Shown here: positions 1-44,048 of the stretch, piece after piece
How positions within the stretch are numbered: the stretch's first letter is position 1
Layout: every line of letters begins with the position of its first letter
DNA from: a virus
Direction: 5' to 3' (one strand)
Length of the DNA: 44,048 nucleotides
Virus record (IMG/VR): IMGVR_UViG_3300042465_005581
Coordinates: 1-44,048 of that record
Position numbers and translations under genes: made by a program
The notes under the pieces: generated by a model
What the model saw: only the letters and a program-made list of their open reading frames with translations
Told to the model about the DNA's origin: nothing
Databases searched by the model: none

Positions 1-1560
1 ATTACCATTTCTTATATTCAATGAACCAGAAGTAGTTCCTATTATATTACCATATCCAATATTAATATCACCAGGAAAATTAGAAGTAGCAGTGTAATCA
101 TAGACCCAAATTGCAGGAACGGAACCGGATTTAGATAATTGAAGTTGTGCTTCAGGTCCACCATTATTTACATATCCAACTACTTGAGTTGCAAAAAGGG
201 AAGTATCTCCAGGGTTTGAGACTGTACCCTGTGCAACTATTGCAGATGCCAAATTGGATATTAGAAAGAGGGTGTTTTCAGTAGAACCACTTGCGTTTAT
301 TTGGTATCCATTTGGTCCAAAAGCATTCGTTTGTCCTATTATAAGGTCTAAGTAATCACCATCTTGATTTGGTGTAGAAAGTTTAACACTACCAGTTATA
401 TTCAATGAACCACTTATCTCCACACCATTTACACCAACAATAGAAACTGTTTGTGCACTATCATCTATTTTTAAGTAATTGCTATCGTCACCAAAGTAGT
501 TGAAATCTGCGTTACCTTTAAAGTGAATATCAGTACCCAAGGGTGCAGCAGTATTATAAATTTGAAAATATCTTGCATCATTGACATCAGGTTGTAAATA
601 TATTGAACCAGTTCCTTTTATTATTTCATTTACTATTAATGAGCCATTTACATTCAATGAACCACTTATCTCCACTTCATTTCCTGCGGCGTGTATAAGA
701 TTACTTCTATTACTATCATCAGTTCCATTACCTACAATAAAAGCTGCAAGTACGGAAGATGTAGCGTTAAATTGGCCTTGTACATGTTGATGGTTGGCTA
801 ATGCTATTGTTTGATAACCTTCGGCATGTGAATATGAACCGGATGCTATTGTTTCTTGTCCTTCAGCATGTGAGTAATCTCCTATTGCTTGTGTAAAATC
901 TCCTTCGGCATGTGAGTAGTTTCCTATTGCTTTAGTAATACTTCCTTCAGCATGTGATTGTTCTCCGGTTGCTATATTCCCCTCTAATCCGTGAATAAGA
1001 GAGCCTGTTATAGTTTGGTTACCATTAAATTGATTAGAACCAGTTGTTGCATAACTTCCACTTACACTTTCAATTGCGTTTAATCTATTTACCAATGATG
1101 ATGTAGATTGTGATGCGGTATATTCGTTAAACGAAGATGTTTGCAATCTCGCACTAATTCCGTTTGTGAATGCAGTATTTAATGATGATTGCGAAGATGT
1201 GAATGAATTTAAAGAAGTTATATCAATTGAACTACTAACAAATCCAAATAATGTAATTTGTGCAGATGAAGATATAGTTCCAGCTGGAATTGTTGTAGAA
1301 GAACTAATAAATCCTAATGATGTAATTTGTGCAGATGAACTAACAACACTTCTACCTTTTATTTCAAAAGAAGATGTTACACTTTCTAAAGATAATAATC
1401 TATCTCTATCCAATATATTTACTCTAGCAGTTACCGCATCTGCAAGGGTATCTAACTCAATTTTATAAGTAGTTCCACCATCAACACCTACTAATGTGGT
1501 ATCTAATGATGCGGAGGTTAATGCGGTTAATTCTGATATCTTTTTTCTTACGTTTGCCAT
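1..1560 (-). CDS. Tail fibre / adhesin-like protein with YadA-head-type repeats (partial, 3' end outside window)
   Basis: An open frame runs from the ATG at 1560 to the window edge without a stop, giving about 520 residues. The N terminus (MANVRKKISELTAL, then GGTTYKIELDTLAD) resembles the start of many phage tail-fibre proteins. SSSAQIT occurs twice at about residues 74-105. Residues about 200-260 carry four SHAEG units spaced 14 residues apart, the signature of trimeric YadA-head/Hep_Hag left-handed beta-rolls. SGSLN(I/V) recurs further on. The likely role is a trimeric receptor-binding or fibre component at the distal tail. It is the last gene visible in the connector block. The C-terminal domain, which would show receptor binding or a chaperone, is not in the window. 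Shorter frames on the plus strand here are shadows. Confidence 0.75.
   Translation of the reverse strand, partial: MANVRKKISELTALTSASLDTTLVGVDGGTTYKIELDTLADAVTARVNILDRDRLLSLESVTSSFEIKGRSVVSSSAQITSLGFISSSTTIPAGTISSSAQITLFGFVSSSIDITSLNSFTSSQSSLNTAFTNGISARLQTSSFNEYTASQSTSSLVNRLNAIESVSGSYATTGSNQFNGNQTITGSLIHGLEGNIATGEQSHAEGSITKAIGNYSHAEGDFTQAIGDYSHAEGQETIASGSYSHAEGYQTIALANHQHVQGQFNATSSVLAAFIVGNGTDDSNRSNLIHAAGNEVEISGSLNVNGSLIVNEIIKGTGSIYLQPDVNDARYFQIYNTAAPLGTDIHFKGNADFNYFGDDSNYLKIDDSAQTVSIVGVNGVEISGSLNITGSVKLSTPNQDGDYLDLIIGQTNAFGPNGYQINASGSTENTLFLISNLASAIVAQGTVSNPGDTSLFATQVVGYVNNGGPEAQLQLSKSGSVPAIWVYDYTATSNFPGDINIGYGNIIGTTSGSLNIRNGN
780..975 (-). repeat. 42-base tandem repeats coding 14-residue SHAEG units
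   Basis: The plus strand shows the near-identical core tt(c)(a/g)gcatgtga at about 820, 861, 903 and 945, spaced about 42 bases. Read on the minus strand each unit encodes SHAEG followed by a nine-residue linker ending in G-x-Y. The repeats are in frame within the tail-fibre gene and match the 14-residue periodicity of YadA-type head repeats. A degenerate fifth unit (QHVQG) follows. Such repeats can change length by recombination. Confidence 0.8.
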
Positions 1561-1563
1561 TTA

Positions 1564-2271
1564 TTATATTATTATATCTAAACCATCTTCGGTTGTTATA
1601 TTAAAGTTATCCTCCGTTGCAATTGGTACATCTACCAATTTACCTATAACATAAATATCATCCAACGATACATTATCATAATCTATGTATTTATCAAAAA
1701 AAGTTATAACAACATCATTTCCTATATCTTCTACTTTATAATTTCCCGGAACATGTAATCCATAAACTAAAACTTCAAAATTATTTGGAGATGCACCTTC
1801 TGTTCCATAATCGGTATGCATATTATATATTATTATAGAATTTGCAGAATTATCAAATGCATTTGCTTTTACTTTTATTGTCGTTGCACTATGCTGTAAA
1901 ATTTCTAAATGGAAATTATCTATTGTATTTTTATTATTTACAATTTTTGTAAGATTAGGATTAGATTTTGTTCTACCACCAAATTTAGTAGGTATTCTTA
2001 CATCCAATGATGCGGTATAAGCATATGCAATTGATGCACTTAATTCATTTGGTAGATTTGAATAACCATCTTGTCCTGCAGAACCTGTTTCTATTTCTGA
2101 TAAGGGATTTAATATAGTTCCTCTACCGTCCAATGATGCGGATAAATTTATTTGTATTTTATAATCATCTATTAGATTATCCAAATAACCAGACCCACTC
2201 AAATTATTTAAATTAATTTGTTTGATTACTCTGTTAAGTTTTCTCGCAGTTGAATTAAATTGATTAAGCAT
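1564..2271 (-). CDS. Virion-associated protein of unknown function (C-terminal beta module)
   Basis: This 235-residue protein is not a family I recognise. It has no signal peptide or membrane segment. The C-terminal third reads FEVLVYGLHV, then a Y/V-rich stretch, VVITFF, then LDDIYVIGKLVDVP. That pattern resembles the C termini of the two upstream genes (109 aa and 390 aa), suggesting a shared beta-sandwich module. The ATG at 2271 overlaps the 3' end of the upstream gene by 8 bases, so the genes are probably translationally coupled. Its place between a gp15-like protein and a tail fibre suggests a tail or connector role, which is an inference from position only. Confidence 0.6.
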   Translation of the reverse strand: MLNQFNSTARKLNRVIKQINLNNLSGSGYLDNLIDDYKIQINLSASLDGRGTILNPLSEIETGSAGQDGYSNLPNELSASIAYAYTASLDVRIPTKFGGRTKSNPNLTKIVNNKNTIDNFHLEILQHSATTIKVKANAFDNSANSIIIYNMHTDYGTEGASPNNFEVLVYGLHVPGNYKVEDIGNDVVITFFDKYIDYDNVSLDDIYVIGKLVDVPIATEDNFNITTEDGLDIII

Positions 2272-2593
2272 ATTGTTCTATATCTCCCGTTACTTCAATA
2301 TAATCATCATCTTCTAAATTAAATTGAAAATTTTGTCTTATAAATTTAAAAATAAGTCCATTCGATGTTTCTTCTATTATATAATCTCTCGCTGAAACAT
2401 ATTGAGTATTTATTATAACTCTTATTCTATCTTGCGTTGTTCTATATTCAATTTCTCTTAAAATACTTGCAAACCTCCAACCCTTTGCTTCCCATATAAA
2501 ATAATCGGGATCGGTCAAATTAACCGGTGTAAGTGGTGTATCTTGTGGTTTTCTACTTATTTTTTGAGTTATATCTAAAAGCGTTCGTTTCAT
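2264..2593 (-). CDS. Small structural protein of unknown function
   Basis: The 109-residue product starts at the ATG whose first base also ends the TAA of the upstream gene (TAATG at 2591-2595). The C-terminal half (RIRVIINTQYVS, a tyrosine, GLIFKFI, LEDDDYIEVTGDI) looks like a stand-alone copy of the module at the ends of the flanking proteins. The N-terminal half is polar with no known motif. Location and the shared module argue for a virion component of the neck or tail terminus. I cannot name a T4 counterpart. Confidence 0.6.
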   Translation of the reverse strand: MKRTLLDITQKISRKPQDTPLTPVNLTDPDYFIWEAKGWRFASILREIEYRTTQDRIRVIINTQYVSARDYIIEETSNGLIFKFIRQNFQFNLEDDDYIEVTGDIEQYA

Positions 2594-3765
2594 TAAACAT
2601 CTATAAATTTGCCTGTTATAGAAATTTCATCATCAGTTGTAACGTTGAATCCTAAAGCTATTGGGTCAAAATGCAATCTCAATCCATTATCGTTTTCATC
2701 TAACCATCCTACTTGAAAATGTGTACCAAAATAATATCTAACTCCGTTTATATAAACTTTTATGTCAAATTTTTTGGTATTATCATTATTATTAATTCCT
2801 GCAGATATAACCGATAATAATGTTGTTGGTGTTTTTATACATTTTATATTAGTAAAAGTAATTGTATCTTTACCAGGTTTACCTATGAAATTCGTATCAA
2901 TATCACTTACTATTAATTTTTTTATTTTACTATTATTTAAAGATAAAAAATCTATCAAATCTTTATTATCATAGTACGGAGATGGTGTTGTAAGTAATCC
3001 TTCCAATCTACCATTACCACTTGTCAAATCAACTTCTGTTGCAACAACGACTCTTTTAACACTCATTGATTTTTTAGTAGTAAGTTCTCCATCGAATTTT
3101 TCAGGAAGTAAATAAGCTTTAACATTTAATGAAAATTCAACTCTATTAATTCTTTCCGTTCCTTCTCCAACTTCATTAATAACATTAAAATCAGAAACAG
3201 ACGTACGAAATTTATATCTATCTTTATCTCCCCAATATGATGATGTAAAGTTTAAATGCTCAATTACTTCATTCAATTGCTCTGTAAATGAAGTCCAACA
3301 CATACATTCGTAATTTACTTCCACATAATCTGGCATTGTTATTCTATAAACCTCTTGCTTTGGTTTTACTCCTCCACCCATTGCGGTAAATCGGTCATAT
3401 CTGTTATCTTTTGACCATTTTGTTATTGCTGGATACGAAACGTGTCGGTTTGGCATAGACATTGTTTCATCTTTTGCAATTGATGTTCTACGAATCATCA
3501 AAAGAGGTAATTGTATTCTACCTTTATTATCTCTATAAACACCTTGCCTTCTTGCACCCACCCATCTTTCCGAATTACCATAGATAACTGGAATTTTTAT
3601 TGCCGTTCCTTTTCCATCTTTTAAAGTTGGTAAAACCGTATCCTCTAAATAGGTCATCATAGCATAATCTATATCAAATAGAGTTACACTTCTTTTTAAA
3701 TCAGTTTGTGTAGATTTTATTTCTTTACCTCTGTTAAGGTCCGGTCTTAATGGATTTACTGACAT
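2593..3765 (-). CDS. gp15-like tail completion / sheath stabiliser protein with extra C-terminal module
   Basis: The 390-residue protein starts MSVNPLRPDLNRG. Residues about 25-230 follow the layout of T4 gp15, the tail terminator ring that joins tail to neck: a TLFDIDYAMMTYLEDT helix, KIPVIYGNSERWV (compare IRVPITYASKEH in T4), IQLPLLMIRR, a Y-x-I-x-MPDYVEVNYECM strand, the TEQLNEVIEHL helix and RVEFSLNVKAYLLPE. T4 gp15 is about 270 residues. The extra roughly 130 residues end in a beta module (DIKVYINGVRYYFG ... DDEISITGKFIDV) also seen in the next two genes. It follows the gp14-like gene with a 6-base gap. The T4 comparison is from memory of the family, not a search. Confidence 0.65.
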   Translation of the reverse strand: MSVNPLRPDLNRGKEIKSTQTDLKRSVTLFDIDYAMMTYLEDTVLPTLKDGKGTAIKIPVIYGNSERWVGARRQGVYRDNKGRIQLPLLMIRRTSIAKDETMSMPNRHVSYPAITKWSKDNRYDRFTAMGGGVKPKQEVYRITMPDYVEVNYECMCWTSFTEQLNEVIEHLNFTSSYWGDKDRYKFRTSVSDFNVINEVGEGTERINRVEFSLNVKAYLLPEKFDGELTTKKSMSVKRVVVATEVDLTSGNGRLEGLLTTPSPYYDNKDLIDFLSLNNSKIKKLIVSDIDTNFIGKPGKDTITFTNIKCIKTPTTLLSVISAGINNNDNTKKFDIKVYINGVRYYFGTHFQVGWLDENDNGLRLHFDPIALGFNVTTDDEISITGKFIDV

Positions 3766-3771
3766 CTATAA

Positions 3772-4260
3772 TTAATTTATTCTTTCTTCGATATTAAGAT
3801 TTGATTTAGATACCATAAATGTAGTACATATTATACTCCAATTTCTTCTATCATATCCAGCATCAGTTTCATTTTCTGTTCCTGGCAATCCACCTACAAA
3901 TTGAATCTCATTTGTGTTATCTATTTCATAATAAGCATCATTAAAATAAATAACATCACCAACTTCAGGGTATGCACTTCTTTCTCTACAATGTTCTCTA
4001 TCAAAACGAAATTCCACGTTTTGCGTTGTATCAAAACCAAAACCTTCATAATTTGGAGCTTCCGGTTCTTTATTTATCAACACATATAATTCAACACCTC
4101 TGTGCCAAGTTTTATTTGCCGATTCTCCGTAAATATTAACTTTTGTTTCATTTAAATTTACTTTAAATAAAACGCAAGTTTCTTCAATCACCTTTTCTAC
4201 TAATTCTCTGGCAACATTTCTTAAAAAAGCTATATCTCTACCTACTAAAAACTTTGGCAT
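3772..4260 (-). CDS. gp14-like neck protein
   Basis: The 162-residue protein lies between gp13-like and gp15-like genes, as gene 14 does in T4. Residues about 85-125 contain VEFRFDREHCRER, then YPEVGDVIYFNDAYYEI and NEIQFVGG. That matches the head-closure fold of gp14, which also has a GDxIYFP...YEI...FY-Q-G stretch. It is shorter than T4 gp14 (about 256 aa), so it may be a minimal version. One base separates it from the gp13-like gene, and its start lies next to the upstream stop. The likely role is sealing the portal after packaging and providing the tail docking site. Position supports the call as much as sequence does. Confidence 0.55.
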   Translation of the reverse strand: MPKFLVGRDIAFLRNVARELVEKVIEETCVLFKVNLNETKVNIYGESANKTWHRGVELYVLINKEPEAPNYEGFGFDTTQNVEFRFDREHCRERSAYPEVGDVIYFNDAYYEIDNTNEIQFVGGLPGTENETDAGYDRRNWSIICTTFMVSKSNLNIEERIN

Positions 4261-4261
4261 A

Positions 4262-5452
4262 TTATCCTACATATATTTTTAATGGAACTTTTCTTAACAT
4301 TTCTTGCTGATGGTCTGCTTCATGTGCTTTGTTTTCCATCACCTTAATTCTACTTAATTCTTCCAAATTTTCTCTCAATTGAGTTATCAATGCATCCTTT
4401 TCAACCTGCGCTTCTGCTCTTAATGCGGCACCATCTAATGATACCTCACCATCTGGAATTGGAACTGAATTATATTTTTCTCTAATTGCTCCTAATAATT
4501 CTTTTGATAACGCAAGAGTATATTTTCTTATCCATTGCTTACCAACATCATTTATGTTTGCATATTGAATAAAATCATATGGAACATCCGAATAATCAGA
4601 TAAAGAATCCGGCTGAATCGTTTGTGAATCATGTTCAAACTCATCTCTACTCATATAATCAAAATAAATTCTTGTTGGAGAATTTTGAGTTGGAACAGGA
4701 AATATTTCAAGTTTGTTATCTACAATGTTAAATGTATGATGTGATTTACGAATATGGTCATTAAATTCTATATGTTGCATTCTTAATATATCTTCGTATA
4801 AAGGCATCATTAAGAATTGTGCTGCAGGTGAGTAGTTACCAAACCCTAATTCACTAATTAAGTTTAGAGTTCCCTGTGCACCTACTGAATATGGGTCAAA
4901 GAATCTTGTAATAGCAGGAATTGCTTCGTGATAAACTCTCACAACATCAATTGTTGAACTTCCACTAAATATGTTTCCAAATGATTGAGACCTTTCGATA
5001 TCAATTGCACCAGACATTAAATTATATCTTTGGACAGATTCCGTTAATTCAACATATGCTTTTCTTATTTCTGTTGAACCACCCACTCCGGCTAACGTTC
5101 CATATTGTTGAGACATACGAACAGCAGTAGGTAAAAAAGAACCTTCAACAAGTGTTTGAGAATAGTTACTTCTTGCACCTTTTGGTTGACCTTTAAGAAT
5201 ATCAAGGTTATTTCTTAAGTTAAATTGATTTACCTGTGCTGAATATTCGCTTACAGATTCTTCAAAGCATGCCCAAATCTGTTCGTTATCTAATTCAATA
5301 TTAACAATTGGATAACCTAATCTTTTTGCTACCCAAACGGATGTTTTTGGTGCATCGTTTCTAAATTCACCATCGGAATCATAAATTCCAAATGGAGTCG
5401 AACTTCCTGATGTGAATGTGCCTGGGCCTGACCAATATGTGTTTACTGACAT
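4262..5452 (-). CDS. gp13-like neck (head completion) protein
   Basis: The 396-residue product carries VAKRLGYPIVNIELDNEQ at about residues 42-59, followed by a helix (WACFEESVSEYSAQ). This corresponds to the T4 gp13 N terminus (LGAPIINVELT...QI...). The long centre is mixed helix and strand, and the last 70 residues are helical and charged, ending MLRKVPLKIYVG. gp13 binds the portal/neck after DNA packaging. It is the first gene after the strong terminator that follows the capsid gene, so it probably opens a separate transcription unit with gp14- and gp15-like genes. AAGAAG lies 3 bases before the ATG, too close to be a good Shine-Dalgarno site. Confidence 0.7.
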   Translation of the reverse strand: MSVNTYWSGPGTFTSGSSTPFGIYDSDGEFRNDAPKTSVWVAKRLGYPIVNIELDNEQIWACFEESVSEYSAQVNQFNLRNNLDILKGQPKGARSNYSQTLVEGSFLPTAVRMSQQYGTLAGVGGSTEIRKAYVELTESVQRYNLMSGAIDIERSQSFGNIFSGSSTIDVVRVYHEAIPAITRFFDPYSVGAQGTLNLISELGFGNYSPAAQFLMMPLYEDILRMQHIEFNDHIRKSHHTFNIVDNKLEIFPVPTQNSPTRIYFDYMSRDEFEHDSQTIQPDSLSDYSDVPYDFIQYANINDVGKQWIRKYTLALSKELLGAIREKYNSVPIPDGEVSLDGAALRAEAQVEKDALITQLRENLEELSRIKVMENKAHEADHQQEMLRKVPLKIYVG

Positions 5453-5479
5453 TACTTCTTAATTTATAGAGTTATACTA

Positions 5480-5491
5480 CTATAAATATGA
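5480..5491 (-). promoter_or_regulatory. Recurrent TATAAATAT motif before gp13-like gene
   Basis: TATAAATAT reads on the plus strand at 5481-5489, hence ATATTTATA on the coding strand, about 30 bases before the gp13-like start and just after the terminator. The same 9-mer sits in front of three other genes (12957, 15970, 22992). It could be a late promoter element in a Bacteroidota-like form, or an operator. The T4 late consensus TATAAATA would be in the opposite orientation here, so the strand is uncertain. Confidence 0.3.
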
Positions 5492-5502
5492 ATTATATAA
5501 AT

Positions 5503-5536
5503 AAAAAAAGGGAAAGTATTTCTACTCTCCCTTTTT
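5503..5536 (-). terminator. Intrinsic terminator after the major capsid gene
   Basis: On the coding strand a 9-bp stem (AAAAAGGGA / TCCCTTTTT) continues through one G-T pair into AGTA/TACT and closes on a GAAA tetraloop. The arm at 5528-5536 comes first in transcription and the arm at 5505-5513 comes second, running into a T-tract at 5503-5509. It lies about 40 bases past the capsid stop codon. This is a textbook rho-independent terminator and separates the scaffold-capsid transcript from the neck genes. Confidence 0.9.
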
Positions 5537-5576
5537 CTTTATTGTAAGTTTATTACTTATCTAATCTACTCAAAGA

Positions 5577-7199
5577 TTAAAGAGTGTTTAAACCATCAAC
5601 GACAATCTTACCGTAAAACTCTGGTCTTACGATTTTCTTAGCGTATCTAGTCATAACACCTCTTCTTGGAGTAAAGTTAACTGGATCGTAAACTAATGGA
5701 GTCATAATCAATGGTACATAAGGTGCGTAAACTGCTCCTGTTTCGAAGAAGTTAGAACCTTTGAAACCTAACAAGATTACGTTTTCAGTCATATAAGGAT
5801 TCTTATAAACATCATATCTGTTAGAGATTGAACCAATGTTAGTTACACCTGCTGCAAATTGTAAAGCATCTTTACCTGGGTTTGCAGAGAATCCGTTCAT
5901 AGATTCAAGAATTGTAGCTACGTTTGGAGATACAACGATAAAGTTTGCACCACCTCTCATAGTTAATTGGTGAATCTTGTTAGAAATCTTTTGCAATTTG
6001 ATACCCAATGTTTGATACCAAGTACTCTTTGTGTAAGCAGATGCTGCTGCTGCGTTAGCATCAATTTGGAAAGAAGAACCATTCCAATCATATCCAACTC
6101 TTGCAGACCAGTATTCAGTTGAGAATGCGTTTTGCTGTAACATCTCAAGGATTTCTAAATCAATCTCTAAAGAGATGTATTCAGATAACATTTGAGTTAA
6201 TTCAGCTTCAGCATCTACTGAATGGTATGCGTTCAAGTCTTGTGCTAATTCTGGAGTCCAGATTGCTTTCAACTTACGAGTTTTAGCAACGATTGGTTCA
6301 GATTTTAATTCCAATTCAATTTCTGGGATTGCAAGGTCTTGACCTCTATCTTCGAAATCACCTCTTGAAATATCAGTTGGTTGAGCATGGTATGCTAACA
6401 CTTGAGTTACTAAATCAGTTGCAACTAATACCGCTGAAGAAGATACATAGAATGATGCAGAACCATTAGTAGCTAATGTAGTTAATTCAGGGAAGTGAGT
6501 TACAGCTGTAGAGCCAGAAACTTTAAAACCTCTAACTGCATTGTAGTCAGCATCTGCAGGTAAACCTACAGTTACTTTTCTCCAACCGTTTGGAGTTGCT
6601 GCGAATGATGCAGATAATGTTTCATTACCTACGAAATCACTTACAGAACCTGAAGTTACAACTGCTGTTGCGTTTGCAGTTTTGTCGTTGATAGTATATC
6701 CAAATCTACCAGCGCCATAAAGACCACCTTCAGCTGCTTGAGTAGAACCCAATTTGTTTCCAGCTGGAGATAAAGAATCTTTACCGAAAGTACCACCATT
6801 ACCGAACATAGAACCAGATGTACCAGTTGCTGCGTTTGGTTTTTGTGTATCGTTTGTTGAACCATATTTGAAATCCATATAGAAAATCAAACCTGATGGT
6901 AAGTTCATTGGTTGTACAGAAACGAATTCTTTTGCAGCGATGCTACCGAAGATTCTTCTTACCAATGGAAGAGCTACACCAGCCCACTCTTCTGAACCTG
7001 CTGAAGTACCAGTTCTAGTAGCTTCATCAAGCAACTGCTTTGCTTGATTCTCAAGCATTACAGCCATACCGTGTTTAGTAGTTTCGGAACCAACTCCTTC
7101 TAATAAACCGGTCTTTTCCCACTTTGCTTTCAAACCTCTAGTTTGCTCAAGCATTAATGACTGTGGGTTTTTTCCTGTCATAATTTGTTTTAAGTCCAT
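5577..7199 (-). CDS. Major capsid protein (T4 gp23-like)
   Basis: The 540-residue protein shows the gp23 N-terminal pattern: KWEKTGLLEG (27-35), MLENQAKQLL (48-57), then PLVRRIFGSIAAKEFVSVQP and MNLPSGLIFYMDFKYG. The centre holds a Gly/Ala/Ser-rich insertion region, and the C terminus (TRYAKKIVRPEFYGKIVV) is typical of the family. It forms the hexamers of the prolate head. T4 gp23 is trimmed at an (L/I)xE site by gp21; LLDE/A at residues 56-60 is a suitable candidate here. It follows the scaffold gene by 29 bases and is followed by an intrinsic terminator, fitting heavy late expression. The leader before its ATG is A/T-rich and has no Shine-Dalgarno sequence. Confidence 0.95.
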   Translation of the reverse strand: MDLKQIMTGKNPQSLMLEQTRGLKAKWEKTGLLEGVGSETTKHGMAVMLENQAKQLLDEATRTGTSAGSEEWAGVALPLVRRIFGSIAAKEFVSVQPMNLPSGLIFYMDFKYGSTNDTQKPNAATGTSGSMFGNGGTFGKDSLSPAGNKLGSTQAAEGGLYGAGRFGYTINDKTANATAVVTSGSVSDFVGNETLSASFAATPNGWRKVTVGLPADADYNAVRGFKVSGSTAVTHFPELTTLATNGSASFYVSSSAVLVATDLVTQVLAYHAQPTDISRGDFEDRGQDLAIPEIELELKSEPIVAKTRKLKAIWTPELAQDLNAYHSVDAEAELTQMLSEYISLEIDLEILEMLQQNAFSTEYWSARVGYDWNGSSFQIDANAAAASAYTKSTWYQTLGIKLQKISNKIHQLTMRGGANFIVVSPNVATILESMNGFSANPGKDALQFAAGVTNIGSISNRYDVYKNPYMTENVILLGFKGSNFFETGAVYAPYVPLIMTPLVYDPVNFTPRRGVMTRYAKKIVRPEFYGKIVVDGLNTL

Positions 7200-7228
7200 T
7201 TTAATTAATTTAAATTATTTTTTGTTAA

Positions 7229-8482
7229 TTACTTAATAATACCTGCTAATTTTTTGAATCTATCAGCGAAATCTGCAGATTCTGCAATTACTTGCTTAGC
7301 TGCTTTTGGTGCAGTTGATTTAACTGCCTTACTTGCGATTCCTTCTTTGATTGTTTTCTTAGCTGCTTTGTTAGATGAAGCGTATTTGAAATTCTCTGCT
7401 AATGTAGAGAATACTAATTTAACCTCTCTAACTGATTTTGTTCTATCCAAAGTTTCGATAACTTTAACCTTCTGTTCGTTGGTCATGTTATGTGCTCTGA
7501 ATAATTTGTTAGCGAACAACAACTTAGCGTTCAATAAGTTCACCTCGTTGATAGTTTTTTGTAAAGATTTGATAGTTTTGTAAGCTTCTTGAAGTTCTTT
7601 TTCTTTTTCTTCTTCTTCAGCTTCATCAACTTTCTCATCATCTTTTTTCATGTCTGCTTCCATTTCACGAAGAATTTCTTCTAAATCGATAACTTCGTTT
7701 TTCTCTTCGTCATCTTTCATTTCTTCTTCGTTGGTTACAACCAATTTAGGGTCTGGACCCTTGTCTGTACCTGCTTCTGAACCATCTGCCAAGTTTTCAT
7801 TTTTTTCTTCCTTGTCATCTTCTTCTTCAGCTTCATACATTTCTTCTTCAGAACCTTCTTCAGATTCTTCATCACCTAATTGAGCTTCAAGTTCTCTGAT
7901 AATAGCTTCTAAATCCAAGTCATCTTCTGACTCTTCTTCATCACCCATTTCAGAACCCATGTCATCGCCCATTTCATCACCCATTTCTGCAAATGGGTCT
8001 TCGTCGCCTAATTCTTCTTCAGAATCCATACCAGCTTCTAATTCTGCTAATCTAGCTTTAAGTTCAGCGATTTCATCTTCTGGACTTTTTTCAGCTGCCA
8101 TAGCATCTTCTTCACCCGGCATTTCTTCTTCAGAGATATCAGCAACTTTTTTGTAATCGGTACCCGCTTGCTCTGGCTTACCACTATCCTTCTTAACACC
8201 TACTGATAAATCAGTAATTGCATCGTAGTTTGGTTGTTTACCAGGAGTTTCAGCGTAACCAGCATCTACTTTAGAGCCAATTTCGTCCGATTTCAATTCC
8301 TCGTCTACTTTTTCTGCATCTTTCTCTTCTGCTTCAGCTTCTGCTCTTAACTTTTGAGATAAGATAGATTGAAGTCTTGGAGTAAATGCTTCTTCAAGAG
8401 CGAGTTTTGCGTTTGCTAATGCAGTTTCTTTTACAGCTTTAGCATCGGCAATTGCTTCTTTTAACAATTTTGAATTTGCCAT
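7229..8482 (-). CDS. Prohead core scaffolding protein (T4 gp22-like)
   Basis: The 417-residue protein is helical and extremely acidic. The N terminus (LKEAIADAKAVKETAL, LEEAFTPRLQSIL) and C terminus (LNAKLLFANKLFRAHN, VKLVFSTLAENF) match the ends of T4-like gp22 scaffolds. Residues about 50-290 are an expanded Glu/Asp-rich low-complexity spacer, making it much longer than T4 gp22 (about 270 aa). It should form the internal core on which gp23 assembles and be degraded by gp21. It sits directly before the capsid gene. Unusually for this window its start has a consensus Shine-Dalgarno sequence (AAGGAG, 7-base spacer), and a structured leader separates it from rpsU. Confidence 0.9.
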   Translation of the reverse strand: MANSKLLKEAIADAKAVKETALANAKLALEEAFTPRLQSILSQKLRAEAEAEEKDAEKVDEELKSDEIGSKVDAGYAETPGKQPNYDAITDLSVGVKKDSGKPEQAGTDYKKVADISEEEMPGEEDAMAAEKSPEDEIAELKARLAELEAGMDSEEELGDEDPFAEMGDEMGDDMGSEMGDEEESEDDLDLEAIIRELEAQLGDEESEEGSEEEMYEAEEEDDKEEKNENLADGSEAGTDKGPDPKLVVTNEEEMKDDEEKNEVIDLEEILREMEADMKKDDEKVDEAEEEEKEKELQEAYKTIKSLQKTINEVNLLNAKLLFANKLFRAHNMTNEQKVKVIETLDRTKSVREVKLVFSTLAENFKYASSNKAAKKTIKEGIASKAVKSTAPKAAKQVIAESADFADRFKKLAGIIK

Positions 8483-8681
8483 TTTATTTCTCCTTAAATT
8501 TGTTTGTGAAGTTATTTAGAAAGGAAACTCCAATGTAATTATGTTGGTTGTTCGGTCACACCTTATAAGAGAAGGGTATTCATTAACCAACTGTGTCTTA
8601 AAATCGAAATCCCATACAAAATGGGATATTTGATAATAAATATAGTATTTTTTTAGAAAACTAAAGAATTAATATGAAAAT
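8483..8681 (-). other. Structured leader between rpsU and the scaffold gene
   Basis: This 199-base gap holds no convincing ORF. It has a perfect 7-bp hairpin ATCCCAT/ATGGGAT with a 5-base loop (8609-8627), followed on the coding strand by TTCGATTTT, so it may be a weak terminator or a processing stem. A second inverted repeat, GTTGGTT/AACCAAC (8543-8549 with 8585-8591), encloses a small CCTT/AAGG stem. An AATAAATATA element (8635-8644, plus strand) resembles the motif before other transcription units. The gap could hold the promoter and translational control of the scaffold-capsid mRNA. Confidence 0.5.
8490..8495 (-). promoter_or_regulatory. Consensus Shine-Dalgarno site of the scaffold gene
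   Basis: The coding strand reads AAGGAG, a 7-base spacer, then ATG (8480-8482). I looked at the leaders of most other genes and found A/T-rich sequence or at most partial matches, as expected for a Bacteroidota host. This is the one clear, well-spaced site, and it lies one gene downstream of the phage bS21. Confidence 0.85.
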
Positions 8682-8849
8682 TTATTTTTTTCTTTTAGCT
8701 TCTTCCATTTGTAAACGAGTCTTAACCGATGGTTTTGTGTAGGTTTGTCTATCTCTTAATTGTTCAATTTGTTTTGAATTTTGAACTTTCTTTTTGTATT
8801 CTTTAAGAGCTCCCTCAATGTTGCCACCTTTTACATTGATAATCAACAT
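8682..8849 (-). CDS. rpsU: Ribosomal protein bS21
   Basis: A 55-residue frame runs from ATG at 8849 to TAA at 8682. The sequence begins MLIINVKGGNIEGALKEYKK and continues through QLRDRQTYTKPSVKTRLQ to a lysine-rich end. It matches bS21 in the MLII start, the N-I-(D/E)-x-A-L-K-x-Y-K-x-K helix and the RxxxxxxKPSVxxR block. bS21 binds the 30S platform near the 3' end of 16S rRNA. In Bacteroidota it is about 64 residues and helps hide the anti-Shine-Dalgarno sequence; this copy ends near residue 55. The start lies 3 bases after the stop of the upstream gene. It is followed by a structured leader and then the scaffold gene. Phage-borne S21 genes are known; here it sits within the head genes. Confidence 0.9.
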   Translation of the reverse strand: MLIINVKGGNIEGALKEYKKKVQNSKQIEQLRDRQTYTKPSVKTRLQMEEAKRKK

Positions 8850-8852
8850 AAC

Positions 8853-9224
8853 TTATTGAAGATTTTCTAATTTGTATTTTGTAGAGTATAAAAGCGTTAC
8901 AACCGTATCAATATCATTTTGTAACCAACTCATTTGTAATTTCTTTTCTTGTCTTAATTTTTCAACTGCTGCAATCAATTTAACAAAATATGCTATGATA
9001 TTTTTTATATCATTATTTGTATCTAGTCCACTAACAGCCTGTAATTTAATCAAACCATATTGTCCCTGATATGCTTCTACTAATCCATCAACAATTGCAC
9101 CAATGGTATCATAATAATGTCCTAATGCTAAATGTGCAGATAATGCACCAACACCTTTAACACCAACATGAAATGAATGTGCTTGAGTTCTACTATGCAA
9201 TAATAATGATGCTAATTGTTCCAT
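8853..9224 (-). CDS. Dps/ferritin-like helical phage protein (DUF5856-like)
   Basis: The 123-residue protein is nearly all helix. The first 45 residues (LLLHSRTQAHSFHVGV, then SAHLALGHYYDTIGAIVDGL) have the His/Tyr/Asp spacing of a ferritin-like first helix pair. I associate this with a phage family of unknown function (DUF5856). Metal binding is possible (H11, H16, H19, H31, H36, D39) but not shown. Its ATG overlaps the stop of the upstream gene by one base, and it lies 3 bases before rpsU, so it belongs to the head-assembly operon. The family name is from memory. Confidence 0.6.
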   Translation of the reverse strand: MEQLASLLLHSRTQAHSFHVGVKGVGALSAHLALGHYYDTIGAIVDGLVEAYQGQYGLIKLQAVSGLDTNNDIKNIIAYFVKLIAAVEKLRQEKKLQMSWLQNDIDTVVTLLYSTKYKLENLQ

Positions 9225-9643
9225 TATTTGTTTTCTTTAATGCCTAACCTTTCTGCCATTTGTTCTTCGGTAATTTCTGCTATTTCAAAATATCTACCTA
9301 AAACATGTCCCATATCTTCGTAAAGTGCTTCTAATCTTTGTTCTTGTGATTTTGCTTCTACTGCTTCTTTTTCAAACTTTTCTTGTAAAGATTTAAGTTC
9401 TTTCATATTTCTTTTGATAGTAACTCTATCAAACCAATCACCACCTTCTCTTAAAGTATATTCAGATGCCGCATCTGCAATTGCACCAAGTGTTTCTGCA
9501 ACTTGTCTGATATCAGATTTTCTACTCATATTTTCTCTATGTTGTCCATAGGTAGAAATTATCTCTAAAAAGTGTCTTTTAATTTCAGAAGGTAATTGCT
9601 GAAACTCTTCTGTTTCTTTTAATATATCTTTTAACTTAATCAT
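9224..9643 (-). CDS. Conserved helical phage protein, function unknown
   Basis: The 139-residue protein starts MIKLKDILKETEEFQQL, a start common in head-region proteins of large T4-like phages. It is charged and alpha-helical, with heptad-like stretches at about residues 77-105 (MKELKSLQEKFEKEAVEA) that suggest coiled coil. Its start shares ATGA with the stop of the upstream 83-residue gene. It lies between the prohead protease and the scaffold, where T4 keeps minor core proteins, so a core or internal head role is possible but unproven. Confidence 0.6.
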   Translation of the reverse strand: MIKLKDILKETEEFQQLPSEIKRHFLEIISTYGQHRENMSRKSDIRQVAETLGAIADAASEYTLREGGDWFDRVTIKRNMKELKSLQEKFEKEAVEAKSQEQRLEALYEDMGHVLGRYFEIAEITEEQMAERLGIKENK

Positions 9644-9891
9644 TTTCTTACGATTTTGTTTCTTTTTAATTTTTGTACCGCTTGTTGTAATTCAGATGGA
9701 TTCATACCCAATGCATCAATCAATTTTGCAATTACAAATTGTTCTTTTTTTCTACTCAAATTATAATTCTTTATCACTTTAATAGCTCTATCTAAAAATC
9801 TTTCCATTTGAGATGGAAGGGCAGTATCCATATCATCCAATGCTTCTTTTTGAATTTCTCTACCCGGTACTAAATTTATTAACTTTGCCAT
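9640..9891 (-). CDS. Small helical protein next to prohead protease, function unknown
   Basis: The 83-residue protein is predominantly helical and basic at its C terminus (VQKLKRNKIVRK). The stretch LPSQMERFLDRAIKVIKNYN followed by a second helix pair ending ALGMNPSELQQAVQ resembles a small helix-turn-helix-like bundle, though I cannot assign a DNA-binding role. It starts one base inside the end of the protease gene and overlaps the next gene by 4 bases, so all three are co-translated. Confidence 0.55.
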   Translation of the reverse strand: MAKLINLVPGREIQKEALDDMDTALPSQMERFLDRAIKVIKNYNLSRKKEQFVIAKLIDALGMNPSELQQAVQKLKRNKIVRK

Positions 9892-10481
9892 TAGTTTAAT
9901 TCAATTATAATTTCTCTCATTAAATCTTGTGCTTTACACCATTTGCCACATTCCTCTGCAACCTTTGCCCATTGCTTTGATTCGTTCATTGGTGCCATAA
10001 ATGCTCCATGTGTTGATGGGTTAGAAACAAAATCCCAACCTACCAATTCAAAATCTTCTTGAACCATTACAGTCCCATCTTTTAATTCTTTTACCGAACC
10101 TAAACCTCTAGATGAAATACCTAAACGAATATTGTTTTTTAATAGTTCTTTTAAGATATTTCCTGAAGGTGTTGAAAGAATTTCTACTTTACCCATTACA
10201 TCATCACCATCCCACCAAATTTCTCTAATATTATGAGAAACATTTTTTAAGTTGATGACCGGAGAATCTGGATGGTCTAATTCACCCAATGCTCTTCTTT
10301 CTTTAATGAGTTGATTATATTTTTGACACTCTCTTTCAAGTATTTCCTTTGGATATCTTCTATGGTTTTGATTTGGTGCACCTGCTCTTTGAAGAATACC
10401 TTGAACTAAATACGTTCCGTTTTCTTCTTTTTGAAGTTTTGCCTCAAATAAGTGTGTTTCTATTAATAATCCCTTATTCAT
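9891..10481 (-). CDS. Prohead core protease (T4 gp21-like)
   Basis: The 196-residue protein has the herpesvirus-assemblin-like S78-type serine protease pattern of T4 gp21: NQNHRRYPKEIL (38-48), ALGELDHPDSPVINL with candidate catalytic His70, VSHNIREIWW, and LGISSRGLGSV with candidate Ser123/124. GWDFVSNPSTHGAFM (148-162) closes the fold. It should cleave the scaffold and capsid protein at (L/I)xE sites and then itself, triggering head maturation. Order portal-protease-scaffold-capsid is as in T4. The start is ATG at 10481, one base from the end of the upstream gene. Confidence 0.92.
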   Translation of the reverse strand: MNKGLLIETHLFEAKLQKEENGTYLVQGILQRAGAPNQNHRRYPKEILERECQKYNQLIKERRALGELDHPDSPVINLKNVSHNIREIWWDGDDVMGKVEILSTPSGNILKELLKNNIRLGISSRGLGSVKELKDGTVMVQEDFELVGWDFVSNPSTHGAFMAPMNESKQWAKVAEECGKWCKAQDLMREIIIELN

Positions 10482-10856
10482 TTATTTCAAATCTTTTTTT
10501 ATTTTATCTACTGCTTTATTTCCTAAATCACCCCACGATTTAATTAGAATTGTTTTTAATTCATTTTCTAATTCCGTTTCGTTTAATTCACCATTTGTTG
10601 AATCACTCATTTTTATTATTTGTGTTTTAACATATGGTAAATTTACTATTTTATTAGCAGTTGTATTATCAATCTCACCATTTGTATCTATTATTTTAGA
10701 TATATCTGATATCAAATTTTTATTATTTGATATTGAATCTAAAATTTTCTTAACTGCATCTTTATAATTTTTCTTTCCGGAGAAATAATTCATTCCCTTT
10801 CTAGCCAACTCATAAAGATAATAAAATATAACTTTACCTAAAATTATACTGCTCAA
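10482..10856 (-). CDS. Membrane-segment protein of unknown function (possible 5' frameshift)
   Basis: The 124-residue frame begins at a TTG (10856). Hydrophobic coding sequence continues in frame upstream of it (reading ENFAIGLITAL), so the gene seems truncated at its 5' end. An ATG at 10886-10888, directly after the upstream stop, would join this frame if one more T were present in the ACTTTGC run. That would give an N terminus MKTFAIGLITALSSIILG, a good membrane helix. The remainder is charged and helical. I infer either a real TTG start or a single-base indel. Function unknown. Confidence 0.5.
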   Translation of the reverse strand: MSSIILGKVIFYYLYELARKGMNYFSGKKNYKDAVKKILDSISNNKNLISDISKIIDTNGEIDNTTANKIVNLPYVKTQIIKMSDSTNGELNETELENELKTILIKSWGDLGNKAVDKIKKDLK

Positions 10857-10888
10857 TGCAGTAATTAATCCTATAGCAAAGTTTTCAT

Positions 10889-11194
10889 TTACTTTTTTTT
10901 TTCTTCGTTTTTTGCTCTTAATGCTGCTAAGTCTGAACCTTCTATTTCTCCATCCTTATCAACATCAATCTGCTTTTGCTTATCGGTCAATTCTTCAGGT
11001 AATCCCGTTAATCTACCCTCTTGCTTTGCATTATATGCTTTATCCACTGCATTGAAGAATTTCTTTTTTTCATCATCAGACATAGAATTAATATCTTTGC
11101 CCGTTTTATCTAACATATGCTTAAAAAGAGCTTGATAATCTTGCTCTTCTGCCATTACTTCTTTAATAAGTTGTACTAATTCGTTCTTATTCAT
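10889..11194 (-). CDS. Small protein with EF-hand-like motif
   Basis: The 101-residue acidic protein contains VDKDGEIEGSDLAALR at about residues 78-93, which has the D-x-D-x-D/G-x-I-x-x-x-D/E spacing of an EF-hand or dockerin-type calcium loop. Residues 20-60 (FKHMLDKTGKDINSM, SDDEKKKFFNAVDKAY) are a helical domain common in phage head-region proteins. It might bind calcium in the virion, which is an inference. It starts 2 bases after the DUF3008-like gene stop. Confidence 0.6.
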   Translation of the reverse strand: MNKNELVQLIKEVMAEEQDYQALFKHMLDKTGKDINSMSDDEKKKFFNAVDKAYNAKQEGRLTGLPEELTDKQKQIDVDKDGEIEGSDLAALRAKNEEKKK

Positions 11195-11195
11195 A

Positions 11196-11789
11196 TTATT
11201 CCGATATTTGTCTGATTTTTTGGTCTAATTTTAATAATCTTTCCTTTATAGCATAAATATGATTATTTGTTCTTTTCCAATAAGATTTATTATCTACACC
11301 ACTTTCATTTTTAATTTTACCATACCAATTAAGAAATCTTTCCATTTCTTTTAATTGTTTATTGATATTGGATATACCTCTACCAATTTTAGCCTGTGCG
11401 GTTGATTCATCTCTTTTAAGTTCTAACCAACGATTTTCATTAACAACAGTATATCCTGCCAAATCTGCCTGCTTTTTTCCTTTAGATTTTTCGTTTTCTT
11501 TTTTACCAAATGCATATGGTGTATTGTAAGGACCTGCTGCCGATGATGTATTCATTTCATCAATCATTCTTTCTCTAACTACTTTACGAATGATTTCTTT
11601 TATTTTTTTAAGACTCTCTTCTTTTTTATTAGGTAATCCTTTATGTTTAGTAGATGCAAAATCTTTTGCTGATTTTTTATCCATATCTGCTGCTACTTTT
11701 GCTACCTCCGGAGATGCAGGTTCTTCACCTTTTTGTGCGGCATGAACCATACCCATAAATCTTTGTTGTGCTTTTGATTGTGCTGGCAT
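11196..11789 (-). CDS. DUF3008-like protein with C-terminal helical domain
   Basis: Residues 1-52 match a short conserved domain I know as DUF3008: PAQSKAQQRFMGMVHAAQKG, then VAADMDKKSAKDFASTKH and KGLPNK. Its function is unknown. A basic helix (KKIKEIIRKVVRERM) follows, and the C-terminal 70 residues form a coiled-coil-like region (NINKQLKEMERFLNWYG, IYAIKERLLKLDQKIRQ). It lies between the portal and the prohead protease, a region that often holds head-core or virion proteins. The full length of 197 residues suggests a fusion of the domain to a helical tail. Confidence 0.65.
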   Translation of the reverse strand: MPAQSKAQQRFMGMVHAAQKGEEPASPEVAKVAADMDKKSAKDFASTKHKGLPNKKEESLKKIKEIIRKVVRERMIDEMNTSSAAGPYNTPYAFGKKENEKSKGKKQADLAGYTVVNENRWLELKRDESTAQAKIGRGISNINKQLKEMERFLNWYGKIKNESGVDNKSYWKRTNNHIYAIKERLLKLDQKIRQISE

Positions 11790-11800
11790 TTCTAATTAGT

Positions 11801-12058
11801 TTATGATAATACTGATGCAGTTCCTGCTGATAATTGAATTCCTACGGGATAACAAGGATAAACTTGACCAGGTATTAATGTTTGTAGAGATAATGAACCA
11901 CCACCTTCTACTGATACACTACCTGTTGTAGCTATACCAACTGGCAACATAATTCCCCAAGCTCTATCATAGTTTCCGGTTGTATCATGTCTACCAATTT
12001 TAGTAACTACACTTGATGAAGTGAATGTACTAACTTTAAAAATTCTATAATTTGTCAT
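11801..12058 (-). CDS. Small beta-rich protein, possible virion component
   Basis: The 85-residue protein is rich in Ser, Thr, Gly and Val, with almost no acidic residues. It reads as short beta strands (YRIFKVSTFTSSSVVTKIG, TGSVSVEGGGSLSLQTL, VGIQLSAGTASVLS). No known motif is visible. Composition and its place just after the portal-associated genes fit a small structural or decoration protein; this is an inference. It lies 3 bases after the stop of the 291-residue gene. Confidence 0.5.
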   Translation of the reverse strand: MTNYRIFKVSTFTSSSVVTKIGRHDTTGNYDRAWGIMLPVGIATTGSVSVEGGGSLSLQTLIPGQVYPCYPVGIQLSAGTASVLS

Positions 12059-12061
12059 TGT

Positions 12062-12937
12062 TTATTTATTTAAACTATTTTTTAATTCACTCAATAATTC
12101 GTAAGTCATCATCATAGCAGATAAATGTTGCTCTCTAATTTTTTTAGCTGATTTAATTTTTTTAATATTTGCTATTGTTTCTGCTAATTTAATTTGAGTA
12201 ACTTTATCATTTATTTTAGAACCAACTTCTTTTAAATTTTGAATTAAAGTTGATACTTCGTTTGAAACATAATCATTTAATTTACCAGTATTATTGATAT
12301 TATTAATATATTCCTTTAATAATCCTTTTTGTTCTGATGATAAATTTTTGTATTTGTTATTAAATGATTCTACTAATAATTTATATGATACTGCTCTTAA
12401 ATCTTCATCTTGCTTTTTGTATTGCTCCAAAACAGCATCTTTAATTTTTTGGTCTTTATTTTGAATTGAAGTATTAATTATATTTTCTGCAATTGTAAAT
12501 TTTGCAGATACAATATCCGTTGGGTCATATTGTTCATTGGATATTGTTACTTCAAAAATCTTATAGATAGATGCTAATGTTTTGTAATTTGATATTGGTG
12601 ATTTTACAAACTCATCAATATCGTATGTATTTTTAATTTCTTTAATTAAATTATACTTTTCTTTTGTAAGTTTTTTTTCATCCAATCTTTTTCTAGCTTC
12701 TAAAATAGTAGAAATAAATTGGTCAGCTTTTGTTTCCGAATTATATTTTTCGTTAATCAAATACTGATATAGTTTTAATTCTTTAGATAATTCTTTTTTA
12801 GAATTAAAATTTTCTTTTAGAATCTTTTCTGCTACGGATTTATTAGATGACATGATTTCAGATGTAATCTGTCTAACTAATAATTCAAAAATAAACCCAG
12901 TATTTTTAAATTTAGAATGTTTAATTTTTTTCATCAA
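12062..12937 (-). CDS. Conserved helical phage protein downstream of portal, function unknown
   Basis: The 291-residue protein is Lys-rich and all-helical. The N terminus KFKNTGFIFELLVRQITSEI and the central YKTLASIYKIFEV stretch are recurrent in proteins of large marine and freshwater T4-like phages, but I know no function for the family. No signal peptide or membrane span is seen. It begins with two Met codons, and I kept the first. It is preceded by a 45-base gap with a TATAAATATA element, which may start a transcript. Confidence 0.6.
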   Translation of the reverse strand: MMKKIKHSKFKNTGFIFELLVRQITSEIMSSNKSVAEKILKENFNSKKELSKELKLYQYLINEKYNSETKADQFISTILEARKRLDEKKLTKEKYNLIKEIKNTYDIDEFVKSPISNYKTLASIYKIFEVTISNEQYDPTDIVSAKFTIAENIINTSIQNKDQKIKDAVLEQYKKQDEDLRAVSYKLLVESFNNKYKNLSSEQKGLLKEYINNINNTGKLNDYVSNEVSTLIQNLKEVGSKINDKVTQIKLAETIANIKKIKSAKKIREQHLSAMMMTYELLSELKNSLNK

Positions 12938-12955
12938 TTTGATATTATTTATCAG

Positions 12956-12967
12956 ATATAAATATAT
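12956..12967 (-). promoter_or_regulatory. TATAAATATA element before the 291-residue gene
   Basis: The plus strand reads TATAAATATA at 12957-12966, coding strand TATATTTATA, about 20 bases before the ATG and in the 45-base gap after the portal gene. TATATTTA also loosely matches the Bacteroidota -7 box (TAnnTTTG). It belongs to the recurrent set at 5481, 15970 and 22992. Confidence 0.3.
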
Positions 12968-12982
12968 TGTTCTATTCGTTTA

Positions 12983-14719
12983 TTACTTTTTGTCCAAATT
13001 CTCTGTCAAAATCTTTCTTTTATTACCATTCATATCTTTAAAAATCTCCAAATATGAGTTTCTTGGTTTATATTTTACAGAACCTTCTTTTTGTTTAAGG
13101 GTTTTGATTCCCATTGGGTCTCTTCCTTCTGGATGGTCATCTTTACCATATCTAACCGGGTCTTTTGGTCTACCGGCACTATCTTCTTCTAATTCAGCTT
13201 TTATTTTTGCAATTTCTTCTTCAACGTTTGTTGGAGCTTCTGTTCCTGTTTCTTTAGCAGGGTCAACTCCTTGTGTTTCAATTGAAGTTAATCGGAATTG
13301 TTGTTTAGTATCTTCTAATACTTGTAAAGTTTGCTCATCTTGTTCATCTTTCGCCATTCCCATAATTGCTTCATACATCCACTCTTTAGAAAACATTTTA
13401 GTTTGTTGCATCTGTTGAATCAATGCTACTTTTGAAGTGTATAATTCAACTTTTTCTTGCTCATATATTTTAGATGGAATGGTTAATTCTAAACTAAAAT
13501 CTGTCAAACGGTCATCATCTATACCTTGTGCGTATAAGTGAACGATTGCAATTTTTGTTAATTCAGAAATAATAACTCTCTGCAATCTTTCGATAGTTTT
13601 TGCAAAACGAACATCCATTGCTGCAAGAGTTGCTTTACCATTTGTATCTTCTTCGTAACCCAAAAATGCTTTTGGAATTTGTAATGCTGCTAATAATTTA
13701 CCTTTTAAGTAATTAATATCATCAGTCATATTGTATTCCAATCCTTTAAGAGTTTCGATTGAAGTGCCATTATCATTACCACGAACTGGCATATAATAAT
13801 CTTCGATAAGGTTTTGAATATTATATTTTAAGTTGTACTCACCCGTTCTTTCATCAACAAATGGAACTTTTTTAGAATTGTTGATAATCTTTTGCATGTA
13901 GTTATCCACTTCATTTGGTGGAATATTACCCACATCTACTTTAAATATTCTCTTTTCAGGTGCCCTCATTACTCTATGAATCAACATCGCATCTTCCATT
14001 AGGGTCAATTGTTTCCAAACTCTTCTACCACCTTCAATCATAGATTTTCCGTAAGGTAGGAAGTTTGCATCACCATTTAAACGGAAGTGTGCAATTTCAT
14101 AGTTTTCATATTCTTTCTTTGCAGTTTGTCCAACTGCATTGTATGGATTTTGGTATGGTGCGTATACAAATTTAACTTTTTGTGGATTTGTTGGGTCAAA
14201 TCCTTCAATTCTACTCATTTCGTAAGTAGATAAAGGAAGAACATTTACAATACCCAATCCTTCTGCCATTTCTAATTGTAAATAGAAATCACCATATTTT
14301 ACTAAATTTCTAACCCAAGGCCAAAGTGTAAATTCTATATTAAGGATATCGTAAAAAAGATTCTCAAGAATTTGTTTGATATTATCATCTTCATGATGTA
14401 TTTTTAATATATTACCCATTTCGTTTTTAGCTGTACATTCATCTGCATAAACATTTAATGCCGCTGAAATGATTGGGTCCATATCCATTGAATCGTAATC
14501 TCTAAAAAGGTCAATACGAACTTGTTGGTATGCTAATCCAGATTCTACACCACCTGCATAGTTTGATACCTTTAACTTCATAAAACGGTCAACGAGATTT
14601 GTTGTCATTGACTGATATTCATCAGTATCAACAACTTTAACTCCTTTTGCCGTTTTACGAACTATGGTATTTGTTGAGAATAATTTCTGTAACCTACCAA
14701 ATATTGATTTATCTGCCAT
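12983..14719 (-). CDS. Portal vertex protein (T4 gp20-like)
   Basis: The 578-residue protein has the gp20 core: DMDPIISAALNVYADECTA near residue 80, the wing/stem region FRLNGDANFLPYGKSMIEG, LIHRVMRAPEKRIFKVDVGN, EDYYMPVRG, then LLAALQIPKAFLGYEED. The dodecameric portal nucleates the prohead, is the DNA channel and docks the terminase and then the neck. The C terminus after about residue 475 is charged and low-complexity (EEEIAKIKAELEED), typical of cytosolic or crown extensions. Length is slightly above T4 gp20 (524 aa). It is 48 bases downstream of the Cys-rich gene. Confidence 0.94.
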   Translation of the reverse strand: MADKSIFGRLQKLFSTNTIVRKTAKGVKVVDTDEYQSMTTNLVDRFMKLKVSNYAGGVESGLAYQQVRIDLFRDYDSMDMDPIISAALNVYADECTAKNEMGNILKIHHEDDNIKQILENLFYDILNIEFTLWPWVRNLVKYGDFYLQLEMAEGLGIVNVLPLSTYEMSRIEGFDPTNPQKVKFVYAPYQNPYNAVGQTAKKEYENYEIAHFRLNGDANFLPYGKSMIEGGRRVWKQLTLMEDAMLIHRVMRAPEKRIFKVDVGNIPPNEVDNYMQKIINNSKKVPFVDERTGEYNLKYNIQNLIEDYYMPVRGNDNGTSIETLKGLEYNMTDDINYLKGKLLAALQIPKAFLGYEEDTNGKATLAAMDVRFAKTIERLQRVIISELTKIAIVHLYAQGIDDDRLTDFSLELTIPSKIYEQEKVELYTSKVALIQQMQQTKMFSKEWMYEAIMGMAKDEQDEQTLQVLEDTKQQFRLTSIETQGVDPAKETGTEAPTNVEEEIAKIKAELEEDSAGRPKDPVRYGKDDHPEGRDPMGIKTLKQKEGSVKYKPRNSYLEIFKDMNGNKRKILTENLDKK

Positions 14720-14767
14720 CTATATAATATTTTTTTGAATATACGAAAAAAATCCGTAATTACCAAA

Positions 14768-15616
14768 TTACCATTTTCTACAAGACCAATATCTTGCCTT
14801 ATGTCTTGGACCTGGATTATCACAATTGTGTCTTGCTCTAAAACTTCTCCTTCTATCTGGGTTTGATTTTTTAATTCTCATGTTAGGGTCACCAAAATTT
14901 ACCTTAACAACGTTACCAGCTGGATTTTTTACATATACTTTAAATTTCTTAACATCGCCTCTCATTGGTTTACCCAATTGAACATCTCTACCCTGATACT
15001 CTGCTTCCAACAAACAAGGACAAGTTGCTTCATTCAATTCCTTTGCGTATGTTCTCATAAATGATATGAAATCTTCCATATCATCATCTTCTACATCATA
15101 CTCATCTGGCTCAACTGTGCCGTAATTTATTTCACTATCATCATCTCTTCTTTCAGGATGATTTGGCAAATGATTATCTTCATTATAAACATTTACAGGT
15201 AATAAGCTAATTAATCTCATTTCGTTTATATTTTCGTTTATTGGTACACAATTAGGAACCATTTTTCCATTTTTTTCTTTCATTCCAACTTGCTTATATC
15301 CATCCCAACAAGATTCATCTAACTGAACACTTTCTTTGCAAGTTCTCCAACTACCACCTTTTGATTTGTAATTTTTTGCAGCCCATCCATTTGCGTATGC
15401 CGAAGGATATACATCAAATTTAGATTTTGCTGCAGCCTTTGATGCAGACCATTTACCTGGATCGGTTGGGCAATTCTTTTCTAAAAATAAATTTAGTTTC
15501 TGTTCTGTTGTCATTTCATTTTTTTTTCTTCCTTGACAATGTGCTCTTTGACTGAAACCTTTGGGGTTGCTACAATCTATTGAGCGTTTATATTTTTTAC
15601 TCCACTTCTCGTTCAT
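14768..15616 (-). CDS. Modular Cys-rich phage protein of unknown function
   Basis: I chose the ATG at 15616, one base after the upstream stop, giving 282 residues. An alternative ATG at 15646 adds ten residues but overlaps the upstream gene. Modules in order: KRSIDCSNPKGFSQRAHCQG near the N terminus; NCPTDPGKWSASKAAA with KFDVYPSAYANGWAAKNYKS; SCWDGYKQVGMKEKNGK with VPNCVP; an acidic linker; and a C-terminal domain with KVNFGDPNMRIKKSNP and SFRARHNCDNPG ending RYWSCRKW. I know these short modules as recurrent in large-phage proteins without assigned function. The paired Cys/His residues suggest metal binding. It sits between the terminase and portal, where T4 has sheath and tube genes. Confidence 0.65.
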   Translation of the reverse strand: MNEKWSKKYKRSIDCSNPKGFSQRAHCQGRKKNEMTTEQKLNLFLEKNCPTDPGKWSASKAAAKSKFDVYPSAYANGWAAKNYKSKGGSWRTCKESVQLDESCWDGYKQVGMKEKNGKMVPNCVPINENINEMRLISLLPVNVYNEDNHLPNHPERRDDDSEINYGTVEPDEYDVEDDDMEDFISFMRTYAKELNEATCPCLLEAEYQGRDVQLGKPMRGDVKKFKVYVKNPAGNVVKVNFGDPNMRIKKSNPDRRRSFRARHNCDNPGPRHKARYWSCRKW

Positions 15617-15617
15617 A

Positions 15618-15962
15618 TTACGTTGGTGGATTATATTTTTTATCACTTCCTTTTTTATCCCAACTCACTCTCACAGGTTCTTTTCCCTTTCCACCATCTC
15701 CTTTGTCACCTCTACCTTTATCATTTTGTTTTGCTCTTTTTCTTTTTACAAAACTTGCTCTACCTTTTTTTCCTAATTTAGATGCTGCTGCAGATGATAA
15801 ACATGCTGCATATGCATCTCCTTCTTTTCCATCTCCACATTTTCCTACTCTTTCACCACTACTATTGTATCTATCCCAACCTCCACCACCTTTGCCGCCC
15901 CACTTACCTTTACCAAACCATTTGCGAAGGTCTTCATCCAATAAATCAATTAGTCTAATCAT
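15618..15962 (-). CDS. Gly/Lys-rich small phage protein (DUF6321-like)
   Basis: The 114-residue protein starts with a short helix (MIRLIDLLDEDLRKWFG) and then has GGWDRYNSSGERVGKCGDGK, AYAACLSSAAASKLGKKG and RASFVKRKRAKQ. This conserved pattern corresponds to a phage domain I recall as DUF6321, of unknown function. The very basic, glycine-rich character suggests binding to nucleic acid or a role inside the head. A TATAAATATA element lies 8 bases before the ATG, in the 20-base gap after the terminase gene. Confidence 0.65.
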   Translation of the reverse strand: MIRLIDLLDEDLRKWFGKGKWGGKGGGGWDRYNSSGERVGKCGDGKEGDAYAACLSSAAASKLGKKGRASFVKRKRAKQNDKGRGDKGDGGKGKEPVRVSWDKKGSDKKYNPPT

Positions 15963-15968
15963 ATCAAC

Positions 15969-15980
15969 TTATAAATATAA
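15969..15980 (-). promoter_or_regulatory. TATAAATATA element after the terminase gene
   Basis: The plus strand reads TATAAATATA at 15970-15979, coding strand TATATTTATA, within the 20-base space between the terminase stop and the next ATG. It shares the 9-mer of the elements at 5481, 12957 and 22992. As a promoter it would give an almost leaderless transcript, so another function is possible. Confidence 0.3.
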
Positions 15981-15982
15981 AA

Positions 15983-17590
15983 TTATCCCAATAACCAATG
16001 AAGATTCTCTTTTTCTCCTTTCCCCATATCCATTTCGTATGGATTTTTCTTTAAATGGTTTGCAGTATATACCGCTTCATGCTTACTAACATGTGCTGAC
16101 CCTAACATTGCTTTGGTTAAATCTATTCCCTCTTGCTTTAATCTTAATGCTGTATTTCTAACCCACAATCCAATTGCCAATGCCATTGTAAGGTCATCAT
16201 TATACCCTTTCATAGCTTCTGCTCTACCTGCGTTCCAAATAAAAGTAAATAATTCATCTACTAATCTGCTTGAACGAATTAGGATTTCTTTTTCGTTCAT
16301 ATAAGTGTCTAATGCGGAAATAATAAGAGGTCTGGTTTTAATCGTTGTACTAAACCCTGCAACCATTTTCTTTTCATCTCTATAATATTTGTTAGACATT
16401 TGTTTTTCAACGTCAATATATTTTAAGTCCTGACTCATATAAAATAGATTGCCATATCCTCTATCTATACATTGTTGAATTGTTGCCCAACCTACGTTTG
16501 AGTTTTCCACAACAAGTAATCCGTTGTTATATTCAGTTGCTAATGCTACTAAAAAGTTTCCGAAATCTTTTGTATCTATTTTGCCCTTATATTCTCCAAC
16601 TTGTGAACAATCTTCTATATCAATGATTTGTGCGGTTGAATAATCCGAACCATCTCCTCTAGCTACGTCGGCTACAACCATATATTGTCTATTGTAGTTT
16701 GGATGTTCCCATATCCAAAGGTTTCCATCAAATCCTCTTTTTTCCACAGGCTCCATAATGTAAGTTTCCTTATACCACATTAATAATTGTGGGTCTATTA
16801 CATTATCACCAGAACCAATAAAGTCACAATCACATTCCTGCGCTGCTCCTTTAACTCCCAAAATACGGGTTTGCTCATCTCTCCACGCTTGATTTCTTTC
16901 AGGGTGTACTGTCCAATGGAGTTTTATTGTATTAAATCCATTTGTTCCACTTTCACCTTCAACCCACATTTTATGGAACCAGTTTCCAACACCATTTGGT
17001 GTAGAAAGAACTACTGCAGAACCACCGGTTGAAAGGGTTGATTGTGCTGATAACCAAATTTCATCAATATCTCTAATGAATGCCGCCTCATCCACAACTA
17101 ATAGTGATAAGGCTTCCGAACGTCCGGCATCAGGTGAAGATGCGATTGCTTTTACCTGTGAACCATTTTTTAATTTAAGAGAAAGTTTGTTATCTTCAAC
17201 GGATGAATTACCACCATCTCTCAACCAAACAGGAAGTAAATCATGCATCACTCTTACCTTTTCTACAAGGTTTTTTGCTACCGTCACTTTTGTTGCGATA
17301 ACCAATGCATTAAAGTCCTGATTAAATAACATTTTCCAAAGAATAAATCCAGCTGATAAGGTTGATAAACCCAATTGTCTACTTTTAAGGATAATGTTAA
17401 AACGATTATCTTTAAAATCTGTTAAACAATCTTCCTGGAAAGGATAAAGGTGAAAGGGGATTTTCCCTCTCACCGGATGCTGAATTACACAATATTTTTT
17501 CATAAAGTAAATGGGGTCTTGCCCACATTTACGATATTCATCAGCAATTATCTCTTTAAGTGTTTTCTTTGGTTGCCCTTGTACACTCAT
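15983..17590 (-). CDS. Terminase large subunit (T4 gp17-like)
   Basis: The 535-residue protein has both terminase domains. ATPase: adenine-binding LYPFQEDCL near residue 48, Walker A-like KSRQLGLST (69-77), Walker B LLVVDEAA (163-170, D167 and catalytic E168) and the coupling motif VVLSTPNG (193-200). RNase H-like nuclease: VVADVARGDGSD (D308), LLVVENSN (E362) and YNDDLTMA (D465/D466). It pumps DNA into the prohead through the portal and cuts concatemers. No small-terminase gene is recognisable next to it. Its ATG overlaps the stop of the upstream membrane protein by one base. Confidence 0.96.
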   Translation of the reverse strand: MSVQGQPKKTLKEIIADEYRKCGQDPIYFMKKYCVIQHPVRGKIPFHLYPFQEDCLTDFKDNRFNIILKSRQLGLSTLSAGFILWKMLFNQDFNALVIATKVTVAKNLVEKVRVMHDLLPVWLRDGGNSSVEDNKLSLKLKNGSQVKAIASSPDAGRSEALSLLVVDEAAFIRDIDEIWLSAQSTLSTGGSAVVLSTPNGVGNWFHKMWVEGESGTNGFNTIKLHWTVHPERNQAWRDEQTRILGVKGAAQECDCDFIGSGDNVIDPQLLMWYKETYIMEPVEKRGFDGNLWIWEHPNYNRQYMVVADVARGDGSDYSTAQIIDIEDCSQVGEYKGKIDTKDFGNFLVALATEYNNGLLVVENSNVGWATIQQCIDRGYGNLFYMSQDLKYIDVEKQMSNKYYRDEKKMVAGFSTTIKTRPLIISALDTYMNEKEILIRSSRLVDELFTFIWNAGRAEAMKGYNDDLTMALAIGLWVRNTALRLKQEGIDLTKAMLGSAHVSKHEAVYTANHLKKNPYEMDMGKGEKENLHWLLG

Positions 17591-18246
17591 TATTTTTTAA
17601 CTTTAATTTTCCAATAAGTTCCGAAATTGATAAATGGTGATAGTGAACCATTAGTTCCATCAACCGTTCTATTTGCAACTCCTACACCAAATTGATAAAG
17701 TTTATCTTTTTTAGTTTTTAACATCAATCCTGCTCCAACATGAGATACTACATCCGCTTTGTTAAAGCCACCATTCAAACCATAGTATACTTGATTTTTA
17801 GCCGGCTCTTTAACAATAAGAGTTTCTTTAATTTCTCTTTGTTTAACTTTAGCATCAAATGTTCTACCTAAAATTCTATTCTTTGTAATAGTATCTGTTA
17901 ATGCTACAGTTCCTAAAGAATCAGGTAAGAACAATGTATCTTTATAAATTACTTTTGCTAAATAATCTTTAAGAATAGCTGCACTATCTACGTTTACCAT
18001 TTCTTTAAGTACCAAAGTATCTACATCAATGATTTCGTGTATAATATCTTCACCTTTCTTTGTAACTACTTTTGTTTTTTCTACTTCAACAGTATCAATG
18101 GTATGCTTTATAACTTCATATTTTTTACCATCAATTCTGATAGTTCTTCCACCTGGCATAACTCCACCTGGATTAAACCATTGTAAAAGAATGTAAATAA
18201 TCAATGCTGCGATAGCAATGTTTTTAAACGTCAATTGTTTTTTCAT
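17590..18246 (-). CDS. Membrane-anchored periplasmic protein, candidate spanin-like
   Basis: The 218-residue protein begins MKKQLTFK and then has one hydrophobic helix (NIAIAALIIYILLQWF), predicting an N-in, C-out inner-membrane anchor. The middle is Val/Lys-rich and periplasmic in character. The last 65 residues look like amphipathic beta hairpins (VYYGLNGGFN, VGAGLMLKTKKDKLYQFGVG, SPFINFGTYWKIKV) as in small outer-membrane-like domains. An inner-membrane anchor joined to an outer-membrane-like end would suit a spanin for lysis, but this is an inference. I see no lipobox. It lies between a zinc-ribbon protein and the terminase. Confidence 0.55.
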   Translation of the reverse strand: MKKQLTFKNIAIAALIIYILLQWFNPGGVMPGGRTIRIDGKKYEVIKHTIDTVEVEKTKVVTKKGEDIIHEIIDVDTLVLKEMVNVDSAAILKDYLAKVIYKDTLFLPDSLGTVALTDTITKNRILGRTFDAKVKQREIKETLIVKEPAKNQVYYGLNGGFNKADVVSHVGAGLMLKTKKDKLYQFGVGVANRTVDGTNGSLSPFINFGTYWKIKVKK

Positions 18247-18252
18247 AATTTT

Positions 18253-18921
18253 TTAATTTTTTATTAGTTCTGAATGATTTAATTCTCGTAACTTATCTTC
18301 CAGTAAACTTTTTCTTTGTAATAATAACCCCAATGCTTCATCAGAGCCATCAATATCTTTATTAAGGTCCTCACGAACCTTATCTATATCTATATCCCAT
18401 TTCCAATTTTCTACATGTCCTGTTTCATAAACCATTTGATAATCTTTAGTTAAGTATTTTAAACTATCTTCCATTTTTTGTTTATAATCCCTTAACCAAC
18501 CAATTTTATTACAAGTTATTTTGTAATCTTCGTAGAATGGATATGTTCCATCTAATTTTAATTTGGTTTCATATTCATTGTTACAATCGATACAATATCC
18601 TGCTCTAACAATTAATTTTTTATCTGCTTTGGTGTACTTTCCTGTTTTACAATTTGGATTTTTACAACTTGTAAGTTGTTTTAAATACTCTCTAACATCA
18701 TCCATATTATTTACGGATGCTCTATACCCTTCTCTCTGTTCCCACTCCTTACCATCACTATCTGTCCACCTTTCACCTACTTCTCTTTTTTTATCAACCT
18801 CACCTTCATAACCAAAAACTCTTTGAGTATTATCTTCTCTACCAAATACGGTATCAATAATTTTTTTACGAGATTTGTGAATGTGTTTGTTTTTCTGGTC
18901 CCAACTTGTTCTTTTTTGCAT
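18253..18921 (-). CDS. Zinc-ribbon phage protein, function unknown
   Basis: The 222-residue protein has DTVFGREDNTQRVFGYEGE near residue 23 and a Cys4 site (SCKNPNCKTG ... AGYCIDCNNE, C-x4-C and C-x2-C about 22 residues apart) that fits a zinc ribbon. The rest is charged and helical (LDGTYPFYEDYKI, then LLLQRKSLLEDKLRELN at the end). I recognise the pattern as conserved among large T4-like phages but know no function. Its position before the terminase and the missing gp16 allow the idea that it helps packaging; there is no direct evidence for that. Confidence 0.6.
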   Translation of the reverse strand: MQKRTSWDQKNKHIHKSRKKIIDTVFGREDNTQRVFGYEGEVDKKREVGERWTDSDGKEWEQREGYRASVNNMDDVREYLKQLTSCKNPNCKTGKYTKADKKLIVRAGYCIDCNNEYETKLKLDGTYPFYEDYKITCNKIGWLRDYKQKMEDSLKYLTKDYQMVYETGHVENWKWDIDIDKVREDLNKDIDGSDEALGLLLQRKSLLEDKLRELNHSELIKN

Positions 18922-18932
18922 AACTTTTTGTT

Positions 18933-21900
18933 TTAATAAAATAATCCTAATATTTGATTAAGTGGTGCGAATGTTCCTGTCAGTTTGTATGTTTTTCCAT
19001 TGTAGAAAAATACCAAACCTTCCGTTGCAACTATTCTATCTATTCCACCTAAATCATTTAATCGTTTTAATTCTGATTTTAATTTTTGTATTTTTGCTTT
19101 ATCTCCACTACCTCTTACATCTGATGCAACTGATTTAAATTTGTTTTTTATTGCTCTTATTGCTTTTTCTGGATGAACTGTCAATACAGAACTTACAAAA
19201 TCTAAAACATCGGCTCCCACTCCTAAAAATATTTCTTCAAATGGTTTTATGTTTTCTTTTTGTTGTTTTTCTACACTAACTTTATCATTACTAATTGCCC
19301 ATTCTTGTAATTTTGGATTTGATATAGTATTCAATCTAAAACTCTTATCTCCAAATGCCCATCTTCTAACCAATGCCTCTTTGGTCATTTTATCGAATTT
19401 TGCAGGTGCTTTTGTATCTATAAAATTTTCCCACCAACTTTGATGATAAAGCGCAACGGTATCACTATCACTTAATTTAAATTGTGATTGTAATTTACTT
19501 AACTTTGATAAATATTTGCCTTGTTTAGAGGAAAGATTTTCATCTTTTGGAATAGAAGTAATGGGAGGTCCTTGAATTGTATATTTTGATTGAACATCTG
19601 CATTGACCTGCTTAATCATTCCTGCTAATGTAGATGATGCTCCTTGGTCTGCTCCTGTTGCAACACCTTTTTCGTTATAGCAAGTTGTGTTATGAAATAC
19701 CAATAAAGCCTGTCCATATGGAATTACATTTACAGAAGTTGGCCATATAACTTCTAAATTCATAAAACACTGTCCTTCATTAAATATCTTCTTTCTTTGT
19801 GCTTCTGATAATGAACTAATTGCTGCGCTTAAATCTTTCATTGCGTAATTATATGCATCCGTCAATCCACCTCTACCTGCAAACTTTGATGCAACATCTT
19901 CAATACCCATAGCTCTTGCTCCTGCGTTTTCTAAATGCCCTTTGTTTCTTGCTGCGATTAATCTACCATTTTTCCAACTAATTGCTAATGCTTGCCCATC
20001 GGTTTTTTCTCTAACTACACCCAAGTCACCATTAAGTGCTCCTGTAATTATATTTTTTAAATCGCCAAATGTTAAATCCATATCATCAAATGGATGACTC
20101 ATGTGTCCATATGCACCACCTTCTAATAATAAGTTTTCTTTTAAATCAGGCTGAATGTTTAGTTCTTTTTCCATTTGAGTAATCTCATCATATCCCATAT
20201 TTCTCAATTCTCTAGCTACTGCATTTGGATTTGCTGGCATATTAGCTCTACCAAAAAGATATGCATTTATTCTTTTACGGAAAGTAGAATTTCTATATAA
20301 TTTTATGATATTAGCAAAATGGACATCCTTACTACCCATCTCATCTACTTTACGAAATGTAGTTGCTTGCCTTCCGTTTATGGTTGGCATATCGTGAGCA
20401 TCTTTTCCAATATCTTTAACGGTAACTTTTTTGTTTTTAAATTTACCCATTAAAACCGTATCTCCCTTATCAACATCTAAATTAATATCTTCTTTATAAA
20501 TTTGTTTATTGATTCTTCCGTATTCTCTCATTAGGATTCCTGCTACTGCATGTGCTTGATTTTCTATCGGTGAACCATCTGCCCCATCTTGCATTGGATT
20601 TCTAACCAATCCCATTTCATCTTGCTTTCTATGAACCATCTCATGTGCAAGAGTTCTTAATATATCAGCAGTTAATCTATTTTCAGTTGCAACAAATATT
20701 TCTTTTGTCATTGGGTCAAATCCACCTAATGATGTTTTAATTTCTGCAAATTCACCACCACCAACTAAATTAACTTTTGGTGTTTCTTGTAGTTTTAATC
20801 TTTTAGTTGCAAACTCTACAAAATGCTGAATTGATTGATGTTTTGTTTCTGAAAGGTTTTCTCTTAACAAATCTGCCGCATCTTGCTTTGGTTTATTTTT
20901 CTTATAATTTTCAATAGATTTAAATAGCTGTTCATCGGAAAGTTTATATTTTTCCATTTTTTCTACAGCTTTCTTAATTACATTTATAAGAAATTTATCA
21001 TTTCCGTTACCATCATTAACATTCTCTAAAATACCCAAAGTAGCAGTTGATAAAGCTGCGCCAGTACCTGCTGCAGCTGCTCCACCCATACCCATTGCTT
21101 CCAATGTTGCATGCTTTCCTATATCTTTAGCAAGGTGGATTCCAAATCCAGTCGCCCCATGTGTAAATGCACCGGCTGCACCACTACCTGCAGCTGCTCC
21201 AACTGCTCCTGCGCTACTACCGGCTGCAGCTGCTTTAATTGCTGCAACTCCTGCACCACCCAATGCCATAGAACCCAATAACAATCCAGCTGTTACTGCA
21301 AAGTTTTTACAATCTTTCTTTTGCTTTTTGCTTTTTTCCCAAGATTGATTAAATAATTCTTTTTCCTCATCAGAAGCATATTCAGATATCTTTGGTCTGT
21401 TTTCCGTTTTCTTTTTTCCAGTTGGATGGCCATGATGGTCTGTTACATCAACTTCAACTTCTTCCCATTCAGGTCCACCACCTCTACCAACAGATGTGAA
21501 TTCACTCCAATGTCTATTTTTTCCTTCTTTATCTTTAACCGCTCCTAATTTACCAGTTGTTGCTAAATCTTTAACAGCCGACATAGTTCCACCAACCATT
21601 TCTGCTTGGTGTTTTCCCCAATTCATAAAACCTCTACCAAACTTTTTTAAACCATTTTTAACATTGTCCATCATACCTTTTCTTTCAGGTGAATCTGGAT
21701 TATTTACTTTATCAATAGTTTGATTATCTTCTTCGGATAAATTCTTTCTCGCATTATCCAAAGCTTGCTTTACTTTTTCTTCTTTTTCAGCTGCAGCTTT
21801 TTCTTTTGGTGAAGTTTCTGCAGATGATTTTAATTCTGCTCCACTTAATTTTTGTTCAGGAGGTGGGCCTTGAGGTTTTTCACCACCTGCAGCAGCTGCT

Positions 21901-22988
21901 GGTTTTTCTTTATCCGATTTACCTTGTGCGGTTTGACCTTTTTTAACAGGTTGACCAGGTTGTGCCGGTTCTGCTGCTTTTTGAGCTGCTTTTCCAGGTT
22001 CTGCTTTTGCCTTTGGTTCATTCACAGGAGCATCATCGGGTCCTGCTATTTTTTTAGCTTGAATATGTGCAGGATGGTCTTTTGGTAATCTTAACGCATC
22101 TCTTGCTTTTATTTTCTTTTGTTGTCCTTTGCTATTTGTATAACTAATATCTTGGTCTAAAGCCTTATTTGGTGCTTCGCCCAAATATTCTAAAACAAAA
22201 TCATTGAAAGCATCTTCAGTTACTATTTGATTTAATATTTCGGCAATTGGGTCATATGGTTCATCCGATGGGTGTTCTCTTTCATGCCTTGTTGGATGTG
22301 GTTCAGGTCTCATCTCATAAGAAGGTTTTGTATTATTACTCTCATCTACTGAACCTGTTGGTGCACCATTGATGTATCCTCCTGGTAAATTTAAACCCAC
22401 ACCGATTCCACCCGGAAACCCTTCATTCAATTTAGTTGTTATCATCTTAAAAATATCTTTATCAAATTTTGGATATGCTTTTAAAAATCCGTTTTTAGCC
22501 TTTTCTTTATCTGTTGCACCTAACCATTTGCGAACATCAGTTCCACTTATCGGATTTTGTTCTGCAGGTACAGCATATACATAACCAATTTCATCATAAC
22601 CATATCCGGCTTTACCTTTATATGGTTTAAAATATTTACCTTGTAATCTTGTTGCATCTTTTTCACCAACTGCTGCAATGTATTGTGTTGTTTTCCCATC
22701 AAATCCTTTGAGTATTTCTACAGGTTGATATGGGTTTCTAATTTGCTTAAATTTACTGGAAGGAATCCCAAACATTTTAGTTGCTATTTCCTTCTTTTCT
22801 TTAAAGGAAAACGGTGATTTTGGGCCGGATTGGTCATTTGATGTTCCAATATAAACGTTATCCGCACCAAACTTTGATACTAACTTTGCATAAGATGCAT
22901 AATGCCCTTTATGAAATGGTTGGAAGCGGCCGGAATATATTACGACAACTTTTTTTACCTCTGGTTTATCTACTTCGTTTAAATTCAT
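18933..22988 (-). CDS. Giant multi-enzyme protein: HxGH nucleotidylyltransferase, HExxH metallopeptidase, KxDG ligase-like domain
   Basis: The 1351-residue protein is the largest gene. Residues 12-185 are a cytidylyl/NMN-adenylyltransferase-type fold: YSGRFQPFHKGHYASYAKLV with HKGH at 26-29 and ISGTDVR (147-153). Residues 320-410 are an Ala/Pro/Lys linker. Residues 563-655 are a Gly/Ala-rich hydrophobic stretch that could cross or insert into a membrane. Residues 775-830 hold a zinc-peptidase motif, TLAHEMVHRKQD (HExxH 782-786), with a possible third ligand downstream. Residues 950-1351 have covalent nucleotidyltransferase motifs: KTDGQ (995-999), AARNKG, FMNLEVI (1075-1081), EGLVF (1323-1327) and KTYKL (1332-1336). 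Similar phage C-terminal domains are listed as DUF6267, from memory. It might be a virion-injected protein with several activities. Confidence 0.8.
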   Translation of the reverse strand: MNLNEVDKPEVKKVVVIYSGRFQPFHKGHYASYAKLVSKFGADNVYIGTSNDQSGPKSPFSFKEKKEIATKMFGIPSSKFKQIRNPYQPVEILKGFDGKTTQYIAAVGEKDATRLQGKYFKPYKGKAGYGYDEIGYVYAVPAEQNPISGTDVRKWLGATDKEKAKNGFLKAYPKFDKDIFKMITTKLNEGFPGGIGVGLNLPGGYINGAPTGSVDESNNTKPSYEMRPEPHPTRHEREHPSDEPYDPIAEILNQIVTEDAFNDFVLEYLGEAPNKALDQDISYTNSKGQQKKIKARDALRLPKDHPAHIQAKKIAGPDDAPVNEPKAKAEPGKAAQKAAEPAQPGQPVKKGQTAQGKSDKEKPAAAAGGEKPQGPPPEQKLSGAELKSSAETSPKEKAAAEKEEKVKQALDNARKNLSEEDNQTIDKVNNPDSPERKGMMDNVKNGLKKFGRGFMNWGKHQAEMVGGTMSAVKDLATTGKLGAVKDKEGKNRHWSEFTSVGRGGGPEWEEVEVDVTDHHGHPTGKKKTENRPKISEYASDEEKELFNQSWEKSKKQKKDCKNFAVTAGLLLGSMALGGAGVAAIKAAAAGSSAGAVGAAAGSGAAGAFTHGATGFGIHLAKDIGKHATLEAMGMGGAAAAGTGAALSTATLGILENVNDGNGNDKFLINVIKKAVEKMEKYKLSDEQLFKSIENYKKNKPKQDAADLLRENLSETKHQSIQHFVEFATKRLKLQETPKVNLVGGGEFAEIKTSLGGFDPMTKEIFVATENRLTADILRTLAHEMVHRKQDEMGLVRNPMQDGADGSPIENQAHAVAGILMREYGRINKQIYKEDINLDVDKGDTVLMGKFKNKKVTVKDIGKDAHDMPTINGRQATTFRKVDEMGSKDVHFANIIKLYRNSTFRKRINAYLFGRANMPANPNAVARELRNMGYDEITQMEKELNIQPDLKENLLLEGGAYGHMSHPFDDMDLTFGDLKNIITGALNGDLGVVREKTDGQALAISWKNGRLIAARNKGHLENAGARAMGIEDVASKFAGRGGLTDAYNYAMKDLSAAISSLSEAQRKKIFNEGQCFMNLEVIWPTSVNVIPYGQALLVFHNTTCYNEKGVATGADQGASSTLAGMIKQVNADVQSKYTIQGPPITSIPKDENLSSKQGKYLSKLSKLQSQFKLSDSDTVALYHQSWWENFIDTKAPAKFDKMTKEALVRRWAFGDKSFRLNTISNPKLQEWAISNDKVSVEKQQKENIKPFEEIFLGVGADVLDFVSSVLTVHPEKAIRAIKNKFKSVASDVRGSGDKAKIQKLKSELKRLNDLGGIDRIVATEGLVFFYNGKTYKLTGTFAPLNQILGLFY

Positions 22989-22990
22989 AC

Positions 22991-23001
22991 ATATAAATAT
23001 C
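22991..23001 (-). promoter_or_regulatory. TATAAATAT element before the giant multi-enzyme gene
   Basis: The plus strand reads TATAAATAT at 22992-23000, coding strand ATATTTATA, four bases before the ATG at 22988 and in the 13-base gap that separates the glycan operon from the head genes. It is one of four exact copies of this 9-mer in intergenic positions. Confidence 0.3.
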
Positions 23002-24441
23002 TTAAATTAAACTCTTTTTTCCATCTAAAAGAAAATTAAGTATATTTAGCATTTCTGTGTTTTCCATTCCATCTTTCCAACTTTTAGTAGCATATTCTAA
23101 AAATAACCTTTGATTGTATAAACAAATATCTTTTACATCATTCAAAAATTGGTCTTTTTCTTCTTTTGATTTATTTGCAAATTTTTCTATTTCTATTTGT
23201 ATTAATCTTAATCTTGCAAAATCATCACATTCCAAATCATAACTTTCATCTATATAAGGATGGAATGTTTTATATCCAAATCGTTCTTTTATGTACTTTA
23301 AGGTCTTTGCCGGTCCTGCTAATATAAAAGGTTGACAATGTCCAATTGGTTTCCAAATTTTTTCAGATATATAACCCGTTGGGAAATTTACATAAATGTC
23401 ATGCTCACCTTTTGATTGAAAAAATATAGATTCGGTAACTAAACTAACATAGGTTTCCAAATACAATTCTTTCGTTTCAAATCCATATCCAGCTATTTTT
23501 GTCAAATCGTGTATATCCAATAAGTTTGAAGTATCTTTTAATATATTTGCTAATTCTAAATTATTATCATGTATTAAAAATTCATCAACAACATTTTGAT
23601 GGTAAAATTTATTATCCCAAGAAACGGAGTTTTTTTCTAAACCCAACTTATGTAATTTACTTATCAGTAACAATCTATGTAATTTCCAATGTCTGTTTAA
23701 CATTAAAAAATCTTTTTTGTCTTTACCTATTGAATCTGTAAATTCTTTTGGTGATACTATTGAAGATTTATTTGAAACTATTCTGCCTACCTGTGGTTCA
23801 TTTGCATTATCACCCCAATATCTAAAATCAGGGTTGTGTATTGTGTTATAAAACTCCTGTGCTTTACTAACCATATTTAAATTGTAATCAAAAACCTTAT
23901 ATCCTAGTCCTAATTTTTCAAAGTTTTTTTGTAATTTAAAATCAGAAAATATAAAATATATTTTATCATCAGGTATATCGTTTTGTTTTGTAAATTTAAT
24001 TATTTTTTCAAAATTTTCTAAAGTTACTCCCAATCCACCATCGATTGTATAATGTATTAATATATTACCATTACCTTCTTTTATTTCTTTTAATGCTCTA
24101 TTTGAAATGTGATTAATTGCAAAATCATGTATAGGATGATTTCCAAAAAATTGTTCCAAATTACCAAATGGCTCTATCAAATAAAACCATTTATATTCTT
24201 TTCCATCTTTTCTATCATTGGCAATATCAAATACCGATTTTTTAGTTACCAACCTTTCAAAAAAATTACTATTATAAACACACCAATCACAATTCCATCT
24301 TTTTGAAAAGAATGCTCCTGACATGGAATAATCAAAATCCGATGCAGTATAAATTGTGTTTATAAATTTTGGATTTAAACAATTTGGTAGTTCACCATTA
24401 TACGTTATGATATCATATCCAAAAATAATTTTATTTTCCAT
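23002..24441 (-). CDS. Glycosyltransferase-like protein (SEKIWKPI family, paralogue 1)
   Basis: The 479-residue protein has no signal peptide. Its strongest block is at about residues 340-412: LVTESIFF, then GYISEKIWKPIGHCQPFILA, LKYIKERFGYKTFHPYIDES and YDLECDDFARL. The arrangement SEK-x-KP ... PF ... G-x-TF ... DESYD recalls the C-terminal nucleotide-sugar domain of GT10/exostosin-like and related viral glycosyltransferases. The N-terminal half is divergent (acceptor side, by inference). It overlaps the upstream SGNH gene by 11 bases. Related C-terminal blocks occur in the genes at 25527-26711 and 31876-33246. Donor and acceptor are unknown. Confidence 0.55.
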   Translation of the reverse strand: MENKIIFGYDIITYNGELPNCLNPKFINTIYTASDFDYSMSGAFFSKRWNCDWCVYNSNFFERLVTKKSVFDIANDRKDGKEYKWFYLIEPFGNLEQFFGNHPIHDFAINHISNRALKEIKEGNGNILIHYTIDGGLGVTLENFEKIIKFTKQNDIPDDKIYFIFSDFKLQKNFEKLGLGYKVFDYNLNMVSKAQEFYNTIHNPDFRYWGDNANEPQVGRIVSNKSSIVSPKEFTDSIGKDKKDFLMLNRHWKLHRLLLISKLHKLGLEKNSVSWDNKFYHQNVVDEFLIHDNNLELANILKDTSNLLDIHDLTKIAGYGFETKELYLETYVSLVTESIFFQSKGEHDIYVNFPTGYISEKIWKPIGHCQPFILAGPAKTLKYIKERFGYKTFHPYIDESYDLECDDFARLRLIQIEIEKFANKSKEEKDQFLNDVKDICLYNQRLFLEYATKSWKDGMENTEMLNILNFLLDGKKSLI

Positions 24442-25525
24442 CTAAAAATGATTTAAGTTCTTCTTTTACAAACATATAATTTAAATATGGTGATGTATGT
24501 TGCCAATATACGGTCTTTTCTAACCAATCTATTAATTCTTCTTTACTTCGTTTTTCAGCATCCCAGTTTCCTCTACATTCTAACCAAATTATGTTCGGTA
24601 TATTTTCATATTCCGATATTTCATTATGGTCATATCTTTTAATAGACCATTCTACTTGCCCACCATATTTTGTCAATCCATCTTTTTTATAAAACCAAAA
24701 TTTATCAAAATCTACCATATCAAAAAGATATTTAACATATGGTGAATCTTCAAATTGTATTTTAGAATCATTTATCCATGTTGATGGTATAAATTTTTTA
24801 TTTATAACAAACCAAGCTTCACTTTCTTTCGAATCAATTGGTTTCCATAATGGAAAACGGTCTTCGTTTACATAATCCTTTGAAAAATTATTATGCATGG
24901 TGAAACAAATATAATCAATTTTATTAGATTTACAAAAATATTGTATTAATAAAATGTTTTTTAAATATTCTATCATTCGTTCTTCTGCGGAAAATACATG
25001 GTCAACATAATCTTCAAAATACTCTTTAGCATTTGCTTTTACATGTCCATTGTGATATCCACCTGAAAGTATGTAATACCCATCTTCTCCAACGTATTCT
25101 TTTGTATTCCCTATAAAATTATTAATGTGTGCGAAATCCTCATTAATTGGCCATCTATCTTTATCTCTTTCTTTTGCAAATTCTTTATTTAAAAAGTAAT
25201 TATTTTCTTTTTGTTTTTGTTTAGATATAAATGCGGAATTTCTAGACCAGCCACTCCATTGAACTATCACTTTTATATCATGAGTTGCAACTCCTTTATT
25301 TAACAACTTTTGAACGCCATATAAAATTGATTTAGCAATTACTGCATTATCATTTGTTGGATTACCATAATTTAATACTTTATAATCAGGATATTCTTTT
25401 TGTATAAAGTGTGGCCATTTCCATTGTGAAACAGCATCATCCATAAAATCTTCTTCGGTGCCTGTAATTCCTATTCTTCTATATTGCCTAGTAAATGAAC
25501 ACCCGCTTGTAACGATATATTTCAT
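24431..25525 (-). CDS. SGNH/GDSL hydrolase-like 'GCSFT' protein (long form A)
   Basis: The 364-residue protein begins MKYIVTSGCSFTRQYRR, where GCSFT stands for the GDSL nucleophile block (Ser10 candidate). VLNYGNPTNDNAVIAKSILY gives the glycine/asparagine block and VIVQWSGWSRNSAF a core strand. A late block WQHTSPYLNYMFV could supply the catalytic His. GGQVEWSI (about 293-300) is also in the 359-residue paralogue. SGNH enzymes add or remove acyl groups; in a sugar operon this would most simply be an O-acyl esterase or transferase acting on glycan. No signal peptide, so cytoplasmic. Confidence 0.6.
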   Translation of the reverse strand: MKYIVTSGCSFTRQYRRIGITGTEEDFMDDAVSQWKWPHFIQKEYPDYKVLNYGNPTNDNAVIAKSILYGVQKLLNKGVATHDIKVIVQWSGWSRNSAFISKQKQKENNYFLNKEFAKERDKDRWPINEDFAHINNFIGNTKEYVGEDGYYILSGGYHNGHVKANAKEYFEDYVDHVFSAEERMIEYLKNILLIQYFCKSNKIDYICFTMHNNFSKDYVNEDRFPLWKPIDSKESEAWFVINKKFIPSTWINDSKIQFEDSPYVKYLFDMVDFDKFWFYKKDGLTKYGGQVEWSIKRYDHNEISEYENIPNIIWLECRGNWDAEKRSKEELIDWLEKTVYWQHTSPYLNYMFVKEELKSFLDGK

Positions 25526-25526
25526 T

Positions 25527-26711
25527 TTAAATTTTTTCGTTTATTAATTTTACAGATTTTATATACACATCATTTAACATTATATTGTAGTTATTTTTTG
25601 TAAAATGATGGTAATCGTTTTGAAACTCTTTTAATTCGGGTATAGACATATTCATTACCTTTTTTGTAAAACTTTTAATAGAATCCATCCTATCTTCATG
25701 TTCAACTATACTATCATAATCAAAATTCCAAAAATCAAATCTATAAGATAATCCAAATTTTTCTAATAAAGATATGGTATTTGGTTTTGATATTAAAATA
25801 AATGGATGTGATAACATTGTTGGTTTTATAGTTTTTTCTGATATATTATTCCAACTACTATACGTTTTTCTACTACCGGCAGCTCCACTTACATCATAAA
25901 ATCTAGTTTCTGGTACAATTTCAAAAATACTATCCAAATATGTAACCAAATTTATTTGTCCTCCTCTTGAATTATATACATCTTTACTAAATAAATTAAA
26001 ATCACTTCTCTTTGGTAAAAATTTTAAAACCTCAAAAGAATTAAATTCCGCATCATTTTCAATTGGAACAAAATCTCTAAATACAGGTAAATCAAAATCT
26101 ATTCCTGTACACGACCAAATTATATCATCTAAAAATTTATTTTGATATAAAAATTCTAAAAATTTTACTTTATGAAATCGTATATGTCCTGGGTAATAAA
26201 ATGCTTTATGTTTTGGCCAAAAGAATCTTTGTGATTCTTTTATTTTTTTATAAGCAAGAATGTTTCTTGGTATTTCTCTATCATCTCTAATATGATGATA
26301 AAATAAAACTTCAAAATATAAATGATTTTCTCTATTTTTAATTAAATTTTTTGTAATAAAATAACATTGTTTTTTACAAACGGATTCAATTAAATCTAAA
26401 TCACTTTCTGGTATTTCCTGATTATCGTATGTAGCAAAATCAAAAAATATGTTTTTACAATTAAATGTTTTTATAAAATCTTCTAATTTATTTAAAAACA
26501 ATGTGGTTACATCAACCACATCAAATGATATAAATATGGATGTAAATTCATCTATATTTTCAAAATTTACAATTTGAATATTTGTAAATTCTTCAAGTGA
26601 ATTTCTTAATTCTGAAAATGAGTCGGTTTTTTGTGTATTTTTTATTACTTCATATTCAAACTTTTCATTTTCATATTTTCTTATAAACTTAACAAAAGCA
26701 CATTTTTTCAT
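25527..26711 (-). CDS. Glycosyltransferase-like protein (paralogue 2, divergent)
   Basis: The 394-residue protein is Phe/Lys/Asp-rich. The C-terminal part (SEKTIKPTMLSHPFILISKP, SLLEKFGLSYRFDFWNFDYD) aligns with the SEK-x-KP ... PFIL ... G block of the 479- and 456-residue neighbours, although the DESYD segment has become FDYDSIVEHEDR. The N-terminal half is unrecognised. The probable role is sugar transfer in the same glycan pathway. It starts 6 bases after the stop of the 43-residue gene and ends 1 base before the next start. Confidence 0.5.
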   Translation of the reverse strand: MKKCAFVKFIRKYENEKFEYEVIKNTQKTDSFSELRNSLEEFTNIQIVNFENIDEFTSIFISFDVVDVTTLFLNKLEDFIKTFNCKNIFFDFATYDNQEIPESDLDLIESVCKKQCYFITKNLIKNRENHLYFEVLFYHHIRDDREIPRNILAYKKIKESQRFFWPKHKAFYYPGHIRFHKVKFLEFLYQNKFLDDIIWSCTGIDFDLPVFRDFVPIENDAEFNSFEVLKFLPKRSDFNLFSKDVYNSRGGQINLVTYLDSIFEIVPETRFYDVSGAAGSRKTYSSWNNISEKTIKPTMLSHPFILISKPNTISLLEKFGLSYRFDFWNFDYDSIVEHEDRMDSIKSFTKKVMNMSIPELKEFQNDYHHFTKNNYNIMLNDVYIKSVKLINEKI

Positions 26712-26717
26712 AAATCA

Positions 26718-26849
26718 TTAGTAAGATTTGTATACAAATGGGTCTCTTTTTTTAAGTTCATCTAATTTCTTTTTTAATCTTTTTTTCATTTTATAATTTT
26801 CGTATTTTTTAACAAAAAAAGAAATTATTGGTAATTTTTTAATGTTCAT
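26718..26849 (-). CDS. 43-residue basic protein
   Basis: A short frame from ATG at 26849 to TAA at 26718 encodes MNIKKLPIISFFVKKYENYK followed by MKKRLKKKLDELKKRDPFVY and KSY. Its start shares ATGA with the stop of the upstream glycosyltransferase gene (26846-26849), the usual sign of translational coupling, and it fills most of an otherwise unexplained 134-base gap. It is very basic, with an amphipathic helix. Function is unknown; it might be a small membrane-surface or partner protein for the glycosyltransferases. Confidence 0.6.
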   Translation of the reverse strand: MNIKKLPIISFFVKKYENYKMKKRLKKKLDELKKRDPFVYKSY

Positions 26850-27601
26850 TTTTTATTTTTTAATAGGTTAATAAATTCTATATCAGTAAAAATATCATAT
26901 GGTATATTAAATACCGAATATGGATTCCAATTTAACCCCGAATTAACAAAGTTAAATTCAGCTGTACTATTTATTTTTTTATCAAAGGTTTCATCATTAA
27001 ATAATGTTTTTTCAAAGTTTCCCAATGTTTTTGCGTAATCACCTTTCATCCAAAACATATTGCCAGCATAAGTAAAACAATTCCACATTGGTTCATTCAA
27101 AAAAGTACCAATGGTATTATACTCCGTATTTTTAAAAATAGATATACATTCCTTATAATTTTTTATAAGATAATGTTCCATTATTTGCTTCCAATTATTG
27201 GTAAATCTTTCATAGTTTAATCTATGTAAAGTATCTCTATTTATTTTTTTATTTGGGTCATCTTCCAAAGAATGCGTTACTCCTTTTACGTGAAAATATA
27301 AAATAAAGTCATCACTATTAAATTTTTCCTTATCTTCTAAAATACAATCCAATGTAACCCACTCATTCCTATATTCCGTTTCATCTACAAATTTTCGTAT
27401 TTTATAATCATTTTTTTCTAACCAATTTTTAATTTGAACACTCGAATCGTTTTTTGATTTCTTGTCTTGTTCTTTACCGGTTAAAATAATAATGTTTAAT
27501 TCAAAATTTTCTTCAATAGAATTTTTTAATAAATCCAATTGTTTTTTAACAATATCAAAGCAGTTTCTTACGGTATATATGTGATAATATATTCGTATCA
27601 T
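26846..27601 (-). CDS. Glycosyltransferase-like protein with HxKG and GNxFW motifs
   Basis: The 251-residue protein has MIRIYYHIYTVRN at the start, DDFILYFHVKGVTHS (98-111), WKQIMEHYLIKNYKECI (137-153) and YAGNMFWMKGDYAKTL (178-193). The combination YxHxKG ... W..M ... AGNxFWxK..Y is shared by a group of putative glycosyltransferases found in capsule/LPS loci and large viruses. The donor sugar is not predictable. Its ATG overlaps the TAA of the PYR-domain gene by one base, and its stop overlaps the 43-residue gene. Confidence 0.6.
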   Translation of the reverse strand: MIRIYYHIYTVRNCFDIVKKQLDLLKNSIEENFELNIIILTGKEQDKKSKNDSSVQIKNWLEKNDYKIRKFVDETEYRNEWVTLDCILEDKEKFNSDDFILYFHVKGVTHSLEDDPNKKINRDTLHRLNYERFTNNWKQIMEHYLIKNYKECISIFKNTEYNTIGTFLNEPMWNCFTYAGNMFWMKGDYAKTLGNFEKTLFNDETFDKKINSTAEFNFVNSGLNWNPYSVFNIPYDIFTDIEFINLLKNKK

Positions 27602-28131
27602 TATTTGTTGTATAATTGTGGGTATTCGGCCAATATATGTATTCCGCCTTTTTCTATAGCATTTTTATATGCAAATTCTACATCACTATCCGTTTTTAAA
27701 TCATAAAATGTAATATTAGGACACATTGATTTGAATTCATTTATATAGTTTGCTTTATGCTGATGACCTGGATCTAATGGTACATCCGAACCCTTACCTA
27801 CTCTTATTAGGATATTTACTTTTTTACCAGTCATTAATTCGAACTTATCAAGATGATTTATAAGTTGATTTGCCGCGGATATTAAAAAATCCCATCTAGG
27901 ATAAAATGATATTACAGTTTTTCCTGTGATGGCCAATCCCAAACTCATGCCCATTTGTGTTTCTTCCATAACAGGCGTTTCAATCATTTTTTCTTTTGGG
28001 ACATCTCCTAATGTTGTACTCATAGGGTTTCCAGGAAAAACTATTTGTTGCCCAATAAAAATTGTATTATCTAATTTAGCTAAATTAGACATTGCATTTG
28101 TTAATGCTATTTTATATTCAGTTGGTTCCAT
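27601..28131 (-). CDS. Thiamine-diphosphate enzyme PYR-domain subunit (E1-beta-like, minimal)
   Basis: The 176-residue protein matches the transketolase pyrimidine-binding domain of 2-oxo-acid dehydrogenase E1-beta: NAMSNLAKLDNTIFIGQQIV, EKMIETPVMEETQMGMSLGL with the likely cofactor-activating Glu56, YPRWDFLISAANQLIN, and VNILIRVGKGSDV followed by a GHQH. Ordinary E1-beta is about 325 residues; the C-terminal transketolase domain that contacts the E2 core is absent. A complementary PP-domain gene lies at 33224-33853, so the pair could form a minimal heteromeric enzyme. In a sugar operon it probably performs ketol or acyl transfer rather than dehydrogenase work, which is an inference. Confidence 0.8.
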   Translation of the reverse strand: MEPTEYKIALTNAMSNLAKLDNTIFIGQQIVFPGNPMSTTLGDVPKEKMIETPVMEETQMGMSLGLAITGKTVISFYPRWDFLISAANQLINHLDKFELMTGKKVNILIRVGKGSDVPLDPGHQHKANYINEFKSMCPNITFYDLKTDSDVEFAYKNAIEKGGIHILAEYPQLYNK

Positions 28132-29123
28132 TATGGTTTAGAATTTGGATTAAATTGATGTTTATTTGCTTTATACCACTCAATTGTTTCTTTCAACGCT
28201 TGCTTAAGGTCTCTCTTTGGTTTCCATCCTAATGCATTAATTTTTTTAGATGAAAGCAATCTAACAGGAATCATTGGTGCTTTATTGTTTACATATTCAA
28301 CTGGAAAATGATTGTCATCTAAATCTTTAATCCAACCCAATACTTCGTTTACACCAAATCCTTCACCATAACAAACATTGAAAATATCATATGTATCACA
28401 ATTTTCTGCTACAAAAATAAAACCATCAGCCATATCTTCAACATGCAATAGGTCTCTTACTTCTGTACCATCACCCCAAATTGGAATTGGATTTAAACGG
28501 TCTGCTACCTTACGAATATTTGCCGGAGTAACGTGACATTTTTCGTAATCAAATTTATCGTTTGGTCCGAATGCGTTTGAAGGTCTAACAATCAAACACT
28601 GCATTGGGTTGTGGATTTGATTTGAAAAGAAATCACAAAGTGTTTCAGTATATCTTTTCATACCACCAACTGCTTTATAAACAGGCACCATTGGAGTTGC
28701 ATGTACATTCATATCTTCTGTACACCAATCCGATTTCATATCAGGATAAACCGTATTAGATGAAATGAAAAGGAATTTTTTAACACCATTCTTCCAACTT
28801 TGCTCCATTAAGTTTACATTCATTTCAATGTTTGGAGTAACGTGTAACAACGGATTATATTTTGTATCTAATGCGTTTGAAGTGTTTGCTGCACAATGAA
28901 ATACCACATCAATATCTTTACTCATTATTTCGCAAAAGTCTGCGTTTTGTAAATCACCAATATGATGTTCAATTGATTCACATCCTTCGAAATCCATTCT
29001 CAATCCTCTGCTGAATGATGTTGCTCTCAAGTTTCTATATCCTTTTTCCCATAATAATCTTAATAGGTGTGAGCCGATAAAACCACTTGCTCCTGTAACT
29101 AAAATTTTGTCTGTTTGTTTCAT
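28131..29123 (-). CDS. NAD-dependent nucleotide-sugar epimerase/dehydratase (SDR), paralogue A
   Basis: The 330-residue protein has the Rossmann motif TGASGFIGSHL (10-20), VVFHCAANTS, FLFISSNTVYPD (SSN triad region) and a WGDGTEVRDLLHVEDMADGF substrate segment, typical of extended SDRs that epimerise, dehydrate or reduce nucleotide sugars. In place of the YxxxK motif the sequence is AVGGMKRYTE: Lys156 is present but the Tyr position (152) is Val. Tyr149 is nearby. It begins 3 bases after the SGNH gene stop and ends sharing one base with the PYR gene. The exact sugar is unknown. Confidence 0.8.
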   Translation of the reverse strand: MKQTDKILVTGASGFIGSHLLRLLWEKGYRNLRATSFSRGLRMDFEGCESIEHHIGDLQNADFCEIMSKDIDVVFHCAANTSNALDTKYNPLLHVTPNIEMNVNLMEQSWKNGVKKFLFISSNTVYPDMKSDWCTEDMNVHATPMVPVYKAVGGMKRYTETLCDFFSNQIHNPMQCLIVRPSNAFGPNDKFDYEKCHVTPANIRKVADRLNPIPIWGDGTEVRDLLHVEDMADGFIFVAENCDTYDIFNVCYGEGFGVNEVLGWIKDLDDNHFPVEYVNNKAPMIPVRLLSSKKINALGWKPKRDLKQALKETIEWYKANKHQFNPNSKP

Positions 29124-29126
29124 AAT

Positions 29127-30206
29127 TTATTTTTTAAAAATATCCCAATTTAATACTACGTCATTTACAAATTTTCTTGCCAAATTAGATGATGTATGCC
29201 CATACCAACTTCTATTTAAATATTTTCTTTGGTCATCAAAATCCATTCCATTCATTTCTCTCCACAAAACATTTGGTAAATCTGTTTTTTCATTTTCATT
29301 AAAATTTGCAATAGACCATTCTATAATTCCTCCCATTTTATGTATATTTGGTTGTTCATAAAACCAAAAATGCTTATCAAAATCTATTCTATCAGAATAT
29401 AATTTTACATAAGGGTTTTGCTCATTTAAATTTGTATCGTTCCAAGTATTGCAAATAATTTTATCTTTAATTATACAATCATATACATCTGAATTTTTTC
29501 TTTTTCTTTCTTCATCATAATATGGTGGTGTTTTACTTTCTTGCAAATATCCTTTTGAAAAATTATTATTCATTTGAAATGAATGAATTTTTTTAACTCC
29601 TAAATTTTCTAAATAAGAAATTAATCCTACAACTTGCTCAAACCAATCCAAATATCTTTCTTCTTTTGATAAGACGGTATTAAAATATTCTAATGAAAAT
29701 TTTTCCATACCATCTGGATTTTGCGTATCTGAAAAATATCCACCTGTTAAATAGTAATATCCATGTTGGTATGTATTTTCTTTATATTTCCATCCTAAAA
29801 AATCGTTAGTATGTGGTGGACTATCATTTCTTTTTATAAATCTTCTTAATAAATTATCATCTCTATGTAAATAAAGTTCCGGTGATATAAACCAAGAATT
29901 TCTTGTCAAAGATGTCCATTGAGCAATTACAATAATATCTTCGGGATTTACACCTTTATTATAAACTAAATCATTTACTTTATAAAATATAGACCTACAA
30001 ATTGTTTTATTATCATTTGTTATGGCACCGTAATTATAACATTCCGCATCTACACCCATCGTTTTCCACAACCAATGAAACCAGGTCCAAATTTCTGTTT
30101 CATCATTCTTCCATCTATTTTCACTTTTATTACCTGGGTCAACATTTGGTCTATAATTGTTTGTGAACGAGCACCCTGATGCTATTATGTGTAGTTTATT
30201 TTGCAT
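29127..30206 (-). CDS. SGNH/GDSL hydrolase-like 'GCSFT' protein (long form B)
   Basis: The 359-residue protein begins MQNKLHIIASGCSFTNNYRP (candidate Ser13). CYNYGAITNDNKTICRSIFY is the Gly/Asn block and IVIAQWTSLTRNSWF the core strand. GGIIEWSI and YGHTSSNLARKFV near the end match the long form A protein at 24431-25525, so the two are paralogues. The proposed role is acyl removal or transfer on a sugar or glycan intermediate in the cytoplasm. It starts 3 bases after the 223-residue SGNH gene. Confidence 0.6.
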   Translation of the reverse strand: MQNKLHIIASGCSFTNNYRPNVDPGNKSENRWKNDETEIWTWFHWLWKTMGVDAECYNYGAITNDNKTICRSIFYKVNDLVYNKGVNPEDIIVIAQWTSLTRNSWFISPELYLHRDDNLLRRFIKRNDSPPHTNDFLGWKYKENTYQHGYYYLTGGYFSDTQNPDGMEKFSLEYFNTVLSKEERYLDWFEQVVGLISYLENLGVKKIHSFQMNNNFSKGYLQESKTPPYYDEERKRKNSDVYDCIIKDKIICNTWNDTNLNEQNPYVKLYSDRIDFDKHFWFYEQPNIHKMGGIIEWSIANFNENEKTDLPNVLWREMNGMDFDDQRKYLNRSWYGHTSSNLARKFVNDVVLNWDIFKK

Positions 30207-30209
30207 GGA

Positions 30210-30881
30210 TTAAATATAATTAAAATTTTTCAATTTATCAAATAAATATTTTGCCCAATTTACATGCCCTTCTAAATCAGGATGTTCTGACATCGGTGTA
30301 TTTGTATACTTTCCAAAAGAAATATCTAAAAATTTTTCATTTGTAAAATCATATACATCATTTAATTTAACCGCATCCCAACCGAAAAAATTTATATGTT
30401 TTATTCCTAAATTTTCTAACATATTAAATGTAGATATTTGATAACATAAAGATGATGTTATAGAATAATCATTATTGGTTAAATTATATGTGTAATCATC
30501 TATAATTTTACCATATTTTTCTATAATTTCTTTTTGCTTTTCATTTGTATAAGAATGTGCTTTTGGATTGTTTGCAACATCTTGTCCAAAAAGAAATTCT
30601 AAACTCATAAAGTTATTATGCGGTGAATAAAAAATATATCCTTCTTTTGTAACAACTTCTTCTCTATTTGGACCTGTCCATTGTACTAATAAAATATCTT
30701 CTTTATTCCAATTTTTTAATAGAGAAATGGTTTTTCTAAAAACGTATTTATTAGAGTGCCCACCTTCACCAAAATTATCATATTCGCAATTACATAAATC
30801 AGCAAGATGTCTGGTATACGCATTATGTCTACCTACACCAGTTCCTTCTGTAAAGGAACACCCTACTGAAACTATTTTCAT
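30210..30881 (-). CDS. SGNH/GDSL hydrolase-like 'GCSFT' protein (short form A)
   Basis: The 223-residue protein has SVGCSFTEGTGVGRHNAYTR with candidate Ser9, DNFGEGGHSNKYVFRK as the Gly block, ILLVQWTGPNREE as core strand and EHPDLEGHVNWAKYLFDKL (199-217) as the C-terminal His block (His200 or His206). That is the usual SGNH length and order. The Asp expected three residues before His200 is Met, so the triad may be incomplete or use Asp202. It overlaps the epimerase gene by one base. Confidence 0.65.
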   Translation of the reverse strand: MKIVSVGCSFTEGTGVGRHNAYTRHLADLCNCEYDNFGEGGHSNKYVFRKTISLLKNWNKEDILLVQWTGPNREEVVTKEGYIFYSPHNNFMSLEFLFGQDVANNPKAHSYTNEKQKEIIEKYGKIIDDYTYNLTNNDYSITSSLCYQISTFNMLENLGIKHINFFGWDAVKLNDVYDFTNEKFLDISFGKYTNTPMSEHPDLEGHVNWAKYLFDKLKNFNYI

Positions 30882-31879
30882 TACAATCTACTTTTATATT
30901 CTTTAATAGATTGCATGATACCTTCCTTTAAAGATGTTTGCGGAAGAATACCATATTCTTTTTGTTTTTTAGCACCTAAACATCTAATTGGGTCACCATT
31001 AGTTTTAGATTCATCCCAAATAATATTTTTAGTTTTGCCTGTAAGTTCGGTGTAACATTCAACGATGGTTTCAATTGTTTCTTTAATTGTCACTGCTTCC
31101 GCACATCCAAAGTTAATAATATCACTAACTTCTTTTTTAACTACATCAATTGATGCCTGTGCAACATCATCACCAAATACAAAATCTCTACGAGAAGAAC
31201 CATTTCCCCAACATACCATATCATCACCCTCTACATTAAATAATTTCCAAATGTTAGAAGAGATTACAGTTGCATCTTGTGCAAAATTATCATTGATACC
31301 ATAGATGTTTGAAGGTCTAATTACTGTCCAATTTTTCCAACCATACTGAACTCTTAATGAATCTAATGTTAATTCACCCATTCTTTTTGTCCAACCTGGA
31401 TGCCAATCTAAACGAGATGGAGTTGATGCCCAAGTTTCTTCCTGATTCCATGTATCTTCTTCGTTCATTACTTCTGCTGGCTTATAAACACCAACGGATG
31501 AAAGGTATACAAACCAATCTACTTTTGCATCAAAAGATGCTTTAATCATATTGGTATTAAACATCAACATTGGGAATAGATAATCCGCCGGTTGTGTTGA
31601 TGAACGAGCTGGTGAACCTTTTACACCTGCTATGTGTAATACGATATCAATTTTATCCATTGTAAATAAATTTTCACAATGAGATAAATAAGTTAAATCG
31701 GTTTTAACCAATTCCAATCTATCTTGGTATTGTCCTTTTAAAAAGTTTAGGTTTTCACTAAATTTAAGGTCTACCGCATATACTTTTGCAGCACCTTCAT
31801 CTAAACATTTTTTAACTGCTGGTAATCCGACTAATCCGTTTGCGCCGGTTACAATAACTTTTTTTCCTGTAAACTTCAT
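30881..31879 (-). CDS. NAD-dependent nucleotide-sugar epimerase (SDR), paralogue B
   Basis: The 332-residue protein has VIVTGANGLVGLPAVK (8-23), LHIAGVKGSPARSS, FVYLSSVGVYKP and WTVIRPSNIYG, the layout of GDP-fucose-synthase/UDP-hexose-epimerase-type extended SDRs. The active-site motif reads HPGWTKRMGEL: Lys165 is kept but the position of the catalytic Tyr (161) is Pro. The paralogue at 28131-29123 also lacks this Tyr. WGNGSSRRDFVFGDDVA is the substrate-binding segment. It starts 4 bases inside the end of the upstream glycosyltransferase-like gene. Confidence 0.8.
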   Translation of the reverse strand: MKFTGKKVIVTGANGLVGLPAVKKCLDEGAAKVYAVDLKFSENLNFLKGQYQDRLELVKTDLTYLSHCENLFTMDKIDIVLHIAGVKGSPARSSTQPADYLFPMLMFNTNMIKASFDAKVDWFVYLSSVGVYKPAEVMNEEDTWNQEETWASTPSRLDWHPGWTKRMGELTLDSLRVQYGWKNWTVIRPSNIYGINDNFAQDATVISSNIWKLFNVEGDDMVCWGNGSSRRDFVFGDDVAQASIDVVKKEVSDIINFGCAEAVTIKETIETIVECYTELTGKTKNIIWDESKTNGDPIRCLGAKKQKEYGILPQTSLKEGIMQSIKEYKSRL

Positions 31880-33246
31880 TTGTAATTTTTTAAATTTTCA
31901 ATAAACATATTTCTATTTGCAAATTCCATTGCATAATTTCTATTGTATTCTAATATAGGTATAATAGATATATACCAATTGTGTATTTCATCCAAACTTA
32001 ATTCAGATATTCTTTTTATTTCATTACATATCATTTCAAATCGTTTTCCATCATTATACTCCAAATCATAACTTTCATCTATAAAACCATCAAATGTTTT
32101 AAATCCTAGCGACCTAAAATATTTTAAATAGCCGGGTGCACCGAATAAAATAAATGGTTGTAACACAGTTATTGGATTTATTATTTTTTCTGTTGGGAAA
32201 ATATCTTTTGCAAAATTTGTTTCTGTTACAATGTGAATATATGAATCTAAATAAATTTCTTTTTTGAATGCTCTCATTGATTCAAATGATTCTTTTTGTG
32301 ATTCCGTTAAACTAAAAGTATCCATTTCAATTGGTAATCTATTTACAAATACATCGGATGCATTTTTTAACTTATCATAAAACGATTTATCAAGTCCATC
32401 TAAAATTGGTTTTTGTTCTGCTTTTTTTAAAAATGAACAATAAAACTTTTGCCATAAATTTTCAGATTCTATGTAACAACCTAAACTAAATCTATGATGT
32501 TTATTTGAATTTCTATTTGGACATACAAACCATTTATTTCTTTTTTCTCGTATATCTTCTATATTAAACCATTCGGATTTATAACCCAATATAGTGTTGC
32601 TATTTTCTTTCAAATCTGTAACCTTTTTACAACTAGAAATTAATAAGTTATCTTCAAAATAAAAATTAAAACCAAATGATTTTACTTCTGGATATAATTC
32701 TAATAAATTTGAAGTTCCTAAAAAGAAAATAAACATTTCAGCAGATAGGCCGATTTCTATTACATCTGAATAAAATTTATTCATAAAATGGATATCGGAA
32801 AAAGGTTCATGGGATTCATTTATAACAAATATTAATCTATTTAATTTAGCAAGTTCAATTGCTTCCTTTGATATAACATTTTTAAAATTTGTATAATATT
32901 TTAATCCTGTTTCTGTACTTTTTTGTTCATCATAAATAAATTGATTATGATTTCCATATATTTCTATTGGATAAAATAAAAGATTTCCATTATAATTTTC
33001 GTAATCTATTTCTTTTATAATTGTATAGTTTCCAGAATACTTAAATAATATATTTCCTCTTAATTCCGAATGGTTTGATGATATCTTAAATTTTTTTCTT
33101 AATTTCTCAAACCAATCCTCATCTACTAACGTATCTGCATATTTGTAGCACAATTCATGCCAACCATTTGGATATGGTTGATTTCTAATTTTATCAAATC
33201 TATCGTATGCTAAAGTTATCATATTAAAAAGGAATCCACTTTCCAC
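31876..33246 (-). CDS. Glycosyltransferase-like protein (paralogue 3)
   Basis: The 456-residue protein shares the C-terminal block of the 479-residue protein: IVTETNFA, PTEKIINPITVLQPFILFGA, LKYFRSLGFKTFDGFIDES and YDLEYNDGKRFEMI. This pattern indicates a conserved nucleotide-sugar-binding domain. The N-terminal half is divergent, with NKWFVCPNRNSNKHHRF near the middle (compare DFLMLNRHWKLHR in paralogue 1). Its first 23 bases overlap the E1-alpha-like gene, so a later start is possible. Specific sugar unknown. Confidence 0.55.
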   Translation of the reverse strand: MESGFLFNMITLAYDRFDKIRNQPYPNGWHELCYKYADTLVDEDWFEKLRKKFKISSNHSELRGNILFKYSGNYTIIKEIDYENYNGNLLFYPIEIYGNHNQFIYDEQKSTETGLKYYTNFKNVISKEAIELAKLNRLIFVINESHEPFSDIHFMNKFYSDVIEIGLSAEMFIFFLGTSNLLELYPEVKSFGFNFYFEDNLLISSCKKVTDLKENSNTILGYKSEWFNIEDIREKRNKWFVCPNRNSNKHHRFSLGCYIESENLWQKFYCSFLKKAEQKPILDGLDKSFYDKLKNASDVFVNRLPIEMDTFSLTESQKESFESMRAFKKEIYLDSYIHIVTETNFAKDIFPTEKIINPITVLQPFILFGAPGYLKYFRSLGFKTFDGFIDESYDLEYNDGKRFEMICNEIKRISELSLDEIHNWYISIIPILEYNRNYAMEFANRNMFIENLKNYK

Positions 33247-33853
33247 TTCCGTAGTGTGGATATTTTGATTTATAGGTGTAATGAATTACATCTTCTGGTA
33301 TTTCTCTTTTTAGTTTCCAAGTTGCTTCGGTTGGAGTGTATGTAGAAACACCATTATCTTCTACAACGAAGTATAACGGTAAGTCAAAGTTCCTTGCATA
33401 TTTATGAACTTCGTAAAATATTCCACTTTCAAAACTCATATCTCCTACAAATATCCAAACTTTATCATCACCACCACTTTGCTTTATAGATAATGCAACA
33501 CCCAAAGCTATTGATAGACTCCCACCAACAATAGCAGATGAATAAAATTTCTCATCTATGTTACAAATTGTTATTGATTTTCCTTTAAGAATTTCTTCTT
33601 CAGTCCAAACAGGACAAACACCCTTTAATAGTGCATGGTAGTGAGAACGCCAAGTTGAGAATACCCAATCGGTTGTTTTTATTCTACTAAATACTTCAAT
33701 TAATTGTTCTTCGTTTCCATTTGAAAGGTGGATTGGTCCTCTAATTTTTGCATTTTCCCAATGGGAAACTATAAGATTTTCAAATCCTACTAAATCATTT
33801 GGTGTTTGAGTAATTTCTCTTACTACTGGATATTTTTCTAAATTTTTTATCAT
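33224..33853 (-). CDS. Thiamine-diphosphate enzyme PP-domain subunit (E1-alpha-like, minimal)
   Basis: The 209-residue protein has GPIHLSNGNEEQ (39-50), VFSTWRSHYHALLKG (64-78) and the pyrophosphate/Mg motif FVGDMSFESG followed 29 residues after the Asp by EDNG (Asp138, Asn167), as in E1-alpha subunits. SSAIVGGSLSIALGVAL is the preceding helix. Full E1-alpha is about 330-360 residues, so this is a minimal catalytic domain. With the PYR-domain protein at 27601-28131 it could form one active site at the interface. No E2 or lipoyl protein is seen in the window. It overlaps both neighbours by a few bases. Confidence 0.85.
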   Translation of the reverse strand: MIKNLEKYPVVREITQTPNDLVGFENLIVSHWENAKIRGPIHLSNGNEEQLIEVFSRIKTTDWVFSTWRSHYHALLKGVCPVWTEEEILKGKSITICNIDEKFYSSAIVGGSLSIALGVALSIKQSGGDDKVWIFVGDMSFESGIFYEVHKYARNFDLPLYFVVEDNGVSTYTPTEATWKLKREIPEDVIHYTYKSKYPHYGSGKWIPF

Positions 33854-34617
33854 AACTTTTCTTTTAAAAATTCTACTATTTTTTCTGCCACAAATTTATG
33901 CCCTTTTGTTGATTTATGTCTATCTGTTAGGGATTCGAATTCATCGCATATTCTATATTTATTCCCATCTATATATGTACCCATTGCTAAATCATCAAAA
34001 AATATAAAATTTTGTTTTTTTAATTCTTTGTTTTTTTCTTTTAAAATATCCCAATCACCATTCATATTTAAGTCTGCCCATGGAATCCAAAAAATTTTTA
34101 AACCCATTTCTCTAAACCATGCATTAATAAATTCAATTTGCATTAATAGTTTTTTAATTTCATATTCTTCATTATGAGAATATTGATAATACAAATTATA
34201 TAATTGATTCAATGGTTTCATTATTTCTTTTTCTTGGTATGGCCATCCTGTAAAATCAATTGTATTTACACTATAAAATTCATTAGTCGGTTCGTACCAA
34301 AAATGCTTTCTACTAAAAATGGTTGTTTGAACTACAAAAACATCATCTTTTTCTACTTTATTAAACTTTATTACTTCATATAATTTATTAATTATATTTT
34401 CATTTGAGTTACAACCAAATGCATAATTATTACTTTCGCAATTCAATAAATTACCAACTATTTTTGAATATCTATTTGCCTCTTTGTACTCACGTAATAT
34501 ATTAGAATTTGGTGCACTATAATCTTTTAATTTAGAATTTGTTTTAATATTATAATATTCCAAATTATCTAATCCACCTCCTTCGGTAAACGAACATCCA
34601 AAAAAATTAATTCTCAT
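33850..34617 (-). CDS. SGNH/GDSL hydrolase-like 'GCSFT' protein (short form B)
   Basis: The 255-residue protein begins MRINFFGCSFTEGGGLDN (candidate Ser9). NYAFGCNSNENIINKLYE is the Gly/Asn block, VFVVQTTIFSRKHF the core strand and SLTDRHKSTKGHKFVAEKIV the C-terminal D-x-H-type block (Asp and His as catalytic candidates). All SGNH blocks are present in order. The most likely substrate is an acylated sugar or glycan precursor. It overlaps the RmlC-like gene and the E1-alpha-like gene by 4 bases each. Confidence 0.65.
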   Translation of the reverse strand: MRINFFGCSFTEGGGLDNLEYYNIKTNSKLKDYSAPNSNILREYKEANRYSKIVGNLLNCESNNYAFGCNSNENIINKLYEVIKFNKVEKDDVFVVQTTIFSRKHFWYEPTNEFYSVNTIDFTGWPYQEKEIMKPLNQLYNLYYQYSHNEEYEIKKLLMQIEFINAWFREMGLKIFWIPWADLNMNGDWDILKEKNKELKKQNFIFFDDLAMGTYIDGNKYRICDEFESLTDRHKSTKGHKFVAEKIVEFLKEKL

Positions 34618-35150
34618 CTATCTCTTTTTTGTAATATTGGATTATTTGTTGGCCATTCCATTTGATATTCAGTATCATTCCATTTAACTACACCTTGTTC
34701 ATCTGCATCCACATAACCATCTTTGTAAAACAAATTATAGTGAAACATGCAATCGGTTAATGCATAATGTCCGTTTGCAAACCCTGGTGGAACTAATACT
34801 TGATTTCTCAATCTCTCTGAAATAATATATGATTCCCAATCTCCGTAAGTGGGTGAATCTTTTCTCATATCTAATACAACCAAATAGATATCACCTACTG
34901 CAGCTTGAACTAATTTCCAAGTCTTATTATCCCAATGCAATCCTCTCAATACACCCTTATATGATCTTGAAAATCTACCGTGTATTTCACATCCCTCACT
35001 CACATAATTCATTACAGGATGTTCTTTTGAATGAAAGGTTGTAAATATCTCACCTCTATATTCTCTGAACACCGATGGTTGAAATTGTGGAACTTCTATA
35101 CCAAAAGTTTTTGATGGAGTAACTTTGAACTCATCCCATTTACTACTCAT
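34614..35150 (-). CDS. dTDP-4-dehydrorhamnose 3,5-epimerase-like cupin (RmlC family)
   Basis: The 178-residue protein follows RmlC through its length: RFSRSYKGVLRGLHWDN (59-75, catalytic His72), KLVQAAVGDIYLVVLDMRKD, SPTYGDWESYIIS, VLVPPGFANGHYALTD (119-133), EQGVVKWND and EWPTNNPIL. RmlC epimerises C3 and C5 of 4-keto-6-deoxy sugars. The usual GFAHG is GFANG here (Asn126), and the Tyr acid position is uncertain, so it might be a 3-epimerase only. Gap of one base from the upstream epimerase gene, which may act on the same sugar. Rhamnose or a related deoxysugar is likely. Confidence 0.85.
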   Translation of the reverse strand: MSSKWDEFKVTPSKTFGIEVPQFQPSVFREYRGEIFTTFHSKEHPVMNYVSEGCEIHGRFSRSYKGVLRGLHWDNKTWKLVQAAVGDIYLVVLDMRKDSPTYGDWESYIISERLRNQVLVPPGFANGHYALTDCMFHYNLFYKDGYVDADEQGVVKWNDTEYQMEWPTNNPILQKRDR

Positions 35151-35151
35151 A

Positions 35152-36123
35152 CTATGTTTGATTTGCGTATCCTAACGGAAATCCGTTTCTAAATTCTGCA
35201 CCCATCTTTGGAACAATCATTTGATATCCCTGAATTAATTGTTTTATACCTCTATCCAAATCCCATTCAGGCATCCATCCTGTACCCTCTATTTTTGCGT
35301 TTGATACTATATAATCCCTTTTATCTGGATCTTCATAAAAATCGTTGTATGATACCGCAAAATCCTTTACATGGGATTGTATTTTTTCTAATAATTCTTG
35401 CTTTGAAAGATTTGCGGAACTTAATCCAACATTGAAAATCTCACCTTTGTATGTATCATAATTTTCTAACATAAAAAGGAAAGCGGATGCTACATCTTCA
35501 ACATGAATAAAGTTTCTTTTGAATGATTTTTCAAATACAACAATGTATTTATCTGTTATTGCTTTGTAAGTAAAATCATTAACCAATAAATCAGTTCTCA
35601 TTCTCGGTGATACGCCAAATACAGTTGCTAAACGAAATATAATAGCATCAGTTGATGTTTTTAAAAAGTTTTCTGCTTCACATTTAGTTTGTCCATAAAC
35701 TGAAATCGGATTTAATGGCGATTCTTCCGTACATTCCGTTTGGCCTTCACCAATTCCATAACCACTATTCGTATTTGGATAAAGTATTTTTTTTCCCTTT
35801 CCGCTTGTAAATTTTACTATATTTACAATTTGATTAAAGTTGATTTCTTTTGCTAATTTTGGGTCAGCTGCACATGCTGGAAATCCAACAATTGCCGCCA
35901 ATGGAATAATTACATCCACATCTTTGCATAATTTTTCTAAAAGAAATTCATTACGAACATCTCCATAAATAAATTTGAATTTTGGATTTGATGTATATTG
36001 TAATAGAGAAGTTTGATTAAATATTAATTTATCCAAAACTACAACTTCGTAATTTTGTTTTAATAATCTATCTACTATAATAGACCCCAAATAACCGGCT
36101 CCTCCTGTAACTAAAACTTTCAT
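35152..36123 (-). CDS. NAD-dependent nucleotide-sugar epimerase (SDR), paralogue C
   Basis: The 323-residue protein has VTGGAGYLGSIIVD (5-18), VIIPLAAIVGFPACAADP, ILYPNTNSGYG and an intact catalytic motif SVYGQTKCEAE (Tyr143, Lys147), followed by IIFRLATVFG and RNFIHVEDVASAF. This is an extended SDR of the UDP-glucose 4-epimerase/dTDP-glucose dehydratase class. It is directly upstream of the RmlC-like gene, so it may make or process its substrate. It starts one base after the free LamG gene. Substrate unknown. Confidence 0.85.
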   Translation of the reverse strand: MKVLVTGGAGYLGSIIVDRLLKQNYEVVVLDKLIFNQTSLLQYTSNPKFKFIYGDVRNEFLLEKLCKDVDVIIPLAAIVGFPACAADPKLAKEINFNQIVNIVKFTSGKGKKILYPNTNSGYGIGEGQTECTEESPLNPISVYGQTKCEAENFLKTSTDAIIFRLATVFGVSPRMRTDLLVNDFTYKAITDKYIVVFEKSFKRNFIHVEDVASAFLFMLENYDTYKGEIFNVGLSSANLSKQELLEKIQSHVKDFAVSYNDFYEDPDKRDYIVSNAKIEGTGWMPEWDLDRGIKQLIQGYQMIVPKMGAEFRNGFPLGYANQT

Positions 36124-36124
36124 A

Positions 36125-36874
36125 TTAAAAATAAATGTTGTGTTCTATATAAAATTGTGGGTAATTTCCACTAAATGATATATCCCAAACTTTATATCTA
36201 TTGTAATCTTTAAAATCACATAAAAATGCAAAATTTTCTCTTAATTTATAAGAGTAGTTTAATTTTTTTAAATTATTGAATACCGAATGACTGTAGGTAT
36301 CTTCGTAATTATCAATTAAATCTTGTACTTCCAATATATCAATTTTTTTATTTAAAACAAAAGCCAATTTATATTCATATACACCATCGGCTATATGTTC
36401 TTCTGGTCCTATCATACTACCACACCCAAACCAATAAAATGCATTAATATATGATTGTTTTTCATCAGATTCGTAATCAATTGTTCCTACCAATTCGCCA
36501 TTAAAATAACAAAATATTTTTCTTTGTTCGTAATGGTCGCATATCATAGTTAGTTCATTAAATTCATCTACTTCTGTATCGACCAATTGTTTTATAATTT
36601 GTTTTACTTTTGGAGTACCTTCATCATCTACAAACCAATATGTGTAACTAATATTAGAATTTCCCCATACATCTTTAAAAGCGGATATACCCGAATGCAT
36701 TCCATTTCTAGCTATTATAAATGAATCTTTTGAACCCAATTCTTCTGGAAAAATTTTTACAGTTACATGTAATGTAAAATCTTCTTCCATATAAGAATCT
36801 ATTCTTTTTGATACAGAATATCTACTTTCTGGTAAAATAAAAAATACATTATCTTTGTTTACTTTTAAACTCAT
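36125..36874 (-). CDS. Free-standing LamG/concanavalin-like lectin domain protein
   Basis: The 249-residue protein has the LamG/ConA jelly-roll pattern: DFTLHVTVKIFPEEL, DSFIIARNGMHSGISAF, KIFCYFNGELVGTIDY and a ADGVYEYKLAFVLNKKID segment, matching the order of strands (probe strand, 'Y-x-N-G-x-L', 'G-x-I-x-x-x-x-I-x-N') in the LamG regions of the three GT7 proteins nearby. No signal peptide, so it acts in the cytoplasm or is carried on the virion. It may bind the glycan made by this operon. It shares ATGA with the radical SAM gene. Confidence 0.6.
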   Translation of the reverse strand: MSLKVNKDNVFFILPESRYSVSKRIDSYMEEDFTLHVTVKIFPEELGSKDSFIIARNGMHSGISAFKDVWGNSNISYTYWFVDDEGTPKVKQIIKQLVDTEVDEFNELTMICDHYEQRKIFCYFNGELVGTIDYESDEKQSYINAFYWFGCGSMIGPEEHIADGVYEYKLAFVLNKKIDILEVQDLIDNYEDTYSHSVFNNLKKLNYSYKLRENFAFLCDFKDYNRYKVWDISFSGNYPQFYIEHNIYF

Positions 36875-38286
36875 ATTTTAATAGTTTTGCAGAAGTTATA
36901 AAACTCTTCTAATTCAGGAAATGTTTTTACAAAATTTGTTCCTCTACGTTTATCGTGATTTGAAAAATATTGATAAAAACTATATCTGTTTTTCATTTGT
37001 TGTGTAGGGTCTTGTGGTGCTAACATCCAATCGTAAATTCTTTTTACTTTTTGTACTTCAACATCACTATATCCAATATGTTCTGGACTAAATGATGGTG
37101 CTGCATAATATGTAATTAATTTTGATTGGTCTAAAATATATTTAGCAAAATCAAATGGAAGAACCTGAACTGTTTGGTGTAATGGGAATCTCAAATAAGA
37201 TGAATCCAAAAACACTGCGGAGTTCCAGTACCTATCATTTGAAGCATAGGTATCTTTTAATCCGTATACGTTATGTATTAATTGTTCATAATTAAATACA
37301 CTTAATGCATTGTATGTAGACATGAATGTGATAATAACTCTAGGACATTCGGTCAAAATCATATTAACGTGGTCCCAAAATCTATTAAATTCTAAACCCG
37401 TTCTAATGTATTCCGCTTGAGGTCCCCAAGTATCTATTGATGTGAAGATTACCACTTCTTTTGCTCTACCTTCATCTTCAATTCTTTTTATTTTTTCAAT
37501 GAATTTTTTTACTAATTCAGTAGGAACTCCTAAATTGGAATTAAATGCTAATTTAAGTTCCGTATTTGGATTTGGTTGTTCAATAATATAATCCAATACT
37601 TTCCAAGTATCTTTACTCATTAGAGGTTCACCTCCGGTAATTCTAAATGTATGTAAGTCTCTATACAAATCAGGCCACCATTTCCAAAATGCTTCTACAT
37701 ATGGATTATGCTCTCTGGCAGGAATTGGAAATTTATCTTCAACTTTTAACCATTCATTTGAATTAAAATTATCCAAAGTAGGATAATGTCCGTATTGTTC
37801 TATTTCTTCAACCCACTTTGAACTGAATGCAGGTCCACAATATGAACATTTAAAATTACAAGCGTTACTAAAAGCAACTTCTACATATTTTGGATTGTAA
37901 TCATCTCTCCAATCTGATTCGGTTATATCTTTCATAAACGGATAAGACCAACTCTCACCTGATTTAAAAATTCTATCACTAAATCTATCGGAATTATCTT
38001 CTACTCCCCAACAATAATCACACTCAACAGGTCTACTACCTTGTAACATTTCTTTTCTACGAAGTTTTTTATATCTCGTATTATGAAGTGCCGATGGGTT
38101 TCGTGCAATTTCTTGTTCAGAAATTTTGTGAGTACGAGGGTGGTGACATGAGTGGTTATGACCATTTTGCAACTGAAGTGTTACTTGAGTCCACTTTGCC
38201 AAACACATTCCTGGTCCAACTTTATCCAATTCATCTTTCACACGTAAGTAAATTGGATTTTCTATGTATGTTTTATTATCTGCCAT
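36871..38286 (-). CDS. Twitch-type radical SAM enzyme
   Basis: The 471-residue protein has the radical SAM cluster motif NACNFKCSYCG (Cys143, Cys147, Cys150) and FRITGGEPLMSKD for SAM binding. The N-terminal part (MCLAKWTQVTLQLQNGHNH then SCHHPRTH, and PVECDYCWG) has further Cys/His residues that could hold an auxiliary Fe-S cluster. I know this as a twitch-domain radical SAM family common in marine T4-like phages. The substrate is unknown; in this operon it could be a sugar, a glycoprotein or a peptide. It lies between a GT7-LamG gene and the free LamG gene. Confidence 0.8.
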   Translation of the reverse strand: MADNKTYIENPIYLRVKDELDKVGPGMCLAKWTQVTLQLQNGHNHSCHHPRTHKISEQEIARNPSALHNTRYKKLRRKEMLQGSRPVECDYCWGVEDNSDRFSDRIFKSGESWSYPFMKDITESDWRDDYNPKYVEVAFSNACNFKCSYCGPAFSSKWVEEIEQYGHYPTLDNFNSNEWLKVEDKFPIPAREHNPYVEAFWKWWPDLYRDLHTFRITGGEPLMSKDTWKVLDYIIEQPNPNTELKLAFNSNLGVPTELVKKFIEKIKRIEDEGRAKEVVIFTSIDTWGPQAEYIRTGLEFNRFWDHVNMILTECPRVIITFMSTYNALSVFNYEQLIHNVYGLKDTYASNDRYWNSAVFLDSSYLRFPLHQTVQVLPFDFAKYILDQSKLITYYAAPSFSPEHIGYSDVEVQKVKRIYDWMLAPQDPTQQMKNRYSFYQYFSNHDKRRGTNFVKTFPELEEFYNFCKTIKI

Positions 38287-38289
38287 ATT

Positions 38290-39747
38290 TTAACAATGTA
38301 CGTTTATCATTTTATGTTTTTCAAAAATAATATCAGTACTAATATATGTATATTTCATACTGTTTATACCATCTTTTTTATAATCTATTTTTCCTTGTTG
38401 CATTTCTAACACATACCGTCTTTCATTAGCTGCGGTTGTTTCACCTTTGGCCCATTTATCAATTCCACCAACATTAATCAAACCTTCCGTTTTGTGTGGT
38501 AAACAAAAAAACTTACCATCTCTACGATGTGGTAAAACTACATCAGGTATTACAATATCTCTATCTTCAAATTCTACGTTGTTAATAATCCCATCATTTA
38601 ATTCTGCTTGGTCTATTAAGTATCCGTTTTCAATATCATCAAAATTATAATGTAAAACCAATCCATTAGTTGAATACTGTCTATTTAATAATTCAACTTC
38701 GGCCTCATCTAATGCTCTATTCCAAATCTTTATATCAGCTATTTCACCTTTAAAAAATGCGTTTGGTTCAAATCCTGCTACAGAGGGTGTATGTCCAATG
38801 TAAAATGGTTCACTACCATATCTTTTTAAATCAAATTGATATCTAATCGGTGATTGTGTTCCCATACCATTTCTTGCATCACTTTCTCTACCATTAATGT
38901 ATAAGTGCATTTTTTTAGTACGAGAATCTACAACCATTGTAACCCAACTCCACTCATTTTCATATCTTTTAACCCATTGATAAATGTGTTCTCTATGATT
39001 ATTCCAAAGCATTGCTGTATATGCTCTACTATTATTAAAAGATAATCCCCAATCAAATCCTGGTTTTCTTATTATCGGATATTCTACAAATTTTCGTTTA
39101 TCATCACCAATTAACCAAATAGGAACTTTTTCAATTTGTTGGTCTGCTTTTACTAATACCGAAACCGTATGGCAAGTATTTAATGCCTGTCTTAATTTAT
39201 CATCCGCCTGATTTGGTATTTTTATAAATGATGATTTTCCATCAAATACTCCAACTTTTTTTGTTTTATTATAATTTAAAGTTTTTTTATCAGCATATCC
39301 TTCCAATACACATCTCCAAAAAAGGTCATCATCTTCCATACCCCAATCCCAATAACCATTCGAATATCCGTTGGTTTTCATTACTTGTTCCTTTGTAAAT
39401 AACACTGCACCACCGAAGTATTCTTGGTATTTTAATCCATAATCGGACTGTGATATTCTAACTGCTAAATGTTTTGGTGCATCTGGATTATATGAATAAT
39501 CACAACTATCATCTTCCGGCACCATATCAATATCGTGCCAAACTATATAATCACACCCATCATCAAATGCGTATTTAGCAGCAATGTTTTTCATCAAGCC
39601 TCTGTTAAATAGTTTTTCATCACGTTGATGTGCTAAATAAATTGTGTGGTCAATTCCTCTTTCATCTAAAAATTTAGATACATGGGGAACGAACGATTTC
39701 ATATGTTCTTCTCTATTTCTATATGGTACGCAAACTCCTAATTTCAT
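38290..39747 (-). CDS. GT7 galactosyltransferase-like enzyme with nested LamG-like lectin domain (paralogue 1)
   Basis: The 485-residue protein starts as a GT7 (beta-1,4-galactosyltransferase) catalytic domain: MKLGVCVPYRNREEH, LFNRGLMKNIA (46-56), WHDIDMVPED (DxD 72-74) and YWDWGMEDDDLFWR (132-145). Residues about 165-395 are a LamG/ConA lectin fold (SSFIKIPNQ, TVSVLVKADQ, HLYINGRESD, FFKGEIADIKIWNRAL, LHYNFDD). After this the GT7 C terminus resumes: VVLPHRRDGKFFCLPHKTEG with a candidate metal-binding His418, and DGINSMKYTY (459-468) matching the DGLNSL-Y motif. The lectin is therefore inserted within the catalytic domain, not appended. It overlaps the next paralogue by one base. Confidence 0.75.
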   Translation of the reverse strand: MKLGVCVPYRNREEHMKSFVPHVSKFLDERGIDHTIYLAHQRDEKLFNRGLMKNIAAKYAFDDGCDYIVWHDIDMVPEDDSCDYSYNPDAPKHLAVRISQSDYGLKYQEYFGGAVLFTKEQVMKTNGYSNGYWDWGMEDDDLFWRCVLEGYADKKTLNYNKTKKVGVFDGKSSFIKIPNQADDKLRQALNTCHTVSVLVKADQQIEKVPIWLIGDDKRKFVEYPIIRKPGFDWGLSFNNSRAYTAMLWNNHREHIYQWVKRYENEWSWVTMVVDSRTKKMHLYINGRESDARNGMGTQSPIRYQFDLKRYGSEPFYIGHTPSVAGFEPNAFFKGEIADIKIWNRALDEAEVELLNRQYSTNGLVLHYNFDDIENGYLIDQAELNDGIINNVEFEDRDIVIPDVVLPHRRDGKFFCLPHKTEGLINVGGIDKWAKGETTAANERRYVLEMQQGKIDYKKDGINSMKYTYISTDIIFEKHKMINVHC

Positions 39748-41177
39748 TATAAAATAACAGATAAATGGTGATAATTATTTACTTGAGTATCTCCTAATGT
39801 TTTGTATGAACAATTATTCAAACCGTCCATATCAATATTATATAACTTCTTTTTTACTTCATTTAAAAATCTCAATTGATTTATTCTAGTTTCTTTTTGA
39901 ATCCAGCTTTTACCATTCCAACTATTTGGTTTGTGTGATAGTAATTTAAAAAGGCTTTCTCTTCTGTATGGTACTACCATTTCTTTTCCTAATGATTCTT
40001 CACTTTTTATAAAATGTGATTTTATAATTTCACCATCGTTACTATTTCCTGATAAATCAATTATTTTTCCATTCTTATAAAATTTAAAATCATAATATAA
40101 TTTTAAGTTTTTTGATGATTTATATCCTCTAAAATTTTCTAACAATGAGTTTTCTAAAGTATTTTCAGAAAGTATTTCAATTTCTCTTTCAGAAAGTTCT
40201 TTATCAAAAATGGCAAACTCGGATATTATTCCAAAAAACCAATTGTTATTATCTAATCTATTAGGACATCCGGTTGCTAAATAAAAATATTCCTCATCAG
40301 AATAATCTTTAAAGTTTTCTTCTAATTGCGTTGAATCAATTAATTCACCATCTTTATAAAATGATATAGTTTTGGATTCAATGGATATAGTTACACATAT
40401 TTGTGTAAAATGGTTTGTAAGTATTTCTGAATTAATTGAAAAACTTTTATTTTCCTGATTCCAAAAATCACATTTATATCTTCTAAATGAATTATAAGAA
40501 ATATTTGTATCATATCCAGGAATAGAAAATATAGTATATTCATCATACTCTTTCATTGGATTAGAAACAACTTCATCTGGTTTGAAAGAGACCAAAATTG
40601 ATAAATCATTTTTAAAATCAAATAAATCTTTTTTTGGAATTTTTATATACGAATCTTTTCCATTGAAATAAAATCCATATATTTTTTTAACTTCTTTTTT
40701 ACCAATTATTTTTCTATCTAAAAGAATATTTTTTTCAGAGCATCTAAATAGTAAATCATCATCTTCAAATCCCCAACCCCAATATAAATTAGAGTAACCA
40801 TTTATTGCTTCGAATACTTTATTAGACATCATAGTAACGCCTCCAAAATAATCATCAAATTGAAGATTTTTTGCTTTTTCATATTCTAATTCAAAGTTTG
40901 TAGCAAGGTGAAGTGGAACTTCTGAATAAGAATAATCAACTTCAATAGGAATCATATCTACATCATGAAATACGATATATTCACATCCCAATGATTTTGC
41001 CTTTAAATATCCAATATTTAAAAGTTTTCCTCTATTAAATGGTTTATCATCGGATTGTTCAACTATTATTATTTCACAATCTATATTTTTAGACTTTAAA
41101 AATTTTGTAGTATCTTCTATAAATCTTTTTAAATGAGATTCCCTACTTCTATATGGAACTATAATTCCTAATTTCAT
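39747..41177 (-). CDS. GT7 galactosyltransferase-like enzyme with nested LamG-like lectin domain (paralogue 2)
   Basis: The 476-residue protein repeats the architecture of its neighbour: MKLGIIVPYRSRESHL, KPFNRGKLLNIGY (45-57), FHDVDMIPIE (DxD 72-74) and LYWGWGFEDDDLLFR (131-145). A LamG-like domain spans about 168-400 (SYIKIPKKD, ISFYKDGELIDSTQ, WFFGIISEFAIFDKEL, LKLYYDFKF). The C-terminal GT7 part has VVPYRRESLFKLLSHKP and MDGLNNCSYKTL. Catalytic residues look complete, so it should transfer a hexose from UDP-sugar. It lies 2 bases after the 102-residue gene. Confidence 0.75.
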   Translation of the reverse strand: MKLGIIVPYRSRESHLKRFIEDTTKFLKSKNIDCEIIIVEQSDDKPFNRGKLLNIGYLKAKSLGCEYIVFHDVDMIPIEVDYSYSEVPLHLATNFELEYEKAKNLQFDDYFGGVTMMSNKVFEAINGYSNLYWGWGFEDDDLLFRCSEKNILLDRKIIGKKEVKKIYGFYFNGKDSYIKIPKKDLFDFKNDLSILVSFKPDEVVSNPMKEYDEYTIFSIPGYDTNISYNSFRRYKCDFWNQENKSFSINSEILTNHFTQICVTISIESKTISFYKDGELIDSTQLEENFKDYSDEEYFYLATGCPNRLDNNNWFFGIISEFAIFDKELSEREIEILSENTLENSLLENFRGYKSSKNLKLYYDFKFYKNGKIIDLSGNSNDGEIIKSHFIKSEESLGKEMVVPYRRESLFKLLSHKPNSWNGKSWIQKETRINQLRFLNEVKKKLYNIDMDGLNNCSYKTLGDTQVNNYHHLSVIL

Positions 41178-41179
41178 TT

Positions 41180-41488
41180 TTAAACTGTTTCTATATCTTT
41201 TTTAGGTCTTACTTTTCTAGCGGGTGTTGGTTCTGGTTTTTCCTCTTCCGCCGCTTTTTCTGCTTCTGCCGCGGGTGATACTCCATTTTTTGCTATATTG
41301 TGGAATTCATATAAATACCACGCAAGCCTTTCACCCCATTCTTTTTTGTCGATTTCTTCAAACCAAATAGTAAGTGCATCTAAAGAATTTGCAATCTTTT
41401 CTAATGCTTTAACTTTTCTTGTTTCTAATACAACCGATTCAAGGTTTTGCTCCGGTGCTTCTACCTCTTGTAGTTTTAATTTTGCCAT
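41180..41488 (-). CDS. Small acidic helical protein between GT7 paralogues, function unknown
   Basis: The 102-residue protein starts MAKLKLQEVEAPEQNLE, has a helical centre (KALEKIANSLDALTIWFEE, WGERLAWYLYEFHNIA) and ends in an Ala/Glu/Pro/Lys low-complexity tail. No catalytic motif or membrane span is seen. It is spaced 2 and 5 bases from two GT7-LamG genes, so it is co-expressed with them. It could be an accessory subunit, or an unrelated small structural protein; there is not enough to choose. Confidence 0.55.
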   Translation of the reverse strand: MAKLKLQEVEAPEQNLESVVLETRKVKALEKIANSLDALTIWFEEIDKKEWGERLAWYLYEFHNIAKNGVSPAAEAEKAAEEEKPEPTPARKVRPKKDIETV

Positions 41489-41493
41489 AAATT

Positions 41494-42942
41494 TTAAATG
41501 TTAATTGTGTGTAAAAAAATATCGTTTTTTATTTCTTCTGTTGATATTAAATCATATGATAATGTATTTAATCCAAAATTATCCGTGTTTAGAGTTTCAT
41601 TTGCAATTTCGTAGAAAAATATGCTTTCATTTTCTAAAAAATTGCCATCCTTTTCATCCCAATTATACACATCCAATTTAGAAAACTTTTTTTCGCCATC
41701 CATAACTTCAAATCTTCCTAATGATTGCTCAGTCATATTTGTTTCATGTGATAAAGTTATTTCTTCGGAATATATTTGGTTATGTATTCCTGTACATATT
41801 AATCTAGCGTGTGCTTTTGATTTGGATTCATCTACATAAAAATCACCAAACTTTTTATTAAATGTTATATCAATAATTGCTTCAAAATTTGTATTGATGG
41901 TTTCGTTTGTTTTATATCCATCTACATATATTTTTTCTATTTCCGATTCCGTTAAAGCGTAATCAAAGCATAAAAGATTTGATATTTTTCCTTCAAAACA
42001 ATCTTTAAATGCCATACTACCAATCCACAAATCTTTACCTCTAAAATCCATTAATAGTTCTGGAAGGGTTGATGATGTAACTAATTTACCATCTATAAAA
42101 AGAGATAACTTTTTATAATCCATATCAGCTTTTACACATATGTTAATCCATTGATTTGTATAATTTTTATGGTCAAACCATATGTTATGTAAAGAATTAT
42201 CATCTCCCCAAATTTGTATTGAAATAGCTTCATTTTTCATTACAAATATTCCCATATCATATCCTTGCTTACCAATTATACATCCGTTTGTAGATTGATT
42301 ATCGTTTATCCAGATATCCATTGATATTGTAAAAGAATCTTCAAAAAGATAATCTGTTTTTTTATTAGCCTTTATAAATGCGCAATTATTTTGGTCGGAA
42401 ATAAAAGGATATACCTGCTTTTTTGAAAATTTATAAATTTCTCCAGTATCTACAAGTCTATGTGGTTTATATACATCTTTTGTAAAAAATCTTTTTACCG
42501 GTAGTAACTTATGTTTATTTAATCTAAACAATAAATCTTCCCAATGAAATACACCACCCCAGTAATCATTACTAAATCCATTTACTTTTATAATATCTTC
42601 TTTTCTAATTTTTAATGCACCACCTATCCAATTTGCATATGGTTTTAAATTTGTTGCAAGGTGTGTTGGATAGTGTGTATATGTGTAATCACATAATTCT
42701 TGTTTAGGAAGAATATCAATATCGTGAAATACATAATAATCGGCAGTATTAGCTGTTATATCAATTCCAATGTTGCACAGTTTGCCGTAATTGAAATAAA
42801 CATCCGCGTCCTTTTGTTCAATAAAATGAATTTGATAATCTACTTTATCTTTTAAAAAGTATTCCATGTGACCGATGAATGTGTACATTTGTTCTTTTCG
42901 GTCTGAATATGGTACAATTATACATAACTTTTTATCTTGCAT
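41494..42942 (-). CDS. GT7 galactosyltransferase-like enzyme with nested LamG-like lectin domain (paralogue 3, divergent)
   Basis: The 482-residue protein has MQDKKLCIIVPYSDRKEQMY, VYFNYGKLCNIGI (48-60), FHDIDILPKQ (DxD 74-76) and DYWGGVFHWEDLLFRL (126-141). The last replaces the usual WGxEDDD with WxxxHWED, so only part of the acidic motif remains and the donor or metal use may differ. The LamG region covers about 180-400 (CAFIKANKK, FTISMDIWIND, LSLFIDGKLVTSS, FEGKISNLLCFDYAL). The C-terminal part includes NTDNFGLNTLSYDLI, a degenerate version of the DGLNS-Y motif. It is the most diverged of three adjacent paralogues. Confidence 0.7.
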   Translation of the reverse strand: MQDKKLCIIVPYSDRKEQMYTFIGHMEYFLKDKVDYQIHFIEQKDADVYFNYGKLCNIGIDITANTADYYVFHDIDILPKQELCDYTYTHYPTHLATNLKPYANWIGGALKIRKEDIIKVNGFSNDYWGGVFHWEDLLFRLNKHKLLPVKRFFTKDVYKPHRLVDTGEIYKFSKKQVYPFISDQNNCAFIKANKKTDYLFEDSFTISMDIWINDNQSTNGCIIGKQGYDMGIFVMKNEAISIQIWGDDNSLHNIWFDHKNYTNQWINICVKADMDYKKLSLFIDGKLVTSSTLPELLMDFRGKDLWIGSMAFKDCFEGKISNLLCFDYALTESEIEKIYVDGYKTNETINTNFEAIIDITFNKKFGDFYVDESKSKAHARLICTGIHNQIYSEEITLSHETNMTEQSLGRFEVMDGEKKFSKLDVYNWDEKDGNFLENESIFFYEIANETLNTDNFGLNTLSYDLISTEEIKNDIFLHTINI

Positions 42943-42950
42943 ATAACCTT

Positions 42951-43814
42951 TTATATAGATATAATTTTATTAAATAATTTTTTCCAATTTTTGTAACTAT
43001 TAAAATTAGCAACAGGACAATATTCAAATTCATAATCTTCTGATAATATATTTAATTGAAAATTAGAATTTCTTAAAGACTGATACATTTTAAAATATTC
43101 ATCTGAATATGCATAATCTTTTCTTATATCTGCTACTTTTTTAATTCTATCAATTACAGTCTTATCCCATTTAAAATGGTGAACCTGTACATTGTATTCA
43201 TCTACAGGTGCAATCAATGGATGATTCCATCCCTGCCATCTCCACGTAGTATGTCCATCTATCTTTGCATAATGTTGGCCAGGTGTTATTTCTATACTAC
43301 CTTTAACAATACAAATTTTATTTGGACAAGCTTTACTCATAGGGTATCTAAAAAATCCAGAGTATGGAAATTGACTAAATAAATTTTTATTTTTAGAATA
43401 ATCTTCTATTTCCAAAAATTTACCATCTATGCCAATTCTATCAATAAACCCACCTCTAACAATTTGCCATCCATTTTCATTACAATCTCTAATTATATCC
43501 TTTATATCTTTTGAATACACATGCAATTCATCATCATCTGAAATTACCCACCAATCATTTGGATATTGACTTTTTACTTCGTTATATAGCGCTGTTACTG
43601 TTTCCCAATTATATTCTTGTTCATCATCATGTCTATATAAAAAAATCTTTTCTTTATATTTGTCAGTAATTTTTTTTACATTATCGTACTGATTATTTTT
43701 TGTATCATAGACAACAATATGCAACTCATCTACTATATCCCAATAGTGATTAATCATATATTCCAATGTATCAGTTCGAGAACCTGTTACAGTAACTAAT
43801 CTTAATTTATTCAT
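42951..43814 (-). CDS. GT2-type glycosyltransferase
   Basis: The 287-residue protein begins RLVTVTGSRTDTLEYMINHY, then LHIVVYDTKNNQYD, and WWVISDDDELHVYSKDI with the DDD/DxD metal motif at about residue 99. IVRGGFIDRIG, GQHYAKIDGHTTWRWQGWNH and VQVHHFKWDKTVIDRIKKV form the acceptor side. The pattern fits GT2/GT92-related enzymes (glycosyl transferase family 2, DDE type) that transfer a sugar from a nucleotide donor. No membrane span is seen. It follows a methyltransferase-like gene by 3 bases. Confidence 0.7.
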   Translation of the reverse strand: MNKLRLVTVTGSRTDTLEYMINHYWDIVDELHIVVYDTKNNQYDNVKKITDKYKEKIFLYRHDDEQEYNWETVTALYNEVKSQYPNDWWVISDDDELHVYSKDIKDIIRDCNENGWQIVRGGFIDRIGIDGKFLEIEDYSKNKNLFSQFPYSGFFRYPMSKACPNKICIVKGSIEITPGQHYAKIDGHTTWRWQGWNHPLIAPVDEYNVQVHHFKWDKTVIDRIKKVADIRKDYAYSDEYFKMYQSLRNSNFQLNILSEDYEFEYCPVANFNSYKNWKKLFNKIISI

Positions 43815-43817
43815 TTT

Positions 43818-44048
43818 TTATTTTCTTGTCAGTATTGTCAATCCTGTTGTTGTTGGTTTTGTACCAAACATACAAAAATTTTTTAAATTTACCAAATTCC
43901 AATCAGTATTATTTTCTAATTCTTTAATAAATTTTGCAGGACCGTCAAAAGAATCAAAATTTTCCTTTTGATTATCAGGAACTAAAAAGGTATCGTGATA
44001 AGATTTGTCTGTGTCGTGAATTGTTATAATCCCATTTTCCGATATGAT
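43818..44048 (-). CDS. Class I methyltransferase-like protein (partial, C-terminal end)
   Basis: The last 76 codons of an open frame that enters from the right edge end at TAA 43818-43820. The visible part, ENGIITIHDTDKSYHDTF then FDGPAKFIKELENNTDW and TGLTILTRK, resembles the C-terminal half of SAM-dependent class I methyltransferases in which a G-x-I-x-x-HD strand follows the SAM site. The N-terminal SAM-binding part lies outside the window, so the call is provisional. It would modify a sugar in the glycan pathway. Confidence 0.5.
   Translation of the reverse strand: MISENGIITIHDTDKSYHDTFLVPDNQKENFDSFDGPAKFIKELENNTDWNLVNLKNFCMFGTKPTTTGLTILTRK

Follow-up and report, generated by a model that had tools for sequence, protein, structure and literature searches.

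A conserved Shine-Dalgarno sequence before the scaffold gene of a phage whose bS21 lacks Tyr54 and the C-terminal tail

There is no settled answer as to why phages carry a gene for the ribosomal protein bS21, and published work takes it that the phage protein conceals the anti-Shine-Dalgarno (anti-SD) sequence of the 16S rRNA as the protein of the host does. The locus described here raises the question in a particular form, as a phage bS21 gene lies directly in front of a late gene that carries a Shine-Dalgarno (SD) sequence. A reading of this DNA made from the sequence only had proposed that phage-modified ribosomes selectively translate the late head mRNA. The analysed stretch, called the window in the following, is the complete IMG/VR record IMGVR_UViG_3300042465_005581 with 44,048 bases, and its genes are almost wholly encoded on the minus strand. 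In the order of transcription the head region consists of the large terminase, the portal, the prohead protease, small genes, a DUF5856 gene (phrog_858), bS21, a gap of 199 nt, the scaffold and the gp23-type capsid protein:

8682–8849, minus strand: phage bS21 gene, 55 aa (PF01165, E=7e-14)
8490–8495, minus strand: scaffold SD, AAGGAG, sequence context AAATTTAAGGAGAAATAAAATG
7229–8482, minus strand: scaffold (prohead core) gene, 417 aa, acidic
5577–7199, minus strand: gp23-type major capsid protein (PF07068, E=2.9e-76)

The small protein reaches 51.8 bits with the PF01165 profile against a curated cut-off of 27 and thus passes as ribosomal protein bS21. The scaffold gene is named, without a family match, by its place between protease and capsid genes and by an N-terminus common to its relatives. 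From the bS21 stop to the scaffold ATG there are 199 nt, both genes being on the minus strand, and from the scaffold stop to the capsid gene start there are 29 nt in the window and 23–32 nt in most relatives. The capsid gene has an A-rich leader without SD, and the start of the bS21 gene itself also lacks one. Far from the head genes, between 23002 and 43814 on the minus strand, lies a long series of genes whose translations, judged by eye, look like glycosyltransferases, sugar epimerases and other surface-chemistry proteins.

Strength and conservation of the scaffold SD

All pairing energies given here hang on the 16S rRNA tail used for scoring, for which we assumed a Flavobacterium-type sequence. 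The scaffold SD is followed by a spacer of 7 nt (8483–8489) and the ATG (8482–8480), bearing out what had been read from the sequence, and its pairing energy of −8.2 kcal/mol is the strongest among the 45 predicted gene starts; the runner-up, gene 1564–2271, reaches −7.4 kcal/mol and the median is −1.8 kcal/mol. On the same scale AGGA gives −4.0, AAGGAA −5.1 and AGGAGGU −13.6 kcal/mol, and extended SD sequences of the rpsU type pair below −13 kcal/mol, a value that the scaffold SD does not reach. In the window the starts are A-rich, and SD are no more frequent at them than in mock windows. Mock windows beside the same 45 starts contain two to three sites at or below −8, 5.9% of the ATGs that are not starts have one such site, and a single site of −8.2 among about 45 starts, taken alone, is at chance level. 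To call it the only strong SD was therefore overstated, even if it is the strongest in the window. Scoring every start had been suggested as a check, with equal sites elsewhere as the refuting outcome, and such sites are indeed found to some extent: −8 is reached by 9/237 starts in a relative of 238 kb (G001) and by 5/174 in one of 198 kb (G013), both near the mock rate, with the strongest sites up to −12.4 kcal/mol. As the sole strong site of a whole genome the scaffold SD thus fails in the longer relatives. A conserved AAAAGGGAGGG site (−12.4 kcal/mol), which pairs more strongly than the scaffold SD, was also seen in two relatives (minus strand, regions L252:713 and L243:3254) before the gene of a 355–361 aa protein (MHKFYTSSYDASIYLQQP...).

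A different picture of the site comes from its conservation. We traced about 20 head-region genes through up to 80 relatives, and among them the scaffold is the only one whose non-coding leader retains an SD: the 5-bp core is present in 63% of the distinct scaffold leaders, compared with 0–12% for most other head genes, and no SD was found for the capsid gene and the other surveyed head genes. The exception is gene 1564–2271 with an SD-like site in 62% of the relatives, which was rejected as a second conserved SD as it sits within conserved codons (GDIEQY) at the end of the gene before it. In the near clade with 99 distinct loci the scaffold is preceded by AAGGAG in 35, by AAGGA in 44 and by neither in 20, hence by AAGGA or better in 79/99. 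In many relatives the site is merely AAGGAA (−5.1 kcal/mol), and its state changes about nine times. That the scaffold SD is a chance match without function would fit the mock level of one site at or below −8 per about 45 starts, but it is already disfavoured by this conservation and we regard it as highly improbable; the site exceeds chance by its conservation, not by its strength. The expression 'late head mRNA' was weakened by the survey, as with the capsid gene and other head genes lacking an SD it shrinks to one gene unless translation is coupled.

The structured leader of the scaffold gene

The SD forms the end of a leader of about 150 nt, in which four helices have covariation support. 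The following elements are relevant here, in the order of their coordinates and thus from the SD backwards:

8507–8532, minus strand: hairpin P3, TGGAGTT/AACTTCA, just 5' of the SD, loop ending in AAT, 100% of cells paired
8543–8591, minus strand: stem P2, GTTGGTT/AACCAAC, with inner stem CCTT/AAGG, conserved AATGAATA and GTGACCGAAC, and covariation
8609–8627, minus strand: hairpin H1, ATCCCAT/ATGGGAT, strong covariation with two-sided changes in 5/7 pairs
8635–8644, minus strand: TATATTTATT, match to the sense-strand promoter-like motif ATATTTAT, putative and presumed start region of the leader RNA
8654–8668, minus strand: near-invariant TTCTTTAGTTTTCTA, just after bS21 and upstream of the leader

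Over the whole leader 97.7% of the cells are paired, and 45 two-sided changes were counted compared with 11.8 (sd 3.2) in shuffled alignments, none of 500 shuffles reaching the observed number; as a sliding control, shifting the partners abolishes the signal. Hairpin P3 is present in 165/166 leaders, its arms forming about 20 different complementary pairs, including TGGAGTT/AACTTCA, TAAGATT/AATCTTA, TGAAACT/AGTTTCA and TATAGTT/AACTATA, and it extends to gp23 phages at about 50% capsid identity, irrespective of the presence of an SD or of bS21. RNAalifold suggested that the SD pairs with TTCTTTA, a block in the 5' part; this was rejected, as the block remains unchanged in leaders that have lost the SD and is located 5' of the promoter-like motif. 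Searching Rfam 15 with the window and 14 relative loci gave no match at gathering score; the best candidate, the freshwater-2 RNA, scored 17.6 bits where 49.9 are required (E=2.9), a chance-level match.

Upstream of gene starts ATATTTAT occurs with a sense:antisense ratio of 29:3 and 27:0 genome-wide in the two long relatives G001 and G013, which suggests that the sense-strand motif is a phage promoter element located just upstream of the leader. It is the reverse complement of the T4-type late motif TATAAATA. The near-invariant TTCTTTAGTTTTCTA is probably another promoter element acting at the DNA level. As a recurrent promoter in the window CTTTAGTTTTCTA was discarded with three matches compared with 4.7 expected. 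Any role of the leader itself, be it in cis control of stability, of translation or of antitermination, is a guess. Apparently uncatalogued and present in a wide variety of gp23 phages, the scaffold-capsid leader deserves attention independently of the role of bS21.

The phage bS21 and its association with the SD

In F. johnsoniae Tyr54 of bS21 clamps the anti-SD, as recounted in PMC9723584 and PMC9976891. Aligned to bS21 of this species (7JIL), the window protein has Arg53 as equivalent of Tyr54 and stops two residues after position 54. The Bacteroidia bS21 that sequester the anti-SD have an aromatic residue at position 54 and a tail past it (total about 64 aa), and the window protein shows an arginine and no such tail. 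Of the 83 bS21 of the clade 82 have Arg at position 54, one has His and none has Tyr; most, including that of the window, have no C-terminal tail, the usual length being 58–59 aa with one group of eight carrying a longer tail. The 55 aa of the window protein result from one additional A in an A-run (8682–8700, minus strand) in comparison with relatives L003 and L006, and the same extra A is found in L002, whose bS21 is identical to that of the window. In a bS21 tree built from few columns the clade, with long- and short-tailed branches, is nested within Bacteroidota-type bS21 bearing Tyr54, and the loss of Tyr54 is therefore a derived state.

The scaffold SD (at least 5 bp) is found in 69/73 loci with a short-tailed bS21 (two of the 73 having a divergent 90-aa form), in 0/8 with a long-tailed bS21 and in 8/16 without bS21 at the locus. 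Phages with a Tyr54-type bS21 encoded on the opposite strand (contrast loci L343–L381) show it at none of 11 distinct scaffold starts, which were assigned by position. Three records of 102, 137 and 198 kb, all of them fragments, carry the scaffold SD but no bS21 gene over their whole length. In some relatives without bS21 (L057 and L059) a small predicted membrane protein (e.g. MPLSEKQSSFISNNWSIIVGILTVAF...) takes the place of bS21 upstream of the scaffold.

In a Pagel-type test of correlated evolution dependence between SD and bS21 type was favoured on a protein tree (DUF5856+p139+MCP) with LR 23, a chi2 p of 1e-4 and 0/100 simulations, the estimated rate of SD loss being near zero with a short bS21 and loss occurring repeatedly elsewhere. 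On a second tree, from the leader and the 5' end of the scaffold gene, the correlation was weak (LR 8, p 0.09), and the three to seven independent pairs on supported branches gave no significant association, being too few to reach significance. As SD and bS21 lie within 200 nt of each other, exchange of the whole cassette can mimic coupling. The association is thus not robust to the choice of tree and a causal link is not demonstrated; the link between bS21 and SD that had been proposed finds support in the counts for the short-tailed, long-tailed and Tyr54 types, but not in the half of the loci without bS21 that keep the SD, nor independently of the tree.

Among isolated phages the capsid protein is related to those of Flavobacterium phage immuto (51%), Rhodothermus phage RM378 (39%) and Microcystis phage Mel-JY01 (54%), the latter being the nearest isolate, with a cyanobacterial host on record and a genome that uses SD more. 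Mel-JY01 (L260) shares the leader type and also carries bS21 in the head region. A search of bacterial genomes with the capsid gene found no host. The lack of SD excess and the Bacteroidota-infecting relatives place the window, at the level of the host group, with phages of Bacteroidota hosts, and with the SD-poor starts, the Flavobacterium-infecting relatives and the Bacteroidota-type bS21 the earlier claim that the anti-SD is hidden in the host group is very probably right. As a positive control we scored 80 Flavobacterium-type rpsU genes, all of which (80/80) showed −18 to −23 kcal/mol and encode a Tyr54 protein of 64–66 aa, with a median of −2.0 kcal/mol for the neighbouring genes.

Possible explanations and comparison with known systems

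The best single explanation, to which we give a probability of only about 0.38, is that AAGGAG is a selectively kept SD at the end of the structured leader of a late scaffold-capsid mRNA and that the tail-less Arg54 bS21 of the phage unlocks the anti-SD. The anti-SD of the host 16S rRNA would normally be kept in a pocket by bS21 (Tyr54 and the C-tail) together with bS18 and bS6. The gene immediately upstream of the leader would supply a bS21 that binds the 30S subunit and has neither Tyr54 nor the tail, and we infer that its incorporation could leave the anti-SD exposed on ribosomes with the phage protein, or on those left without host bS21. On such ribosomes initiation would become easier at the scaffold SD and harder on host mRNAs without SD, and the capsid gene 23–32 nt downstream of the scaffold might be reached by translational coupling. 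In F. johnsoniae reporters with a strong SD increased 1.7- to more than 4-fold with bS21 Y54A and deltaC, those without SD being nearly unchanged, and deltaC ribosomes initiated poorly on SD-less mRNA in vitro (PMC9976891).

Several points speak against unlocking. The scaffold SD is also kept at the 8/16 loci without bS21. Its −8.2 kcal/mol is weak beside AGGAGGU (−13.6) and rpsU (−18 to −23) and lies between AGGA, which had no effect in vivo in F. johnsoniae, and AGGAGGU, which gave about 2-fold (PMC9976891). In F. johnsoniae bS21-deltaC is poorly incorporated, being present in 11–16% of the particles (PMC9976891), and a freed anti-SD would boost the rpsU of the host too. Furthermore, no other late gene has gained an SD, and the scaffold SD is ordinary in SD-using relatives. 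Of the idea that bS21 makes head translation selective, what stands is that the gene lies next to the head genes and is read in the same direction, that its product has no Tyr54 or C-tail and that loss of these raises SD translation about 2–4-fold in F. johnsoniae (PMC9976891); the selectivity itself is as tentative as the points above imply.

Nearly as probable, and likewise tentative, is inheritance without dependence on bS21, in which leader and scaffold SD are ancestral, come from phages of SD-using hosts and decay here from AAGGAG to AAGGAA to none, the association with bS21 being due to common descent and to swapping of the neighbouring cassette of bS21 and leader. In SD-using genomes, distant gp23 phages carry these leader hairpins too, along with a strong scaffold SD, whether their bS21 has Tyr54 or Arg54, so that the SD of our clade can be a holdover; the same phages were rejected as support for a bS21-SD link, as their genomes use SD generally. 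The nine or so state changes of the SD, the weak correlation on the leader tree and SD present without bS21 fit this as well. Against inheritance stand AAGGA in 69/73 short-bS21 loci with a loss rate near zero there and repeated loss elsewhere on the protein tree, and the Bacteroidota-type bS21 of the clade implies that the package was not simply inherited whole. Where relatives have an SD-poor genome and lack bS21, the scaffold SD is weak or absent. We think it rather unlikely that the SD is used without the phage bS21, being loaded by host ribosomes temporarily devoid of bS21, as occurs in the autoregulation of rpsU, or by ordinary ribosomes aided by the leader hairpins: SD and leader do persist in relatives without bS21 and the bS21-lacking subpopulation of F. 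johnsoniae prefers SD mRNAs, but this subpopulation answers to much stronger pairing (below −13 kcal/mol) with AGGA being ineffective in vivo (PMC9976891), and SD loss is more frequent without a short bS21. That the phage bS21 is host-like, keeps the anti-SD hidden and uses its N-terminal half to choose phage mRNA, in line with proposals for other bS21 phages, with the scaffold SD being incidental, would agree with the published Bacteroidota phage bS21, whose residue 54 is aromatic and whose divergence is concentrated in the N-terminal helix (PMC9723584), but it fits the Arg54 and missing tail of this clade so badly that we consider it very improbable.

Returning to unlocking, its fullest form would be phage-made specialised ribosomes, with a clamp-less bS21 switching SD recognition on in a host lineage that switched it off and favouring essentially one late gene, the scaffold, via a structured leader. 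This form is doubtful. As the clade departs from the assumption of a hidden anti-SD and pairs a broken clamp with an SD-bearing late gene, the idea becomes testable with the existing F. johnsoniae bS21 variants and reporters.

The closest published systems are the freshwater Bacteroidetes phages of Chen et al. 2022 (PMC9723584), for which late expression and selective translation by the phage bS21 have already been proposed; what is novel here is the missing Tyr54 together with the scaffold SD. As in those phages, a Bacteroidota-type bS21 adjoins the terminase, portal, protease and capsid genes. Their bS21 (clades a–e) is encoded on the opposite strand and carries an aromatic residue at position 54 in 61/61, with divergence mainly in the N-terminal helix, whereas the window encodes its tail-less Arg54 bS21 on the strand of the head genes. 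Likewise, the Tyr54-bS21 loci compared here have an SD at no scaffold or capsid start, in contrast to the SD on the scaffold of the window. Similar to rpsU autoregulation in F. johnsoniae (McNutt et al. 2023, PMC9976891), where losing Tyr54 or the C-tail of bS21 favours SD mRNAs, an SD-bearing gene is found in an SD-poor genome. However, rpsU regulates itself through a pairing of 9–13 bp (−18 to −23 kcal/mol here), whereas the phage has 6 bp (−8.2 kcal/mol) on the scaffold gene and none at the start of its own bS21 gene. The bS21 of Pelagibacter phage HTVC008M (Mizuno et al. 2019, PMC6375957), which enters E. coli ribosomes as cited in PMC9723584 and PMC9976891, is also a phage bS21, but its reported host does not belong to the Bacteroidota and the issue of anti-SD sequestration does not arise. 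The leader, finally, resembles the structured cis-regulatory RNAs of Rfam in its covarying 5' hairpins, although no family reaches its gathering score.
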